Positions 1 to 45,218 of a stretch of DNA of 45,218 bases are shown here, in pieces. The notes beneath the pieces were generated by a model. The model was not told where the DNA came from. It searched no databases and saw only the letters and a list, made by a program, of their open reading frames with translations. This DNA is from Lachnospiraceae bacterium (GTDB lineage: Bacteria > Bacillota > Clostridia > Lachnospirales > Lachnospiraceae): assembly GCA_029007885.1 (NCBI GenBank), contig JAQXIR010000065.1:1-45218 (forward strand). Reading direction: 5' to 3'. A program made the translations under genes and the position numbers. Each line of letters begins with the position of its first letter. The first letter of the stretch is position 1.

Positions 1-67
1 GTAAGGAAAGGTGAAGGATGTGTGATCTAAATCAGTATTCGGTTTTGAAGGTATAAAGCCTTCATAA
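1..67. other. spacer upstream of tRNA cluster
   Basis: No gene is visible here. A small hairpin (AAGG/CCTT, about 49-63) lies just before tRNA-Asn. The wording resembles spacer that follows rRNA operons in related bacteria, but no rRNA sequence can be confirmed inside the window. Confidence 0.2.
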
Positions 68-139
68 TCCTCGATAGCTCAGCGGTAGAGCATTCGGCTG
101 TTAACCGAAGGGTCGTAGGTTCGAACCCTACTCGGGGAG
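68..139 (+). tRNA. tRNA-Asn (GTT)
   Basis: A full cloverleaf can be drawn. The acceptor stem TCCTCGA pairs with TCGGGGA with one G-T pair. The anticodon stem TTCGG/CCGAA encloses CTGTTAA with anticodon GTT, and the T arm carries GGTTCGAACCC. The discriminator base is G and no CCA is encoded. It is the first of three tRNA genes in a row. Confidence 0.96.
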
Positions 140-150
140 TAGTAAATGAA

Positions 151-189
151 GTTCTTGTAAGGCAGCAAAGGACGCTGCCTAATAAGAAC
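151..189 (+). other. hairpin in tRNA spacer
   Basis: AGGCAGC (160-166) pairs with GCTGCCT (174-180), and the outer GTTCTT (151-156) pairs with AAGAAC (184-189). No T-run follows, so this is more likely a processing structure in a tRNA precursor than a terminator. Confidence 0.4.
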
Positions 190-230
190 TAAGAGCGTAT
201 GCTTTTTCGAAGCAGTCCACAGAAAAGTAA

Positions 231-302
231 GGCTCCGTGGTCAAGCGGTCAAGACATCGCCCTTTCACGGCGGTAACACGGGTTCGATTCCCGTCGGAGT
301 CA
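231..302 (+). tRNA. tRNA-Glu (TTC)
   Basis: The acceptor stem GGCTCCG pairs with CGGAGTC with one G-T pair. The anticodon loop reads CTTTCAC with anticodon TTC, and the T arm is GGGTTCGATTCCC. CCA is not encoded. It sits between tRNA-Asn and tRNA-Cys on the same strand and is probably co-transcribed with them. Confidence 0.96.
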
Positions 303-345
303 TTTTTTATGAGAATCATCATAAAATAGTAAAAACTAAAAATAT

Positions 346-416
346 GGCGCCATGGCCAAGTGGTAAGGCAAAGGTCTGCAACACCTCTATCACCAGTTCA
401 AATCTGGTTGGCGCCT
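346..416 (+). tRNA. tRNA-Cys (GCA)
   Basis: The acceptor stem GGCGCCA pairs perfectly with TGGCGCC and the discriminator is T, as expected for bacterial tRNA-Cys. The anticodon stem AGGT/ACCT encloses CTGCAAC with anticodon GCA. It is the last tRNA of the cluster and is followed at once by a terminator. Confidence 0.96.
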
Positions 417-418
417 CT

Positions 419-450
419 CAAACCCCTTGAAACAATTCTGGGGGTTTTAT
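419..450 (+). terminator. terminator of tRNA cluster
   Basis: AAACCCC (420-426) pairs with GGGGTTT (439-445) and is followed by a T-rich tail. It lies directly after tRNA-Cys. Confidence 0.8.
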
Positions 451-492
451 TTATGTTTTCTGTAAATAAATAGAAATATGAGTAAAAAATAT

Positions 493-533
493 CCAAATAG
501 TCAAATATAGGTATCGGGTAGGAAAAGTATAAT
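493..533 (+). promoter_or_regulatory. probable promoter of XRE-agrAC operon
   Basis: A consensus -10 box TATAAT lies at 528-533, about 50 bases before the first gene. No good -35 box is present at 16-18 bases. Instead CAAATA occurs twice close upstream (about 494-506), which could mark an activator site. The box is seen; its regulation is inferred. Confidence 0.4.
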
Positions 534-584
534 TTCGTAAAATTTATCTATGATATTACAAAGCAGTTTTGAGAGGATTCTTAA

Positions 585-1274
585 ATGTGTAATATGTATG
601 ATGAATTTTTGCGGCGAGTAGAGCAGTACCGATTTCTATATAAAATGACGCAGGAAGAAGTAAGTAATAAAATAGGGATTACACAGAGCCAATTCAGCAA
701 AATGGAATTGGGGAAGACGATATTTCCGAATCATGTTTTAAAGAGTTTAAGCGACATGAATTGGGATATTGATTACCTGGTTACAGGAAAAGAGACACCA
801 AAACAATCTTCGGAAATAATTGAGATTTTAAATCAATATGAAACAGAAAATAGAGAAGAATTTTTACAACTGATACTATGGACTTTAAAACAAGGGATCC
901 ATAAACAGGAAAAGGAGATTGACTCTGAAATAAAGTGCGAGATGCAAGTCCTTTTCTGCAGAAACAATCATGAGAAAAGCACTTCTCTTCTATATGAGGT
1001 CCGTGAAGTATTGGGATTGTCTCAACATGCTATGGCTGAAAAACTGGGTGTAAATATCAAAAAATATCGTATGCTTGAAAAGGAAATCATTCAGCCGGAT
1101 GCGGAATTGCTGGTTCAGATTTATAAAATCAGTGGATGTAAGCCAACTTTATTTCTTTACAAAGAGAGGATGGAAGAGACAATTATTAATGATTTGTGGA
1201 CGGCAGTCAGACCGGAAATCAGGAATGAATTAATCACATTTTTAAAACAGGCAGAACAATTACTTGGAAGATAA
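585..1274 (+). CDS. XRE-type regulator with two HTH domains
   Basis: This 229-residue protein carries an XRE helix-turn-helix near the N terminus (about residues 9-65, with the pattern TQEEVSNKIGITQSQFSKME). A second XRE-like HTH lies near residues 135-190 (LGLSQHAMAEKLGVNIKKYRMLE). No sensor domain is visible between them. The ATG follows GAGAGG by 8 bases. The gene ends 11 bases before the response regulator, so the three rightward genes probably form one operon. It is likely a DNA-binding regulator tied to the agr-like system. Standard staphylococcal agr loci have no such gene. The target is unknown. Confidence 0.85.
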   Translation: MCNMYDEFLRRVEQYRFLYKMTQEEVSNKIGITQSQFSKMELGKTIFPNHVLKSLSDMNWDIDYLVTGKETPKQSSEIIEILNQYETENREEFLQLILWTLKQGIHKQEKEIDSEIKCEMQVLFCRNNHEKSTSLLYEVREVLGLSQHAMAEKLGVNIKKYRMLEKEIIQPDAELLVQIYKISGCKPTLFLYKERMEETIINDLWTAVRPEIRNELITFLKQAEQLLGR

Positions 1275-1285
1275 ATTGGAGCAAT

Positions 1286-2014
1286 ATGAAAAAGAATGTA
1301 CTTATTATAGAAGATAATATAAATCAGTTGAGAATGTTAAGAAAACTGGTTTTGGAAACAAGCGAAAACGCAGTGGTATATGCGGAAGCCAATTCTGCAG
1401 ATGCATATAAAGTACTAATGGAAAACACGATAGATGTCTTTCTTGTGGATATTATACTGGATACAACAAAACCGGGTGACACGTCTGGAATAAAACTGGT
1501 TGAAAAAATCAGAAATATTCCCAAATATATGTTTACTCCGGTTTTATTTATAACTTCACTGGAAGATCCCAAAAACTATGCTTATACGGATTTAAACTGT
1601 CTTGGATATGTTGAAAAGCCTTTTTCGGTAGAAAAGGTTAAGAAATTGCTTCAGAAAGCATTGAACTATACAACAGAAAAGGAAAAAGATATTACAATCT
1701 GTTTTCGAAGAGATGGAATTCTATATCCCATACATGTAAAGGAGATTGTTTATCTGGAGAGTCTAAACCATATTGTTAATGTTCATTTAAGTGACAGTAC
1801 TCTGCTGGAAGTTCCTTATATGACGTGCAAGCAGGTTTTGGAAGAAGACAGCTCCGATGTTTTATTTCAGTGCAGTAGAAATACTGTTGTAAATAAGGAG
1901 TATGTTTTAAATGTTGATGTAACCAACCGCTATATCACTTTAAAAGACGGATACGGAAGATTGGAAGTAGGAATCACTTTTAAGAAAAAGATATTGACGG
2001 AGTTTAAAGCATGA
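1286..2014 (+). CDS. AgrA-like LytTR response regulator
   Basis: The protein has an N-terminal receiver domain (residues 1-125) with the acidic pair E9/D10, the phospho-acceptor D55 in VFLVDIILD, and the switch lysine in GYVEKPF. A C-terminal LytTR DNA-binding domain follows (about 140-240, with VYLESLNHIVNVHL and NKEYV). Its length of 242 residues is typical of AgrA/ComE-type regulators. The stop codon overlaps the kinase start as ATGA, so translation is probably coupled. It should be phosphorylated by the neighbouring kinase and activate promoters with paired LytTR sites. No convincing LytTR direct repeats were found upstream of agrB. Confidence 0.92.
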   Translation: MKKNVLIIEDNINQLRMLRKLVLETSENAVVYAEANSADAYKVLMENTIDVFLVDIILDTTKPGDTSGIKLVEKIRNIPKYMFTPVLFITSLEDPKNYAYTDLNCLGYVEKPFSVEKVKKLLQKALNYTTEKEKDITICFRRDGILYPIHVKEIVYLESLNHIVNVHLSDSTLLEVPYMTCKQVLEEDSSDVLFQCSRNTVVNKEYVLNVDVTNRYITLKDGYGRLEVGITFKKKILTEFKA

Positions 2015-3294
2015 GTTCGGCTATTTATTCATTGTTAGAGATTTTATCAATGATGATATGTCTCAGTTATTTATATGGAAAACGTTTCAAATTGGATTTT
2101 CCAACAGTAATAGTCATATCACTGGACGTTATTTTAATGCAGGCAATTTTATACTTTGGTCTGCCTAGAATGGTATCGGCATTGATTTATCCGATTATCA
2201 TGATTTATTGCGGATTTGAATATGGATTTAAGATTAAAGAAATCATTGTAAATAATATATTGTATATGATTATTTTGGCGGGATTACAGTATGTATTTAT
2301 CCTCCTATATTTGATTATTTCAAAAGTAGAATATATGAATCCAATGGGATTTGTTATTGTCAATGCGATTATTCTATTAGTATTTGTCATGGTATTAAGA
2401 AAATGCCATTTAGAAAAAATATCTTTATATTTACAAAAAGAAGAAAGACTTCTGATTATATCTATTTTTTTATGTATTGCAATCATGCTGTATTGCATGT
2501 TTAGAATGAAAAGAGATAATGGAATGTATATGATAACATATGCATTTCTGGTTGCTAGTGGCGTTATGATTAGTTTATTAGCATCTAATCTTGGAAAATA
2601 TAAAATAAAAGCAGCAAAAGCAGAAACAGAACTAAAAGTGCATCAACTATATGCAGATTCTTTTCAGACTTTATTAGATAATATCAGACTCCGCCAGCAT
2701 GAATTTGATAATCATATTAATTCTATTTATAGCCAACACTATATCTATAAGACATATGATGAACTGGTAAAAGTTCAGAGAGAATATTGTGAAGTATTAG
2801 AAAAAGATAATCGGTATAATAAGCTCCTGACTTCCGGCAATTCCGTGTTGATTGGTTTCCTGTACGGGAAGTTCATGGAGATTGAAAAACAGGGAATTAA
2901 TATTGCCTATCAAGTGAATGTTCAGAAGCTTATCTGTGGTGTACCGATCTATAAAATTATAGAAATATTGGGTGATCTGATCAACAATGCAGTAGATGCA
3001 CTAAAGGCAGCAAAAGGACAGGATCAACTTTTTGTATCCGTTATAGAAACTGCCGATCAGATAGAACTGGAAGTTCGGAATGAAAGCGCATTTATCCGGT
3101 ATGAAGAGATTCGTTCCTTCTTTACAAAAGGATACAGTAAAAAAGGAAAGAACAGAGGACTTGGATTATATAATGTCAAACAGATTTGCGAAGAATATCA
3201 CTTAGATATTATTTGTGAGAATAAGAATATAGACGGGAATAACTGGCTTTCATTTATGATTAAGATAGTAAAAGAAACATTAGCAACGCAGTAG
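2011..3294 (+). CDS. AgrC-like GHKL sensor histidine kinase
   Basis: The first about 200 residues are strongly hydrophobic with six or so membrane segments, as in AgrC receptors for cyclic peptides. A linker then leads to the dimerisation/phosphorylation motif RQHEFDNH, whose first histidine is near residue 230. The HATPase_c domain of the GHKL type follows, with the N box DLINNAVDAL near residue 325 and the G box KGKNRGLGLYN near 390. The length of 427 residues fits AgrC. The start overlaps the regulator stop by 4 bases. The likely ligand is the peptide made by the converging agrBD unit. Its stop codon lies in the loop of the terminator hairpin. Confidence 0.92.
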   Translation: MSSAIYSLLEILSMMICLSYLYGKRFKLDFPTVIVISLDVILMQAILYFGLPRMVSALIYPIIMIYCGFEYGFKIKEIIVNNILYMIILAGLQYVFILLYLIISKVEYMNPMGFVIVNAIILLVFVMVLRKCHLEKISLYLQKEERLLIISIFLCIAIMLYCMFRMKRDNGMYMITYAFLVASGVMISLLASNLGKYKIKAAKAETELKVHQLYADSFQTLLDNIRLRQHEFDNHINSIYSQHYIYKTYDELVKVQREYCEVLEKDNRYNKLLTSGNSVLIGFLYGKFMEIEKQGINIAYQVNVQKLICGVPIYKIIEILGDLINNAVDALKAAKGQDQLFVSVIETADQIELEVRNESAFIRYEEIRSFFTKGYSKKGKNRGLGLYNVKQICEEYHLDIICENKNIDGNNWLSFMIKIVKETLATQ

Positions 3295-3309
3295 TGCTAA
3301 TGTTTCTTT
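3271..3309. terminator. bidirectional terminator between agrC and agrD
   Basis: A perfect 15-bp stem is formed by 3271-3285 and 3295-3309 around a 9-base loop that contains the agrC stop codon. T-runs follow on the plus strand (TTTCTTTTTTT) and, read the other way, on the minus strand. It ends both converging units. Confidence 0.9.
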
Positions 3310-3311
3310 TT

Positions 3312-3446
3312 TTATTCTTCCGGTTTCTCCGGATAAGGACATTCCCCTAGAAAAAGTGCACTGACACCATCAAAGTAAATAAAAATGGATAATGCCATGC
3401 ATCCGGTTAAGATTGCTTTTGATAAATTGAATAATTTCTGTTTCAT
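3312..3446 (-). CDS. AgrD-like cyclic peptide signal precursor
   Basis: This is a 44-residue peptide translated from the ATG at 3446, which overlaps the agrB stop (ATGA) and follows GGAG. It has a basic amphipathic start (MKQKLFNLSKAI), a hydrophobic middle, a candidate core SALFL (residues 29-33) and an acidic proline-rich tail GECPYPEKPEE. The tail lines up without gaps with the S. aureus AgrD tail DEVEVPKEL. On that reading the ring would close through Ser29 as a lactone. Cys36, the other possible nucleophile, has only two residues before the PxxPEE tail. The identity rests on its position next to AgrB and its architecture, and the processed signal is inferred. A longer frame reaching 3677 lies inside agrB and is not used. 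Confidence 0.85.
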   Translation of the reverse strand: MKQKLFNLSKAILTGCMALSIFIYFDGVSALFLGECPYPEKPEE

Positions 3447-3988
3447 ATTACAACTCCTTTTTTCTTTTGTTTTGCGGCTGCAAGTTGAAGGGTATGCAGT
3501 ACGACAACCCAGAATCCGGCAGCCATATAGGGACTCTCGGGTAATATGTACACTGCAATCAGGTAGAAAAAGATAAGTAAGAATGAGGAAGCCCTGACTT
3601 TTTGCACAGTCTTTTGCGGGAGCGGAAGACGATATACAGAAGTAACCGGACCGACCAGATAGACGGCAATCATGCAAAAGAAAAGAATAATCAACTGAAA
3701 AAACTTATTTATATAGAATTGAGGCAGTAGTGCAATGCACAGGTAAAGATAAATAAAAGAAGATAATAGACATGTGATATATGTTTTGCAATGTAATCCC
3801 CCGGTCACACTGCGTAATATACACATAATTGAAACAGCAAAGCAGTACAGCCCCAATTCCCGACGAAAAATAACAGCAAAAATGGCTAATTTACTGATTT
3901 CGGAAAATATCGTTTTAAACAGATATTCTAACTGTCCAATTTGATAGTCACTAAAGTGATATTGTTTTTTCAGTAATGCTCTCATCAT
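3443..3988 (-). CDS. AgrB-like signal peptide protease/exporter
   Basis: AgrB-family membrane endopeptidases cut the AgrD precursor at its C-terminal tail and help form the ring. This protein has the family signature RSVTGGLHCKTYITC, with catalytic His66 and Cys73 seven residues apart, exactly as H77/C84 in S. aureus AgrB. Several hydrophobic segments follow. The frame is open further upstream, but AGGGGAG precedes the ATG at 3988 by 7 bases, giving 181 residues, close to the family norm (about 190). It overlaps agrD by 4 bases. Unusually, the agrBD unit runs opposite to the regulator and kinase genes. Confidence 0.92.
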   Translation of the reverse strand: MMRALLKKQYHFSDYQIGQLEYLFKTIFSEISKLAIFAVIFRRELGLYCFAVSIMCILRSVTGGLHCKTYITCLLSSFIYLYLCIALLPQFYINKFFQLIILFFCMIAVYLVGPVTSVYRLPLPQKTVQKVRASSFLLIFFYLIAVYILPESPYMAAGFWVVVLHTLQLAAAKQKKKGVVI

Positions 3989-4012
3989 TATCATTCTCCC
4001 CTGACGCTTATC

Positions 4013-4040
4013 ATTGTAGAGGGGAAAATACGAAAAACTA
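4013..4040 (-). promoter_or_regulatory. possible agrBD promoter
   Basis: On the minus strand, TACAAT (4013-4018) lies 16 bases after a weak TAGTTT (4035-4040). The leader to the agrB ribosome site would be very short. The weak -35 would fit a regulator-dependent promoter, but no clear operator was identified. Confidence 0.35.
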
Positions 4041-4142
4041 TCCTTATTTGCTGAAATGTGAGAAAATGCGTCTGAACAATGGAGAGAATATTTATGTAAT
4101 TGATTTTGGGGGAAAACTGATTTATTCGGTGCCAAAAAATAG

Positions 4143-4170
4143 TAATTAGAGGCAAAATTTGTGGTAAAAT
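4143..4170 (+). promoter_or_regulatory. extended -10 promoter of panE-like gene
   Basis: TGGTAAAAT (4162-4170) is an extended -10 element 33 bases before the ATG. A -35-like TAATTA lies 16 bases upstream. Confidence 0.5.
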
Positions 4171-4202
4171 AGAAACATGAACAGGGAAAGGATATTGGAA
4201 CA

Positions 4203-5114
4203 ATGATAAAGAAAACAGCAATTGTAGGAATGGGAGCACTGGGACTTTTGTATGCAGACCAGATTGCATCTTTTCAAGGGAAGGAAAGCGTTTCATTTGT
4301 GATGGACCGCGAAAGAATTGAAAAATATAGTGGAACGGTTTTTGCTTGCAATGGCGTGGAAAAGAGATTTCAAATGGTGGAAGATACTAAAGCAACCCCG
4401 GCAGATTTGGTGATTGTGGCAGTAAAGTATAACGGACTTTCTTCTGCATTGGATACAATGCGGGGATGCATCGGAGAACATACGGTTATTATGTCAGTCA
4501 TGAACGGAATTGACAGTGAAGAGAAAATAGCGCAACGCTACGGAAGCAATCATATGATTTATACGGTGGCACAGGGGATGGACGCCATGAAGTTTGGCAG
4601 CAAACTGACTTACACAAAGATGGGCGAACTGCGCATAGGTGTGATTTTAGAAGAACAAAAGAAAAACCTGGAAACTGTCAAAGAATTTTTTGATGAAATC
4701 CGGATGCCATACACAATTGAAGAGGATATTTTGTATCGAATCTGGGGAAAATTCATGCTGAATGTAGGAATTAACCAGACATGTCTTGCCTTCGAAACAA
4801 ATTACGGTGGTACTTTGAAAGAGAACAGTGAAGAAAACAAAACCATGCTGGCTGCGATGCGGGAAGTAATTACGCTGGCAAACGCAAAAGGCATTCCTCT
4901 GTCTGAAAAAGATTTGGAGTATTATATTGAGATTGTGAAAACTCTTCTTCCGGAAGGAATGCCTTCCATGCGGCAGGACGGAGTGGCACATCGATATTCG
5001 GAAGTGGAAATGTTTGCAGGAACGGTGAAACGTCTGGCAGCAGAGTACGGAATTCAAACACCGGCAAATGATTTCCTATATAACCGGATTAAAGAGATAG
5101 AAGCTCAATATTAA
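4203..5114 (+). CDS. 2-dehydropantoate 2-reductase family protein
   Basis: This family uses NADPH to reduce ketopantoate to pantoate in pantothenate/CoA synthesis. The N terminus has the dinucleotide-binding motif IVGMGALG (residues 8-15). The conserved VKYNGL segment (VAVKYNGLSSAL) and the C-terminal ApbA_C region (WGKFMLNVGINQTCLAFETNYG) with the expected lysine and asparagine follow. The length of 303 residues is typical. No panB, panC or panD lies nearby, so it could be a PanE paralogue acting on another 2-oxo acid, and I leave the symbol open. It has its own promoter and is followed by a separate promoter for the next gene. Confidence 0.88.
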   Translation: MIKKTAIVGMGALGLLYADQIASFQGKESVSFVMDRERIEKYSGTVFACNGVEKRFQMVEDTKATPADLVIVAVKYNGLSSALDTMRGCIGEHTVIMSVMNGIDSEEKIAQRYGSNHMIYTVAQGMDAMKFGSKLTYTKMGELRIGVILEEQKKNLETVKEFFDEIRMPYTIEEDILYRIWGKFMLNVGINQTCLAFETNYGGTLKENSEENKTMLAAMREVITLANAKGIPLSEKDLEYYIEIVKTLLPEGMPSMRQDGVAHRYSEVEMFAGTVKRLAAEYGIQTPANDFLYNRIKEIEAQY

Positions 5115-5126
5115 TGATGGAACTAT

Positions 5127-5155
5127 TTGCGAAAAATGCGGTTTTACGTTATACT
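5127..5155 (+). promoter_or_regulatory. promoter of plsC-like gene
   Basis: TTGCGA (5127-5132), a 17-base spacer and TATACT (5150-5155) form a near-consensus sigma-A promoter. It overlaps the first codons of a longer TTG-started frame and so argues against that start. Confidence 0.75.
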
Positions 5156-5186
5156 GAGAAAAGAGAGATTTACAGGAGTTTTGAGT

Positions 5187-5942
5187 ATGCTTCGTTTTTA
5201 TTATGTGATTTTTATATCATTTCCGTTTATCATATATTACATCACGAAAGCGGTATATTACTATCGCCATGATGAACAATATGATGAGGAACAATGTTAT
5301 GACCTTGCGCAAAAACTGATTGAACGCTTTAAGAAAAATGCACGAATTCGCACCATCAGTTACGGGCAGCAACAACTTCCCAAAGAGGGCGGGTATATCA
5401 TGTATTCTAACCATCAGGGGAAATATGATGCACTGGGTATTATTTCCGTTCATGAAAAACCGTGTTCGGTGATTATGGATTCTGAAAGAAGCAAAATGCC
5501 TTTGGTAGATCAGTTTATGGATTTAATACGTGGCGTGCGTCTGGACAGAAACGATATCAAACAACAGTATGAGGCTTCTTTGGAAATTGCTCAAGGAGCT
5601 GAAAAGGGAAGACGCTATATTTATTTCCCGGAAGGCAAATACGAGCGAAACGGTAATAAATTACAGGATTTTCGAGCCGGTTCTTTCCGATGCGCAAAAC
5701 AGGCAAAGGTTCCGATTGTACCGGTTGCCATTTACGATTCGCATCTGGTATTTGATTTTAACTCGTTGCGAAAAGTAACAACGCAGGTATATTTTCTGGA
5801 CCCGATTTATTTTGAGGAATATGCACAGAAGACAACGAAAGAAATCAGTATTATGGTAAAAGAGCGAATTGAAGAGAAATTGCAATATCTCGAAGAACGC
5901 AGAAGAAAACTGGGACTTAATAAGAGCTTTAAAAAAATTTAA
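5187..5942 (+). CDS. 1-acyl-glycerol-3-phosphate acyltransferase (PlsC-like)
   Basis: The enzyme class moves an acyl chain to lysophosphatidic acid to form phosphatidic acid at the membrane. The catalytic HX4D box is seen as HQGKYD (H76, D81). The FPEG box that binds the phosphate is seen as FPEGKY, followed by a VPIVPVAIY strand. One membrane segment lies near the N terminus (YYVIFISFPFIIYYI). The ATG at 5187 is preceded by GGAG and gives 251 residues. The in-frame TTG at 5127 lies in the promoter. No other lipid gene is adjacent, so the acyl acceptor is inferred from the family. Confidence 0.88.
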   Translation: MLRFYYVIFISFPFIIYYITKAVYYYRHDEQYDEEQCYDLAQKLIERFKKNARIRTISYGQQQLPKEGGYIMYSNHQGKYDALGIISVHEKPCSVIMDSERSKMPLVDQFMDLIRGVRLDRNDIKQQYEASLEIAQGAEKGRRYIYFPEGKYERNGNKLQDFRAGSFRCAKQAKVPIVPVAIYDSHLVFDFNSLRKVTTQVYFLDPIYFEEYAQKTTKEISIMVKERIEEKLQYLEERRRKLGLNKSFKKI

Positions 5943-5982
5943 CAAATAACATATTAGGAAAGAAGATTCAGGAGGAAAACAA

Positions 5983-6522
5983 ATGAAACCATTAAAAGGA
6001 ACCAAAACAGAACAGAATTTACAGACAGCATTTGCAGGAGAATCGCAGGCACGTAATAAATATACGTATTACGCTTCTAAAGCAAAAAAGGAAGGATATG
6101 TTCAGATCGCCAATATTTTTGAAGAAACGGCAGCAAATGAAAAAGAACATGCAAAAATCTGGTTTAAATTGTTAAAAGACGGTATGCCGGATACCACAGC
6201 CAACTTAAAGGATGCGGCAGAAGGTGAAAACTACGAATGGACCGATATGTATGCAACTTTTGCAAAAGAAGCAAAAGAAGAAGGATTTGACGAGATTGCT
6301 GCTCTTTTTGAAGGTGTTGGTGCGATTGAAAAGGAACATGAAGAACGTTTCCGTAAATTATTAAGTAATGTAGAAGAGGGTGTAGTTTTCTCTAAAGACG
6401 GCGATACAATCTGGCAGTGCTCAAACTGCGGACATATCTGCATCGGAAAGAAAGCACCGGAAGTTTGTCCGGTATGCAATCACCCGCAGGCATATTTCCA
6501 GGTGAAAGCAGAAAACTACTAA
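5983..6522 (+). CDS. rbr: rubrerythrin
   Basis: Rubrerythrin is a peroxide-reducing enzyme of anaerobes. The N-terminal ferritin-like domain (residues 1-135) carries the di-iron ligands in the ExxH motifs (ANEKEHAK and AIEKEHEE) and further glutamates such as that in [11 protein letters not shown]. The C-terminal rubredoxin domain has CSNCG and CPVCN, four cysteines for one iron. The length of 179 residues and the domain order are normal. AGGAGG precedes the ATG. It probably uses electrons from a rubredoxin or ferredoxin elsewhere to detoxify hydrogen peroxide, consistent with a strict anaerobe. Confidence 0.97.
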
Positions 6523-6554
6523 AATTAACAGATGGTTTTGAAATGGAGCGAAAA

Positions 6555-7295
6555 ATGAGTCCGGAAATCGAAAAACTGACAGAGATTATAAAAAACAGTG
6601 ATAATATTGTGTTTTTTGGAGGCGCCGGAGTCAGTACGGAATCCAATATTCCTGATTTCCGTAGTTCAAACGGATTATGGAATGAGAAATTAAAAATTAA
6701 TTTTACACCGGAGCAGCTTGTTTCGCATACCTTTTTCCTACAATATCCGGATGAGTTCTTTCGATTTTACAAAGATAAATTAATCTATCCGGATGCAAAA
6801 CCGAATGCGGCACATCTGGCACTTGCAAAGCTGGAAGAAATGGGCAAAGTAAAAGCAGTTGTTACGCAGAACATTGACGGACTTCATCAGGCAGCAGGTT
6901 CAAAAATAGTTTATGAACTTCACGGTTCAGTTCTTCGAAATTACTGCATGAAGTGTCATGCATTTTATGATGAGAAGTTTATTCTGGAATCAGAAGGAAT
7001 TCCGGTCTGTCCGGAATGCGGCGGCAGAGTAAAACCGGATGTGGTTTTGTATGAAGAAGGTTTGGATGATGCAATTATAAGCGGAGCCGTAAATGCGATT
7101 TCAAAGGCTGATACCCTGATTATCGGGGGAACATCGCTTGTTGTATATCCGGCAGCAGGACTGATTCATTATTTTAGAGGAAAGAATCTTGTGCTGATTA
7201 ATAAAAGCACAACATCGGCAGATGCGGATGCAGACCTTGTTATACATGATGCAATCGGAAAAGTGCTGGGTGAAGTAATGGAACATTTGTCTTAA
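6555..7295 (+). CDS. NAD-dependent protein deacylase (sirtuin)
   Basis: Sirtuins remove acyl groups from lysine using NAD+. Seen here are the NAD-binding GAGVSTESNIPDFRS, the QNIDGLHQ motif, the catalytic histidine in ELHGS, and a four-cysteine zinc site (CMKC and CPEC). The C-terminal GGTSLVVYPAA binds NAD. The ATG at 6555 has GGAG 6 bases upstream and gives 246 residues, typical of bacterial CobB/SrtN. An upstream in-frame ATG at 6543 has no clear ribosome site. The gene starts 32 bases after rubrerythrin and may be read with it. Substrates are unknown. Confidence 0.94.
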   Translation: MSPEIEKLTEIIKNSDNIVFFGGAGVSTESNIPDFRSSNGLWNEKLKINFTPEQLVSHTFFLQYPDEFFRFYKDKLIYPDAKPNAAHLALAKLEEMGKVKAVVTQNIDGLHQAAGSKIVYELHGSVLRNYCMKCHAFYDEKFILESEGIPVCPECGGRVKPDVVLYEEGLDDAIISGAVNAISKADTLIIGGTSLVVYPAAGLIHYFRGKNLVLINKSTTSADADADLVIHDAIGKVLGEVMEHLS

Positions 7296-7311
7296 CAGCG
7301 AGAGGTTTTGG

Positions 7312-7494
7312 ATGGATATTAATGTCGGTGATATTGTAAGATTAAAAAAGCAGCATCCATGTGGCAGCCATGAATGGGAAGTCCTGCGAATCGGAGCGGA
7401 CTTCCGTTTAAAATGTATGGGATGCGGTCATCAGATTATGATTGCCAGAAAAATAGTTGAAAAAAATGTAAAAGAAATTAAACCAAAGGCTTGA
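7312..7494 (+). CDS. DUF951 family protein
   Basis: This is a small 60-residue protein of the DUF951 family, common in Bacillota and usually near rpsF-ssb-rpsR or ychF. It is a compact beta-rich protein starting MDINVGDIVRLKK with conserved HPCG and W (HEWEVLRIG). A CMGCGH motif suggests a metal or nucleic-acid site. GAGAGG precedes the ATG, and the gene starts 16 bases after the sirtuin, so it is probably in the same transcript. The family has no established function. Confidence 0.88.
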   Translation: MDINVGDIVRLKKQHPCGSHEWEVLRIGADFRLKCMGCGHQIMIARKIVEKNVKEIKPKA

Positions 7495-7591
7495 TTTTTG
7501 CGAGGGCGTATGTTAACATATTAACTCGTGATATATTCAATTCCTTGCTCCATATATGTGGGGCCAGAGACCAAAAGGAGGTAACAATAGC

Positions 7592-7882
7592 ATGAACAAA
7601 TACGAATTAGCCGTTGTTGTTAGTGCGAAAATCGAAGATGAAGAAAGAGCAGCTACTATCGAAACAGTAAAAGCTGTGATTGAAAGATTCGGTGGAAAGA
7701 TTACAAACGTTGATGAATGGGGTAAGAAGAAGTTAGCTTACGAAGTTCAGAAAATGAAAGAAGCTTTCTACTACTTCATTCAGTTCGATGCAGAGTCTAC
7801 CACTCCGGTAGAAGTTGAAAACAGAATTCGCATTATGGACAACGTAATCAGATATTTATGCGTTAGACAGGATGAAGAATAA
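7592..7882 (+). CDS. rpsF: 30S ribosomal protein S6
   Basis: S6 binds S18 on the platform of the 30S subunit. The 96-residue protein starts MNKYELAVVV and shows the typical GGKITNVDEWGKKKLAYEVQKMKEAFYY-type pattern (within residues 30-65) and the MDNVIRYLCVR end. The chosen ATG is 14 bases after AAGGAGG. The frame is open 12 codons further up but without a ribosome site. The ssb and rpsR genes follow in the classic order. The 97-base upstream gap probably holds the operon promoter (for example TTGATT-17-TAACAT at about 7490), but none is clear. No S6/S18 leader motif could be confirmed by eye. Confidence 0.97.
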   Translation: MNKYELAVVVSAKIEDEERAATIETVKAVIERFGGKITNVDEWGKKKLAYEVQKMKEAFYYFIQFDAESTTPVEVENRIRIMDNVIRYLCVRQDEE

Positions 7883-7914
7883 GGTATATCCGATATACCG
7901 GAAAGAGAGAGCGT

Positions 7915-8358
7915 ATGAATAAAGTTATTCTTATGGGACGTCTGACAAGAGATCCTGAAGTACGTTATTCACAGGGCGAAAATGCAATGGCAATTGCCAG
8001 ATTTTCCCTTGCGGTTGACAGAAGACGTACGGGCAATAACCCGGACGGACAGACAGCCGATTTTATTAATATCGTAGCATTTGGAAGACTTGGTGAATTC
8101 GCCGAGAAATATCTTCACAAAGGCACGAAGGTTACCCTTTCAGGACGTATTCAGACAGGCAGTTATACCAATAAAGACGGCGTCAAAGTTTATACAACGG
8201 ATGTTATCGCAGATGATATTGAGTTTGCGGAGAGCAAAAACAGTGCCGGAGCAGACGGGGGTTTTTCCGGCAACACCAGCAGACCGGAACCGGTAGGCGC
8301 CGGCGACGGATTTATGAACATTCCGGATGGAATAGACGAAGAATTGCCATTTAACTAA
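7915..8358 (+). CDS. ssb: single-stranded DNA-binding protein
   Basis: SSB coats single-stranded DNA in replication and repair. The OB fold (residues 1-105) has the family signature MNKVILMGRLTRDPEVRY, then FINIVAFGRLGEFAEKYLHKG and a TGSYTNKDG loop. A short glycine-rich linker and the acidic C-terminal tip DEELPFN, used to recruit partner proteins, follow. The length of 147 residues is normal. It lies between rpsF and rpsR with short gaps, so it is co-transcribed with ribosomal protein genes. Confidence 0.97.
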   Translation: MNKVILMGRLTRDPEVRYSQGENAMAIARFSLAVDRRRTGNNPDGQTADFINIVAFGRLGEFAEKYLHKGTKVTLSGRIQTGSYTNKDGVKVYTTDVIADDIEFAESKNSAGADGGFSGNTSRPEPVGAGDGFMNIPDGIDEELPFN

Positions 8359-8385
8359 GTGAAAATTCAGATAGGAGGCAGTAAC

Positions 8386-8655
8386 ATGGCTTTTAATAAA
8401 ACAGACAAAGCTGACGCACCGGCAAGAAAAAGAGTCGGCGGCGGTATGCGCAGAAGAAAAAAAGTATGTGTATTTTGCGGTAAAGATAATGTAATTGATT
8501 ATAAGGATACAAACAAATTAAAAAGATACGTATCCGAAAGAGGTAAGATTCTTCCGAGAAGAATTACAGGCAACTGTGCAAAACATCAGAGAGCTCTTAC
8601 CGTTGCAATTAAACGAGCAAGACATATTGCTTTAATGCCGTACACAATGGACTAA
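8386..8655 (+). CDS. rpsR: 30S ribosomal protein S18
   Basis: S18 pairs with S6 in the small subunit. The 89-residue protein has the conserved core [43 protein letters not shown] and the end [19 protein letters not shown] lies 7 bases before the ATG at 8386. An in-frame GTG at 8359 is not needed. This is the last gene of the rpsF operon and a terminator follows. Confidence 0.97.
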
Positions 8656-8670
8656 GCCCATGACGATGCA

Positions 8671-8708
8671 AAAGACCAATGATCCGACAGGATGGTTGGT
8701 CTTTTTTG
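8671..8708 (+). terminator. terminator of rpsF-ssb-rpsR
   Basis: AAGACCAA (8672-8679) pairs with TTGGTCTT (8696-8703) and is followed by a run of Ts. Confidence 0.85.
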
Positions 8709-8729
8709 ATAGGAAATAAAAAGAGAATG

Positions 8730-8738
8730 TGATAGAAT
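8730..8738 (+). promoter_or_regulatory. extended -10 promoter abutting a start codon
   Basis: TGATAGAAT (8730-8738) fits an extended -10. Its expected start point, six or seven bases on, falls on or next to the ATG at 8745. TTGATA at 8706 is 21 bases upstream, too far for a standard -35. Confidence 0.5.
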
Positions 8739-8744
8739 GTACAT

Positions 8745-10328
8745 ATGCGGAAAGAAGAATTTGTGATTACGGTAGAATCAAAGAGCAGGTTAGCAGAAAA
8801 TATCCTTTGTGAAAAAGGGATGTCTGTTTATGATGCTCTTTTACAATGTGGAATTCCTTTTCAGGCACCTTGCGGCGGAAACGGAACATGTACGGGATGT
8901 AAGATTGTTGTCAAAAACGGAGCGATACCGCCGTCTGACCGTGATAGACAGGTGTTTACACAAGAGCAATTGCAAGAAGGGATGCGTCTTGCGTGCAAGG
9001 CTTATCCGCAGTCGGATTGTACCATTCTTGTGCCGGAACAGGAAAAATTTAAGGCAGTGACAACTTGCGGCAATGAAGAACAAAAAGCTGTAAAAGTATC
9101 GACTCCAAAAGATGGGCAGCAGGATATTTTAGTAGCACTTGCAATTGATCTGGGAACAACGACCATTGTATATAAATTGTTTGATATACTAAGCGGGAAT
9201 GACCTTGCAGTATTTTCAACTGTGAATGAACAGAGAAAGTATGGGGCGGATGTCATCAACAGAATACAGGCATCTAACAGAGGATTGCGTGAAAAGATGG
9301 CAACTGAGTTAAAAGAACAGATGCGTCGCGACATTCACAATCTTCTTGCGGAATTTTCCGACGGTACTTTTCTGCAGAAGATAGGCTTATGCGGCAATAC
9401 TGTAATGATTCATTTGCTTATGGGATATTCGTGTGAGAAATTGGGGATTTATCCGTTTGAACCGGTAACCCTTTCCGGGATCAACAGCAATACCCGGGAA
9501 CTGGGAATTTTAAAAGAGAGTATTCCGTTTATTATTATGCCCGGTATTTCTGCGTATATCGGCGGAGATGTTTTAATGGGACTTGTCCTGCTTTCTTTCG
9601 ACCGGTGTAGTGAACCTACTTTTTTTCTGGATTTGGGAACGAACGGAGAAATGGCACTCAATGACGGAAAGGGGCACATTTTGGTAACATCCGCTCCTGC
9701 GGGACCGGCGTTTGAAGGCGGAAATATTTCCTGTGGAATCGGGAGTGTTCCGGGAGCGATAGAAAAAGTCAATCTTAATAGAGAACAGATATGCATTAGG
9801 ACGATTCAGGATCAAGTACCTGTCGGTATCTGCGGCTCCGGAGTTATTGAGACGGTTTATGAACTGCGAAAAGAAAAGATAATAGATGAAATGGGACTAT
9901 TGCAGGATGCATATTTTGAGACGGGATTTTCTTTGGTAAAGCAGGAAAAAGGCAGACCTCAGATTTGCATGACCCAAAAGGATATCCGGGAAGTCCAGAT
10001 GGCAAAATCGGCAATTGCAACTGCATTTGAAATTCTACTGGAACGCTCTCATATTTCGAGAGAGGAAATTGTACGCGTCTATTTAGCCGGAGGTTTCGGT
10101 TATCATATTGATGTGCACAAAGCGGCAGGTATCGGGATTTTCCCAAATGAGTGGGAAAATAGAGTGATTGCCACGGGCAATACGGCATTGCAGGGAACAA
10201 AAGAATTTCTTATGGGAAATATCACAGAAGAAAACATAAATTCCTGCAAAGCGGCGGCAGAAGAAATTTATCTTTCCAATGAAAAGGAATTCGAAGAAAT
10301 TTATTTGCAAAATATGTACTTGAAATAA
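8745..10328 (+). CDS. RACo-like ferredoxin/ASKHA domain protein (DUF4445)
   Basis: This family reactivates corrinoid proteins by ATP-driven reduction of Co(II). Residues 1-95 form a plant-type 2Fe-2S ferredoxin, with cysteines in CGIPFQAPCGGNGTCTGC and a later C in LACKAYP. The rest is the ASKHA ATPase-like DUF4445 region, with AIDLGTTTIVYKL (about residue 131), FLDLGTNGEMAL, SAPAGPAFEGG and VYLAGGFGYHIDVHKAAGIG. The length of 527 residues is short for RACo (about 630). No corrinoid protein or methyltransferase gene is adjacent. There is no ribosome site before the ATG, and an extended -10 lies just upstream, so a leaderless transcript is possible. The family is clear and the partner is unknown. 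Confidence 0.85.
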   Translation: MRKEEFVITVESKSRLAENILCEKGMSVYDALLQCGIPFQAPCGGNGTCTGCKIVVKNGAIPPSDRDRQVFTQEQLQEGMRLACKAYPQSDCTILVPEQEKFKAVTTCGNEEQKAVKVSTPKDGQQDILVALAIDLGTTTIVYKLFDILSGNDLAVFSTVNEQRKYGADVINRIQASNRGLREKMATELKEQMRRDIHNLLAEFSDGTFLQKIGLCGNTVMIHLLMGYSCEKLGIYPFEPVTLSGINSNTRELGILKESIPFIIMPGISAYIGGDVLMGLVLLSFDRCSEPTFFLDLGTNGEMALNDGKGHILVTSAPAGPAFEGGNISCGIGSVPGAIEKVNLNREQICIRTIQDQVPVGICGSGVIETVYELRKEKIIDEMGLLQDAYFETGFSLVKQEKGRPQICMTQKDIREVQMAKSAIATAFEILLERSHISREEIVRVYLAGGFGYHIDVHKAAGIGIFPNEWENRVIATGNTALQGTKEFLMGNITEENINSCKAAAEEIYLSNEKEFEEIYLQNMYLK

Positions 10329-10403
10329 TGAGAATTTTGACAATATGTGACGGTTTTTCACGAGCCGATACATCATGTTGGTATGGTATTGAAATTCACT
10401 TCA

Positions 10404-10412
10404 TGCTATAAT
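10404..10412 (+). promoter_or_regulatory. extended -10 promoter of gdpP operon
   Basis: TGCTATAAT (10404-10412) is a consensus extended -10 in the 140-base gap before gdpP. No matching -35 was found. Confidence 0.65.
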
Positions 10413-10468
10413 ATCTAAGGATAAAATGATTTTTTATATACGGCAGATACATTCTGGCAGGAGTTATC

Positions 10469-12517
10469 ATGAAGAATAAAGTTAAAATTAAAGGGACCTT
10501 AAAAACATATCTTCAGGCATCTATTTATCTTGGAGCACTGCTTGCGATTGTTGATATATCCATATGCTTTATGGATTATCGGGCGGGGCTTCTTCTTGCT
10601 GCATTTGTCATCTTTTATTTTGCGGTTGTTATGTGGCTGCTTCATCATAATAAACCGATTATTATGAATGAACTGATTAGTTTTGCCACAGAATACGGAC
10701 AGATTCAAAGAAAGCTGTTGCGGGAACTGGAACTTCCGTATGTTTTATTGGATGACTCCGGCAAGGTGATTTGGACAAACAGGGCATTTGAAGAGGTTGT
10801 ACATAAACATAAAGGGTATCGCAAATCCATCACAACACTTTTCCCGGAATTTACCAGGGACAAACTTCCGGGGGAGGCAGAAGAGACAGAGATTTCGTTT
10901 TCTTATGAAGGAAGTGAATTCCAGGCAAAATGCAGGAAGGTTTCTTTAAAAGAGATGGCAGAAAACAGCGATATCATCAGCCCGGAAGGATATGACGGAT
11001 ATCTGATTGCCATCTATCTGTTTGATGAAACTGCTTTGAAAATTGCGTTAAGGGAAAATGATGACCAGTCTCTGGCAGTCGGCCTTTTATATTTGGATAA
11101 TTATGAAGAAGCATTGGAGAGCGTAGAAGAAGTAAGACGTTCGCTGCTGACGGCATTAATTGATCGTAAGATAAATAAATATATTGCTACATTGGACGGT
11201 ATTTCCAAAAAAATTGAAAAAGATAAGTATTTAATTATTCTTCGAAAACGGTCTGTCGCACAATTACAGGCAAATAAGTTTGATATTCTGGAAGAAGTAA
11301 AAACAGTCAATATCGGTAATGAGATGGCAGTGACCATCAGTATTGGTATCGGACTGGACGGGCTTACTTATTCACAAAATTACGAATTTGCAAGAACGGC
11401 TATCGACCTTGCACTGGGAAGAGGCGGAGATCAGGCAGTTGTCAAAACAACAGAACAGATTATTTATTACGGTGGCAAGAGCCAGCAGGTTGAAAAGAAT
11501 ACAAGAGTGAAAGCCAGAGTAAAAGCGCACGCTTTACGGGAGATTATTACAAGCAAGGACCGTGTTATTATCATGGGACACCGTTATGCGGATGTTGACA
11601 GTTTTGGTGCTGCTGTCGGTATTTATCGAATTGCCAAGACACTTGACAGAAAGGCGCACATCGTTTTGAATGATGTAACAACATCGGTACAACCGCTTAG
11701 AGATTTGTTTGTCAGTCAGGAAGAGTATGAAGAGGACATGCTTGTAAATTCCGAACGTGCTATGGACCTGGCCGGAAACAACTCGGTTCTTGTAATCGTA
11801 GACGTTAATAAGCCAAGTATTACGGAGTGTCCGGAACTGCTTAGAATCTGTAAATCTATTGTAGTTTTAGACCATCACAGACAGGGCACGGAGACAATTG
11901 AAAACGCAACGCTTTCGTATGTGGAAGCATATGCATCTTCGACCTGCGAAATGGTAACAGAAATCTTACAGTATATCAGCGATGGAATTAAAGTCAAATC
12001 GGATGAAGCAGATTGTCTGTATTCCGGCATTATGATTGATACCAATAACTTTATGACAAAAACAGGTGTCAGAACGTTCGAAGCGGCCGCATATTTGAGA
12101 AGAGCAGGAGCGGATGTGACAAGAGTTCGTAAACTGTTCCGTGATGATGTGAATGAATATAAGGCAAAAGCAGATACAGTCAGCCAGGCAGAAATTTATC
12201 GCAATGCATATGCAATCTCGGTCTGCACTGCAGATGATATTCAGAGCCCTACGATTGTGGGGGCACAGGCTGCAAATGAACTACTCAACATCAAAGGAAT
12301 TAAGGCAAGTTTTATTCTGACAGAGTTCCAGGGAATGATTCATGTCAGTGCCCGTTCCATTGATGAAGTAAATGTGCAGATTATTATGGAACGTCTTGGC
12401 GGCGGCGGTCATATGAATGTGGCAGCATGCCAGATGGAAGACGTATCCTTAAATGAAGCTATTATGAAGATTAAACAGACGCTTGATAAAATGATAGAAG
12501 AAGGAGACTTAGACTGA
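10469..12517 (+). CDS. gdpP: cyclic-di-AMP phosphodiesterase GdpP
   Basis: GdpP breaks down c-di-AMP and so tunes potassium and osmolyte balance and wall stress responses. The order is two membrane helices (about residues 15-60), a PAS-like domain (about 80-150), a degenerate GGDEF domain (about 190-325) and a DHH-DHHA1 phosphodiesterase. The DHH motifs are visible: [22 protein letters not shown], and GIMIDTNNF. The DHHA1 motif [10 protein letters not shown] is near the end. The length of 682 residues is typical (about 660). The gene is followed at 1 base by rplI and then dnaB, the conserved Bacillota order. Confidence 0.97.
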
Positions 12518-12518
12518 T

Positions 12519-12968
12519 ATGAAGGTAATTCTTTTACAGGATGTAAAGGCTCTCGGTAAAAAGGGAGAAATCATTAATGCAAATGACGGGTATGCCCGTA
12601 ATTATCTGCTTCCTCAGAAATTAGGAGTGGAGGCAAACGCTAAAAACTTAAATGACTTGAAACTTCAGAAGTCAAATGAAGAAAAAATCGCTCTTGAAAA
12701 ATTGGAAGATGCACAAAAATTTGCAAAAGATCTGGAAAGTAAAGAAATCATTGTATCCATCAGAGCAGGAGAAGGCGGGAAAACGTTCGGCTCTGTATCT
12801 TCCAAAGAAATCGCAAATGCTTTTAAGGAGCAGTGCGGTGTAGAGATTGATAAGAAAAAAATTCAAATGGAAGAAAGCATTAAGAATTTCGGTGTATATC
12901 AGGTAAAAGTAAAACTGCACCCGAAGGTAATGGGAACCTTAAAGGTAAAAGTACAGGAACAGAAATAA
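12519..12968 (+). CDS. rplI: 50S ribosomal protein L9
   Basis: L9 is a two-domain protein at the base of the L1 stalk. The N-terminal domain has the signature [18 protein letters not shown] and [12 protein letters not shown] long helix with [20 protein letters not shown] joins it to the C-terminal domain, which holds [13 protein letters not shown]. The length of 149 residues is normal. AAGGAGA lies within the end of gdpP, and the two genes are separated by one base. Confidence 0.97.
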
Positions 12969-12984
12969 CGAAAGAGAGTTTTTC

Positions 12985-14319
12985 ATGGCAGCAGAAGAAA
13001 CATTACTCAAAAGAGTATTGCCGCACAGCATAGAGGCAGAGCAGTCGGTTATCGGTTCCATGATTTTGGATCGTGAGGCAATTACAATTGCTTCGGAAAT
13101 TATTGTACCGGACGACTTCTACAATAAACAGTACGGTGTGCTTTTTGAGACTATGATAGAATTGAATGATGAAGGGAAACCGGTAGACCTTGTCACACTG
13201 CAGGATAAGCTGAAAGAAAAGGATGTACCGCCGGAGGTAAGCAGTCTTGAGTTTATTCGAGACATTATCACAGCAGTACCGACTTCCGCAAATGTCCGTT
13301 ACTATGCGGGCATCGTTTCCGAAAAATCAACACTTCGTAAACTCATTCGCTTAAGCGGAGAAATTGAAAATACATGTTATGCCGGAAAAGAAAGTCTGGA
13401 AATAATTCTGGACGATACGGAAAAACGAGTCTTCGAGCTGGTTCAAAAACGGAATACGGGAGACTATGTGCCGATTCGCCAGATTGTCATGAATGCTTTG
13501 CAGAGAATTGAGACAGCATCCAAAACAAGCGGTAATGTGACCGGAGTGGCAACAGGATTTTTAGACCTGGACTATATGACATCAGGTATGCAGCCGGCAG
13601 ACCTTATTCTGATTGCAGCAAGACCTTCCATGGGAAAGACGGCTTTTGTCTTAAATATTGCACAGCATGTGGCATTCAGACAAAATAAAACGGTTGCAAT
13701 TTTCTCTCTGGAAATGTCAAAAGAACAACTTGTAAATCGTATGTTTTCTCTCGAATCTACGGTAGATGCACAACATCTTAGAAACGGAAAACTGGATGAA
13801 GCAGAATGGGAGAAACTGATTGAATCTGCAGGAATTATCGGTAAATCAAAGTTGATTATCGATGACACACCGGGTATCTCCATTCAGGAACTTAGATCCA
13901 AGTGTCGTAAATATAAGCTGGAAAATGACTTAGATATCATCATGATTGATTATTTACAGTTGATGTCAGGAGGAGGGAGAAGCGAATCAAGACAACAGGA
14001 AATCTCCGAAATTTCCCGTTCCTTAAAGGGACTTGCAAGAGAACTGAATGTACCGGTTATAGCACTGTCTCAGCTTAGCCGTGCTGTTGAACAACGACCT
14101 GATCATCGTCCGATGATGTCTGACTTAAGAGAATCCGGTGCTATTGAACAGGATGCCGATGTGGTAATGTTTATTTATCGAGATGATTATTACAATAAAG
14201 ATACCGAGAAGCAGAACATTGCCGAGATTATCATCGGTAAGCAGAGAAACGGACCGGTCGGAACCGTAGAACTGGCATGGATGCCGAAATATACAAGATT
14301 TGCAAATCTTGAAAAATAG
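12985..14319 (+). CDS. dnaB: replicative DNA helicase DnaB (DnaC in Bacillus)
   Basis: This is the hexameric fork helicase. The N-terminal domain (residues 1-115) includes PHSIEAEQSVIGSMILD. The RecA-like C-terminal domain has Walker A ARPSMGKTAF near residue 212, FSLEMSKEQLVNRM, Walker B IIMIDYLQLM, and the DLRESGAIEQDADVV motif with the arginine finger region after it. The length of 444 residues is typical, and no intein is present. It is the last gene of gdpP-rplI-dnaB and is followed by a strong terminator. Confidence 0.97.
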   Translation: MAAEETLLKRVLPHSIEAEQSVIGSMILDREAITIASEIIVPDDFYNKQYGVLFETMIELNDEGKPVDLVTLQDKLKEKDVPPEVSSLEFIRDIITAVPTSANVRYYAGIVSEKSTLRKLIRLSGEIENTCYAGKESLEIILDDTEKRVFELVQKRNTGDYVPIRQIVMNALQRIETASKTSGNVTGVATGFLDLDYMTSGMQPADLILIAARPSMGKTAFVLNIAQHVAFRQNKTVAIFSLEMSKEQLVNRMFSLESTVDAQHLRNGKLDEAEWEKLIESAGIIGKSKLIIDDTPGISIQELRSKCRKYKLENDLDIIMIDYLQLMSGGGRSESRQQEISEISRSLKGLARELNVPVIALSQLSRAVEQRPDHRPMMSDLRESGAIEQDADVVMFIYRDDYYNKDTEKQNIAEIIIGKQRNGPVGTVELAWMPKYTRFANLEK

Positions 14320-14344
14320 AATCTTATCGATACAGATACTTACA

Positions 14345-14375
14345 AAAGAGAACAAGGAAACTTGTTCTCTTTATT
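14345..14375 (+). terminator. terminator of gdpP-rplI-dnaB
   Basis: A perfect 12-bp stem (14345-14356 with 14361-14372) closed by a GAAA tetraloop ends in a short T-rich tail. Confidence 0.85.
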
Positions 14376-14392
14376 GTTGGGAGGAAAAGAGA

Positions 14393-14959
14393 ATGGAAGA
14401 ATTTAAAATTGAAGAAGTCAGGTATTTAATTTCAGAAGCCTCGAAAAAAGTAAATGTCGAAGCACATGTTCTTCGATATTGGGAGGACGAACTGAATTTA
14501 CCAATCAAACGGAATGAATTAGGACACCGATATTATACAAAAGAAGATATTGACCGCTTTCGGGAAATCAAGCAGTTAAAGGAAAGAGGTCTTCAACTTC
14601 GTGCAATCAAGAATGTATTGGGAAACGAAAAAAAAGAGAATGCGCTCGTAACAGATGCTGCAACCAAAGAGGAAAAGGCAATGCGCTTACAAATGCTGCT
14701 AAAACATATCATTAGAGAAGCAGTAAGGGAATCAAACAGCGATATGGCAGAGGAAATCAAAGAGAGTATTGTGAAAGAACTTGATTATCAGTTCCGTATA
14801 TTAGGAGAGGACGAAGAGAAACGGAGCGAAGAGCATTTTCGAAAAATGGATGAGTTAATCAGAGGAACAGTAAAACGAAAAGAAAAGAAAGTATTTCCTG
14901 CAAGACGAAAAAAGGGGGATAAAAAAAGATTCCCCGAACACAGTGTCTCAGAATTCTGA
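14393..14959 (+). CDS. MerR-like DNA-binding regulator
   Basis: The N-terminal winged HTH of the MerR type (residues 5-75) is clear: RYLISEASKKVNVEAHVLRYWE, then GHRYYTKEDIDRFREIKQLKERGLQLRAIKNVL. The C-terminal half is charged and probably helical (QMLLKHIIREAVRESNSDMAEEIK), ending in a very basic tail (KRKEKKVFPARRKKGDKKRF). No ligand cysteines are seen. The ATG at 14393 follows GGGAGG. The 188-residue length and basic tail resemble the RacA/DUF3967-type MerR relatives involved in chromosome or sporulation functions, but this is only a suggestion. A hairpin overlaps the end of the gene. Confidence 0.8.
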   Translation: MEEFKIEEVRYLISEASKKVNVEAHVLRYWEDELNLPIKRNELGHRYYTKEDIDRFREIKQLKERGLQLRAIKNVLGNEKKENALVTDAATKEEKAMRLQMLLKHIIREAVRESNSDMAEEIKESIVKELDYQFRILGEDEEKRSEEHFRKMDELIRGTVKRKEKKVFPARRKKGDKKRFPEHSVSEF

Positions 14960-14979
14960 AACCTGATATTCGGGGAATC
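14921..14979 (-). terminator. terminator of ferredoxin gene, overlapping merR-like end
   Basis: GATTCCCCGAA (14928-14938) pairs with TTCGGGGAATC (14969-14979). Read on the minus strand a run of seven Ts (14921-14927) follows, so it ends the leftward ferredoxin gene. The loop contains another palindrome (CAGAATTCTG) at the stop codon of the rightward gene. Confidence 0.75.
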
Positions 14980-15011
14980 GGATCGTTTGTATCTATTGTT
15001 TAGGCAATGAA

Positions 15012-15182
15012 TCAGCCTTCAGAAATAGCACCTACCGGGCACTGTCCTGCACAGGAACCACAGTCGATACATTTTGCTTCATCGATAACAAATTGTCCAT
15101 CTCCCATGGAAATAGCGCCTACAGGACACTGTCCTTCACAGGAACCACAACTGATACATGAATCACCAATACAAAATGCCAT
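15012..15182 (-). CDS. 2[4Fe-4S] ferredoxin, 56 aa
   Basis: A short gene read from the ATG at 15182 gives a clostridial-type ferredoxin. It carries two cysteine sets, C9-x2-C12-x2-C15-x3-C19-P and C38-x2-C41-x2-C44-x3-C48-P, each for one 4Fe-4S cluster, plus an extra Cys4. The two halves are near copies (CGSCEGQCPVGAIS and CGSCAGQCPVGAIS), which reflects the known ancient duplication in this family. AAGGAGG lies 8 bases before the ATG. It is a low-potential electron carrier, for pyruvate:ferredoxin oxidoreductase, hydrogenase or the radical activase encoded next to it. A plus-strand frame here is only its shadow. Confidence 0.96.
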   Translation of the reverse strand: MAFCIGDSCISCGSCEGQCPVGAISMGDGQFVIDEAKCIDCGSCAGQCPVGAISEG

Positions 15183-15253
15183 AACTTTATCCTCCTTACC
15201 AATGGTTATTCTTTATATATTTTAATATAAAACAAGTAATAGTACAAGGGATT

Positions 15254-16009
15254 TTACTGCATTTCTGCACGCCTCTTTTTAATTCCCTCTAATATGACAG
15301 CCTTCTTTTCGATTGCAACGGACTTATCAAGCGGTTTTAAATCTTTTAACTTGTAATCAATTCCAAGTTCCTTATATTTTGGCTTTGCCATGTCATGATA
15401 AGGTAACACATCAAGAGCCTCCAAATTGGATAACTGCCCGATAAAATAGCCAAGCTCGAAAAGGTATTTGTCATCATCTGTTATGCCGGGAACAACTACA
15501 TGACGAATCCAGACAGGAACATGCTTTTCGTCCAGATATTTTGCGAAAGCAAGAATGCCATCATTTGGCTGTGAAGTAAGTTCCTTGTGTTTTTCAGGAT
15601 CGATATGTTTGATATCAAGCATAACAAGGTTTGTAAGTGGCATCAGTTGATCGAGTTTCTTAATATATTCCGTATTGCCGGGTTTAAATGTAATACCGGA
15701 AGTGTCAATACAGGTATGGATATTTTCCTTTTTTGCCAGAGTGAAAAGGTCAATCAGAAAATCAACCTGTAACAGGGGCTCTCCACCTGTTACGGTGATT
15801 CCGCCGCCTTTATAGAAACTCTTATTTCGATTATACTGTTCAATGATATACTCCGGGTCTGTCAGTGTGCCTGCATTGATTTCCCAGGTATCGGGATTGT
15901 GACAATATGCACAGCGCATAGGGCAACCCTGACAAAAAACAACATATCGAACGCCCGGACCATCAACTGTACCGAAACTCTCTAAAGAATGTATTCTTCC
16001 CTGAGTCAT
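15254..16009 (-). CDS. pflA: pyruvate formate-lyase activating enzyme
   Basis: PFL activase is a radical SAM enzyme that abstracts a hydrogen from the PFL glycine. The cluster motif CPMRCAYC (C29, C33, C36) is present, preceded by TVDGPGVRYVVFCQG. GGEPLLQ, DTSG and HVVVPGITD motifs follow. The length of 251 residues is normal. AAGGAGG precedes the ATG at 16009, and a further upstream in-frame start has none. It is downstream of the split PFL genes but separated from them by a terminator, so it probably has its own promoter (TATACT on the minus strand near 16035). Confidence 0.96.
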   Translation of the reverse strand: MTQGRIHSLESFGTVDGPGVRYVVFCQGCPMRCAYCHNPDTWEINAGTLTDPEYIIEQYNRNKSFYKGGGITVTGGEPLLQVDFLIDLFTLAKKENIHTCIDTSGITFKPGNTEYIKKLDQLMPLTNLVMLDIKHIDPEKHKELTSQPNDGILAFAKYLDEKHVPVWIRHVVVPGITDDDKYLFELGYFIGQLSNLEALDVLPYHDMAKPKYKELGIDYKLKDLKPLDKSVAIEKKAVILEGIKKRRAEMQ

Positions 16010-16084
16010 AATATTCCTCCTTTTATAGTAATTAGTATACGATTTTTTTGAGAAAAAATCTATGTTACATGATAAATATGAGAG

Positions 16085-16116
16085 AAAAAACCTCATCCGT
16101 AGGGATGAGGTTTTCC
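16085..16116 (-). terminator. terminator of split PFL operon
   Basis: AACCTCATCC and GGATGAGGTT form a strong stem with a short loop. On the minus strand it is followed by TTTTTT, 30 bases after the glycyl-radical gene. Confidence 0.85.
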
Positions 16117-16144
16117 TTTTTCAAAGATACAAGTACATCAATTC

Positions 16145-16390
16145 CTAGATGGATTCATGGAATGTACGTGTAATAACGTCATTCTGCTGTTCCGGAGTTA
16201 ATTTGATGAAGTTAACCGCATATCCGGATAAACGAATTGTCAACTGCGGATAGTTTTCAGGATGCTTCTGAGCATCTAATAAAGTATCTCTGTTTATTAC
16301 GTTAACGTTAAGGTGATGACCGCCTTTTGTTGCATAGCCATCTAATAAAGAAACCAGGTTATCTACCTGAGCTGTTGAAGCTGCTGCCAT
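16145..16390 (-). CDS. stand-alone glycyl-radical domain of PFL (GrcA-like)
   Basis: The 81-residue protein equals the C-terminal end of pyruvate formate-lyase. It shows [36 protein letters not shown], the radical motif RLSGYAVNF with Gly56, and the end [14 protein letters not shown]. Its own ATG has GGAGGA upstream, so it is made as a separate chain. The neighbouring PFL core lacks this region. Family knowledge says such a domain (E. coli GrcA/YfiD) can complement a broken PFL. Here it is inferred to be the normal source of the radical: core (679) plus this (81) equals the 760 residues of E. coli PflB. Confidence 0.93.
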
Positions 16391-16412
16391 TTTTTTGTCC
16401 TCCTATATCATA

Positions 16413-16622
16413 TTATCTTTTAGAATAATCATCTAATCCTTGTTCCAAAGTAGGAACGCTGCAAGCCAACGGAGTTCTGGAACAATCCGTACATCCTAAG
16501 GTCTGCACTGCTTTTGTGGAATCGACCTCTTCATCCACATCTACATTTACATGGCCGACACCCATGCCCATGCCGGAATCCAGCTGGGCAACGAGGTCGT
16601 CAATCATCTTTTTTTCGTCCAT
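16413..16622 (-). CDS. small protein resembling the N-half of the glycyl-radical domain, Cys-rich end
   Basis: This 69-residue protein lies between the PFL core and the radical-domain gene, with AAGGGA before its ATG at 16622. Residues 7-29 (DDLVAQLDS...GHVNVDV) align without gaps to residues 9-31 of the downstream protein, with about ten identities, including the LV..LD, G and HxNVxV positions. After that it diverges. The radical motif is absent and the tail is TLGCTDCSRTPLACSVPTLE, with three cysteines. It looks like a paralogue that lost the glycine and gained another role. It could be a regulatory or protective subunit of the split PFL, or a decaying duplicate. The function is unknown. 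Confidence 0.8.
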   Translation of the reverse strand: MDEKKMIDDLVAQLDSGMGMGVGHVNVDVDEEVDSTKAVQTLGCTDCSRTPLACSVPTLEQGLDDYSKR

Positions 16623-16633
16623 TTTGCCGTCCC

Positions 16634-18673
16634 TTATTTGCTTAAATCAACATCAATGTCTCCGACAAATACTTTATCATCTTTACCAAGTGCGTTCGGG
16701 ATGATTGTGAAGGTATTGGAGATACCATCCTGTGCATCCTTGAACGGAAGTTTGGAAACAGAAGATAAGGAAGCGATAGCACCGTGAGTATCACGTCCGT
16801 GCATCGGGTTAGCACCCGGAGCGAAAGGCTGTCCTTTTCTACGTCCGTCAGGTGTGTTACCTGTTGCTTTTCCGTAAGTTACGTTAGAAGTAATTGTCAG
16901 GATAGAAGTTGTCGGGATACCGTTTCTGTAGGTATGATGTCTTCTTACAGCGGTCATGAATTTATGAACAACTTCCTGTGCAATTAAGTCTACACGGTCA
17001 TCATCATTACCGTATTTCGGGAAGTCACCTGTTGTCTCGAAGTCAACGATGATTCCGTCTTCGTCTCTGATCGGTTTTACAGTAGCGTATTTGATTGCTG
17101 ATAAAGAGTCAGCTACGATGGAAAGACCTGCAACACCTGTTGCGAAGTAACGTTTTACGTCTCTGTCATGAAGAGCCATTTCTGCTCTCTCGTAGCAGTA
17201 TTTATCATGCATATAGTGAATGATGTTCAGAGTATTTACATATACATCTGCCTGCCATTCCATCATGTCGACGAATTTGCTCATAACATCATCATAATCA
17301 AGAACATCGCCTTCTACCGGACGATATTTCGGTCCAACCTGTTTCTTTGTTACTTCGTCTACACCGCCGTTTAAAGCGTACAGTAAACATTTAGCAACAT
17401 TAGCACGTGCGCCGAAGAACTGCATTTCCTTACCGATAACCATGGAGGATACACAGCAAGCAATACCGTAATCATCACCATGAGTTACTCTCATAAGGTC
17501 ATCGTTCTCATACTGGATGGAAGAAGACTGGATAGACATCTTCGCACAGTATCTCTTGAAGTTTTCAGGAAGTCTTGTAGACCAGAGAACTGTTAAGTTC
17601 GGTTCCGGTGAAGCACCTAAGTTGGATAATGTATTTAAGTAACGGAAAGATGTTTTGGATACCAATGTACGTCCGTCAACACCCATACCACCTAAGGATT
17701 CAGTAACCCATACCGGATCGCCGGCGAAGATCTGATTGTATTCAGGAGTACGAGCAAATTTGATCATACGTAATTTCATGATGAAGTGATCGATGAATTC
17801 CTGAATCTGTTCTTCTGTGAATGTTCCGTTCTTTAAGTCTCTTTCTGCATAGCAGTCGATGAAAGTAGAAGTACGTCCTAAGGACATAGCAGCACCGTTC
17901 TGCTCTTTAACAGCTGATAAATATCCGAAGTAAGTAGCCTGGATAGCTTCCTGTACGTTTGAAGCAGGTTTGGAAATATCGCATCCGTAAGAAGCAGCCA
18001 TTTCTTTCATCATCTTAAGAGCTGTCATCTGTTCGGAAAGTTCTTCACGAAGACGGATAACATCATCTGTCATAACACGTCCTGTAGAATCTTTCTGTGC
18101 CTGTTTGTCTTCAATCAGTCTGTCAATACCGTATAATGCAACACGTCTGTAGTCACCGATGATACGTCCGCGTCCGTAAGCATCCGGAAGACCTGTGATG
18201 ATGTGGGATGAACGGCATGCTCTCATTTCCTGATTGTATGCATCGAAACATCCTGCATTATGTGTTTTTCTGTGAGTTGAGAAGAACTCACTGATTTCAG
18301 GATCAACAGTATATCCGTTGTCTGTACAAGCCTTTTCTGCCATTCTGATACCGCCGTAAGGCTGAAGAGAACGTTTGAAAGGTTTGTCTGTCTGGAAACC
18401 AACGATTTTTTCTTTGGATTTATCAAGGTAACCCGGTCCGTGAGAAGTAATTGTGGAAACAACTTTGGTATCCATATCAAGAACACCGCCTGCTTCTCTT
18501 TCTTTCTTGGACAGGTCTAATACCATTGCCCATAAATCTTTTGTGTCCTGTGTAGGTCCTGCTAAGAAACTTTCATCTCCTTCATACGGAGTGTAGTTCT
18601 TCTGGATGAAATCTCTGACATTGATTTCAGTTTCCCATTTGCCGCCTACAAAATCTTTCCATTCTGGTCTCAT
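16634..18673 (-). CDS. pflB: pyruvate formate-lyase core lacking the glycyl-radical domain
   Basis: PFL converts pyruvate and CoA to acetyl-CoA and formate. The catalytic pair Cys406-Cys407 is in [10 protein letters not shown], followed by [23 protein letters not shown]. The substrate region [21 protein letters not shown]-type segment (around residues 150-170) is intact. The protein stops after [20 protein letters not shown], just where E. coli PflB enters its C-terminal radical domain. The stop is a clean TAA followed by a new ribosome site, so this is not a simple frameshift. AGGAGG precedes the ATG at 18673. The gene heads a leftward operon with the 69-aa and 81-aa genes, with a long structured leader. 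Confidence 0.95.
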
Positions 18674-18716
18674 TTTGCCATAGCCTCCTATTATAAAATA
18701 TGTTAATTGAAACTGA

Positions 18717-18754
18717 GTGTATAACACAGTGGTATACACCCGTTAACTGTGTTA
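18717..18754 (-). promoter_or_regulatory. overlapping hairpins in the pflB leader
   Basis: Two inverted repeats overlap. GTGTATA (18717-18723) pairs with TATACAC (18733-18739), and TAACACAG (18722-18729) pairs with CTGTGTTA (18747-18754). They share bases, so only one can form fully at a time. They lie in the about 90-base leader between the promoter and pflB. Confidence 0.4.
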
Positions 18755-18768
18755 CTTACTGTAGATTT

Positions 18769-18797
18769 ATTATAAAATACAAGAAAATCAGCGTCAA
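18769..18797 (-). promoter_or_regulatory. promoter of split PFL operon
   Basis: On the minus strand TTGACG (18792-18797), a 17-base spacer and TATAAT (18769-18774) make a near-perfect sigma-A promoter, in keeping with a highly expressed fermentation gene. Confidence 0.85.
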
Positions 18798-18848
18798 GTC
18801 GGCACAGTGTACTTTTTTCTATACAAAGCGGTCATTTTTGTAAAAAAT

Positions 18849-18864
18849 TTGTGAAATTTAACAA
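18849..18864. promoter_or_regulatory. Rex-like palindrome between divergent promoters
   Basis: TTGTGAAATTTAACAA is an imperfect palindrome with Rex-like half sites (TTGTGAA / TTAACAA). The spacing is 2 bases instead of the usual 4. It lies between the pflB and DUF1858 promoters. Control by the NADH sensor Rex is a guess. Confidence 0.2.
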
Positions 18865-18876
18865 AAACGGGAATAG

Positions 18877-18905
18877 TTGCAAGAAAGGTGGGAAAGTATT
18901 ATACT
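18877..18905 (+). promoter_or_regulatory. promoter of DUF1858 gene
   Basis: TTGCAA (18877-18882), a 17-base spacer and TATACT (18900-18905) lie 24 bases before the ATG. Confidence 0.8.
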
Positions 18906-18928
18906 AATCAAAAACGGAGGTTAAGAAA

Positions 18929-19120
18929 ATGGCAGATATTACGAAGGACATGACAATCGGAGAAATCTTAAGATCCAATCCGGATATTGCACCTGTTTTG
19001 ATGGAGGCAGGAATGCATTGCCTCGGATGCCCGGCTTCACAGGCGGAAAGCTTAGAAGAAGCTGCAATGGTGCATGGAATTGATATAGACACATTAATGG
19101 AGAAGATCAAAGCAATATAA
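18929..19120 (+). CDS. DUF1858 (redox disulfide) protein
   Basis: The 63-residue protein belongs to the DUF1858 family, also called the hybrid-cluster-protein-associated redox disulfide domain. Seen are [39 protein letters not shown] with the CxxC pair C31 and C34 (MHCLGCP) and a helical end. CGGAGG precedes the ATG. It has its own promoter, divergent from pflB, and its own terminator. The family is common in anaerobes, and the CxxC suggests a thiol redox or metal role. The exact function is not known. Confidence 0.9.
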
Positions 19121-19131
19121 GATAATCCAAG

Positions 19132-19175
19132 AAACCCCGCGATATCAAAGCAGTGCTATGATACCGCGGGGTTTT
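19132..19175. terminator. shared terminator of DUF1858 and mecA
   Basis: AACCCCGCG and CGCGGGGTT form a GC-rich stem, extended by ATATC/GATA with a bulge. TTTT follows on the plus strand. On the minus strand the same stem can end mecA. Confidence 0.85.
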
Positions 19176-19211
19176 CATGCAATCAGAAATTGTGAAAACA
19201 AGTCATATCAC

Positions 19212-19988
19212 CTAAAAAGCAAGTGACTGCAGTGCATTTTCGTGAAGAATCATCTCATAATGCTCTGCATAGAAACATTCGCTGAAAGGAACGGACTTTG
19301 TAAGATGTCCGTATTCTGACAAAATATTACATACCTTATTAAAGGATTCATTTGAATGACCGGAACGCGATACTACCAGAAGATATTGCCCGGTCTTATT
19401 ATTTTTGTAAAGTGAGTTACATCCGTCATAGATTGTACTTAATACGGCTGCGGGTTTTGCGATTTCGTGAATCGAAGAAAATGAGAAGACGCGTGTAATA
19501 TTTACTGCCGGTGCTTCGCTGTTTTCTTTTGCCGCTGCGTCATGATTTTCAACTGCAGATTCCGCAGCGGAAGCAGCATGGGCGGAGACTCTGTCCTTAA
19601 TACGTTTAAAAAGGTCAAGAACATCATCACCGACGGCAGATAAATTATCTAACGACTCATCCATCGAATCATCCGGTTCCTCGCCGGCACCATCATGAAC
19701 GGACGGAGCGAACTTTGAAAAACGGGTATCAAGTTCCTCGGGATCTTCAACTTTTGTAATAATCAGAACGATACAATCCGAATTGAGAGGAATTGCTTCG
19801 ATCATTAACGGAATATCTTCAGCTTCAAACCCAAACTTGAGGGATGCCTGCTGCATCATGTCACGAAAGAGACTCTTTGCCTTTTCGGTACCGTAAGCAA
19901 GTTCGCTGATTTTTAATTCACGATCCGCTAAATCTGCTTTGGTCAATGTGCAGCGGATCTGGTGGTCATTTACTTTTTCAATTTTCAT
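19212..19988 (-). CDS. mecA: MecA family ClpC adaptor
   Basis: MecA proteins deliver substrates to the ClpC-ClpP protease. The N-terminal domain (MKIEKVNDHQIRCTLTKADLADRELKI-type pattern, with LFRDMMQQASLKFGF) binds the substrate. The C-terminal domain (about residues 165-258, with VFSFSSIHEI and the YLVVSRSGHS strand) binds ClpC. A long acidic and alanine-rich linker (about 85-160) joins them. The length of 258 residues is a little above B. subtilis MecA (218). No clpC is nearby. The target here is unknown. Confidence 0.92.
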   Translation of the reverse strand: MKIEKVNDHQIRCTLTKADLADRELKISELAYGTEKAKSLFRDMMQQASLKFGFEAEDIPLMIEAIPLNSDCIVLIITKVEDPEELDTRFSKFAPSVHDGAGEEPDDSMDESLDNLSAVGDDVLDLFKRIKDRVSAHAASAAESAVENHDAAAKENSEAPAVNITRVFSFSSIHEIAKPAAVLSTIYDGCNSLYKNNKTGQYLLVVSRSGHSNESFNKVCNILSEYGHLTKSVPFSECFYAEHYEMILHENALQSLAF

Positions 19989-20241
19989 GCTATCACATCC
20001 TTACTATATAGTATAAAACGAAAATAAAAACAGACAGTCGTCTTTTAAGACAGAAAGAATCTGCTCCCTATATTAATAAGATACTGTAATATTTGTCGTT
20101 TGTTACTGGTAAAATCCTGTGTGGCACACTCATAAATATAGGAAATTTATGAATGTACATGTATTGTATACACTAAAACAGGGGAAGTCAATACTACAGA
20201 ACCTTCATAACGCAAAATTTAATAAAAATATAATAAACTTC

Positions 20242-20270
20242 TTGCCTTTCAGGGGAGTTTTCGATATAAT
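20242..20270 (+). promoter_or_regulatory. promoter of candidate small RNA
   Basis: TTGCCT (20242-20247), a 17-base spacer and TATAAT (20265-20270) form a strong sigma-A promoter. No coding gene starts downstream within reach. Confidence 0.8.
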
Positions 20271-20276
20271 CGATTC

Positions 20277-20354
20277 TAAGGGATGCATCGGACAGACCGT
20301 AACGAAAGGAGGCTTTGTCCAATCATCGATTCAAATCTTGAATCCTATTTTTTT
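20277..20354 (+). ncRNA. candidate small RNA, about 78 nt
   Basis: The transcript expected from the promoter at 20242-20270 ends at an intrinsic terminator. GATTCAA (20328-20334) pairs with TTGAATC (20338-20344) and seven Ts follow at 20348-20354. Inside, GATG (20282-20285) pairs with CATC (20324-20327) and GGACA (20290-20294) with TGTCC (20316-20320), leaving a large apical loop with AAAGGAGG (20305-20312). No ATG or GTG follows that site at a usable distance, so it is not an obvious gene start. It does not match tmRNA, RNase P, 6S or SRP RNA by eye. Confidence 0.65.
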
Positions 20355-20634
20355 CAAAGCAATGTTTTATCATAGGGACAGCATTTCACTATGATAAATG
20401 TCTTACAAGCATAAGTGCTTAGTCAGAAATTAGTATTTCCAATTATTCTTATTTTAAAAATTATCATTTTATAATTCAAAATTCACAAAAGGTATTTTTT
20501 ACAAGCCCGATGCATTCTCTTGCCTTTCTATTCTCTTATCGTCACACTTTTCACAGCAGTTCATACAAAATTGAATATATCACAGAAAACTTTTGGAAAA
20601 TTTGTATGAATTTGCAAATGTACAGGAGGTTTTG
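20355..20634. other. AT-rich gap with two hairpins
   Basis: No gene is seen. A perfect 10-bp stem, TTTATCATAG (20366-20375) with CTATGATAAA (20389-20398), has a 13-base loop and no T-run. A smaller stem AAGCA/TGCTT lies at 20407-20420. The rest is AT-rich leader for the next gene. Confidence 0.5.
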
Positions 20635-20859
20635 GTGTGTAATAAAACGCAAAGACTCAAAGAAGAACTGGACGATGCGGTTAATAAAGGAGTTCTGATT
20701 TATCAGGACGGCAGGCGTTCTACTCCGGAAGAAATCGTATACCAGCAATGGATGCATGAAGAATCGGCATATCTGCCGGAATTTATCGTAAAAGATGAAA
20801 TGGGCGAAGTAAAAGAAATCTGGTATGGCGAAACAAAACCATTGATCCTGACGGATTAA
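20635..20859 (+). CDS. small protein of unknown function
   Basis: The GTG at 20635 has AGGAGG five bases upstream and gives a 74-residue acidic protein. An earlier in-frame ATG at 20593 has no ribosome site. Features are a charged N-terminal helix (KTQRLKEELDDAVNKG), a conserved-looking centre (YQDGRRSTPEEIVYQQWMHE) and aromatic residues near the end (IWYGETKPLIL). There is no signal peptide, cysteine pair or membrane segment. I do not recognise the family. It stands alone between the small RNA and the GH18 gene. Confidence 0.7.
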   Translation: MCNKTQRLKEELDDAVNKGVLIYQDGRRSTPEEIVYQQWMHEESAYLPEFIVKDEMGEVKEIWYGETKPLILTD

Positions 20860-20944
20860 AAGAATGCCTCTTATCTGAAAAAGATTCGGCAAAGCGGCCC
20901 CGTATAGCGGCTGAATCAAAAAATAGCAAAAAAATCATAATGAC

Positions 20945-20968
20945 GATAAAACAATAGTTTGGTATAAT
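20945..20968 (+). promoter_or_regulatory. extended -10 promoter of GH18 gene
   Basis: TGGTATAAT (20960-20968) is an extended -10 element 26 bases before the ATG, with AGGAGG between them. Confidence 0.65.
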
Positions 20969-20994
20969 GAAGGGCAGTCAGGAGGTAGCTAAGG

Positions 20995-22683
20995 ATGAAA
21001 AAATTCATTCCGGCAATCATCGCGATTGCCCTTATCATTATTGTAGTGGCAGCATCGTTTGGAGCAAAAATAATTGACCGTTATTCTTATTCGGACGAGC
21101 AGCAGGATATGAATGAATATTATAGAATTGAACAGGAAGATGATGTTGCAATTGTCTTACAAAACGAGCTGATTGAGACCAAGGCAAAATTGATTGATGG
21201 GTATTATTATCTGTCTCATGAAGATGTACAGGAACTTCTAAACGATCGCTTTTATGCCGATTTGAATGAAAATCTGTTAATTTATACGACACCGACGGAA
21301 ATGATTACAAGCGTAATCGGTACGAATGAATATGATATTTCCGGTGCCGGGGAGCAGACGGACTATGTGATATCAATGATGGTCAATGAGCAGTTGTTTG
21401 TTGCCTTGGAATACGTTAAAAAGTATACGAATTTTTCTTACGAACCGTTCACGGAACCGAATCGTATCGCGCTCCGTACACAGTGGGGAGAGCGGACAAG
21501 CGCAGTTATTAAGAAAGATACGAATGTACGTGCAAAAGGCGGAGTCAAGAGTCCGATTTTAAGAGCGGTTGAAGGCGGAGAAACCGTAACCGTTCTGGAA
21601 AAGATGGAGAAGTGGACAAAGATTAAAACGTCGGATGCAATGATCGGATATGTGGAAAACAAGTTTTTGAAAGACGAGATCTCAGAACAGGAGATTGCGG
21701 TAACAGATTACGAAGAACCGGAATATACCTCGATTCAGCGGGACTATAAGATTAATCTGGGATGGCATCAGGTGATGACACAGGGCGCCAACGCAACGTT
21801 TGAAGAAGCTGTTAACGGAACAGGAACGATGAACGTTATTTCTCCGACATGGTTTTCCCTAATTGATAATGAAGGAAATATTTCGGCAATCCCAAGCCGG
21901 GAATACGTTAATCAGGCACATGCCAGAGGAATGGAAGTCTGGGGACTCGTCGATAACTTTAATACAGAGGTTTCCACAAAGGAGATCCTTTCCTATACAA
22001 GCAGACGCCAGAGACTGATCGGAAATTTGATTGACCAGACACTCGCCTACGGAATCGACGGGATTAACGTGGACTTTGAACAATTAACTTATGATACGGG
22101 TGAACACTTTACACAGTTTTTGAGAGAATTGTCCATTGAGTGCCGTGAAAACGGAATTGTTTTATCGGTAGATAATTATGTGCCACGGGAATCTTCCACG
22201 CATTACAATCGGAAAGAACAGGGAGTCGTTGCCGACTATGTAATCATCATGGGATACGATGAGCACTGGGGCAGCGGAGGAGTTGCCGGCTCGGTAGCTT
22301 CCATCGGATTTGTCGAAGACGGCATCAAAAAGACGGTAGAAGAAGTCCCTTCCGAAAAAGTAATCAATGCGATTCCGTTCTACACCAGAATCTGGAAAAC
22401 AACAGGTGGGGAAGTCACAAGTGAAGCGGTTGGAATGGAAACTGCCGAAAACTTTATTGCCAAATACAATGTAGAAACAAGATGGGATGAAGAAACCTGT
22501 CAGAATTACGGAGAAAAGCAGATGGGTGATACCCTCTATCAGGTATGGCTGGAAGACGAACATTCAATCGAAACAAAACTTACGGTTATGAAAAAGTATG
22601 ACCTTGGTGGTGTCGCAGCATGGAAACTCGGATTCGAAAAGAAATCTATCTGGAATCTCCTTGATGCTTATATTAATTCATAA
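20995..22683 (+). CDS. membrane-anchored SH3/GH18 wall hydrolase
   Basis: The 562-residue protein starts with an uncleaved-looking membrane anchor (residues 4-24). A region like the copper amine oxidase N-terminal stress domain follows (about 30-155). A bacterial SH3 domain (about 165-228, with NVRAKGGVKSPILRAVEGG) comes next, then a GH18 barrel (about 250-560). The GH18 catalytic motif DGINVDFE is present with Glu362 as the probable acid. Related proteins (YaaH/SleL type) cut the peptidoglycan glycan, often during spore germination. The next gene is a CwlD-like amidase, which fits wall or cortex work, though the substrate is inferred. Confidence 0.88.
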   Translation: MKKFIPAIIAIALIIIVVAASFGAKIIDRYSYSDEQQDMNEYYRIEQEDDVAIVLQNELIETKAKLIDGYYYLSHEDVQELLNDRFYADLNENLLIYTTPTEMITSVIGTNEYDISGAGEQTDYVISMMVNEQLFVALEYVKKYTNFSYEPFTEPNRIALRTQWGERTSAVIKKDTNVRAKGGVKSPILRAVEGGETVTVLEKMEKWTKIKTSDAMIGYVENKFLKDEISEQEIAVTDYEEPEYTSIQRDYKINLGWHQVMTQGANATFEEAVNGTGTMNVISPTWFSLIDNEGNISAIPSREYVNQAHARGMEVWGLVDNFNTEVSTKEILSYTSRRQRLIGNLIDQTLAYGIDGINVDFEQLTYDTGEHFTQFLRELSIECRENGIVLSVDNYVPRESSTHYNRKEQGVVADYVIIMGYDEHWGSGGVAGSVASIGFVEDGIKKTVEEVPSEKVINAIPFYTRIWKTTGGEVTSEAVGMETAENFIAKYNVETRWDEETCQNYGEKQMGDTLYQVWLEDEHSIETKLTVMKKYDLGGVAAWKLGFEKKSIWNLLDAYINS

Positions 22684-22690
22684 TAGAAAG

Positions 22691-22725
22691 ATGCGGATAC
22701 TCCGGGCAGGATATCCGCATTTTTT
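22691..22725 (+). terminator. terminator after GH18 gene
   Basis: ATGCGGATA (22691-22699) pairs with TATCCGCAT (22712-22720) and TTTTTT follows. Confidence 0.9.
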
Positions 22726-22745
22726 AATAAGCCGCTTCATAAAAT

Positions 22746-23483
22746 ATGGAAAAAGAGAATGCGGATGTCACATTGAAAACAGAAAAATTGATTAGTTGTG
22801 TTATGATGATTCTGCTTCTGGTATCCATGCTTCTGGTTGCAAGAGAGGCAGCGGGCATTACTTCGTCAAAAATTCAAAAGGAAGAAGCCGTTAGATGTGT
22901 CATCATAGATGCCGGGCACGGAGCAGCCGACTCCGGGAAAATCGGAATTAATAAAGCATTGGAAAAAGACCTAAATCTGCAGATTGCCAAAAAGGTTCAG
23001 AAACTTTTGGAGTCACAGGATATTAAAGTACTTATGACAAGAGAAGATGATACCGGATTTTATCCGAAGACGGGTTCCAATAAGAAAGTGCAGGATATGA
23101 AACGTCGGGTGGAATTTATTAATGAGGAAAAACCGGATCTTACTGTCAGCATCCATCAGAATTCTTATGAAGAAGAAAGTATATACGGAGCACAAGTGTT
23201 TTATTACAAAGAGAGTGCAAACGGAAAGACAGCGGCAGAAATAATGCAGGACCAACTGATTCAAACCCTCGACAAAGAGAACAGAAGACAGGCTAAAAAT
23301 AACAGTAGTTATTATTTATTAAAAAAGACAGAAACACCAATCATTATTGTGGAATGCGGATTTTTATCAAACCGAAAAGAAGCAGAATTATTGGTAAATG
23401 ATGAGTATCAGGAAAAAGTGGCGTGGGCAATTCATCTTGGAATTCTACGGTATTTGAATCTGTCAGAAAAGGAAGAATATTAA
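22746..23483 (+). CDS. N-acetylmuramoyl-L-alanine amidase, CwlD-like
   Basis: Amidase_3 enzymes cut the bond between muramic acid and the stem peptide using zinc. The zinc ligands lie in IDAGHG, in the glutamate of NKALEKDLNL, and in VSIHQN; the catalytic glutamate is in VECGFLSN. An N-terminal hydrophobic segment (about residues 16-37) suggests a membrane anchor or signal. The length of 245 residues is close to B. subtilis CwlD (237), which makes muramic lactam in spore cortex. The ATG at 22746 lacks a clear ribosome site and follows TAAAAT at once, so a later TTG (22773) is possible. Confidence 0.88.
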   Translation: MEKENADVTLKTEKLISCVMMILLLVSMLLVAREAAGITSSKIQKEEAVRCVIIDAGHGAADSGKIGINKALEKDLNLQIAKKVQKLLESQDIKVLMTREDDTGFYPKTGSNKKVQDMKRRVEFINEEKPDLTVSIHQNSYEEESIYGAQVFYYKESANGKTAAEIMQDQLIQTLDKENRRQAKNNSSYYLLKKTETPIIIVECGFLSNRKEAELLVNDEYQEKVAWAIHLGILRYLNLSEKEEY

Positions 23484-23506
23484 ATCATGAATTAATAAAA
23501 AGCACA

Positions 23507-23548
23507 AAATGCGGATACAATTAGGCATATTGTTTTTCCGCATTTTTT
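23507..23548 (+). terminator. terminator after amidase gene
   Basis: AAAATGCGGA pairs with TCCGCATTTT, with further pairing ACAAT/ATTGT inside, and a T-run follows. The stem sequence repeats that at 22691-22720. Confidence 0.85.
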
Positions 23549-23556
23549 GATATAAT
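23530..23556 (+). promoter_or_regulatory. extended -10 promoter of prmA, fused to the terminator
   Basis: TGATATAAT (23548-23556) starts at the end of the terminator T-run. A possible -35 (TTGTTT, 23530-23535) lies inside the terminator loop. The ATG at 23557, just after the -10, is too early to be translated. Confidence 0.75.
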
Positions 23557-23589
23557 ATGAAAAGAGTTACTTTCAGAAAGGAAAAAGCG

Positions 23590-24549
23590 ATGAAGTGGAC
23601 AAGAATCAGGATTAAAACGATTACCGATGCAGAAGATATTATTATTAGTGAACTGTATGACCTTGGACTTGAAGGTGCACAGATTGAGGATAAGATTCCC
23701 CTTACGGCGTGGGAAAAGGAGCAGATGTTTGTAGACATTCCTCCGCAGCCGCAGGAAGATGACGGAATTGCATATCTGAGTTTTTTTGTCGAAGAAGATT
23801 CTGACATTGACATTAAGCAGATGATAGCAGATGTAAAGGAAAGTCTTGCCCAAATCCGGACATGGTGTGATATCGGAGAAGGTAGCATTACCGTAGATGA
23901 AACGGAAGACCTTGACTGGATCAATAACTGGAAACAGTATTTCCACCAGTTTTATATTGATGACCTTCTTGTGATTCCTTCGTGGGAAGAAGTTAAGGCA
24001 GAGGATGACGGCAAAATGGTTCTGCATATTGATCCGGGAACTGCCTTTGGGACAGGCATGCATGAAACAACGCAGCTGTGTATCCGCCAGTTAAAGAAAT
24101 ATATAACACCCGATACGAAATTATTGGATGTCGGAACGGGAAGCGGGATCCTCGCAATTTTATCAATTATGTTCGGAGCAGACAGTGCAGTCGGAACAGA
24201 TTTGGATCCGTGTGCTGTAGAAGCCGTAAAAGAGAATATGGAAAGCAATCATATTCCGGAAGACAAATTTACGATGATGATTGGTAACATCATTACGGAT
24301 AAGGAAGTACAGGATAAAGTCGGATACGAGTGTTACGATATTGTGGTAGCAAATATTCTTGCGGATGTTTTGGTGCCGCTTACGCCGGTTATTGTTCATC
24401 AGATGAAAAAGGGAGGAATCTACATTACCTCCGGAATTATCAACGATAAGGAGCAAACAGTGCGCGATGCGGTAACGGCAGCAGGACTTGAGATTGTTGA
24501 AGTGACGTATCAGGGCGAGTGGGTAAGCATAACGGCCAAAAGACCTTAG
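23590..24549 (+). CDS. prmA: ribosomal protein L11 methyltransferase
   Basis: PrmA trimethylates lysines of L11. The N-terminal substrate-recognition domain (residues 1-100) begins MKWTRIRIKT. The SAM domain has DPGTAFGTGMHETT, LLDVGTGSGILAI and DLDPCAVEAVKENM, and the catalytic-loop segment VVANILADVLVPL. The ATG at 23590 has AAAGGA upstream and gives 319 residues, normal for the family. An earlier ATG at 23557 lies right behind the promoter. rsmE follows at 12 bases in the common Bacillota order. Confidence 0.96.
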   Translation: MKWTRIRIKTITDAEDIIISELYDLGLEGAQIEDKIPLTAWEKEQMFVDIPPQPQEDDGIAYLSFFVEEDSDIDIKQMIADVKESLAQIRTWCDIGEGSITVDETEDLDWINNWKQYFHQFYIDDLLVIPSWEEVKAEDDGKMVLHIDPGTAFGTGMHETTQLCIRQLKKYITPDTKLLDVGTGSGILAILSIMFGADSAVGTDLDPCAVEAVKENMESNHIPEDKFTMMIGNIITDKEVQDKVGYECYDIVVANILADVLVPLTPVIVHQMKKGGIYITSGIINDKEQTVRDAVTAAGLEIVEVTYQGEWVSITAKRP

Positions 24550-24561
24550 GAAGGAAGCAGA

Positions 24562-25317
24562 ATGTATCATTTTTTTGTGGAACCGGAAAATATACAGGGA
24601 AATAAAATCGTGATAACCGGGGATGATGTCAATCATATTAAGAATGTACTCAGGATGAAACCGGGTGAAGAGATTGCAGTCAGCAACGGACTGGACGGCA
24701 AAGAATACCGTTGCGGAATAGACAAGCTGGGTGATGAGATTGTCTGCAGCCTCCGGTTTGTTAAAGAAGACGCAGTAGAACTTCCATCCAAAATCACCAT
24801 TTTTCAAGGACTTCCCAAAGCGGATAAGATGGAATTTGTTATTCAAAAAGCGGTTGAACTTGGCGTATATGAGATTGTTCCGGTCTCGGCATCCCGTTGT
24901 GTTGTAAAACTGGATGAAAAGAAAGAAAAAGCAAAACTGTCACGTTGGCAGGGAATTTCAGAAGCGGCGGCAAAACAAAGTAAACGTGCCGTTATTCCGA
25001 AGGTGTGTCCGGTTATGACCATGAAACAGGCGTGCGAATACGGAAAGGATTTTGATGTAATCCTGATTCCGTATGAGTTGGCAGATCATAATAATATGGA
25101 AAAAACAAGAAATCTTCTGGAATCGCTGAGACCGGGTCAACGAATCGGATTTTTTATCGGACCGGAGGGAGGATTTGAAGAAAGTGAAGTTTTGTTGGCC
25201 AAGGATGCAGGCGCAATACCGATTACGCTGGGAAAAAGAATCCTCAGGACGGAAACGGCAGGGCTTACAGTTTTATCTTGGATAATGTACCAATTGGAAG
25301 GAAAAGACATAAAATAA
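24562..25317 (+). CDS. rsmE: 16S rRNA m3U1498 methyltransferase
   Basis: RsmE methylates U1498 of 16S rRNA. It is a SPOUT enzyme with an N-terminal PUA-like domain (HHFF-like start MYHFFVEPEN, DVNHIKNVLRMKPGEEI) and a C-terminal trefoil knot. The knot motifs are FFIGPEGGFEESE and TLGKRILRTETAGLTVLS. QKAVELGVYEIVPV and the ISEAAAKQSKR segment are conserved. The length of 251 residues is normal. AGGAAG precedes the ATG, 12 bases after prmA. Confidence 0.96.
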   Translation: MYHFFVEPENIQGNKIVITGDDVNHIKNVLRMKPGEEIAVSNGLDGKEYRCGIDKLGDEIVCSLRFVKEDAVELPSKITIFQGLPKADKMEFVIQKAVELGVYEIVPVSASRCVVKLDEKKEKAKLSRWQGISEAAAKQSKRAVIPKVCPVMTMKQACEYGKDFDVILIPYELADHNNMEKTRNLLESLRPGQRIGFFIGPEGGFEESEVLLAKDAGAIPITLGKRILRTETAGLTVLSWIMYQLEGKDIK

Positions 25318-25385
25318 TACATCAGAATAAGGGTAGGTTTGTCGAAGATGAAAACTAACCCGAACAGGAAAGTGAGTGTTATAAA

Positions 25386-26540
25386 ATGGAAGTATATTTA
25401 GATAATTCCGCAACAACGAGATGTTTTGACGATGTTGCCGCTTACATGACGCAGGTCATGTGTGCCGATTACGGGAATCCTTCCAGTCTGCATACCAAAG
25501 GTGTACAGGCGGAAAAATATGTACGCCAGGCCAGAGAGACGATTGCAAAGAATCTGAAAGTAAATGAAAAAGAAATCCTGTTTACTTCGGGAGGAACGGA
25601 ATCGGATAATCTGGCACTGATTGGAACGGCATTTGCCAATATGCGTGCGGGAAAACATCTGATTACAACAGCAATTGAGCATCCGGCCATTTTACAGACG
25701 ATGCAGTATCTGGAACAGCAGGGATTTCGGGTAACCTATTTACCGGTAGACCGTTACGGCAGAATTTCGCTTGAAGAACTGGACCGTGCGATTACACACG
25801 ATACAATTCTTGTATCCATCATGCATACGAATAATGAAATTGGTGCACTGGAGCCGATTGCGGAAGCAGGAGCTCTGATTAAACAAAGAAATCCGAATAT
25901 TGTTTTTCATGTAGATGCGGTACAGGGGTACGGAAAATTCAGGATTTATCCAAAACGAATGGGAATTGATCTGCTTTCGGTCAGCGGTCATAAGATTCAT
26001 GGCCCCAAAGGAATCGGATTTTTGTATGTGGATGAAAAGGTGAAAATACGCCCGATTATTTTCGGTGGCGGACAACAGAAGGGAATGCGCTCCGGTACCG
26101 AAAATGTACCCGGAATTGCAGGACTGGGCAGGGCTGTGGAACTTGTTTACAGCCATCTGGAAGAGGATACAGAACGCCTTTATCGTTTAAAAGAGCGCCT
26201 TATCAATGGTGTTACGCAGATTCCGGATGTGACAATTAACGGATATACCGGAAGAGAATCGGCACCGCATGTTATCAGCGTTTCCATCCGCGGTGTGCGG
26301 AGTGAGGTACTGTTGCACGCATTGGAGGACAGAGGAATTTATGTATCCGCGGGAAGTGCCTGCTCATCCAATAAACCTGCGGTATCTGCAACACTTCGGG
26401 CAATCGGAACAGAAAAGGAACTTTTGGATTCGACGATTCGTTTCAGCCTTTCTGTCTTTACAACAGAAGAAGAAATTGACTATACTATACGGTGTTTATA
26501 TGATATAATCCCTATGCTTCGCAAATATACAAGATATTAG
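25386..26540 (+). CDS. cysteine desulfurase (NifS/IscS-like)
   Basis: This PLP enzyme takes sulfur from cysteine and passes it on as a persulfide. The start MEVYLDNSATTRCFDDV, the GGTESDNLAL motif, the histidine in EHPA, VDAVQGYGK, and the PLP lysine in SVSGHKIHGPKGIGF are all present. The active cysteine loop reads SAGSACSSNKP. The length of 384 residues is typical. The neighbour thiI is 29 bases downstream, so this is probably the dedicated sulfur donor for tRNA 4-thiouridine, like Bacillus NifZ (YrvO/IscS are other family members). The gene follows rsmE by 68 bases. Confidence 0.95.
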   Translation: MEVYLDNSATTRCFDDVAAYMTQVMCADYGNPSSLHTKGVQAEKYVRQARETIAKNLKVNEKEILFTSGGTESDNLALIGTAFANMRAGKHLITTAIEHPAILQTMQYLEQQGFRVTYLPVDRYGRISLEELDRAITHDTILVSIMHTNNEIGALEPIAEAGALIKQRNPNIVFHVDAVQGYGKFRIYPKRMGIDLLSVSGHKIHGPKGIGFLYVDEKVKIRPIIFGGGQQKGMRSGTENVPGIAGLGRAVELVYSHLEEDTERLYRLKERLINGVTQIPDVTINGYTGRESAPHVISVSIRGVRSEVLLHALEDRGIYVSAGSACSSNKPAVSATLRAIGTEKELLDSTIRFSLSVFTTEEEIDYTIRCLYDIIPMLRKYTRY

Positions 26541-26569
26541 CAGACAAAGAGAAACGGAAGGTTTTTGCA

Positions 26570-27754
26570 ATGTTTACAGCTTTTTTGATTAAGTACGCCG
26601 AAATCGGTGTAAAAGGAAAAAACAGATATCTTTTCGAAGATGCACTCGTTCAGCAGATTAAATATGCGTTGAAACGATGCGAAGGAGAATTCAAAATCCG
26701 CAAAACGCAGGGGAGAATTTATGTGGATGCGGTAAGTGAATTTGACTTTGACGAAACAGTGGAAAATTTGAAAACGGTTTTCGGAATTGTCGGAATCTGC
26801 CCGGTTGTGTACGTTGAAGACGAAGGCTTTGAACATTTGTGCAAAACAGTTGTAAAGTATGTCAAAGATCTTTATGGGGAACAGAAGAAAACGTTTAAAG
26901 TAGTAGCACGGCGTGCCAGAAAAAACTATCCGCTCGATTCCATGGAAATCAATCGGGAAGTCGGGGGCGTTATTCTGGATGAATGTCCGAATATGAGCGT
27001 GGATGTTCATACCCCTGATATAGAACTTAATATTGAAATTCGGGAAAAGATTTATATATATTCTGAGATTATTCCGGGACCGGGCGGTATGCCGGTCGGA
27101 ACAAACGGAAAAGCAATGCTGTTACTCTCCGGCGGAATCGATTCTCCGGTTGCCGGATATATGATCAGTAAGCGTGGCGTAAAGATAGATGCCGTATATT
27201 TTCATGCGCCGCCTTATACAAGTGAAAGAGCAAAACAGAAAGTGATTGACCTTGCCAAACTGGTTTCACGCTTTAGCGGACCGATTTATCTGCATGTCAT
27301 CAACTTTACGGACATTCAGCTGGCAATTTATGAAAAGTGCCCGCATGAAGAACTGACCATTATTATGAGACGTTACATGATGAGGATTGCGGAAACAATT
27401 GCAAAGGAAACGGAATGCCTCGGATTGATTACCGGGGAAAGCATCGGACAGGTAGCGTCCCAGACCATGCATTCTCTGGCAGCAACCAACGAGGTTTGTA
27501 CCATACCGGTATACCGGCCGCTTATCGGAATGGATAAACAGGAAATCGTAGAGATTTCGGAAAAGATTAACACATACGAAACATCCATTCTGCCGTTTGA
27601 GGACTGCTGTACGATTTTCGTTGCAAAACATCCGGTGACTAAACCGAATCTGGAATATATCAGACGCCATGAGAAGAATCTTTCAGATGTGATTGACGAT
27701 CTTGTAAAAACAGCACTTGATACAAAGGAAACTATTATTGTTCATCAGGAATAA
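26570..27754 (+). CDS. thiI: tRNA 4-thiouridine synthase
   Basis: ThiI inserts sulfur at U8 of tRNA. The NFLD and THUMP domains (about residues 1-165) have IKYAEIGVKGKNR and FKVVARRARKNYPLDS. The PP-loop ATPase domain has LLLSGGIDSPVAGYM near residue 184 and ITGESIGQVASQT, with RPLIGMDKQEIV after it. The protein ends near residue 394 with no rhodanese domain, which is the usual Bacillota form that works with a dedicated cysteine desulfurase. That enzyme is encoded just upstream. A terminator follows. Confidence 0.96.
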   Translation: MFTAFLIKYAEIGVKGKNRYLFEDALVQQIKYALKRCEGEFKIRKTQGRIYVDAVSEFDFDETVENLKTVFGIVGICPVVYVEDEGFEHLCKTVVKYVKDLYGEQKKTFKVVARRARKNYPLDSMEINREVGGVILDECPNMSVDVHTPDIELNIEIREKIYIYSEIIPGPGGMPVGTNGKAMLLLSGGIDSPVAGYMISKRGVKIDAVYFHAPPYTSERAKQKVIDLAKLVSRFSGPIYLHVINFTDIQLAIYEKCPHEELTIIMRRYMMRIAETIAKETECLGLITGESIGQVASQTMHSLAATNEVCTIPVYRPLIGMDKQEIVEISEKINTYETSILPFEDCCTIFVAKHPVTKPNLEYIRRHEKNLSDVIDDLVKTALDTKETIIVHQE

Positions 27755-27756
27755 AT

Positions 27757-27787
27757 AAAAAAAGCAAGACGCTTGTCTTGCTTTTTC
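27757..27787. terminator. bidirectional terminator between thiI and HPr-like gene
   Basis: AAAAAGCAAGAC and GTCTTGCTTTTT pair around the loop GCTT. The T-run on either strand lets it end both converging genes. Confidence 0.9.
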
Positions 27788-27802
27788 CTGATAAACACTG
27801 CT

Positions 27803-28033
27803 TTAAATCATATAAGGTTTTAATGCTTCCAAAACGGCATCAATGTTATCTTCAGCGTGAATATTCAAATCAATCGGTTTAGATAAATCCAAACTGAAAA
27901 TTCCCATGATGGATTTTGCATCGATTACGTATCTTCCGGATACTAAATCAAAATCATAATCAAATTTTGTAATATCATTTACAAATGATTTTACCTTATC
28001 AATGGAATTTAAAGAAATCTGAACTGTTTTCAT
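27803..28033 (-). CDS. HPr/Crh-like protein without active-site histidine
   Basis: The 76-residue protein has the HPr fold pattern. The regulatory serine loop is well kept as DAKSIMGIFSLDLS, with Ser41 matching HPr Ser46. The end NIDAVLEALKPYM matches the last helix. The catalytic loop of HPr, with its GxHARPA pattern, is replaced by NSIDKVKSF, so there is no phospho-accepting histidine and no arginine after it. It therefore cannot pass phosphate to sugar permeases in the normal way, and could act as a Crh-like CcpA partner or similar regulator. AAGGAGG precedes the ATG at 28033, while a longer start lacks one. It is a single-gene unit. Confidence 0.85.
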   Translation of the reverse strand: MKTVQISLNSIDKVKSFVNDITKFDYDFDLVSGRYVIDAKSIMGIFSLDLSKPIDLNIHAEDNIDAVLEALKPYMI

Positions 28034-28074
28034 ATACACTACCTCCTTAATTGGATTCATACCTTCTGCTTAAT

Positions 28075-28103
28075 ATAGTAAGGGTCTTAAGAGCAAAAGT
28101 CAA
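28075..28103 (-). promoter_or_regulatory. promoter of HPr-like gene
   Basis: On the minus strand TTGACT (28098-28103), a 17-base spacer and TACTAT (28075-28080) form a good sigma-A promoter. Confidence 0.75.
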
Positions 28104-28136
28104 TAAGTAAACATGACGAAAAAAGTGAGGAATACT

Positions 28137-29528
28137 ATGAAAAGTGTAGCATTACACAACCTTGGATGCAAGGTAAATGCTTATGAAATAGAAGTTATGC
28201 AACAAAAACTTACAGAAAATGGCTATCAAATTGTGCCATTTGCTCCGGGAGCCGATATTTATATCATCAATACCTGCACCGTAACCAACATTGCAGACCG
28301 TAAAAGCCGCCAGATGCTGCATAAGGCGAAAAAGATGAATCCGGATGCAATCGTTGTGGCTACAGGCTGTTATGTACAGACCGGCGAAGACACGGTTACC
28401 ATGGATGCGTGTATTGACCTTGCAATCGGAAACAATCGGAAAAAAGACATTGTCTCCATCCTGGAACAGTATTTTGAAGAACACGATAAAACTTTGCATC
28501 ATACAACGATTATTGACATTAATCATACGGATGAGTATGAAGAAATGGAATTGAAAAAAACAGCAGAGCATACAAGGGCTTATATCAAGATTCAGGACGG
28601 CTGTAATCAGTTCTGCTCATATTGTATCATTCCATATGCCAGAGGACGTGTCAGAAGCAGAAAACCGGAAGATGTGATAAAAGAAGTCCGGGGACTTGTC
28701 AAAGAAGGATATCGGGAGATTGTAATCACCGGGATTCACTTAAGCTCTTACGGATTGGATTTTCTGTCGAAGGATACAAAAGACTATCTGGAAGGAGCAA
28801 AAGATATCCGGGAGGCAGTTTATAAAAAGGAGTTTTTACTGAAACTGTTAAAACAGATTCATGAGATAGAAGGACTCAAGCGGATACGTCTGGGGTCATT
28901 GGAACCAAGAATTATTACAGAACATTTTGCGCAGGAACTTTCCAATCTGCCCAAAATATGTCCGCATTTTCATCTGTCGCTGCAAAGCGGCTGCGATGAA
29001 GTGCTAAAGAGGATGAATAGACATTATTCAACCGATGAATACTATGAAAAAGTGGAAATTTTAAGAAAATACTTTAATGATCCGGCGATTACAACCGATA
29101 TTATTACAGGATTCCCGCAGGAATCAGTAGCAGAATTTGAAGAAACGGTTGCGTTTGCAAAAAAAGTATGCTTTTATGAAATGCATATTTTTAAGTATTC
29201 CAGACGACAGGGAACTGTTGCGGCAGCAATGGAAGGACAACTTACGGAACAGGAAAAAGCAAACAGAAGCAATGTCCTGATAGAACTGGAAAGAGAACAG
29301 TCAAAGGAATTCCGCAAGAAGCGAATCGGGACAAAAATTACGGTTTTGCTGGAAGAACAGAAGATGATAGATGGGAAAACCTATATGATAGGGCATACAC
29401 CGGAATATATACAGGCAGCATTTGAAACAGAAGAAGATTTGTCGAATCAGGTAATAGAAGGAACGGCAACAGAATTTTTAACGGATGAAATTCTGTTACT
29501 TTCCGAAAGAAGTCAAATCATTCGTTGA
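28137..29528 (+). CDS. mtaB: tRNA t6A37 methylthiotransferase MtaB
   Basis: MtaB converts t6A at position 37 of tRNA to ms2t6A. It starts SVALHNLGCKVNAYE in the UPF0004 domain, whose three cluster cysteines are in LGCK, NTCTVT and TGCY. The radical SAM motif is CNQFCSYC (C156, C160, C163) followed by IIPYARGRVRSR. A TRAM-like C-terminal region follows. The start at 28137 has AGTGAGG upstream and gives 463 residues. An ATG at 28113 lacks a site. The spacing and NLGCKVNAYE signature favour MtaB over MiaB. Confidence 0.94.
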   Translation: MKSVALHNLGCKVNAYEIEVMQQKLTENGYQIVPFAPGADIYIINTCTVTNIADRKSRQMLHKAKKMNPDAIVVATGCYVQTGEDTVTMDACIDLAIGNNRKKDIVSILEQYFEEHDKTLHHTTIIDINHTDEYEEMELKKTAEHTRAYIKIQDGCNQFCSYCIIPYARGRVRSRKPEDVIKEVRGLVKEGYREIVITGIHLSSYGLDFLSKDTKDYLEGAKDIREAVYKKEFLLKLLKQIHEIEGLKRIRLGSLEPRIITEHFAQELSNLPKICPHFHLSLQSGCDEVLKRMNRHYSTDEYYEKVEILRKYFNDPAITTDIITGFPQESVAEFEETVAFAKKVCFYEMHIFKYSRRQGTVAAAMEGQLTEQEKANRSNVLIELEREQSKEFRKKRIGTKITVLLEEQKMIDGKTYMIGHTPEYIQAAFETEEDLSNQVIEGTATEFLTDEILLLSERSQIIR

Positions 29529-29609
29529 ATTTTTGCTTGTGATAAGGTAAGATATTTGTATTAACGGAAACACAAAATGATGAAGGCAAATAATAAGGAA
29601 GTGGGCAAC

Positions 29610-29873
29610 GTGCAGGATTTAGGAAACACACAATATTTTAAAGTAGAAACAGAACCGGCGACAAGCGTTCGGGTAATACTGGAAACGGTATTTGAAGTCA
29701 TGAAAGAAAAAGGATATAATCCGGTCAATCAGATTGTCGGATATATTATGTCGGGAGACCCTACTTATATTACCAGTTATAAAAATGCAAGAAGCCTGAT
29801 TATGAAGGTGGAGCGTGACGAACTGGTTGAAGAACTCCTGGAAAACTACATTAAAAACAATCATTGGGAGTAG
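29610..29873 (+). CDS. IreB family regulatory phosphoprotein
   Basis: IreB (DUF965) is a small partner of PASTA kinases that affects cephalosporin resistance in Enterococcus. The core [30 protein letters not shown]-type motif (within residues 34-65) and [16 protein letters not shown] are nearly invariant. I chose the GTG at 29610, about 10 bases after AAGGAAG, giving 87 residues, close to enterococcal IreB (89). The upstream ATGs at 29577 and 29580 have a weaker site. A threonine in the N-terminal part (NTQYF or VETEP) could be the kinase target. ruvX follows, as in most Bacillota. Confidence 0.93.
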
Positions 29874-29881
29874 GGCACAAC

Positions 29882-30340
29882 ATGCGTATTATGGGGCTTG
29901 ACTTCGGTTCAAAGACGGTAGGGGTTGCAATCAGTGACGAATTGCTCATTACCGCTCAGGGAATTGAAATTATCAGAAGAAAAGAAGAAAATAAACTGCG
30001 TCGGACGTTAGCAAGAATAGAAGAACTGATTGTGGAATATCAGGTATCGGAGATTGTGCTGGGTTATCCGAAGAACATGAACGATACCCTGGGCGAACGT
30101 GTCGAAAAAACAGAAGAATTTAAAGAGAAACTGGAAAGAAGGACAGGCCTTAAGGTGACTTTCTGGGATGAACGTCTGACAACGGTGGCAGCCGATAAGG
30201 CGATGATAGAAGCCGGAATCCGGCGCGAAAAACGCAAAAATTATGTGGATCAGATTGCAGCGGTGCTCATTCTGCAAGGATATCTTGATTTAAAAGGGAA
30301 AAGTGTTAACAATGGAGAAGATAACATTTCAGAAAAATGA
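29882..30340 (+). CDS. ruvX: RuvX/YqgF RNase H-like nuclease
   Basis: YqgF proteins are RNase H-fold nucleases linked to Holliday junction resolution or rRNA processing. The start [22 protein letters not shown] holds the first catalytic aspartate. The glutamate of the [17 protein letters not shown] strand and the WDERLTT motif follow, and the last aspartate is in [12 protein letters not shown]. The length of 152 residues is typical. The start at 29882 is preceded by GGGAG. It lies between ireB and DUF1292 and overlaps the latter by 29 bases. Confidence 0.94.
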
Positions 30341-30566
30341 GAATGAAACAGTAGAATACTATGTCCTGGAACAGACGCGGGTATCAGGGGTGAATTATCT
30401 TCTGGTAAGCGATGTGGAAAAAGGTGACGGTGAAGCTCTCATCTTGAAAGAGACTTCGGGTGAAGAGGAAAAAGAAAGCGGATATACGGACGGACTTTCA
30501 GAAGAAGAGATACAGGCAGTACTTCCGATATTTGAGAATCTGCTGGATGATGTAGATTTTATTTAA
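30312..30566 (+). CDS. DUF1292 family protein
   Basis: The 84-residue acidic protein belongs to DUF1292 (YrzB), which nearly always follows ireB-ruvX. The family pattern is seen in [22 protein letters not shown] (about residues 13-34), then a variable acidic stretch (GEEEKESG) and a conserved end ([19 protein letters not shown]). The ATG at 30312 lies inside the end of ruvX, so translation is coupled. The function is not established. Confidence 0.92.
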
Positions 30567-30640
30567 CATTTAAATAAAAGAAAAAAGCAAAAAACCATTG
30601 CTTATCCGGAGAGTGTGCAGAGAATGCATAGGGAACGGTT

Positions 30641-30672
30641 AAAAGAGCGGGCTTAAAAAACCGGCTCCTTTT
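30641..30672 (+). terminator. probable terminator before RNase J gene
   Basis: AAAAGAGCGG and CCGGCTCCTTTT pair with one bulge around an A-rich loop, with Ts after. It lies in the 159-base gap after DUF1292. It could end the ireB operon or act in the RNase J leader. Confidence 0.45.
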
Positions 30673-30725
30673 CTGCGGATTTACGAAGGTTCTTTTGCGT
30701 ACATAAGGATTAGGAGGTTTATTTT

Positions 30726-32405
30726 TTGAGAAAACAGAATCAATTAAATATGAACGGTTCCAAACTGAAAATCATACCACTCGGTGGTTTGGAACAGATT
30801 GGGATGAATATTACTGCCTTTGAATACGAAGACAGTATTGTTGTAGTGGATTGTGGTCTGAGCTTTCCGGCAGACGATATGCTCGGAATTGATTTAGTAA
30901 TCCCGGATATTACGTATTTGACGGAAAACAGCGATAAGGTTAAGGGATTTGTCATTACACACGGACATGAGGACCATATTGGGGCACTTCCCTATGTTTT
31001 AAAACAGTTAAACGTTCCGATTTATGCGACCAGACTGACAATGGGAATCATTGAAAATAAATTGAAAGAGCATAATCTGACGGGACAAACAAAACGAAAG
31101 GTTGTCAAATTCGGGCAGTCCATTAACTTAGGACAATTTCGAATTGAATTTATCAAAACAAATCACAGCATCGTAGATGCAGCTGCTCTTGCCATTTATT
31201 CTCCGGCAGGTGTTGTGATTCATACGGGAGACTTCAAAGTAGACTATACACCGGTATACGGAGACGCAATTGACTTACAGCGATTTGCGGAACTGGGACA
31301 TAAGGGTGTACTGGCACTGATGTGTGACAGTACGAATGCGGAACGGCCGGGATTTACCCAGTCGGAAAGAACTCTCGGGAAAACATTTGATACGATTTTT
31401 TCCGAGCACAAGACAACCAGAATCATTATTGCAACGTTTGCTTCCAATGTAGACCGCGTACAGCAGATTATTAATTCTGCTTATAAGTTCGACCGCAAAG
31501 TAGTTGTGGAAGGCAGAAGCATGGTAAGTATCATTGATACGGCTGCAAATCTGGGATGTTTAAAAATACCGGAAAATACTTTGATTCCGATTGAACAACT
31601 AAAGAATTATCCGGAAGAAAAAACGGTTATTATCACAACCGGAAGCCAGGGAGAAAGTATGGCGGCATTAAGCCGTATGGCAAGTGACATTCACAAAAAG
31701 ATATCAATCGGACCAAATGATACAATTATCTTTTCTTCCAACCCGATTCCGGGAAACGAAAAGGCAGTTACGAAAGTAATCAACGAATTATCCAGAAAAG
31801 GGGCAGAGGTTATTTTCCAGGATGCCCATGTTTCGGGACATGCCTGCCAGGAAGAAATTAAACTGATTTATACACTTGTAAGACCTAAATATGCAATTCC
31901 CGTTCATGGGGAATACAAGCATTTAAAAGCACAGGCAAAACTTGCGACGGAACTTGGCATTCCGAAAGAAAATGTCTTTATCCTTTCTTCGGGAGATGTA
32001 CTGGAACTTAACGTAGAAGAGGCGAAGGTGGCGGGAAAAGTACCGGTTGGCGACATTCTGGTTGACGGACTCGGCGTCGGAGATGTCGGAAACGTCGTGC
32101 TGCGTGACAGACAACATCTGGCAGAAGACGGCATTATGATTGTTGTGCTGGCACTGGACAGGGCAAGCGGTTATCTGGTATCGGGTCCGGAACTTGTCTC
32201 CAGGGGATTTGTATATGTGCGGGAATCTGATGAATTGATGGAAGAAGCCAGAGAGCTTTTGGAATCTGTTATTGAGAATTGTTTGAGCCGCGGTATTACG
32301 GATTGGGGAAAGATTAAATCCTCTATCAAGGATGCACTCGGCGAATACGTTTGGAAAAAGACGAAGAGACGCCCGATGATTCTTCCGATTATATTGGAAG
32401 TATAA
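30726..32405 (+). CDS. rnj: ribonuclease J
   Basis: RNase J is a metallo-beta-lactamase/beta-CASP nuclease with 5'-exo and endonuclease activity that matures rRNA and degrades mRNA. The zinc motif is HGHEDHIG (H79, H81, D83, H84). HTGDFKVD, MCDSTNA and the beta-CASP motifs (VVEGRSM, SNPIPGNEKAVTKVI, HVSGHA, PVHGEYKHL) are present. The length of 559 residues is typical. The start is a TTG at 30726, 7 bases after AGGAGG, and an ATG nine codons later has no such site. Only one copy is seen, so J1 or J2 cannot be assigned. Confidence 0.96.
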   Translation: MRKQNQLNMNGSKLKIIPLGGLEQIGMNITAFEYEDSIVVVDCGLSFPADDMLGIDLVIPDITYLTENSDKVKGFVITHGHEDHIGALPYVLKQLNVPIYATRLTMGIIENKLKEHNLTGQTKRKVVKFGQSINLGQFRIEFIKTNHSIVDAAALAIYSPAGVVIHTGDFKVDYTPVYGDAIDLQRFAELGHKGVLALMCDSTNAERPGFTQSERTLGKTFDTIFSEHKTTRIIIATFASNVDRVQQIINSAYKFDRKVVVEGRSMVSIIDTAANLGCLKIPENTLIPIEQLKNYPEEKTVIITTGSQGESMAALSRMASDIHKKISIGPNDTIIFSSNPIPGNEKAVTKVINELSRKGAEVIFQDAHVSGHACQEEIKLIYTLVRPKYAIPVHGEYKHLKAQAKLATELGIPKENVFILSSGDVLELNVEEAKVAGKVPVGDILVDGLGVGDVGNVVLRDRQHLAEDGIMIVVLALDRASGYLVSGPELVSRGFVYVRESDELMEEARELLESVIENCLSRGITDWGKIKSSIKDALGEYVWKKTKRRPMILPIILEV

Positions 32406-32429
32406 AACACGGCAGAAAGGCATGGACTT

Positions 32430-32879
32430 ATGAACAGTAAAGAAATAATTGGATCGGTATTTGGATTTGCATTAAAGATTGTGGTAGTCATTATCCTGGC
32501 AATGTTAGTCTATAAATATGCGTTTATGGCTTATGATATCGGGTACCGTGTATTTGGAGAAGAACCGATGACAACAGGTGACGGAATGACAATCAGCGTT
32601 GCAATACCGGAAGGAAAAAGCGGAAAAGAAATCGGCGAGATTTTAGAACAGAAGGGTCTTATCAGGGATGCACAGGTTTTTGCGATTCAGGAAAAACTTT
32701 CGGAATACAAAGATGAAATCAAACCGGGTATTTACGAATTGAATACTTCCATGACGGCAGAAGAGATGATTGAAGTGATGGCGCAGAAAGCAGAAGACGA
32801 GACAAAGGAAGAACCGGCAGTACAGGAGGAACCTCAGACAGAAATTACGGAGACGGTTACGGTAACGGGAGAAGAATAG
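32430..32879 (+). CDS. MltG/YceG-like membrane protein lacking the catalytic domain
   Basis: MltG cuts nascent glycan strands. This 149-residue protein has an N-terminal membrane segment (residues 12-34) and the LysM-like subdomain that normally precedes the catalytic core (ISVAIPEGKSGKEIGEILEQKGLIRDAQVF, then KPGIYELNTSMTAEEMIEVM). The catalytic part with its glutamate is absent. The chain ends in an acidic tail (EEPAVQEEPQTEITETVTV). It lies exactly where Bacillus has the full-length yrrL/mltG. It could be a scaffold for wall synthesis, or the enzyme part may be elsewhere. The frame is intact with a proper stop. Confidence 0.85.
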   Translation: MNSKEIIGSVFGFALKIVVVIILAMLVYKYAFMAYDIGYRVFGEEPMTTGDGMTISVAIPEGKSGKEIGEILEQKGLIRDAQVFAIQEKLSEYKDEIKPGIYELNTSMTAEEMIEVMAQKAEDETKEEPAVQEEPQTEITETVTVTGEE

Positions 32880-32882
32880 GGA

Positions 32883-33530
32883 ATGATCGTAGATGAAAGA
32901 ACCGTATCGTTTATCAATTCATTGGATACGGGAAATCCACAATATCTGAATGAAATAGAAGAATATGCGAAGCAGACAAATGTCCCGATTATCCGTACGG
33001 AAATGCAGAGCTTTTTAAAACTTTTGCTTGCTATCCAAAAACCGATGCGTATTCTGGAAGTGGGAACGGCGATTGGATTTTCCGCGCTGCTTATGAGCGA
33101 ATATGCTCCAAAAGACTGTCACATTACAACGATTGAAAAATATGAAAAGAGGATTCCGCTTGCACTGGAAAATTTCAAAAAAGCGGGAAAAGAAGAAAGC
33201 ATCACCCTGCTTCAGGGAGACGCCGCCGATATTTTGAAGGAACTGACCGGCCCGTATGACATGATTTTCATGGATGCGGCAAAAGGACAGTACATTCATT
33301 TTTTGCCGGATATTTTAAGATTACTTCCGGCAGGAGGATTGTTGATATCGGATAATGTGTTGCAGGATGGCGATATTATCGAATCAAAATACGCAATCAC
33401 AAGACGAAACAGAACCATTCATGCCAGAATGCGGGATTATCTTTACGAATTGAAACATACGGAAGAATTGACTACATCCATTCTTCCGGTTGGCGATGGC
33501 GTCACAGTCAGCGTAAAGAACGGAGAATAG
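32883..33530 (+). CDS. trmR: O-methyltransferase, TrmR-like
   Basis: TrmR (YrrM in Bacillus) methylates 5-hydroxyuridine at the tRNA wobble base to 5-methoxyuridine. The SAM motif is ILEVGTAIGFSALLM, with an acidic TIEKYEKR and the FMDAAKGQYIHFL metal motif, then ISDNVLQDG. The length of 215 residues fits. It is 3 bases after the MltG-like gene and 1 base before the U32 peptidase gene. That is the Bacillus yrrL-yrrM-yrrN/O order, which supports the tRNA role over small-molecule methylation. Confidence 0.9.
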   Translation: MIVDERTVSFINSLDTGNPQYLNEIEEYAKQTNVPIIRTEMQSFLKLLLAIQKPMRILEVGTAIGFSALLMSEYAPKDCHITTIEKYEKRIPLALENFKKAGKEESITLLQGDAADILKELTGPYDMIFMDAAKGQYIHFLPDILRLLPAGGLLISDNVLQDGDIIESKYAITRRNRTIHARMRDYLYELKHTEELTTSILPVGDGVTVSVKNGE

Positions 33531-33531
33531 T

Positions 33532-34761
33532 ATGAGAAAGACAGAATTACTGATACCTGCCAGCAATTTGGAGGTATTAAAAACGGCAGTTGTGTTTGGA
33601 GCAGATGCTGTTTATATCGGCGGCGAAGCATTCGGACTTCGTGCAAAAGCAAAGAATTTTACAATCGAAGAAATGGCAGAGGGTATTGCATTTGCACATG
33701 CAAACAATGTCAAAGTATATGTGACCGCCAACATTCTTGCCCATAATGATGACCTTGCGGGGGCACGGGAATATTTTGGGGAACTGAAAAAAATCCGACC
33801 GGATGCTCTGATTATTTCCGACCCGGGGATGTTTACGATTGCAAAACAGGTCTGCCCGGAAATCGATATTCATATTTCCACACAGGCAAACAATACAAAT
33901 TATATGACCTATCAGTTCTGGTATGAACAGGGGGCGACCCGTGTTGTTTCTGCCAGAGAACTTTCGTTACGGGAAATCAAAGAAATCCGGGAACATATTC
34001 CGGAGGATATGGAAATTGAAAGTTTCGTGCATGGGGCAATGTGCATTTCCTATTCGGGAAGATGCCTGCTGAGTAATTATTTTACGGGGCGTGATGCCAA
34101 TCAGGGTGCCTGCACCCATCCGTGCAGATGGAAATATGCGGTTGTAGAGGAGAAAAGACCGGGAGAATACTTACCGGTTTACGAAAATGAGCGTGGTACT
34201 TACATCTTTAATTCGAAAGACCTTTGCATGATTGAACATATCCCGGAACTTTTAGATGCGGGAGTCGACAGTCTAAAGATTGAGGGACGCATGAAAACCG
34301 CTCTCTATGTGGCAACGGTAGCAAGAACATACCGCAAGGCACTGGATGATTATGCAGAGTCAGAGGAAAAATATCGGAGCAACATGGACTGGTACCGCGA
34401 AGAAATTTCCAAATGTACGTATCGCCAGTTTACTACCGGTTTTTACTTCGGAAAACCGGATGAAAATACCCAGATTTACGATAATAACACGTATATTAAT
34501 GAATACATTTATCTTGGCATTGTCGGCGCAATCGATGAGAGGGGATTTGCCCGCATTGAACAGCGCAACAAATTCTGTAAAGGTGATGTGATTGAGATTA
34601 TGAAGCCGGACGGCTCCAACGTTGCAACAACGGTCAACGCACTCTATGACGAAGAAGGAAATGAAGTGGAAAGCGCACCGCATCCGCAGCAGGTTCTTTA
34701 CCTGGACCTTTCCGTAAAGCCGGATGAATATGATATTTTGCGTACCCGGAATATGAAATAG
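33532..34761 (+). CDS. U32 peptidase-like tRNA hydroxylation protein (TrhP-like)
   Basis: The 409-residue protein has the U32 signature ESFVHGAMCISYSGRCLLSNYF and the cysteine set in the GACTHPCRW segment, typical of iron-sulfur U32 members. The start MRKTELLIPASNLEVLKTAV and GADAVYIGGEAFGLRAKAKNF are conserved. Such proteins (YrrO in Bacillus, TrhP in E. coli) make 5-hydroxyuridine at the tRNA wobble position from prephenate-derived chemistry. The TrmR-like enzyme next door would then methylate it. Only one U32 gene is present here, whereas Bacillus has two. Confidence 0.9.
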   Translation: MRKTELLIPASNLEVLKTAVVFGADAVYIGGEAFGLRAKAKNFTIEEMAEGIAFAHANNVKVYVTANILAHNDDLAGAREYFGELKKIRPDALIISDPGMFTIAKQVCPEIDIHISTQANNTNYMTYQFWYEQGATRVVSARELSLREIKEIREHIPEDMEIESFVHGAMCISYSGRCLLSNYFTGRDANQGACTHPCRWKYAVVEEKRPGEYLPVYENERGTYIFNSKDLCMIEHIPELLDAGVDSLKIEGRMKTALYVATVARTYRKALDDYAESEEKYRSNMDWYREEISKCTYRQFTTGFYFGKPDENTQIYDNNTYINEYIYLGIVGAIDERGFARIEQRNKFCKGDVIEIMKPDGSNVATTVNALYDEEGNEVESAPHPQQVLYLDLSVKPDEYDILRTRNMK

Positions 34762-34779
34762 GGACACACCGGTTTGCGA

Positions 34780-34809
34780 TTGACAGCCGGGCACACAAGG
34801 CGGTATGAT
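34780..34809 (+). promoter_or_regulatory. promoter of first glutamine synthetase gene
   Basis: TTGACA (34780-34785), an 18-base spacer and TATGAT (34804-34809) lie 48 bases before the ATG. The -35 is consensus. Confidence 0.8.
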
Positions 34810-34857
34810 TACAAAACAGGGATATAGAAACTAAATAACAGACCGGAGGATAGATAC

Positions 34858-36969
34858 ATGAGCGCATTAATAGATGTGGAAGATCTTTTTGCGGAAAATG
34901 TTTTTACGGTCGGAACCATGGAAGAACGGTTGCCGAAGAAAGTATTTGAGGAAGTCGCTGCGGTAATGGAAAACGGTGGAGAATTATCGAAATCAGCGGC
35001 GGATGTTGTGGCAAAGGCGATGAAAGACTGGGCTGTGGAAAAGGGTGCAACACACTATACACACTGGTTCCAGCCTCTTACGGGAATCACGGCGGAAAAG
35101 CATGATTCCTTTATTACGCATCCGGATGAAACCGGAAAAATGTTAATGGAATTTTCGGGGAAAGAGTTGATTAAGGGAGAACCTGATGCATCTTCATTCC
35201 CGTCAGGCGGACTGCGCGCTACCTTTGAAGCAAGGGGATATACGGCGTGGGATATTACTTCCCCGGCGTTTATAAAAGAAACGGCGACAGGACCGACCCT
35301 GTGCATTCCGACAGCGTTCTGCTCTTATAAAGGAGAAGCACTCGATAAAAAGACGCCGCTTCTTCGTTCTATGGAAGCAATTGACAAACAGGCACTTAGG
35401 ATTGCCAGATTATTTGGTAACACAGGGGCTAAAAAAGTGACAGCTTCTGTCGGAGCGGAACAGGAATATTTTCTGATTGACCAGAAAAAAGCCCTGCAGA
35501 GAGAAGATATTATCTTTGCGGGACGTACATTATTCGGAGCACCGGCACCGAAAGGACAGGAGATGGATGACCACTATTTTGGTGTTATCCGTGAGAGAAT
35601 CGGTGCTTTTATGAAAGATTTAAACATCGAACTGTGGAAACTCGGCGTAACTGCCAAAACACAGCATAATGAAGCAGCACCGGCACAGCATGAGCTGGCA
35701 CCGATTTATGAATCTGCCAACATTGCGGCTGACCATAATCAGCTCATTATGGAGACGATGAAGCGTATTGCAGGCAAACACGGACTGCGCTGCCTGTTAC
35801 ATGAGAAACCGTTTCAGGGAGTCAACGGCTCCGGCAAACATAACAACTGGTCCATTACGACGGACAACGGTGTCAACCTGTTAGAACCGGGGCAGACTCC
35901 GAATGAAAATGTACAGTTTCTGCTGGTACTTGCCTGCATTATGAAGGCGGTAGACACGCATGCGGACCTTCTTCGTCAGAGTGCGTCCAATGTCGGAAAC
36001 GATCACAGACTCGGTGCAAACGAAGCACCGCCGGCAATTATTTCCATCTTCCTCGGAGAACAGTTAGAAGATGTCGTAAAACAGCTGGTAGAAACGGGAG
36101 AAGCGGCTAATCTGATTAAGGGCGGCAAATTGGAAACAGGTGTATCGACGCTTCCTGATTTCCAAAAAGATGCGACAGACCGTAACAGGACATCGCCGTT
36201 TGCCTTTACCGGTAATAAATTTGAATTCCGTATGGTTGGTTCGGAAGACTCAATCGGAAGTCCGAATACCATTTTAAATGCGATTGTTGCCGAAGCATTC
36301 TGCGAGGCTGCAGATATCTTAGAGCAGGCAGATGATTTTGATGTGGCAGTTCATGACCTGATTAAAGAATACATGACAAAACACCAGAGAATTATCTTTA
36401 ACGGAAACGGGTATTCCGAGGAATGGGTAAAAGAGGCAGAAAGAAGAGGACTGCCTAATATCCCGTCTATGGTGGAAGCGGTGGAGACGCTTACGACTCC
36501 GAAAGCAATCAGCCTGTTTGAAAAATTCGGTATTTTTACGAAAGCAGAATTGGAATCCAGAGCGGAAATCCTGTATGAAACTTATGCGAAAACCATCAAC
36601 ATCGAAGCACTTACGATGATTGATATGGCAAATAAACAGATTGTGCCTGCGGTAATCCGTTACACAAAGACACTGGCAGATTCGGTACTTGCCGTAAAAG
36701 CGGCAGGAGCAGATAATTGCGTGGCATCCGAAATGTTACAAAAAGTAACGAAAACATTAAAGGACATGCAGTCGGCACTGACAATTCTTACAGATCTTGA
36801 GAAAAAAGCATCTGCGATGCCGCAGGGAAAAGAGCAGGCATTTTACTATCATGAGCATGTGATAAAGGCAATGGAAGATTTGCGCAAACCGGCAGATGAA
36901 CTGGAAAAAATGGTCGATAAAGAATATTGGCCGTTCCCGACTTACGCAGATCTGATTTTTGAAGTATAA
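34858..36969 (+). CDS. glnN: glutamine synthetase type III, copy 1
   Basis: GSIII makes glutamine from glutamate, ammonia and ATP. The GSIII-specific N-terminal region ([30 protein letters not shown]) is present. The active-site motifs are [24 protein letters not shown], the ATP-binding [11 protein letters not shown] and the [19 protein letters not shown] segment. The C-terminal helical region ends [18 protein letters not shown]. The length of 703 residues is typical. AGGAGG is not perfect, but CGGAGGA precedes the ATG. A second gene of identical length follows 161 bases downstream with most residues unchanged. Differences cluster near residues 408-425 and 640-690. Confidence 0.96.
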
Positions 36970-36989
36970 AAATTTTTTTAAATTAGGGG

Positions 36990-37018
36990 TTGCATTTTTA
37001 AAAAGGTTGCGGTATTGT
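36990..37018 (+). promoter_or_regulatory. possible promoter of second glutamine synthetase gene
   Basis: TTGCAT (36990-36995), a 17-base spacer and TATTGT (37013-37018) lie just after copy 1. A transcript from here meets two hairpins before the next ATG. Confidence 0.5.
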
Positions 37019-37052
37019 ATAAAAAACAAAATAAAATGTTTTTTCGAACGAA

Positions 37053-37083
37053 GGCGTTCCAACAGAAGTTGGAGCGCCTTTTT
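37053..37083 (+). terminator. terminator or attenuator in the glnN copy 2 leader
   Basis: GGCGTTCCAAC and GTTGGAGCGCC form an 11-bp stem (one G-T pair) with loop AGAA, followed by TTTTT. It ends about 48 bases before the second gene. A second stem AAAAAACA/TGTTTTTT lies at 37021-37044. It may simply end copy 1, or attenuate copy 2. Confidence 0.75.
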
Positions 37084-37130
37084 CATTGTTATTTGAAAAA
37101 TCATGAAAATTATCAAGGAGGTTAGGGATT

Positions 37131-39242
37131 ATGAGTGAGGTTTTGAACGTGGAAGAAATCTTTGGGGAAAACGTGTTTACGTTGGGAACCATGAGAGAAA
37201 GACTTCCGAAAAAAGTATTTCAAGAAGTAACACGCGTAATGGATCAGGGAGGAGAATTATCCCTGGAAGCAGCAGATGTAGTTGCAAAAGCAATGAAGGA
37301 CTGGGCAGTTGAAAAAGGGGCAACCCACTATACACACTGGTTCCAGCCGTTAACAGGTATTACAGCTGAGAAACATGATTCCTTTGTTTCCCATCCGGAT
37401 AAAGACGGAAAGATGTTAATGGAATTCTCCGGAAAAGAATTAATTAAAGGCGAACCGGATGCATCTTCTTTCCCGTCAGGTGGTCTGCGTGCAACATTTG
37501 AAGCAAGAGGATATACCGCATGGGATATCACATCTCCTGCATTTATTAAAGAAGCAGCAACAGGACCAATTCTTTGTATTCCGACAGCATTTTGTTCTTA
37601 TACAGGTGAGGCACTTGATAAAAAGACTCCGCTTCTTCGTTCCATGGAAGCAGTCAGCGAACAGGCTCTTCGTATCGTAAGATTATTCGGAAATACAGAG
37701 GCAACAAAAGTTACCGCTTCCGTAGGACCGGAACAGGAATATTTCCTGGTAGACCAGAAAAAAGCATTACAGCGTGAAGATATTATCTTTGCAGGACGTA
37801 CATTATTCGGTGCACCGGCTCCGAAAGGACAGGAACTGGAAGACCACTACTTTGGTGTTATCCGTGAAAGAATCGGCGGATACATGAAAGACTTAAATAA
37901 AGAACTTTGGAAACTCGGTGTTACGGCTAAAACACAGCACAACGAAGTTGCACCGGCACAGCATGAACTGGCACCGATTTATGAAACAGCCAATATTGCG
38001 GTAGACCACAACCAGATTGTTATGGAAACGATGAAACGTGTTGCCGGACAGCACGGCATGCGTTGTCTGCTCCATGAAAAACCGTTTGCAGGTGTCAATG
38101 GTTCCGGTAAACACAATAACTGGTCCATTACAACCGACAATGGTGTAAACTTACTGGATCCGGGCGATACACCGAACGAAAACATTCAGTTCCTTTTGGT
38201 ATTGGCCTGCATCATGAAAGCTGTTGATACACACGCAGATTTACTTCGTCAGAGTGCATCCGACGTTGGTAACGACCACAGACTTGGTGCAAACGAAGCA
38301 CCGCCGGCAATTATTTCCATGTTCCTTGGCGAACAGCTGGAAGACGTTGTAAAACAGCTCGTTGAAACAGGTACTGCTACAAGCTGTAAAGAAGGCGGAA
38401 TCCTCGCAACAGGTGTTTCCACATTACCGGATTTCAAAAAGGATGCAACAGACAGAAACAGAACATCACCATTTGCGTTTACCGGAAACAAATTTGAATT
38501 CCGTATGGTTGGTTCCGAAGACTCAATCGCAAGCCCGAACACAACCTTAAATGCAATTGTTGCGGAAGCATTCTGTGAAGCAGCAGATGAACTGGAAAAA
38601 GCAGAAGATTTCGATGCAGCAGTTCATAATCTGATTAAGAGATATATGACAGAACATCAGAGAATTATTTTCAACGGAAACGGATATTCCGATGAATGGG
38701 TTGTGGAAGCTGAAAGAAGAGGACTTCCGAACATTAAATCCATGGTTGAGGCTGTTGAGACATTGACAACCGAAAAATCTATCAAACTCTTTGAGAAGTT
38801 CGGAATCTTTACAAAGGCAGAATTAGAGTCCCGTGAAGAAGTTCTTTACGAAACATATGCAAAAACCATCAACATCGAAGCACTTACCATGATTGATATG
38901 GCAAGCAAACAGATTGTTCCGGCAGTTATTTCTTATACAAAATCTCTTGCCGATACTATCAATGCAGTAAAGGCAGCAGGAGCAGATGCAAGTGTTCAGG
39001 TACAGCAGTTAAAGGCAATCAGCGAAAAACTTGCTCAAATGCAATCTGCACTGGAAGCACTTAAGAAAGCAGATGCAGAAGGCTCTGCAATGAGTGAAGG
39101 AAAAGAGCAGGCATTCTTCTATAAAGATGTTGTAAAAGAAGCAATGGCAGCACTTCGTGAGCCGGCCGATGAACTGGAAATGATGGTTGATAAGAAAGTA
39201 TGGCCGTTCCCGACCTATGCTGATTTGATTTTTGAAGTTTAA
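37131..39242 (+). CDS. glnN: glutamine synthetase type III, copy 2
   Basis: It has the same reaction and the same 703-residue length as the gene before it. All catalytic motifs match, including [35 protein letters not shown] and [26 protein letters not shown] precedes the ATG. The gene appears to lean more on a few favoured codons than copy 1, which would fit higher expression. It shares the order and spacing of a tandem duplication, but its leader holds a terminator-like hairpin, so the copies may be regulated differently. tRNA-Gln follows 93 bases downstream with its own promoter. Confidence 0.96.
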
Positions 39243-39270
39243 TAAATTTCAAAAAAATACAAAAAAGTAC

Positions 39271-39299
39271 TTGCAAAAAGAGTAACAATAATGTATTAT
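39271..39299 (+). promoter_or_regulatory. promoter of tRNA-Gln
   Basis: TTGCAA (39271-39276), a 17-base spacer and TATTAT (39294-39299) place the start near 39305. Confidence 0.8.
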
Positions 39300-39303
39300 A
39301 TCC

Positions 39304-39329
39304 AAGTGCCGGTCGATTGGCTGGCACTT
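39304..39329 (+). other. hairpin at the 5' end of the tRNA-Gln precursor
   Basis: An 11-bp stem (39304-39314 with 39319-39329) closed by GATT, with two G-T pairs, would occupy the whole 5' leader of the predicted transcript. It ends 6 bases before the tRNA. No T-run follows. Confidence 0.6.
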
Positions 39330-39335
39330 GCTTAA

Positions 39336-39407
39336 TGGGCTATCGCCAAACGGTAAGGCAACGGACTCTGACTCCGTCATTTCAAGGTTCGAATCCTTGT
39401 AGCCCAG
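39336..39407 (+). tRNA. tRNA-Gln (CTG)
   Basis: The acceptor stem TGGGCTA pairs with TAGCCCA, and the discriminator is G. The anticodon stem ACGGA/TCCGT encloses CTCTGAC with anticodon CTG. The T arm is AAGGTTCGAATCCTT. CCA is not encoded. It reads CAG codons and is a single-gene unit with its own promoter and a strong terminator. Confidence 0.96.
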
Positions 39408-39411
39408 TCGG

Positions 39412-39446
39412 AAAACTCTGACAGAGTGATCTGTCAGAGTTTTTTT
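39412..39446 (+). terminator. terminator of tRNA-Gln
   Basis: AAAACTCTGACAG (39412-39424) pairs perfectly with CTGTCAGAGTTTT (39431-39443) and a run of Ts completes it. Confidence 0.95.
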
Positions 39447-39499
39447 CTCATATGGAAATGTTGCAATGATTTTTAAACAGCAGGTAAGGAGACAAAAAA

Positions 39500-40210
39500 A
39501 TGTACCTTTACGAAACGAGAGTCGGATTCAGCAGAACAGATAAAGACAGAATTGTGACGATGGAGTCTATGATTGATTATTTTCAGGATTCCAGTTGTTT
39601 TCAGGCAGAACAACTGGGAGTCGGATTTTCCTATCTGGAACCGAACCATCTTGTCTGGATGCTCAACAGCTGGCAGATAGATGTGGCACAATTTCCACAA
39701 TTCTATGATAAAATAACGGTTGGCACATTCCCATATGACTTTAAAGGGTTTTTCGGATATCGTAATTTCTTTATTGAAAACGAAGCCGGAGTAAAAATTG
39801 TGAATGCCAATTCCGTCTGGACATTAATGGATACCAAGAAACAGTGCCCCGCACGTCCCACGGAAAAACTTCTTGCCACTTATGAATTGGAAGAAAGACT
39901 CCCGATGGAATATGCACCGCGAAAAATTACAATTGCGCAGGAAGAGAGCATCATACGACGGGAAGAGACTTTACAGATTAAAGAATACCATTTGGATACC
40001 AATCAACATGTCAACAACGGACAGTATGTCCGGATTGCTTATGAATATCTGCCAAAAGACAGAAGATTTCATCACCTGCGTGTAGACTACCGCAGACAGG
40101 CAGTGCTTGGAGATACCATCATACCGATTCTTTATGAAAAAGATGATACCTGCACGGTCGCATTATGCGGCGAAGATGAAAAACCGTATGCGGTTATTGA
40201 AGTTTATTAA
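39500..40210 (+). CDS. acyl-ACP thioesterase
   Basis: Acyl-ACP thioesterases release fatty acids from acyl carrier protein. The protein has two hotdog folds (about residues 1-130 and 145-236). The second holds the family segment LDTNQHVNNGQYVRIAYEYL with the conserved asparagine and histidine, and the first has the NHLVWMLNSWQID pattern. The length of 236 residues fits the bacterial form. AAGGAGA precedes the ATG. No fatty acid genes are adjacent. Release of medium or long chains is inferred from the family. Confidence 0.93.
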   Translation: MYLYETRVGFSRTDKDRIVTMESMIDYFQDSSCFQAEQLGVGFSYLEPNHLVWMLNSWQIDVAQFPQFYDKITVGTFPYDFKGFFGYRNFFIENEAGVKIVNANSVWTLMDTKKQCPARPTEKLLATYELEERLPMEYAPRKITIAQEESIIRREETLQIKEYHLDTNQHVNNGQYVRIAYEYLPKDRRFHHLRVDYRRQAVLGDTIIPILYEKDDTCTVALCGEDEKPYAVIEVY

Positions 40211-40231
40211 ATCGAAAAGTTAGGAGTCAAT

Positions 40232-41083
40232 ATGCTGAGATTAGGAGAAACACAGACGCTGCAGATTATTAAAAAAGTAGAATTTGGCGTGTATCTGGCA
40301 GAGTCACCGGAAAAGGGCAAAGAAGAAAAAGTTCTTCTCCCGGCAAAGCAGGTCCCAAAGGAGTCTTCCGTAGGAGATGAGGTGGAAGTATTTCTTTATA
40401 AAGATTCAAAGGACCGGCTGATTGCAACGACAAACGAGCCGAAACTGCATATGGGAGAAATCAAACCGCTGACTGTTGTGCAGACAGGAGAACTGGGAGC
40501 ATTTCTTGACTGGGGATTGGAAAAAGATTTGTTTCTGCCGTTTAAGGAACAGATTGTCAAAGTATCGAAAGGGGATATCTGCCTTGTTATGCTTTATACG
40601 GATAAGAGTAAGCGCCTCTGTGCTACGATGAAATTGTATCCGCATTTAAGAAAGGACAGCCCTTATAAAAAGAATGACAAGGTCACGGGAACAGTGTATG
40701 AAATCAGCCGCAACTTTGGAGCATTTGTTGCGGTTGACAATGCATTTTCCGGATTGATTTCCAAAAAAGAAATGATTCGTGACCTGAAGGTGGGAGAAAT
40801 CGTTACAGCGCGCGTAATCAATAAAAAAGAAGATGGCAAGTTAGACCTTAGCCTGCGCGAAAAGACGTATCTTCAGATTCCTATAGATGCACAAAAAGTT
40901 ATGAACAAACTGATGCAGGAAAACGGTGTTCTTCCGTTTACGGATAAAGCATCTCCGGAACTGATCAAGAATACCATGGGAATGAGCAAAAATGAATTTA
41001 AGCGTGCCGTTGGAAATCTTTTGAAAAACGGAAAAATAGAGATTACGGAGAATGAAATCAGATTATTGGATACGAGAGGATAA
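40232..41083 (+). CDS. CvfB-like S1 RNA-binding protein
   Basis: CvfB proteins bind RNA through several S1 domains followed by a winged helix. Three OB/S1-type repeats are seen: LRLGETQTLQIIKKVEFGVYL at the N terminus, LTVVQTGELGAFLDWGLEKDLFLPFKEQ near residue 80, and KVTGTVYEISRNFGAFVAVDNAFSGLIS near 150. The C-terminal wHTH has MSKNEFKRAVGNLLKNGKIEI. The length of 283 residues is typical. AGGAG precedes the ATG. In Staphylococcus the homologue affects virulence gene output. Here it follows the thioesterase gene by 21 bases and sits 3 bases before a membrane protease gene. Confidence 0.92.
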   Translation: MLRLGETQTLQIIKKVEFGVYLAESPEKGKEEKVLLPAKQVPKESSVGDEVEVFLYKDSKDRLIATTNEPKLHMGEIKPLTVVQTGELGAFLDWGLEKDLFLPFKEQIVKVSKGDICLVMLYTDKSKRLCATMKLYPHLRKDSPYKKNDKVTGTVYEISRNFGAFVAVDNAFSGLISKKEMIRDLKVGEIVTARVINKKEDGKLDLSLREKTYLQIPIDAQKVMNKLMQENGVLPFTDKASPELIKNTMGMSKNEFKRAVGNLLKNGKIEITENEIRLLDTRG

Positions 41084-41086
41084 GAA

Positions 41087-42034
41087 ATGGGAAAAAAGGG
41101 AGTTAACAGACTTTTTCTGGGAGTGATAGCATTTCATATTGCACTGGTAATTGTAATGATACTCTGTCCCGGCTTGTTTAAGATAGGGGTGATTGCCAAT
41201 CTGCTTTTGGGAGAATTGGTGATTCTCATACCGGGACTGATTTATCTGTTGATTTATGTATGCAGCAAAAGACCTGAAAAGGAGCCTTTAAAAGACAGGC
41301 TGATGTTTCACAAGATAAAGCCGTCTACCTTTTTCATGAGTATTCTGTTTACGTTTTTAATGATGCCGCTTACCACACTGATTAATGCAATCAGTATGCT
41401 GTTTGTCGAAAATACAATGCTTGCGTTAAGTGATCGGATTATTGAACTGCCGTTTGCGGTGATGTTTTTTATTATGGCGATTTTTGGCCCGTTTTGCGAA
41501 GAATTCGTATTTCGCGGAATCATCTACGGAGGATATCGGAAGGAAGGAAGAGTTCTTGCGGCGGTTTTGCTTTCGGGACTGCTATTTGGGCTGATGCATA
41601 TGAATCTGAATCAGGCGTGCTATGCATTTGTGATAGGAATTGCGCTTGCACTCCTGGCAGAGGCAAGCGGAAGCATCTGGACCTCTGTTCTGTTCCATGG
41701 TATTTTCAATGCACAGTCTGTCTGCATCATGTATCTGGTGGAAAAAATGATGCCGGGATATTATAGTGCTGCATCACAGGCGGCACTGACAAAAGAGGAC
41801 ATGTATCTTACCATCAGCGTTTATCTTGTCCTGGCAGTTGCAGCGACAGCCGCAGCACTCTGTGTGCTTGTATGGATAGCGGGAAATGAAGGACGCAAGG
41901 AACTGTTAAAGGAAGCGATTTTTGGAAAGAACGCAGAGAAGAAAACATTACTTACACCGACACTTATCATTGCAATTATTTTGTCGATTGCCTATATTAT
42001 TTTTGATTTAGTCGGTTCTTCTATATTGGGATAA
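41087..42034 (+). CDS. CPBP family intramembrane metalloprotease
   Basis: CPBP (CaaX/bacteriocin-processing or ABI) proteins are membrane metalloproteases. The 315-residue protein has about eight hydrophobic segments. The first motif is FCEEFVFRG (EExxxR) near residue 140, the second is LMHMNLNQ, and the third is LFHGIFNAQS. All carry the expected glutamates, arginine and histidines. AGGATAAG precedes the ATG, 3 bases after the S1 gene. The substrate is unknown. Some members serve in bacteriocin immunity, but nothing nearby supports that. Confidence 0.9.
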   Translation: MGKKGVNRLFLGVIAFHIALVIVMILCPGLFKIGVIANLLLGELVILIPGLIYLLIYVCSKRPEKEPLKDRLMFHKIKPSTFFMSILFTFLMMPLTTLINAISMLFVENTMLALSDRIIELPFAVMFFIMAIFGPFCEEFVFRGIIYGGYRKEGRVLAAVLLSGLLFGLMHMNLNQACYAFVIGIALALLAEASGSIWTSVLFHGIFNAQSVCIMYLVEKMMPGYYSAASQAALTKEDMYLTISVYLVLAVAATAAALCVLVWIAGNEGRKELLKEAIFGKNAEKKTLLTPTLIIAIILSIAYIIFDLVGSSILG

Positions 42035-42091
42035 AAAACAGGCTGCCGCAGAGTATCCGGAATTTCTTTCCGGACATTCTGCAGCAGCCTG
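42033..42091 (-). terminator. terminator of yjfB
   Basis: A long imperfect stem runs from CAGGCTGC at 42039 to GCAGCCTG at 42091 with inner TCCGGAA/TTCCGGA. On the minus strand it is followed by TTTTTT. On the plus strand there is no T-run, though it may also slow transcription from the protease gene. Confidence 0.8.
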
Positions 42092-42120
42092 CTTCGGACT
42101 ATGCACAGCAGTGCAACATC

Positions 42121-42312
42121 CTATACTACCATATCAAAGTTGGAACCGATGTGAGGGTTGACACTGCGTTCAAGCGCAGCGGCATCCATCATCTTCAAAA
42201 TTCCCTGCCCGCTCTGTTCCATGGAATCCATGACATTAGAAAGGACAGCGACTCCAACATTTGATAAGGAGCTGCTCTGTGCCATTGCCATTGAAACTGA
42301 TCCAATATCCAT
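42121..42312 (-). CDS. YjfB family putative motility protein
   Basis: This 63-residue protein fits the YjfB motility family: MDIGSVSMAMAQSSSLSNVGVAVLSNVMDSMEQ, then a helical GILKMMDAAALERSVNPHIGSNFDMVV end. AAGGAGG precedes the ATG at 42312. Upstream is a sigma-D-like promoter, in keeping with a flagellar regulon member. It is a single-gene unit. The family is small and its precise role is unknown. It has no signal peptide. Confidence 0.88.
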   Translation of the reverse strand: MDIGSVSMAMAQSSSLSNVGVAVLSNVMDSMEQSGQGILKMMDAAALERSVNPHIGSNFDMVV

Positions 42313-42336
42313 ATCACAGCCCTCCTTACAGAAATG

Positions 42337-42363
42337 GTATCGACAGAAAACCGTAACTACTTA
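42337..42363 (-). promoter_or_regulatory. sigma-D (sigma-28)-like promoter of yjfB
   Basis: On the minus strand TAAG (42360-42363), a 15-base spacer and GTCGATAC (42337-42344) match the sigma-D consensus TAAA-N15-GCCGATAT at 9 of 12 positions with the right spacing. Confidence 0.6.
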
Positions 42364-42372
42364 ACAAGCAGA

Positions 42373-42401
42373 TTGAAATATATGCCTTCATTTGTTATAC
42401 T
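42373..42401 (+). promoter_or_regulatory. promoter of WecG/TagA-like gene
   Basis: TTGAAA (42373-42378), a 17-base spacer and TATACT (42396-42401) lie 33 bases before the ATG, divergent from yjfB. Confidence 0.8.
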
Positions 42402-42434
42402 GTGTGATGAAATGAATGATTACTCGGGGGTAAT

Positions 42435-43115
42435 ATGCAGATTAAGGTATTGGGAATAACATTGACGGATCTGGGACTCCGCGAAGCACTTCGCCAGACA
42501 GACATTTTCTTAAAAAGCGGCGCACTGAACACCATAGCATATGTTTCTATGCAGAAATTAGTGCTGGCATCGGAAAATGAGGAAGAGAAACAATGGCTGG
42601 AAGAGATGGACATGACCATATGTGAAGATGCGGAGGTCTTACAGGCAGCAGGTATTACAAACCGATCCCGAATCCGTGAAACGGAAAAAAATGAATATTT
42701 AATTGAGTTGCTGCGCCGGATTAAGCATAACAACTATACAACTTTTCTGTTTACGGATACCGAAAAGAACCTGGTGCGGCTGGAAGAAGAACTGCATTCG
42801 ATTATGCATGGTCTACCGATTAAGGGACATGCATCTTTGGAAGAATACGGTGAGAACCGAGAAGGAATCTGGAATGCCATGAATGTTGTGGCACCCAAAG
42901 TTATTATTTCCCGTTTCCCGTATCCGGAAGGAATGAAACTGATGCATGAATGCCGGATGCTTTTAAACGGAGAAATCTGGATTACACTTCCGGAACATAT
43001 TAATGCAGAAAAGAAAAAATCTGTTCTCAGCAATTTGGAACAATATTTTTATAAACGAAGATTTACGAAAAAACTAATTCATTTTCAAGAAGAAAATCAG
43101 GAAGAGAACCGATGA
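42435..43115 (+). CDS. divergent WecG/TagA/CpsF family protein
   Basis: WecG/TagA enzymes move a sugar such as ManNAc to a lipid carrier. The 226-residue protein follows the family layout: VLGITLTDLGLREALRQ start, ALNTIAYVSMQKLVLASENEEEKQWLEEMD, then TICEDAEVLQAAG, where the family has a catalytic aspartate (D retained). The family threonine/asparagine motif (vTvNaeh-like) reads AYVSMQKL here, so those residues are changed. A WITLPEHINAEKKKS end follows. It may be an inactive or altered member. GGGGG precedes the ATG. No other glycan genes are adjacent. Confidence 0.65.
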   Translation: MQIKVLGITLTDLGLREALRQTDIFLKSGALNTIAYVSMQKLVLASENEEEKQWLEEMDMTICEDAEVLQAAGITNRSRIRETEKNEYLIELLRRIKHNNYTTFLFTDTEKNLVRLEEELHSIMHGLPIKGHASLEEYGENREGIWNAMNVVAPKVIISRFPYPEGMKLMHECRMLLNGEIWITLPEHINAEKKKSVLSNLEQYFYKRRFTKKLIHFQEENQEENR

Positions 43116-43127
43116 GGTTCTCTTTTG
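43102..43127 (+). terminator. terminator overlapping the WecG-like stop
   Basis: AAGAGAACC (43102-43110) pairs with GGTTCTCTT (43116-43124) and Ts follow. The stop codon lies in the loop. Confidence 0.8.
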
Positions 43128-43195
43128 TGATAATGGGGAAAAGAGATGATATGCTATTATGAATTTAAATCGGTAAACATGTAATGTTACAGTTT

Positions 43196-43326
43196 ATTCT
43201 TATTCCGCTTGACTACTTTTTATCTGCAAGGTTTTACCCTGTCAAGGTTGCGAAGCACCCTTATCAGGGCAAGACCTTGACAGGGCAAAACCCTGCAGAA
43301 ATATATTAAACAAGCGGAATAAGAAT
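43196..43326. repeat. 131-bp imperfect palindrome
   Basis: The outer arms (43196-43211 and 43311-43326) are perfect 16-bp inverted repeats. The inner arms (43224-43248 and 43274-43298) match in 23 of 25 positions. The two 12-base spacers between arms are symmetric in size. The central loop holds CCCT/AGGG (43258-43261 with 43266-43269). No protein is encoded. It resembles a MITE-like or extragenic palindromic element. No target-site duplication was seen. Confidence 0.75.
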
Positions 43327-43330
43327 TATA

Positions 43331-43355
43331 GTGTCTCGAGTTCGAGACGCTTTTC
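43331..43355 (+). terminator. hairpin with T-run, after the palindrome
   Basis: GTGTCTCGA (43331-43339) pairs with TCGAGACGC (43342-43350), with one G-T pair, and TTTT follows. It has terminator form, but the upstream unit is unclear. Confidence 0.55.
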
Positions 43356-43390
43356 TAACGGTGATTTCCAATCAGTGGTGTGTTGTATCG

Positions 43391-43579
43391 CAAAAGTAGC
43401 GGGAAAACACTGCAGCCAGTATGAATCCGCCACTTATTGCAACGCAATTGTCACAAAAGTAGCGGGAAAACATTAAAGCCAGTATAAATCCTCCATTTCT
43501 TACAACGTAACTCTCGCAAAAGTAGCGGGAAAACACTAAAGTCTGTATAGATCCTCCATACCGTGCAAAACAGTTCATG
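43391..43579. repeat. three 63-bp tandem repeats
   Basis: Units start at 43391, 43454 and 43517. The first 19 bases (CAAAAGTAGCGGGAAAACA) are identical in all three, and the rest drifts. The period is a multiple of three, and on the minus strand an open frame (43372-43578) reads a 21-residue repeat with FSRYFC. That frame has no ribosome site, so coding is doubtful. Confidence 0.9.
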
Positions 43580-43846
43580 CAAATTAATTAGAAGAAACTG
43601 TAAATGGGGACATTCATACTGCTTTCGGTTGTGTAGGTTGACGAAACGAAAAAGAGGAGAAAGATGGAAAATAAAATAAAAATTGCATAAAAAAGTAACA
43701 AAATACTATAGATTTTTTTGGTATTTTCTATTAATATAGGAGATAGTATTGGGAAAAACCATTGGGAAATAAAAAAAGGTATTGTAAAAAAAGTACAAAA
43801 GAAAAAATGACCGCGTAAACGACGGTCCGGCAAAGGAGAGGGGAGC
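43580..43846. other. AT-rich leader of the PucR-like gene
   Basis: No substantial gene is seen. A mini frame of eight codons (43664-43690, starting MENKIKIA) follows GAGGAG by 4 bases and could be a leader peptide, but it may be chance. A weak stem GACCG/CGGTC lies near 43808-43826. Confidence 0.35.
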
Positions 43847-44935
43847 ATGATTTCAAATCAAATTTTGCAGAACACAATCGAGGGATTAAAGGCGATTGCC
43901 AGAATAGAACTGTGCGTCGTTGACGTTGACGGTAAGATAGTAGCAGCCTCCAGTTCCGATATGGATCATTGCACCATACCGGCATTGGAATTTGCACAGT
44001 CACCGGCAGACAGCCAGGAAGTTGCGGGATGTCAGTTTTTCAAAATTTTTGATGAACAGCAGCTCGAATATATTCTGGTAGCGGGCGGTTCCGGTGAGGA
44101 TGTTTATACACTTGGCAAAATGGCTGCATTTCAGATTCAGAATCTGCTGGTTGCTTACAAGGAACGGTTCGACAAAGACAACTTTATCAAGAACCTTTTG
44201 TTAGACAACCTTCTTCTTGTAGATATTTTCAGCAGAGCAAAGAAACTGCATATTCCGGCTGATGTCAGAAGAGTTGCCATGATTATTGAGGGCGGTAACG
44301 GCAAAGACGGCAACGTCCTGGAACTGATGCGTGCAAATTTCGGCTCCAATAATAAAGACTTTATTACGGCAGTAGATGAAAATAATGTAATCGTTGTAAA
44401 AGAACTTGATGAAACGGATGCAAATCAGGAAATTGATAAAATCTGCACCGCTTATAAAAACTTCTTAGATAAAGAAGGAATCCAGAATGTGCATATTGCA
44501 TACGGAACTGTTGTAAAAGAGATTAAGGAAGTCAGCCGCTCTTATAAAGAAGCTAAGATGGCACTTGACGTTGGCAAAATCTTCTTTGATGAGCGTAATA
44601 TCATTGCGTACAGTGAACTGGGTATCGGACGTCTGATTTATCAACTGCCGATTCCGTTATGTAAGATGTTTATTAAAGAAATATTCGGCGGCAAGAGTCC
44701 GGACGAATTTGACGAGGAGACATTGACAACAATCAATAAATTCTTTGAAAACAGTCTGAATGTGTCGGAAACCTCCAGACAACTGTTTATTCACAGAAAC
44801 ACATTGGTATACCGTCTCGATAAACTGCAGAAAACGACAGGCCTAGATCTTCGCATTTTTGAAGATGCAATTACCTTTAAGATTGCCCTGATGGTTGTAA
44901 AATACATGAAGTATATGGAATCTTTAGAATACTAG
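43847..44935 (+). CDS. PucR/CdaR-type helix-turn-helix regulator
   Basis: The 362-residue protein starts with a sensor-like region (about residues 1-120, with QILQNTIEGLKAIARIELCVVDVDG). A middle GGDEF-like domain of CdaR proteins follows, with HIAYGTVVKEIKEVSRSYKEAKMAL near residue 220. It ends in the PucR-type HTH (NKFFENSLNVSETSRQLFIHRNTLVYRLDKLQKTTGLDLR). Such regulators control use of sugar acids, purines or amino acids, but the signal here is unknown. GAGAGGGGAG precedes the ATG. ftsE begins 13 bases after its stop. Confidence 0.9.
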   Translation: MISNQILQNTIEGLKAIARIELCVVDVDGKIVAASSSDMDHCTIPALEFAQSPADSQEVAGCQFFKIFDEQQLEYILVAGGSGEDVYTLGKMAAFQIQNLLVAYKERFDKDNFIKNLLLDNLLLVDIFSRAKKLHIPADVRRVAMIIEGGNGKDGNVLELMRANFGSNNKDFITAVDENNVIVVKELDETDANQEIDKICTAYKNFLDKEGIQNVHIAYGTVVKEIKEVSRSYKEAKMALDVGKIFFDERNIIAYSELGIGRLIYQLPIPLCKMFIKEIFGGKSPDEFDEETLTTINKFFENSLNVSETSRQLFIHRNTLVYRLDKLQKTTGLDLRIFEDAITFKIALMVVKYMKYMESLEY

Positions 44936-44948
44936 GAGAGTGAAGAAA

Positions 44949-45218
44949 GTGGCATCTAAAGAAAAAAGAATGAAAAAGACTCTGGACCCGGAGGATTTAA
45001 TCGTCCTTGAAAATGTAACGAAATCTTATCAGACCGGCGCACCGGCTTTAAACGGAATTAACCTGAAAGTTAAAAAAGGGGAATTCGTCTTTATCGTCGG
45101 GGACAGCGGTTCGGGGAAATCAACCCTGATCAAACTGCTTTTGCGGGAACTCTTGCCGACTTCCGGAGAAATCTATGTAAACGGCTTGAATCTTGCAAAA
45201 TTAAAAAGGCGTCAGGTT
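44949..45218 (+). CDS. ftsE: cell division ATP-binding protein FtsE (start only)
   Basis: FtsE with FtsX controls wall hydrolases at division. The 90 codons in the window show LIVLENVTKSYQTGAPALNGINLKVKKGEFVFIVG and the Walker A motif GDSGSGKST, then LLLRELLPTSGEIYVNG, typical of FtsE. The start is taken as the GTG at 44949, 8 bases after AGGAGAG; an ATG seven codons later is possible. The gene runs off the right edge. ftsX would be expected next. Confidence 0.85.
   Translation, partial: MASKEKRMKKTLDPEDLIVLENVTKSYQTGAPALNGINLKVKKGEFVFIVGDSGSGKSTLIKLLLRELLPTSGEIYVNGLNLAKLKRRQV

Follow-up and report, generated by a model that had tools for sequence, protein, structure and literature searches.

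A conserved cysteine-tailed protein encoded within a split PFL locus of Lachnospiraceae is a candidate accessory subunit of the enzyme

The gene lying between the two parts of a split PFL in a Lachnospiraceae bacterium encodes a 69-residue protein that we propose, at a probability of about one half, to be an accessory subunit of a three-part PFL made up of a core, a cysteine-tailed adaptor and the stand-alone glycyl radical domain protein GrcA3. PFL is a central, oxygen-fragile enzyme in gut anaerobes. Profile comparisons trace the N-terminal half of this middle protein to the helix and strand that pack the radical domain against the core, and in the genomes sampled the protein was found only together with split PFL.

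Results

The window, that is, the whole stretch of DNA analyzed, comprises 45,218 nucleotides of contig JAQXIR010000065.1. The PFL core gene (16634-18673, minus strand; 679 aa) matched TIGR01255 at 1099 bits over model positions 2-667 of 744 only, its product ending in DIDVDLSK ahead of the radical domain. The ATG at 18673 is the likely start, with the longest ORF extending to 18739. The C-terminus missing from the core is covered by GrcA3 (16145-16390, minus strand; 81 aa, with the loop RLSGYAV), which matched PF01228 and, at 157.1 bits and so slightly below the cut-off of 158, NF038360. The middle-protein ORF was verified on the minus strand, running from an ATG at 16622 to 16413. It starts 11 nt after the core stop codon, with GGGACGG just 5' of the ATG, and the GrcA3 gene is directly downstream.

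A promoter-like TTGACG-17-TATAAT site with 11 of 12 consensus matches lies 5' of the core (18769-18797, minus strand), such sites being no more numerous in total than in shuffled sequence, and consensus matching also found a terminator-like hairpin with a 12-bp stem between GrcA3 and PflA (16087-16114). With this site before the core and this hairpin after GrcA3, the core, middle-protein and GrcA3 genes look like a single transcript. Beyond the hairpin are the genes of the PFL-activating enzyme PflA (15254-16009, minus strand, likely ATG at 16009; TIGR02493, 292.6 bits, above cut-off) and of a 4Fe-4S ferredoxin (15012-15182, minus strand; NF058577), the latter kept in the loci of 65 of 77 relatives. 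On the other side, a gene divergent from the split PFL encodes a DUF1858/TIGR03980 redox-disulfide domain protein (18929-19120, plus strand); it was a neighbor in 54 of 57 loci and is a possible functional partner.

The genome from which the window derives has one PFL core and two GrcA3 genes, and it lacks an intact PFL. As this is the sole core and no intact PFL accompanies it, GrcA3 would be an obligate part of the enzyme and not merely a spare. The second GrcA3 gene is isolated (G000:C184:1076-1306, L080), flanked by a polyribonucleotide-nucleotidyltransferase-like gene and a SpoIIIAA-like gene, both named by eye, and is probably a true spare copy. Two GrcA3 genes were also present in many relatives.

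The first-pass annotation had paired residues 7-29 of the middle protein with residues 9-31 of the radical-domain protein; the identities number exactly 10 out of 23, and the local score of this alignment was equalled by 2 of 5000 shuffles. Profile-profile comparison of 54 middle proteins with 32 GrcA3s (hhalign) gave a probability of 96.1% and an E value of 3.2e-9 over residues 2-33 only, with no alignment of the tail to GrcA3. When run on whole genomes, the middle profile also matched the start of GrcA3 and of the radical domains of intact PFLs, and NF038360 in turn gave weak matches to middle-protein members (E 4e-4 to 0.02, far short of the cut-off). By these tests, the N-terminal half (residues 7-33) is a paralogue of the first helix and strand of the radical domain and the tail is not. 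The earlier description of a radical-domain paralogue without the glycine is thus borne out for the N-terminal half, and the RVSGYAV glycyl radical loop with its glycine was absent from the middle protein and from all 97 distinct relatives.

The whole protein had no NCBIfam or Pfam match above cut-off, the tail no database match, and the middle profile no match in the PDB by sequence. One MAFFT alignment paired the tail with the radical loop (PQLTIRVSGY with TPLACSVPTL), a pairing that was rejected because it had no profile-profile support. The viral contigs searched held no relative of the middle protein. Complete PFL genes were seen on IMG/VR contigs of up to 233 kb (L273, L294, L299 and L300), which are listed as viral and may carry them as phage sequence or host flank.

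Across 396 genomes of the family, the middle protein (called at E <= 1e-8) was present in 97 and GrcA3 (called at E <= 1e-41) in 153, a few of the latter being fused to intact PFL. The link to split PFL on which the first-pass annotation depended held throughout: GrcA3 was present in 97 of 97 middle-protein genomes and the middle protein in 0 of 243 genomes without GrcA3 (Fisher value 1e-52, overstated since the genomes are kin). The core, middle protein and GrcA3 were together in 80 of 80 named loci. Carriers included Acetatifactor muris, Kineothrix alysoides and Parablautia intestinalis, and the protein also occurred in some further families of the order (L008, L011). This synteny, the presence in about a quarter of the genomes (97 of 396) and the strong purifying selection described below indicated that the middle ORF is a gene and not a chance reading frame. 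Genome G002 has an orphan middle gene distant from the PFL locus together with a core lacking a tail, which fits action in trans. Middle-protein genes were also observed off the PFL locus beside a CheC-like gene in an incomplete genome (L005, 1477-1677) and beside the gene of a MoxR-like ATPase (L006, 1501-1707). In-frame stop codons (TGA in G110; TAA in G012 and G421) were considered as selenocysteine or read-through codons and rejected, since they either fell outside ordinary ORFs or closed them.

Judged by pN/pS, the strongest constraint is on the tail (about residues 39-65) and not on the radical-domain half, the values being 0.046 for the tail, 0.137 for the N-terminal half and 0.40 for the linker (about residues 28-38), with 0.052 for GrcA3. 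The three cysteines of the tail noted in the first pass (C44, C47 and C54) are all present; only C47 (96 of 97 non-redundant members) and C54 (95 of the 95 members long enough) proved strongly conserved across relatives, C44 being replaced by Ser in 23 members. The near-invariance of C47 and C54 and the low pN/pS of the tail are the opposite of the random drift of Cys residues that the same annotation had weighed. A53, C54, P57 and T58 were kept in 93-95 of the 95 members long enough, and in the N-terminal half G23 and H24 were invariant over the 97 non-redundant members and D15 was present in 96. In G012 and G026 the tails were shortened, ending right after the first Cys pair.

Almost all of the split PFLs examined that lacked a middle gene had a Cys tail at the C-terminus of the core itself (e.g., ECGNQACNIPNIMESIDNE, GCDCGPDMSCGIPNLMEGIDD, DCSNGACASPTLFEGLDVE and GCGDMACKVPTLHKGIDD). 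These cis tails were frequently of the form of the middle tail, C...AC.[IV]P[NT]L, and others were of the DCACCEPN type; some core tails, of the DCACCEPN and GCC types, share with the middle tail no more than their richness in Cys and their C-terminal location. Among distinct core ends, a Cys after ALG was found in 0 of 96 accompanied by a middle protein, whereas 37 of those without one carried two or three Cys. Ten cores scored by pattern as having neither tail nor middle protein were mostly pattern misses where a profile or tblastn search finds the middle protein. A Lachnospiraceae genome (G300, L234) was the sole clear exception with neither, and neither occurred on the viral-collection contig L279, which carries a split PFL; the tail is therefore not indispensable. 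The simplest reading of this complementary pattern is that the cis tail of the core and the middle protein in trans represent a single function. The sequences strongly suggest that the middle protein is an adaptor giving the core its thiol tail in trans. The strong constraint on the tail, and its place on the core itself in sister lineages, point to an accessory arm of the core more than to a free competitor.

Other small proteins with a comparable N-terminal half were also observed. A second family, of the type HHGRCDVGSP[WF]AKG (L075, L076, L078, L086 and L326), has a related N-terminal half and a strictly conserved HHGRCDVGSP tail; it is present in G002, G022 and a few more split-PFL genomes, had no Pfam or NCBIfam match above cut-off, and has a copy (L078) adjoining a threonine-dehydratase-like gene named by eye. 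A third, of the type CCHMYGR..ET..LLDMYTD (L073, L074 and L077), combines a similar N-terminal half with a CC(H/N)(M/V)YG(R/K) tail. None of the HHGRCDVGSP- and CCHMYGR-type loci inspected was a PFL locus. A fourth variant (LDEETAKGTGRYGV...YDHGRNLGD; L331, 1450-1644) lies 5' of an MreB-like gene in G002. The second and third families point to reuse of the helix-strand module with other tails.

Structure prediction with the core, as proposed in the first pass, was carried out on an in-frame read-through fusion of core and middle protein (L162, TAA read as Gly), using an alignment of 68 rows of which nine were intact PFLs from viral-collection contigs. The model had a pLDDT of 78 and a pTM of 0.84, with confident values of about 87 for the middle helix and about 78 for the strand. 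Its superposition on E. coli PFL (2pfl; Z 51.7, rmsd 2.2, 695 residues, model 1-730 on chain 7-745) placed the N-terminal half at the position of the radical domain, a groove position that is partly imposed by the read-through fusion and by the intact PFLs in the alignment. The tail was disordered (pLDDT < 45), and a core-middle-GrcA3 read-through fusion with only close relatives in its alignment (L139) reached a pLDDT of 43. A groove shared with the radical domain, as first suggested, is thus plausible and agrees with the fused model, biased as this is by homologues. On this model, the middle protein looks like a protein that docks at the radical-domain docking site.

Discussion

A close parallel to the middle protein is in the repair of E. 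coli PFL. Oxygen-cleaved PFL (residues 1-733) binds YfiD with a KD of 14 uM and supports YfiD activation, whereas with PFL cut at 695 YfiD binding was undetectable and 32-fold less radical was formed than with the cut at 733; residues 696-733 are described as a recognition element, one that has to leave its place before YfiD docks (PMC8683613). This stub is, like the N-terminal half of the middle protein, a segment of the radical domain preceding the glycine, and it is located on the core, where it is required for binding and activation of the spare part. The E. coli stub is covalent and made by damage, whereas the middle protein is a separate gene product with a new tail. As the middle helix and strand are equivalent to the stub and the core is an even shorter truncation, we infer that the middle protein has the role of the stub. 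GrcA/YfiD and GrcA3 (NF038360) also share the first helix and strand with the middle protein and are encoded by PFL-associated genes, but the middle protein lacks their RVSGYAV loop and glycine and has the Cys tail. In the literature covered, which took in a minority of subscription journals, neither the middle protein nor GrcA3, nor any counterpart, was found described.

We propose that the helix and strand would dock on the core in the groove left empty by the radical domain and there act as a stub or recognition element, the part played for YfiD by residues 696-733 in oxygen-cleaved E. coli PFL. The middle protein would cover the vacant active site and then hand over to GrcA3, a placeholder role that is likely. 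While oxygen-damaged GrcA3 is being exchanged, the thiol pair of the tail may protect or sense the oxidation state of the Cys pair at the active site, or may anchor GrcA3.

The first-pass annotation had also raised an inhibitor or oxygen-protective plug. In such a case the whole protein would sit in the groove when GrcA3 is absent. Its tail would then lie within the active site, where one tail Cys would be linked to the catalytic Cys pair (IACCVSSM) by a disulfide that reduction reverses. We consider this unlikely: the homology of the N-terminal half to the radical domain, the near-invariant C47 and C54, and the conserved redox-disulfide DUF1858 and ferredoxin neighbors are consistent with it, but the model shows the tail as disordered and the core-tail lineages use a similar tail without the docking helix. 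Somewhat less probable still is an assembly or activation factor whose tail would be a short motif recruiting PflA or another partner, with GrcA3 activated only on the core. Conservation of C.[VI]P[TN][LI]..G.D beyond the need of a mere flexible thiol argues for such a motif, as does the lack in GrcA3 of the long disordered N-terminus that aids YfiD activation in E. coli (PMC8683613), but tails of the CACCEPN type have no PxL part.

A metal or Fe-S accessory subunit that tunes radical transfer, like BSS-beta or the small subunit of 4-hydroxyphenylacetate decarboxylase, appears more doubtful again, even with conserved Cys in an anaerobic radical-enzyme operon that includes a ferredoxin. The precedent is in X-succinate synthases, whose accessory subunits BSS-beta and BSS-gamma are HiPIP-like [4Fe-4S] proteins (PMC12590467) and resemble the middle protein in being small, Cys-containing additions to a glycyl radical enzyme. 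However, each middle tail has just two strictly conserved Cys, the tails of G012 and G026 are shortened, and Pfam and PDB sequence searches found no similarity to BSS-beta, BSS-gamma or the decarboxylase small subunit. A functionless, decaying remnant of a duplicated radical domain would account for the lost glycine loop and is very improbable, being contradicted by the selection data (tail pN/pS of 0.046) and by conservation over many genera.

Extending our reading of the middle protein as an accessory subunit, we tentatively suggest that the split PFLs of Lachnospiraceae possess an unrecognized thiol tail, in cis or in trans, which may protect or reset the vacant radical socket during GrcA3 exchange. 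Such PFLs would be permanent three-part enzymes with a replaceable cofactor and not a rescue system.

That PFL is split into a body and a radical piece in many gut Lachnospiraceae, with a third small gene between them, suggests an accessory part for an oxygen-sensitive empty socket, and a split in the only PFL of a genome, accompanied by a conserved third protein, implies that exchange of the radical part is routine. The middle protein suggests, in a form that can be tested, how the enzyme copes with an empty active site, and would extend the GrcA/YfiD repair story by one component. It may also provide a genetic handle on the air tolerance of Lachnospiraceae.
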